Source: Microcaldota archaeon (GTDB lineage: Archaea > Micrarchaeota > Micrarchaeia > Norongarragalinales > UBA8480). From it: DNA of 7,484 bases. The translations under genes and the position numbers were made by a program. Location: the NCBI GenBank assembly GCA_023247085.1, contig JAHFHC010000029.1:1-7484 (forward strand). The letters run 5' to 3'. A model generated the notes under the pieces. It saw nothing but the letters and a program-made list of their open reading frames with translations, had not been told where the DNA came from and ran no database searches. Positions within the stretch are counted from its first letter, which is position 1, and every line of letters begins with the position of its first letter. This document shows, in pieces, positions 1-7,484 of the stretch.

Positions 1-851
1 GGGTGATTTTCTACAAGTACTTCAGCAACTGCGCTTCCCAGCCCGCCGTTTATTTGATGCTCTTCAACTGTAACAACTGCCCCGCACTTCTTTGCTACTT
101 CTATGATTGTTTTTACATCAATTGGCTTAATTGTATGGCAATTTACAACCGCGGCGCTTATTCCTAGTTTTTCCAGTTCTTTTGCAGCAACGAGTGACTC
201 GTAAACCATTGCGCCAGTTGCTATTAACGCCACGTCGTCTCCATCTGCATATACGTCTGCTTTTCCAATTTCAAAAGGGGTTTTTTCACAAGTTATTGTT
301 GGTACTTTTTCTCGGCCAAAGCGTAAATAATGCGGGCCAGTCGCTTGTCCAGCTGCAATTGTTGCCTTTTTGCCTTGAATCCAATCGCAGGGTACTATTA
401 CGGTTAAGTTTGGTAAACAGCGCGTAATGCTTATGTCTTCCAGTGCTTGGTGCGTTGCCCCATCTGGTCCAACTGATATTCCGGCATGCATCCCTCCAAT
501 TTTTACGTTGGCTTTTGTGTAGCACACGCTTACGCGCAGCTGGTCCCAGTTCCTGCCAGGTGAAAACACGGCATATGAATTTACAAAAGGTACTTTGCCG
601 CTTAAAGCCATTCCTGCAGCTATTCCCATCATGTTCTGTTCAGCTACGCCAACTTCGACGAATCGCTCTGGATACTTTTCTTTAAACCAGTTACTGCGCG
701 TTGATTCCGTTAGATCCGCGCATAGTACGGCAACGTCTTTGTTTTTTTCGCCTAGTTCAACTAACCCTTTGCCGTATCCGTCGCGTGTTGGCACTTTGTC
801 AGCGTCGCCGAACAATTTTGAGTTGAGTTTTATTTTTTGATTGAGTTTCAT
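1..851 (-). CDS. tkt: Transketolase, C-terminal subunit (partial, 3' end outside the window)
   Basis: This is the pyrimidine-binding and C-terminal half of a split, TPP-dependent transketolase. With the adjacent N-terminal subunit it moves two-carbon ketol units between sugar phosphates in the cytoplasm. The frame is open from an ATG at 849-851 to the window edge, giving 283 residues plus two bases of the next codon. Visible motifs are VGVAEQNM (66-73), in which Glu71 should be the glutamate that activates the TPP aminopyrimidine, DGATHQALEDI (130-140), LRFGRE (176-181) and EEHQINGGLGSAV (263-275), the start of the C-terminal domain. Subunits of this family run to about 300-320 residues, so only a short tail is missing. 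The start lies 12 bases after the stop of the N-terminal subunit. The nearest GGAG is inside that gene, about 15 bases upstream, so translational coupling is likely. DXS or a pyruvate dehydrogenase E1-beta would be the alternatives, but the partner gene fits transketolase best. Confidence 0.93.
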   Translation of the reverse strand, partial: MKLNQKIKLNSKLFGDADKVPTRDGYGKGLVELGEKNKDVAVLCADLTESTRSNWFKEKYPERFVEVGVAEQNMMGIAAGMALSGKVPFVNSYAVFSPGRNWDQLRVSVCYTKANVKIGGMHAGISVGPDGATHQALEDISITRCLPNLTVIVPCDWIQGKKATIAAGQATGPHYLRFGREKVPTITCEKTPFEIGKADVYADGDDVALIATGAMVYESLVAAKELEKLGISAAVVNCHTIKPIDVKTIIEVAKKCGAVVTVEEHQINGGLGSAVAEVLVENH

Positions 852-863
852 ATTATTTCGCTT

Positions 864-1718
864 TTACTCCTGTTGAATTTCTTTTTTTTCAGCTTCTAAT
901 TCTATAAGCGCAACTTGTGCTTGTTCAACTGTAGGCGGTTTGCCATGCCACTGGTAGTCATTTTCCATAAATGAAACTCCTTTACCTGGAATAGTGTGGG
1001 CAATGATAACTGTTGGCATATTGTGAATTGTTTTTGTCTCTTCAAATGCATCAATTATGTGCTTGAGGTTGTGCCCGTCAACTTCAATAACGTGCCACTT
1101 AAACGCGCGGTACTTATCTGCAAGCGGCTCAAGCGACATGATGTTTTCCGTATCGCCATCTATTTGAATATTATTTCTATCAACTACAAAACATAAATTA
1201 TCTAAATGGTTGTTTCCGGCAAACATCATTGCTTCCATAAACTGGCCTTCTTCATGTTCACCATCACTAGTAAGGCAATAAACGCGATTCTTTGTTTTAT
1301 TCATTTTTGCTGCAAGCGCCATTCCAATAGCAATTGAAGCGCCTTGCGCAAGTGGGCCACCGCTATTTTCTATTCCAGCTGGCTCCCAATAATGTGGGTG
1401 CCCTTGTAAACGCGAACCTAATTTGCGCAGTGTTTTCAATTCTTCAATTGGAAAGTAACCCGCTTGTGCAAGCGTAGCGTACCAAACTGGACAAATGTGA
1501 CCATTTGACAACACGACCTTATCTCGCTCCGACCACTCAGGTTTATTCGGGTCATGCTTTAATATGTTGAAATAAAGCGCAGTAAAAACATCTGCCATCC
1601 CAAGCGGGCCAGCACTATGGCCACTTTTAGCTTCAACTAGCGATTTAATGACATTTTGACGAATAGAATTAGCAACTAATTTCAACTGTTTTTCGCTAGT
1701 TATTTTCTTAAATTGCAT
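864..1718 (-). CDS. tkt: Transketolase, N-terminal (TPP-binding) subunit
   Basis: This 284-residue cytoplasmic protein is the pyrophosphate-binding half of the split transketolase and pairs with the gene that follows. In order it shows SGH (32-34), SNGH (71-74), GHP (106-108), GPLAQG (121-126), the TPP/Mg motif SDGE...DRNN (151-183), AHTIPGKG (240-247) and WHGKPP (257-262), all typical of transketolase A-chains. The first glycine of the usual GDGE is serine here. I chose the ATG at 1716-1718. A TTG at 1758-1760 would add 14 residues, but the family normally has only a short helix before the IRxxxxxxxxxxxSGH segment, and neither start has a clear ribosome binding site. The gene lies 51 bases after rpe by this start. 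Its stop codon is in the same frame as the C-terminal subunit, with only four sense codons between them. Confidence 0.95.
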   Translation of the reverse strand: MQFKKITSEKQLKLVANSIRQNVIKSLVEAKSGHSAGPLGMADVFTALYFNILKHDPNKPEWSERDKVVLSNGHICPVWYATLAQAGYFPIEELKTLRKLGSRLQGHPHYWEPAGIENSGGPLAQGASIAIGMALAAKMNKTKNRVYCLTSDGEHEEGQFMEAMMFAGNNHLDNLCFVVDRNNIQIDGDTENIMSLEPLADKYRAFKWHVIEVDGHNLKHIIDAFEETKTIHNMPTVIIAHTIPGKGVSFMENDYQWHGKPPTVEQAQVALIELEAEKKEIQQE

Positions 1719-1769
1719 ATAACGACTTACGATTTCGCTTAATTTAAAGTTGGCGTTCAAAAGAAACAG

Positions 1770-2498
1770 TTACCATTTTTTCAATTTGTCAAGAAAAGCA
1801 GTTTTAGGCATTTCTGTAAATTGCCCTTGTTCATAACGCGCAATTGCCGTTTCCGTTCGCTTTGCAAAAAGTAACAGATTCAAAAGTGGGTCTCCCTTGA
1901 AAACCGCTGTACCGCACACTGCTTCGCTTGCCCCGGCTTTTTCAATCCTGCTAAGGTTCTTAACATCGACGCCGCCATCAATTGAAATAGTCATTAGCGG
2001 AAAACGCTTACGTAACTGCTTTACTTTTGTTAATGTAGCTGGAATTAATTTTTGTCCGCCTTTACCTGGGTGGACGGACATTATCAATGCGCTTCTTAAG
2101 TTGCCTTTAAGCTTCGAAATTCGTGTTTCGGGGTTAAGCGCTGGCCCGAACTCCACTTTTTTATGTTTTTTCAAGCCAACGTTCAAGTTTTTTTCATTGT
2201 CAATTGACTCAACGTGAACCCAAATTCGATTTGCACCTGCTTTTGCAAACTCATTGAAATACTCAGAAGGAAAATGCACCATTAAGTGAACTTCAATGAA
2301 AAGCTTTGGAAAAGCCTTGCGTAATTTTGTAACGAGTTCAGCATTAAGCCAATCTAACGTGTAATTTTCAACAAACTCGCCATCCATCACGTCTACGTGA
2401 ACCGCGCTGATTAAACCCCGCTTAACCAATGGAGCCAATTGTTTTTTCATTTGCGTAAAGCTATGTTGAGCAGCTAAAAGTGAAGGTACCAGTTTCAT
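1770..2498 (-). CDS. rpe: Ribulose-phosphate 3-epimerase
   Basis: This TIM-barrel enzyme interconverts D-ribulose 5-phosphate and D-xylulose 5-phosphate, supplying the ketose donor used by the transketolase encoded next. At 242 residues it is slightly longer than the usual 210-230. Family motifs are PSLLAA (5-10), HVDVMDGEFVEN (34-45) with metal ligands His34 and Asp36, EVHLMV (69-74) with His71, SVHPGKGGQ (141-149), IDGGVDVKNL (173-182) with Asp174, and CGTAVFKGD (195-203). The family's usual VNPGFGGQ is VHPGKGGQ here. The extra length is a C-terminal tail after about residue 215. The ATG is preceded at 2502-2506 by GTGAT, which can pair with the 16S rRNA 3' end, but the gap is only three bases. 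The gene starts 16 bases after the antitoxin gene, so it has no room for a promoter of its own and is probably read from the toxin-antitoxin promoter or from one inside those genes. Confidence 0.94.
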   Translation of the reverse strand: MKLVPSLLAAQHSFTQMKKQLAPLVKRGLISAVHVDVMDGEFVENYTLDWLNAELVTKLRKAFPKLFIEVHLMVHFPSEYFNEFAKAGANRIWVHVESIDNEKNLNVGLKKHKKVEFGPALNPETRISKLKGNLRSALIMSVHPGKGGQKLIPATLTKVKQLRKRFPLMTISIDGGVDVKNLSRIEKAGASEAVCGTAVFKGDPLLNLLLFAKRTETAIARYEQGQFTEMPKTAFLDKLKKW

Positions 2499-2514
2499 TT
2501 GATCACATATTATT

Positions 2515-2913
2515 CTAAGTGGATAGAGCTAATCTCCTTAGGTCAATTCCGATATTTATTCGATTGAAGTTAATTGTTGGAATTGTCAACTTTCGTGTTT
2601 TTCTTTCTTTTGACAATTTTACCAATCCAATTGAAGCTAAGTAGTCTAAATCCTTTACTACGTTTCTTCTATCTCTTGAAAGCATTTTTGCCAGTTCATA
2701 AACGCTTTGAGGGTGTCTTTCTTCTATAGTGGCAAGTAGTTTTAGCCGTTCTGGTGAGAGTATTTTTCGAGCCATATCAAGGCTAGGCACTACTATTTTA
2801 TTTGTTTTTCTGATTTCTTCTCCTTTTTTCATCTTGGTGACAATATCATCAATTTCTATCCCAACTTCTTTCAACGACTTTACCTCAACTTCAATTGACA
2901 TTGTTTTTAACAT
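2515..2913 (-). CDS. tumA: TumA-type antitoxin, HVO_A0114-like winged-helix DNA-binding protein
   Basis: This 132-residue protein has a winged helix-turn-helix. It reads ILSPERLKLLATIEERHPQS (51-70), then YELAKML (72-78), a recognition helix DRRNVVKDLDYL (81-92) and a basic wing around KERKTRKLTIP (102-112). The sequence pattern is that of the HVO_A0114 family, whose members pair with TumE/DUF6516 toxins as antitoxin and repressor. The N-terminal 45 residues (charged, IEVEVKSL...) are less conserved and may touch the toxin. The start codon lies one base after the toxin stop, and its GGGGGAG ribosome binding site is inside the toxin's last codons. The pair is therefore a tightly coupled toxin-first operon. 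By family behaviour it should bind the inverted repeat upstream of the toxin; that is inference. A plain transcriptional regulator is the alternative. Confidence 0.82.
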   Translation of the reverse strand: MLKTMSIEVEVKSLKEVGIEIDDIVTKMKKGEEIRKTNKIVVPSLDMARKILSPERLKLLATIEERHPQSVYELAKMLSRDRRNVVKDLDYLASIGLVKLSKERKTRKLTIPTINFNRINIGIDLRRLALST

Positions 2914-2914
2914 T

Positions 2915-3208
2915 TTATTTCTCCCCCTTACTTTTTTCTATGAGCTGTTTTAAATCCTGCAGTGCATTTTCAAAAGAGCTAAATGCATAAGGCTTTTTTT
3001 GTTTCAAAAAATGTAAGTGGTGGCCTTCTCTTTTTTTATTGTCTATTCTTATTTTATCCATCCATTTGTTATTAACTAATTCGCGGTAGTTAATCGAATA
3101 TTTTACGCCTTCCGGATAATTTTTGTCAATTGGTACTTTCCAAAGGTTTAAATCTATTCGTTCAGTTTCTGACTCGATAATTGTTCTTTTTATGATTAAT
3201 TCAACCAA
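2915..3208 (-). CDS. tumE: TumE-like (DUF6516) toxin of a type II toxin-antitoxin pair
   Basis: This small protein of 97 residues is read as a TumE/DUF6516 toxin. The middle and end match the family layout: a YSINYRELVNNKW strand pair (37-49), an R-x-D-N motif (Arg54, Asp56, Asn57), a histidine cluster HHLH (63-66), then a C-terminal helix FENALQDLKQLIE (79-91). The family name comes from a toxin-antitoxin pair on a Pseudomonas plasmid; the molecular target is not evident from the sequence. The only usable start is TTG at 3206-3208, because an in-frame TAG stands at 3215-3217 and the first ATG is codon 50. A TATA-like element around 3242-3248 would place transcription start roughly ten bases before this TTG, so the leader is very short. 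The gene is A+T-rich: two stretches counted gave 28 and 33 percent G+C, against 47 percent for one in the transketolase gene. Confidence 0.78.
   Translation of the reverse strand: MVELIIKRTIIESETERIDLNLWKVPIDKNYPEGVKYSINYRELVNNKWMDKIRIDNKKREGHHLHFLKQKKPYAFSSFENALQDLKQLIEKSKGEK
2921..2927 (-). promoter_or_regulatory. Ribosome binding site of the antitoxin gene
   Basis: GGGGGAG on the minus strand lies seven bases before the antitoxin ATG and inside the last codons of the toxin gene. It is one of the two strongest Shine-Dalgarno sequences in the window. It fits independent, efficient translation of the antitoxin, whereas the toxin begins with TTG and has no visible site. That imbalance is what a toxin-first module needs. 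Confidence 0.7.
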
Positions 3209-3212
3209 TAAA

Positions 3213-3261
3213 AACTACCAATATGTGTAGCGCTAGTACACATATAAGCTTTTTGGTAGTT
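3213..3261. promoter_or_regulatory. Two-tier inverted repeat, probable operator/promoter of the toxin-antitoxin operon
   Basis: Two perfect inverted repeats are nested here. The outer arms are AACTACCAA (3213-3221) and TTGGTAGTT (3253-3261). The inner arms are ATATGTGTA (3221-3229) and TACACATAT (3237-3245), separated by seven bases that include the palindrome TAGCGCTA (3228-3235). Seven unpaired bases (3246-3252) make the right side longer than the left. The minus-strand TATA-like CTTATAT falls in the right half, so a protein bound to the repeat would block transcription of the toxin gene. The right outer arm overlaps the TAA of the PEP-utiliser gene, and a T-run follows on the minus strand at 3210-3214, so the same element could also fold in RNA and help end that transcript. 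Autoregulation by the antitoxin is inferred. Confidence 0.65.
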
Positions 3262-4639
3262 ACAAGATTTTCACTTCGCCAGTGTCTCCATTTACTTCCA
3301 CCATGTCCCCGTCGTTTAAAACATTAGTAGCATTTTTTGTTCCTACAACACAAGGCTTTTTCATTTCGCGTGCAATAATTGCCGCGTGTGAAGTTAGCCC
3401 ACCTTCGTCTGTTATAATTCCGCTTGCCATGTTCATTGCATTAATGTAGTTTGGGCTAGTAGTAATTGCGACAAGGATTTCTCCTTTTTGTACTCGGTGC
3501 AAATGAGCTGCAACTTTTATTTTTCTAACTTTTCCGCGCGTAATTCCTTTGCTTGCCGCTATTCCTTTTAAGAGACTTGGGCCAATAGTTGCTTCAGTTG
3601 CTTTTATTAACATTGAAGCAGCTTTAGCGTCTGCTTCTTTTCCAGTTATGCAAGTCGCTTTGCCCGCTTTTTTATAAAGTAAATAGTTGCCGTTAATTCT
3701 ATTTGCTACTTGTTCAGTGTTTACTTTTCCAGTTTTTAATCCATCTAATATTTCTTCTCGCAACAAGCTGTAAGTTTGAGAATATGCTATTCCTAATTCA
3801 CGCGAAATCTCTTGGTAAAGTGTTCTAGCATAGTAAGTGCCTTTACGTCGGTATTCGTCGCGTAAATCCTTGACATAGAAATACATCTGCGATAAATCTA
3901 CAAAGTCCGATTCTGCTTGTGTTAGTTTTAGGGTTTTTGTAATATCAAGATGTTTGTGAATTTTTTCAATGGGCATGGTGGTGTCGATAATTTGTTTTGC
4001 TTCTTGGATTGTCAAAGGATTGTATTTCAAGTCAAGACACGGAAACCATTCGTATTTACTCCGGAATTCTTCTAATGCAGATTCACTGTAGTTCCGTTTC
4101 AGTTCAACTGCGTCTATTCCGATTTGAACCGTTGCCGCTACTTTACTTGGCCTAAGGCAACGGGATAACACCTGCGCAAGTGAACTGCTTGGCTTCACCT
4201 CGCCGTACTTCCGTTCAATGAACTCGCCAAGTTTATCTGCAAATAAATCGTTTAGCTCAAAAGTGAGCCAAAGTTCGGAGGTGTATTTAGTCCAGGTGCT
4301 TATGTATTCTTCGTATAAGCTAGTTAAGTTTTCACTTTTAGCTTTTTTATGCACTTTTTTTGCGGTTTCAACATATTTTTTTCCAAACGTTATAAATTCA
4401 TCAAGAAATCTACGTGAGTTGTGTTCTTCTAAGAAGTATTCAAGTAGTATTTTTTGATGTTTTGCAAATTCATTAGTTTCTGCGTAGGCTCCGCCGTTTC
4501 GTTTATCGTACTTATAAACAACTAAATCTTCAACTGGATAACGCGCATATTTTGAAGATTCTAAACTAATCATGTGCAGTACATTTTCCCAGTATTGGAC
4601 TGTGTACTCTCGCTCGAATAATTTCTTCCAAGTATTCAT
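3260..4639 (-). CDS. PEP-utilising enzyme-like protein: helical domain plus phosphohistidine swivel domain
   Basis: The last 100 residues (about 358-459) are a PEP-utiliser mobile domain. They include KGITRGKVRKI, a hydrophobic strand before TTSPNYINAM, and the active-site signature GGLTSHAAIIAREMKKPCVVG, where His418 is the phosphorylatable histidine. The preceding 350 residues are charged and mostly helical, including a KYEWFPCLDLKYNP segment (195-208) and a REEILDGLKTGKV segment (294-306), similar to the linker region of PEP-synthase-like and rifampin-phosphotransferase-like proteins. There is no ATP-grasp domain in front and no PEP/pyruvate-binding barrel behind. It therefore cannot be a complete PEP synthase or pyruvate phosphate dikinase and would need a partner to phosphorylate its histidine; the substrate is unknown. 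I start at the ATG at 4637-4639 (459 residues); a TTG six codons upstream is possible. Neither start has a clear ribosome binding site. The gene follows lysA by 102 bases. Confidence 0.85.
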   Translation of the reverse strand: MNTWKKLFEREYTVQYWENVLHMISLESSKYARYPVEDLVVYKYDKRNGGAYAETNEFAKHQKILLEYFLEEHNSRRFLDEFITFGKKYVETAKKVHKKAKSENLTSLYEEYISTWTKYTSELWLTFELNDLFADKLGEFIERKYGEVKPSSSLAQVLSRCLRPSKVAATVQIGIDAVELKRNYSESALEEFRSKYEWFPCLDLKYNPLTIQEAKQIIDTTMPIEKIHKHLDITKTLKLTQAESDFVDLSQMYFYVKDLRDEYRRKGTYYARTLYQEISRELGIAYSQTYSLLREEILDGLKTGKVNTEQVANRINGNYLLYKKAGKATCITGKEADAKAASMLIKATEATIGPSLLKGIAASKGITRGKVRKIKVAAHLHRVQKGEILVAITTSPNYINAMNMASGIITDEGGLTSHAAIIAREMKKPCVVGTKNATNVLNDGDMVEVNGDTGEVKIL

Positions 4640-4689
4640 AATAGTAGTAAAAAACAACAGAAAGAAAAAGCTTGCCCTAAATGAATTTT

Positions 4690-4705
4690 GCTATTTTTTT
4701 GTAGC
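4690..4705 (-). promoter_or_regulatory. Possible weak TATA-like element before the PEP-utiliser gene
   Basis: The minus strand reads GCTACAAAAAAATAGC, an A-rich core between short complementary ends, about 58 bases before the ATG at 4639. It could serve as a TATA box with a leader of about 30 bases. The match is poor and there is no T-run terminator after lysA, so read-through from lysA is equally plausible. Confidence 0.25.
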
Positions 4706-4741
4706 TACTTCGTGTATGCGCGTATTTGCTTGTTTTTGTTT

Positions 4742-6037
4742 TTACTTTTGTAGTCGTTGTGGCACTTCTTGTTTTCCCACTAGGTCTTCAAAGCTTTCAG
4801 CTTCTCGAACTAGTTCGCTTTCTCCATTGTGTACAAGCACTTCTGCTGAAAGCGGGCGAGAATTATAATGTGAAGACATGGTGAACCCATATGCGCCGGC
4901 GTTTAACACCGCGAGCACATCTCCTTCAGCTACTTTTGGCATTGCTCTATCGCGGCAAAGGTGGTCAGTATTTTCACATGCTTGGCCAGTAACTGTAACT
5001 ATTTCGTGTTGTTTTTCGTTTAGTTTATTTGCAACTAGTATCTCGTGGTATGAATTATAAAGCGCGGGCCGTAATAGCGTGTTCATTCCTGCATCTACAC
5101 CGACCATTTTTTTTGTGCCAGTATTTTTTACGTGGTGTACTCTAGTTAAAAGTACTCCAGCATCGCATACGATGTATCTGCCTGGTTCAATTAACAATCG
5201 TGGCTTACTGCCAGTATCAGTAATTTTTTCTTTAAATTTGTCAGTAACCATTTTTGCAACTGCTTCGATATCTAGATTTTTTTCGTTTGGTTTATACGGT
5301 ACACCAAACCCGCCGCCAATGTTGATAAATGAAAATTCAATTCCAACTTTTTGTCTTATCGTGCTAGCAGTGTTGAATAATATCTCAGCTACCTTTGGGA
5401 AATATTTTGCGTTGAGTATATTTGAACCCGTCATCATGTGAATGCCAAAATTGCGAAAGCCCAATTTCTTTGCCCGCTGGTACGCGTCAACTATTCGGTT
5501 TTCAAGTATGCCGAACTTCACATCTGGACCCGCGCAAACTAATTTCTCCATACCGCTGTCTCCCATTCCTGGGTTAAATCTAAAACAAAGCCCAGCGACA
5601 CCTGCTGGATCGGCTACACTTGCTAGTTTGTCAACTAGAGATACATCATCTAAATTAATCGTTACGTTGTTTTCAGCTGCGTAGCGTAATTCGTCAAGTG
5701 TGTTGTAATTTCCAGTGTACAGTAAATCAGTTTTTTTGAATCCCGCTTTTAGCGCTAAGAATATCTCGCACGGTGCAGAACAATCTATGCCGCTTCCCTC
5801 TTGCCGTAAAATATTAAGCACGGCTAGGTTGCTGTTAGCTTTCATTGCATAGTATAGCTTAAAGTTTGCGTAGTGCTTTTGAAACGCTCCATTAAGACGC
5901 CGATAATTATCGCGTATACGCGTTTCACTCATTACGTACAGTGGGGTGCCGTATTGCTTTGCAAGCTGCATTGCACTGCAACCGTCGATAAATAACTCTC
6001 CGTTGCGGTTTTCTAAAGGCGGTTCAATTTTCCACAT
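4742..6037 (-). CDS. lysA: Diaminopimelate decarboxylase
   Basis: This PLP-dependent enzyme of the alanine-racemase-barrel fold decarboxylates meso-diaminopimelate to L-lysine, the last step of the DAP route. The 431 residues match the usual length. Motifs are YAMKANSN (63-70) with PLP-binding Lys66, HMMTGSN (200-206) where most LysA proteins have HxHIGSQ, INIGGGFGVPY (238-248) for the cofactor phosphate, EPGRYIV (284-290), GQACENTD (351-358) with Cys354 of the active site, and AYGFTMSSHYNSRP (382-395) at the dimer active site. The ATG at 6035-6037 is preceded by GTGAT (6043-6047) at five-base spacing, a good fit to the 16S rRNA 3' end. The region upstream holds its own TATA-like elements. 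The related possibilities are a carboxynorspermidine or arginine decarboxylase, but the overall motif set favours LysA. Confidence 0.93.
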   Translation of the reverse strand: MWKIEPPLENRNGELFIDGCSAMQLAKQYGTPLYVMSETRIRDNYRRLNGAFQKHYANFKLYYAMKANSNLAVLNILRQEGSGIDCSAPCEIFLALKAGFKKTDLLYTGNYNTLDELRYAAENNVTINLDDVSLVDKLASVADPAGVAGLCFRFNPGMGDSGMEKLVCAGPDVKFGILENRIVDAYQRAKKLGFRNFGIHMMTGSNILNAKYFPKVAEILFNTASTIRQKVGIEFSFINIGGGFGVPYKPNEKNLDIEAVAKMVTDKFKEKITDTGSKPRLLIEPGRYIVCDAGVLLTRVHHVKNTGTKKMVGVDAGMNTLLRPALYNSYHEILVANKLNEKQHEIVTVTGQACENTDHLCRDRAMPKVAEGDVLAVLNAGAYGFTMSSHYNSRPLSAEVLVHNGESELVREAESFEDLVGKQEVPQRLQK

Positions 6038-6042
6038 GTAAA

Positions 6043-6047
6043 ATCAC
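6043..6047 (-). promoter_or_regulatory. GTGAT-type ribosome binding site of lysA
   Basis: GTGAT on the minus strand sits five bases from the lysA ATG. It is complementary to AUCAC in the conserved 3' end of 16S rRNA (GAUCACCUCC). This shifted Shine-Dalgarno core is common in archaea and supports the chosen start. The same pentamer precedes rpe at 2502-2506. Confidence 0.55.
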
Positions 6048-6073
6048 AATTTGCATAACGCGTATTATTTCTA

Positions 6074-6097
6074 CTATTTTTTATAGTATAATTTATA
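6074..6097 (-). promoter_or_regulatory. Probable lysA promoter with tandem TATA-like boxes
   Basis: On the minus strand TATAAAT (6091-6097) is followed by CTATAAAAAATAG (6074-6086). Using the archaeal spacing of about 26 bases, these give transcription starts near 6067 and 6053, leaving leaders of roughly 30 and 16 bases, both able to include the GTGAT site. The second box is an imperfect dyad (ACTAT/ATAGT arms, 6073-6087), so a regulator could bind over it. Which box is used cannot be told from sequence. Confidence 0.55.
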
Positions 6098-6117
6098 GTA
6101 ATAATGCGACGATACTT

Positions 6118-6136
6118 AAAAAACCGGTAATAAAAA
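6118..6136 (-). terminator. T-rich terminator candidate after rpiB
   Basis: Downstream of the rpiB stop the minus strand carries a T5 run (6132-6136) and a T6 run (6118-6123) around ACCGGT. Archaeal RNA polymerase commonly stops at such oligo-T tracts without a stem. The lysA promoter elements follow immediately, which supports separate transcription of rpiB and lysA. Confidence 0.4.
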
Positions 6137-6165
6137 TGTGTTTTTCGTAGATTTTGTGTTCTCTT

Positions 6166-6642
6166 TTATTTTTCTAATGCGGCTATTTTAGCTATTCTGC
6201 GGGCGTGTCTTTCTTGGCCACTAAATTTAGTTGTTAAAAACGTGTTAACTATATTGACTGCGGTTTGCACTGGCATTGGTTTTAACAATTTGCGTGCACT
6301 TGGTTCTAGGAATTGCCCGCCAGATAAGCATAGTATATTTGCGTCATCGTGTTGACGGGTTAGGCATGCCACTTCTTCATTGAATGCAACTATGGCTCTG
6401 ATGGATTTTATTTTATTTGCCGCAATGCACATTCCTTCAGCACTACCGCACACCAAAATTGCACGCGCGCTTTCTTTTGCAACTCGACTCGCTACTTTTT
6501 TCGCCACATCCGGATAATCGTCTCCTTCAGTGTAATCTGGCGTTAAGTCAATAAGTGAATATTTGTGGGATAAATTATGCAATAAGTGCTGCTTTAATGC
6601 ATAACCTGCATGGTCGGCGCCAATGTAGATAGCTGAATTCAT
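6166..6642 (-). CDS. rpiB: Ribose-5-phosphate isomerase B
   Basis: This RpiB/LacAB-family enzyme interconverts ribose 5-phosphate and ribulose 5-phosphate and feeds the epimerase and transketolase encoded further along. The 158 residues fit the family. Motifs are IGADHAG (7-13), GDDYPDVA (40-47), the active-site loop CGSAEGMCIAANK (65-77) with the catalytic-position Cys65, RQHDDANILCLSGG (96-109) with His98, and the C-terminal phosphate-binding ERHARRIAKIAALE (144-157). The loop usually reads CG(T/S)GxGMSIAANK; here Ala68-Glu69 replace Gly and a hydrophobic residue, which may alter the oxyanion region or specificity. It starts at an ATG with no ribosome binding site but with a TATA box about 35 bases upstream, so its transcript probably begins almost at the start codon. 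LacA/LacB-type isomerases are the alternative; the neighbouring rpe and tkt favour RpiB. Confidence 0.92.
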   Translation of the reverse strand: MNSAIYIGADHAGYALKQHLLHNLSHKYSLIDLTPDYTEGDDYPDVAKKVASRVAKESARAILVCGSAEGMCIAANKIKSIRAIVAFNEEVACLTRQHDDANILCLSGGQFLEPSARKLLKPMPVQTAVNIVNTFLTTKFSGQERHARRIAKIAALEK

Positions 6643-6671
6643 AATTATAACAATAATTAAATGGATTTCAG

Positions 6672-6682
6672 CTATTTAAAAG
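6672..6682 (-). promoter_or_regulatory. TATA box of rpiB
   Basis: CTTTTAAATAG on the minus strand is a near-consensus archaeal TATA element centred about 35 bases before the rpiB ATG. The predicted transcription start near 6651 leaves a leader of about nine bases, too short for a Shine-Dalgarno site, and none is seen. Confidence 0.6.
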
Positions 6683-6740
6683 TAAGTTGTGCTTTTTGCT
6701 TAAACAAAGCTTGATTCATCCAGCGGTACTTTAAAGCTAC

Positions 6741-7121
6741 TTAATTACCGTATTCTCGTTTTTCAAGTGCTTCGTCTTCAGTTAAGCCTTTTACTGGTTT
6801 AAACTTGCTTTTTTCAACTACTTTTTTTAATTCACCAAGCGCTTCTTTAGTAGCCAAGTTTAAATCCCATTCATTTTGATTAAAGTCCCTATCCAGTTCG
6901 CTTACTGTGTAAACCTTGCCTTGTACCGTAAGCTTAGCTTTTACTTGATAGCGTTTCTTTTTACCCTCTACACTTGATTTTATTTGCAAATGTAATTCAT
7001 CTTCTTGCGTAAACTGAAACTCCCGTTCAAGCTTGCTAACAAACGCAATTCCTTCTTCTTCTAACGATTCTTTGAACATGTGTTCTTCTGACTTTAACCC
7101 ACTAACTATTACTCTTACCAT
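6741..7121 (-). CDS. Small protein resembling the HPF/RaiA ribosome-hibernation fold
   Basis: The 126 residues have no catalytic motif that I recognise. The pattern is a short N-terminal strand and helix (1-30), strands ELHLQIKSS (42-50), KKRYQVKAKLTV (55-66) and KVYTVSEL (69-76), an acidic turn, then a helix EWDLNLATKEALGELKKVVEKSKFK (84-108) and a charged tail. The order of strands followed by an A-x-D/E-x-A-x-x-x-L helix ending in basic residues recalls HPF/RaiA (sigma-54 modulation/S30AE) proteins, which bind the ribosomal small subunit and silence translation. This match is by eye and tentative. The start at 7119-7121 is secure: AGAGGAGA lies seven bases upstream. The gene is read just after a 15-codon leader ORF, with a strong TATA box further up. 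No terminator is evident before rpiB. Confidence 0.6.
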   Translation of the reverse strand: MVRVIVSGLKSEEHMFKESLEEEGIAFVSKLEREFQFTQEDELHLQIKSSVEGKKKRYQVKAKLTVQGKVYTVSELDRDFNQNEWDLNLATKEALGELKKVVEKSKFKPVKGLTEDEALEKREYGN

Positions 7122-7123
7122 AA

Positions 7124-7171
7124 CTAATCTCCTCTATGCACTGTCATTTTTTTATTTCGTTTTTTAGACAT
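7124..7171 (-). CDS. Short leader ORF with leaderless geometry (15 residues)
   Basis: The peptide MSKKRNKKMTVHRGD is encoded from an ATG at 7169-7171 to a TAG at 7124-7126, two bases before the ATG of the HPF-like gene. Six of its fifteen residues are Lys or Arg. The TATA box at 7194-7202 is centred about 27 bases before this ATG, exactly where an archaeal leaderless transcript would begin, and the ribosome binding site of the next gene lies in its last codons. It may be a true small protein or a leader peptide that couples translation. At 15 codons a chance ORF is quite possible. Confidence 0.4.
   Translation of the reverse strand: MSKKRNKKMTVHRGD
7128..7135 (-). promoter_or_regulatory. Ribosome binding site of the HPF-like gene
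   Basis: AGAGGAGA on the minus strand ends six bases from the ATG (AGGAG is seven bases away) and is the best Shine-Dalgarno match in the window. It lies wholly within the last codons of the short leader ORF, so ribosomes finishing that ORF would arrive at this site. Confidence 0.75.
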
Positions 7172-7193
7172 TTTTATCTCTATACCGTCAAAG

Positions 7194-7202
7194 TTTTTAT
7201 AT
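7194..7202 (-). promoter_or_regulatory. TATA box upstream of the leader ORF and HPF-like gene
   Basis: ATATAAAAA on the minus strand is a strong archaeal TATA element. It predicts a transcription start at about 7172, one base before the leader ORF ATG and about 50 bases before the HPF-like gene. A purine-rich BRE is not obvious in front of it (the preceding bases read GCTAAG). Confidence 0.65.
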
Positions 7203-7230
7203 CTTAGCTGTAAAACTAGAATTACAATTA

Positions 7231-7266
7231 AAACTACCGCGGTTTAGCATAATGCTGTGTTAGTTT
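7231..7266 (-). terminator. Nested inverted repeat after an upstream gene, possible terminator
   Basis: Arms AAACTA (7231-7236) and TAGTTT (7261-7266) flank an inner perfect repeat AGCAT-A-ATGCT (7246-7256). The palindrome ACCGCGGT (7236-7243) lies between. The outer right arm touches the stop codon of the upstream gene, and on the minus strand the stem ends in TTTTAATTG. A stem followed by Ts would suit transcription termination or 3'-end protection; an operator is the alternative. Confidence 0.4.
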
Positions 7267-7484
7267 CTAAGATCCAAATAAGCCGAAAAGTGAACTCGCA
7301 GTTTCTATAACTATAAGTTGTACGATTGTAACTGGTGCAGTTGATTCATAACGCACCCGCCCCGTGTTGCGTGCGGCATTAAATGAAAGCGTTCCATTTT
7401 GTATTGATTGAATTGTAGCTGTGTCAGTGTAAACCTTTATACCTGGTTTCTCAACTAGCCCTTCGTGTATGTCAACTATCATTG
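7267..7484 (-). CDS. C-terminal end of an unrecognised protein (probably partial)
   Basis: At least 71 residues are open here, ending at a TAG. An ATG at 7480-7482 is available as a start, but the two bases before it (CA) cannot form a stop with any third base, so the frame may continue beyond the window. The visible part starts IVDIHEGLVEKPGIKVYTDTA, has a middle rich in Thr, Asn and Arg, and finishes with a hydrophobic stretch TIVQLIVIETASSLFGLFGS. That tail is about the length of a short membrane anchor but contains a glutamate and no flanking basic residues, so I do not call it a membrane segment. I do not recognise the family. Confidence 0.5.
   Translation of the reverse strand, partial: MIVDIHEGLVEKPGIKVYTDTATIQSIQNGTLSFNAARNTGRVRYESTAPVTIVQLIVIETASSLFGLFGS

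Follow-up and report, generated by a model that had tools for sequence, protein, structure and literature searches.

The window analysed here, a stretch of 7,484 nucleotides from a Microcaldota archaeon with a genome of 0.89 Mb, contains a short gap between two genes in which an earlier note, made from the sequence alone, had described a two-tier inverted repeat. All genes around this element lie on the minus strand, with the gene of a PEP-utiliser protein upstream of it and the toxin gene tumE and the antitoxin gene tumA downstream (Table 1). tumA starts one base downstream of tumE in the same direction, and its product carries a DNA-binding domain of the HVO_A0114/MarR winged-helix type, with weaker Pfam matches to MarR and HTH_11 besides HVO_A0114. 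Since the toxin exceeds the curated PF20126 cut-off and has an adjacent co-directional DNA-binding partner, the two genes were assigned to the TumE-TumA family. Read along the minus strand, the gap consists of the PEP-utiliser stop codon (3260-3262), AACTACCAA, AAAGCTT, ATATGTGTA, CTAGCGC, TACACATAT, TTGGTAGTT, TTTA and the TTG start codon of tumE.

Table 1. Features of the tumE-tumA locus (positions in the window)
Feature	Position	Strand	Evidence
tumA, winged-helix antitoxin and presumed repressor, 132 aa	2515..2913	-	PF25212 HVO_A0114, E 1.6e-19
tumE, toxin, 97 aa, TTG start at 3208	2915..3208	-	PF20126 TumE, E 3.3e-7, 30.6 bits vs cut-off 23.4
Outer right arm TTGGTAGTT, shortly before the tumE start codon; unlikely to have a function of its own	3213..3221	-	Perfect partner, not conserved
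25-bp palindrome ATATGTGTA-CTAGCGC-TACACATAT, proposed TumA operator, reaching from within the TATA box (its 3' part) almost to the predicted transcription start	3221..3245	-	Perfect 9/9 arms and recurrence in related promoters
Archaeal core promoter, BRE-like AAAGC then TATA box TTATAT	3242..3252	-	Enriched hexamers and aligned TumE promoters
Outer left arm AACTACCAA, overlapping the PEP-utiliser stop codon; probably no separate function	3253..3261	-	Perfect partner, not conserved
Upstream gene whose product has a PEP-utiliser mobile domain at its C terminus	3260..4657	-	PF00391, E 6.3e-28

Elsewhere in the window, transketolase is predicted to be encoded in two adjacent genes (3-851 and 864-1760), as is usual in archaea, and is adjoined by a ribulose-phosphate 3-epimerase (1770-2498), and an RpiB-like open reading frame lies at 6166-6642; of these, the epimerase was checked with Pfam. 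A search of the window against Rfam gave zero matches. Each of four relatives (G001, G002, G012 and G018) has 10-18 matches to the PEP-utiliser mobile domain, and proteins of this kind are abundant in these small archaeal genomes. We found no clear orthologue of the upstream gene in the relatives, the best candidates being 31-36% identical over long stretches, and because of these many paralogues a corresponding site free of the toxin-antitoxin pair cannot be read.

We then searched the gap for repeats, and both nine-base perfect inverted repeats described in the earlier note are present. The inner arms (3221-3229 and 3237-3245) are complementary in 9/9 positions with a spacer of 7 nt, and TAGCGCTA (3228-3235) straddles the edge of the loop. 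The outer arms, also complementary in 9/9 positions, lie 31 nt apart and have base 3221 in common with the inner tier; the left one overlaps the stop codon of the PEP-utiliser gene, as had been proposed. When the 90 upstream bases are shuffled with their dinucleotide composition kept, an inner palindrome of this quality arises with p of about 0.003-0.006. Given the inner tier, the outer arms reach p 0.010-0.030, varying with the length of flank that is shuffled; taken alone, this is weak evidence. Across the whole window there are 6 perfect inverted repeats (arms of at least 9, spacers of up to 40) against 1.7 ± 1.6 in shuffled sequence. Our statistics for the organism's own genome come from a 113-kb sample of its 0.89 Mb; in this sample there are two 25-bp palindromes with 9/9 outer pairs, namely the inner tier and one A/T-rich run. 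The element has no further copies in its own genome, where the pattern is present once.

The inner tier lies at the tumE promoter and overlaps its TATA box, in agreement with the earlier note. In most aligned TumE promoters an A/G-rich stretch with AAAGC or a similar sequence is followed by TTA(A)ATAT at the same column and then by the palindrome, and in the 113-kb sample AAAAGC and TTTAAA are two of the hexamers most strongly enriched ahead of genes. The “seven-base asymmetry” of the element, AAAGCTT (3246-3252), is the BRE together with the 5' end of the TATA box. Archaeal TATA boxes are located about 26-27 bases upstream of the transcription start (PMC4158304), which would place the start of tumE near 3217-3219. 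With such a start, the inner palindrome would span almost the whole stretch from the TATA box to the transcription start, and the tumE mRNA would be without the hairpin. The inner tier is therefore an inverted repeat overlapping the promoter of the operon, as is expected of an autoregulatory operator.

We further analyzed the conservation of the element among relatives. When 301 genomes of the phylum were searched with both proteins, TumE and TumA, eight pairs of this class, here referred to as class A, came up; in 7/8 of their promoters the best 25-bp palindrome of the upstream region has the same position relative to the TATA box. These seven palindromes start at the ATAT of the TATA box and have 8-10/10 complementary outer pairs. 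In the nearest relative (L007), whose toxin is 44% identical, the exact 9-mer ATATGTGTA is found at -39 from the start codon, compared with -37 here, and after the same N7 spacing it is followed by a second arm, TACCCCTAT, that is complementary in 7/9 positions, with two mismatches. The exact 9-mer occurs in 0.04% of shuffled L007 upstream regions (p 0.0004). The earlier note had suggested looking for this arm upstream of other TumE-TumA pairs, and in the nearest relative it is present. Five other loci (L010, L011, L012, L013 and L015) have in common ATATATGGTAT-N3-ATACCATATAT or variants of it. The eighth pair, L042, has no such palindrome in its upstream region. Combined by Fisher's method, the shuffle p-values of the eight promoters give about 1e-8, a value that is too strong since five loci are mutually homologous. 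The pair is missing from the nearest relatives of the genus, and the conservation is accordingly one between distant pairs only. Searches of plasmid and viral collections for relatives of TumE or TumA gave none that were useful.

The 301 genomes contain six exact matches to the pattern TATRTGKW-N7-WMCAYATA, of which three are upstream of TumE-TumA pairs and the other three are in or near unrelated open reading frames. The reversed control of the pattern matched 11 places against these 6, and the pattern was moreover derived from the sites themselves; it is therefore the placement of the matches, not the pattern alone, that counts as evidence. Pairs with DUF7718-type toxins (one member tested) form a second class, which has no such palindrome and carries GTTAA-like repeats instead. 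Four loci with these toxins and HVO_A0114 partners (L016, L017, L018 and L021) show TTAAC...AGGTTAA-like repeats directly ahead of the start codon; these may be another operator or serve in ribosome binding.

Because the palindrome lies on the promoter and recurs at the same place in most related pairs, it is probably the site bound by the antitoxin, and we consider it very likely that the inner 25-bp palindrome is a TumA operator serving autorepression of tumE-tumA. We infer that TumA is the binder, that its binding represses transcription, and likewise the role of TumE. A TumA dimer, either free or bound by TumE, would occupy the two ATATGTGTA half-sites, which extend from the TATA box almost as far as the transcription start. 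TumA bound there would exclude TBP/TFB or RNA polymerase from the promoter; the operon would thus repress itself, with relief when TumA falls. In archaea, repressors are known to block RNA polymerase from palindromic sites that coincide with the BRE/TATA region or closely follow it, as in the cases of TrmB, Tgr, TrmBL1, MDR1 and Phr (PMC4158304).

A small, informal comparison of half-sites with predicted TumA recognition helices suggests that the two change together. The helix DRRNV pairs with the half-site GTGTA, and D(F/M/I)K(T/S) pairs with ATGGTA or similar half-sites, while the TumA of L042, whose promoter is without the palindrome, has a diverged helix, KDFRAI. L042 (G110:C52) is the second of two TumE-TumA pairs carried by one genome (G110), and the first, L013 (G110:C26), has the 25-bp palindrome. 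This contrast is as expected if the two copies were insulated from each other.

The palindrome could in principle belong to a regulator other than TumA, such as a global winged-helix repressor, for promoters of this genome could contain sites of other factors of that kind. However, the pattern is present once in the organism's own genome, the matches in promoters of gene pairs across the phylum are found only at TumE-TumA, and the half-site appears to shift along with the TumA helix; we regard this explanation as unlikely. The earlier note had also suggested an RNA hairpin as the end of the upstream transcript. On this reading the whole element, together with a T-run, would terminate the transcript of the PEP-utiliser gene. 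Read-through RNA can indeed form a stem of 8 + 9 bp with an 8-nt bulge, followed by UUUU. However, its fold of -17.2 is modestly better than the -12.2 ± 2.9 of shuffled sequences (z -1.7), 12/200 of which fold equally well, and a hairpin plus T-run occurs after 1/115 genes and before 1/115 in the 113-kb sample, where T5 is slightly commoner after genes than before them (39 vs 31). The fold is thus moderately stable, a stem with a T-run is not enriched at gene ends in the sample, and the proposed hairpin finds no backing there. Most of the stem, in addition, is accounted for by a palindrome that is conserved elsewhere at the DNA level, and termination in archaea depends on U-tracts rather than on hairpins. 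We therefore consider a terminator very unlikely.

The outer arms raise the question of a two-tier operator, in which TumA or TumA-TumE would also bind the AACTACCAA arms with a different affinity. The perfect complementarity of these arms and their position flanking the inner tier (see the p-values above) agree with such an arrangement, and the AbiEi-family antitoxin Rv2827c binds two sets of repeats with different affinity (PMC7319586). On the other hand, the outer arm differs in sequence from the inner half-site and does not occur in any of the 15 other TumE-type promoters, that of the nearest relative included; the best sites in these promoters have at least 2 mismatches and usually 3-5, as expected by chance. 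Nor are the flanking arms in other class-A promoters longer than chance, the nearest exception being L011 with 7 bp (p 0.053). The centres of the two arms are also 40 bp apart, on either side of the promoter, and this spacing would be wide for one winged-helix dimer. The proposal of two arms for binding by antitoxin alone and by the toxin-antitoxin complex depends on this outer arm and is likewise unsupported, and a two-tier operator is very unlikely. As for the broader notion that TumA of this class is an autorepressor with a half-site code co-evolved with its helix, and here has a two-tier operator reading free antitoxin and complex separately, we consider it very improbable. On the sequence evidence the inner tier is well supported, unlike the outer one; the operator proposed in the earlier note for one or both tiers is supported by conservation for the inner tier (7/8 pairs) and not for the outer (0/15). 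The evidence favours neither a second operator nor a terminator in the outer tier, whose arms are most likely a coincidence in a short AT-rich gap.

The preferred reading, a TumA operator at the inner palindrome, can be compared with known systems. The pair resembles the TumE-TumA (DUF6516) superfamily in having a toxin that passes the Pfam TumE cut-off and a two-gene operon with a DNA-binding partner. The founding paper predicted that the partner binds DNA and makes no mention of an operator (PMC10584680). Those pairs that have been tested come from Gammaproteobacteria and have RelB-like partners, whereas the pair described here is archaeal, with the toxin first and a winged-helix HVO_A0114 partner, and its toxicity is predicted. 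In the archaeal TrmB, Tgr/TrmBL1, MDR1 and Phr systems a palindrome likewise overlaps or lies just downstream of the TATA box, a winged-helix protein is the regulator, and recruitment of RNA polymerase is expected to be blocked (PMC4158304); the present element differs in sequence and family, and its putative regulator is an antitoxin. Promoters of AbiEi-family toxin-antitoxin systems (S. agalactiae AbiEi and M. tuberculosis Rv2827c) also carry inverted repeats as antitoxin sites in the operon's own promoter, as is proposed here for the candidate site. They are, however, bacterial promoters with an unrelated protein, and Rv2827c uses two sets of repeats (PMC7319586), while one conserved set is supported here.

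The TumE-TumA toxin family was reportedly described only in 2023. Our literature search, which covered few subscription papers, found no published operator for it, and within the literature searched the palindrome is the first operator candidate derived from sequence for such a pair in archaea. An autoregulatory toxin-antitoxin operator is an ordinary kind of control, here in a recently described family. With this candidate, autoregulation of TumE-TumA becomes directly testable, and the 25-bp signature can be used for annotating TumE-TumA pairs in DPANN archaea.
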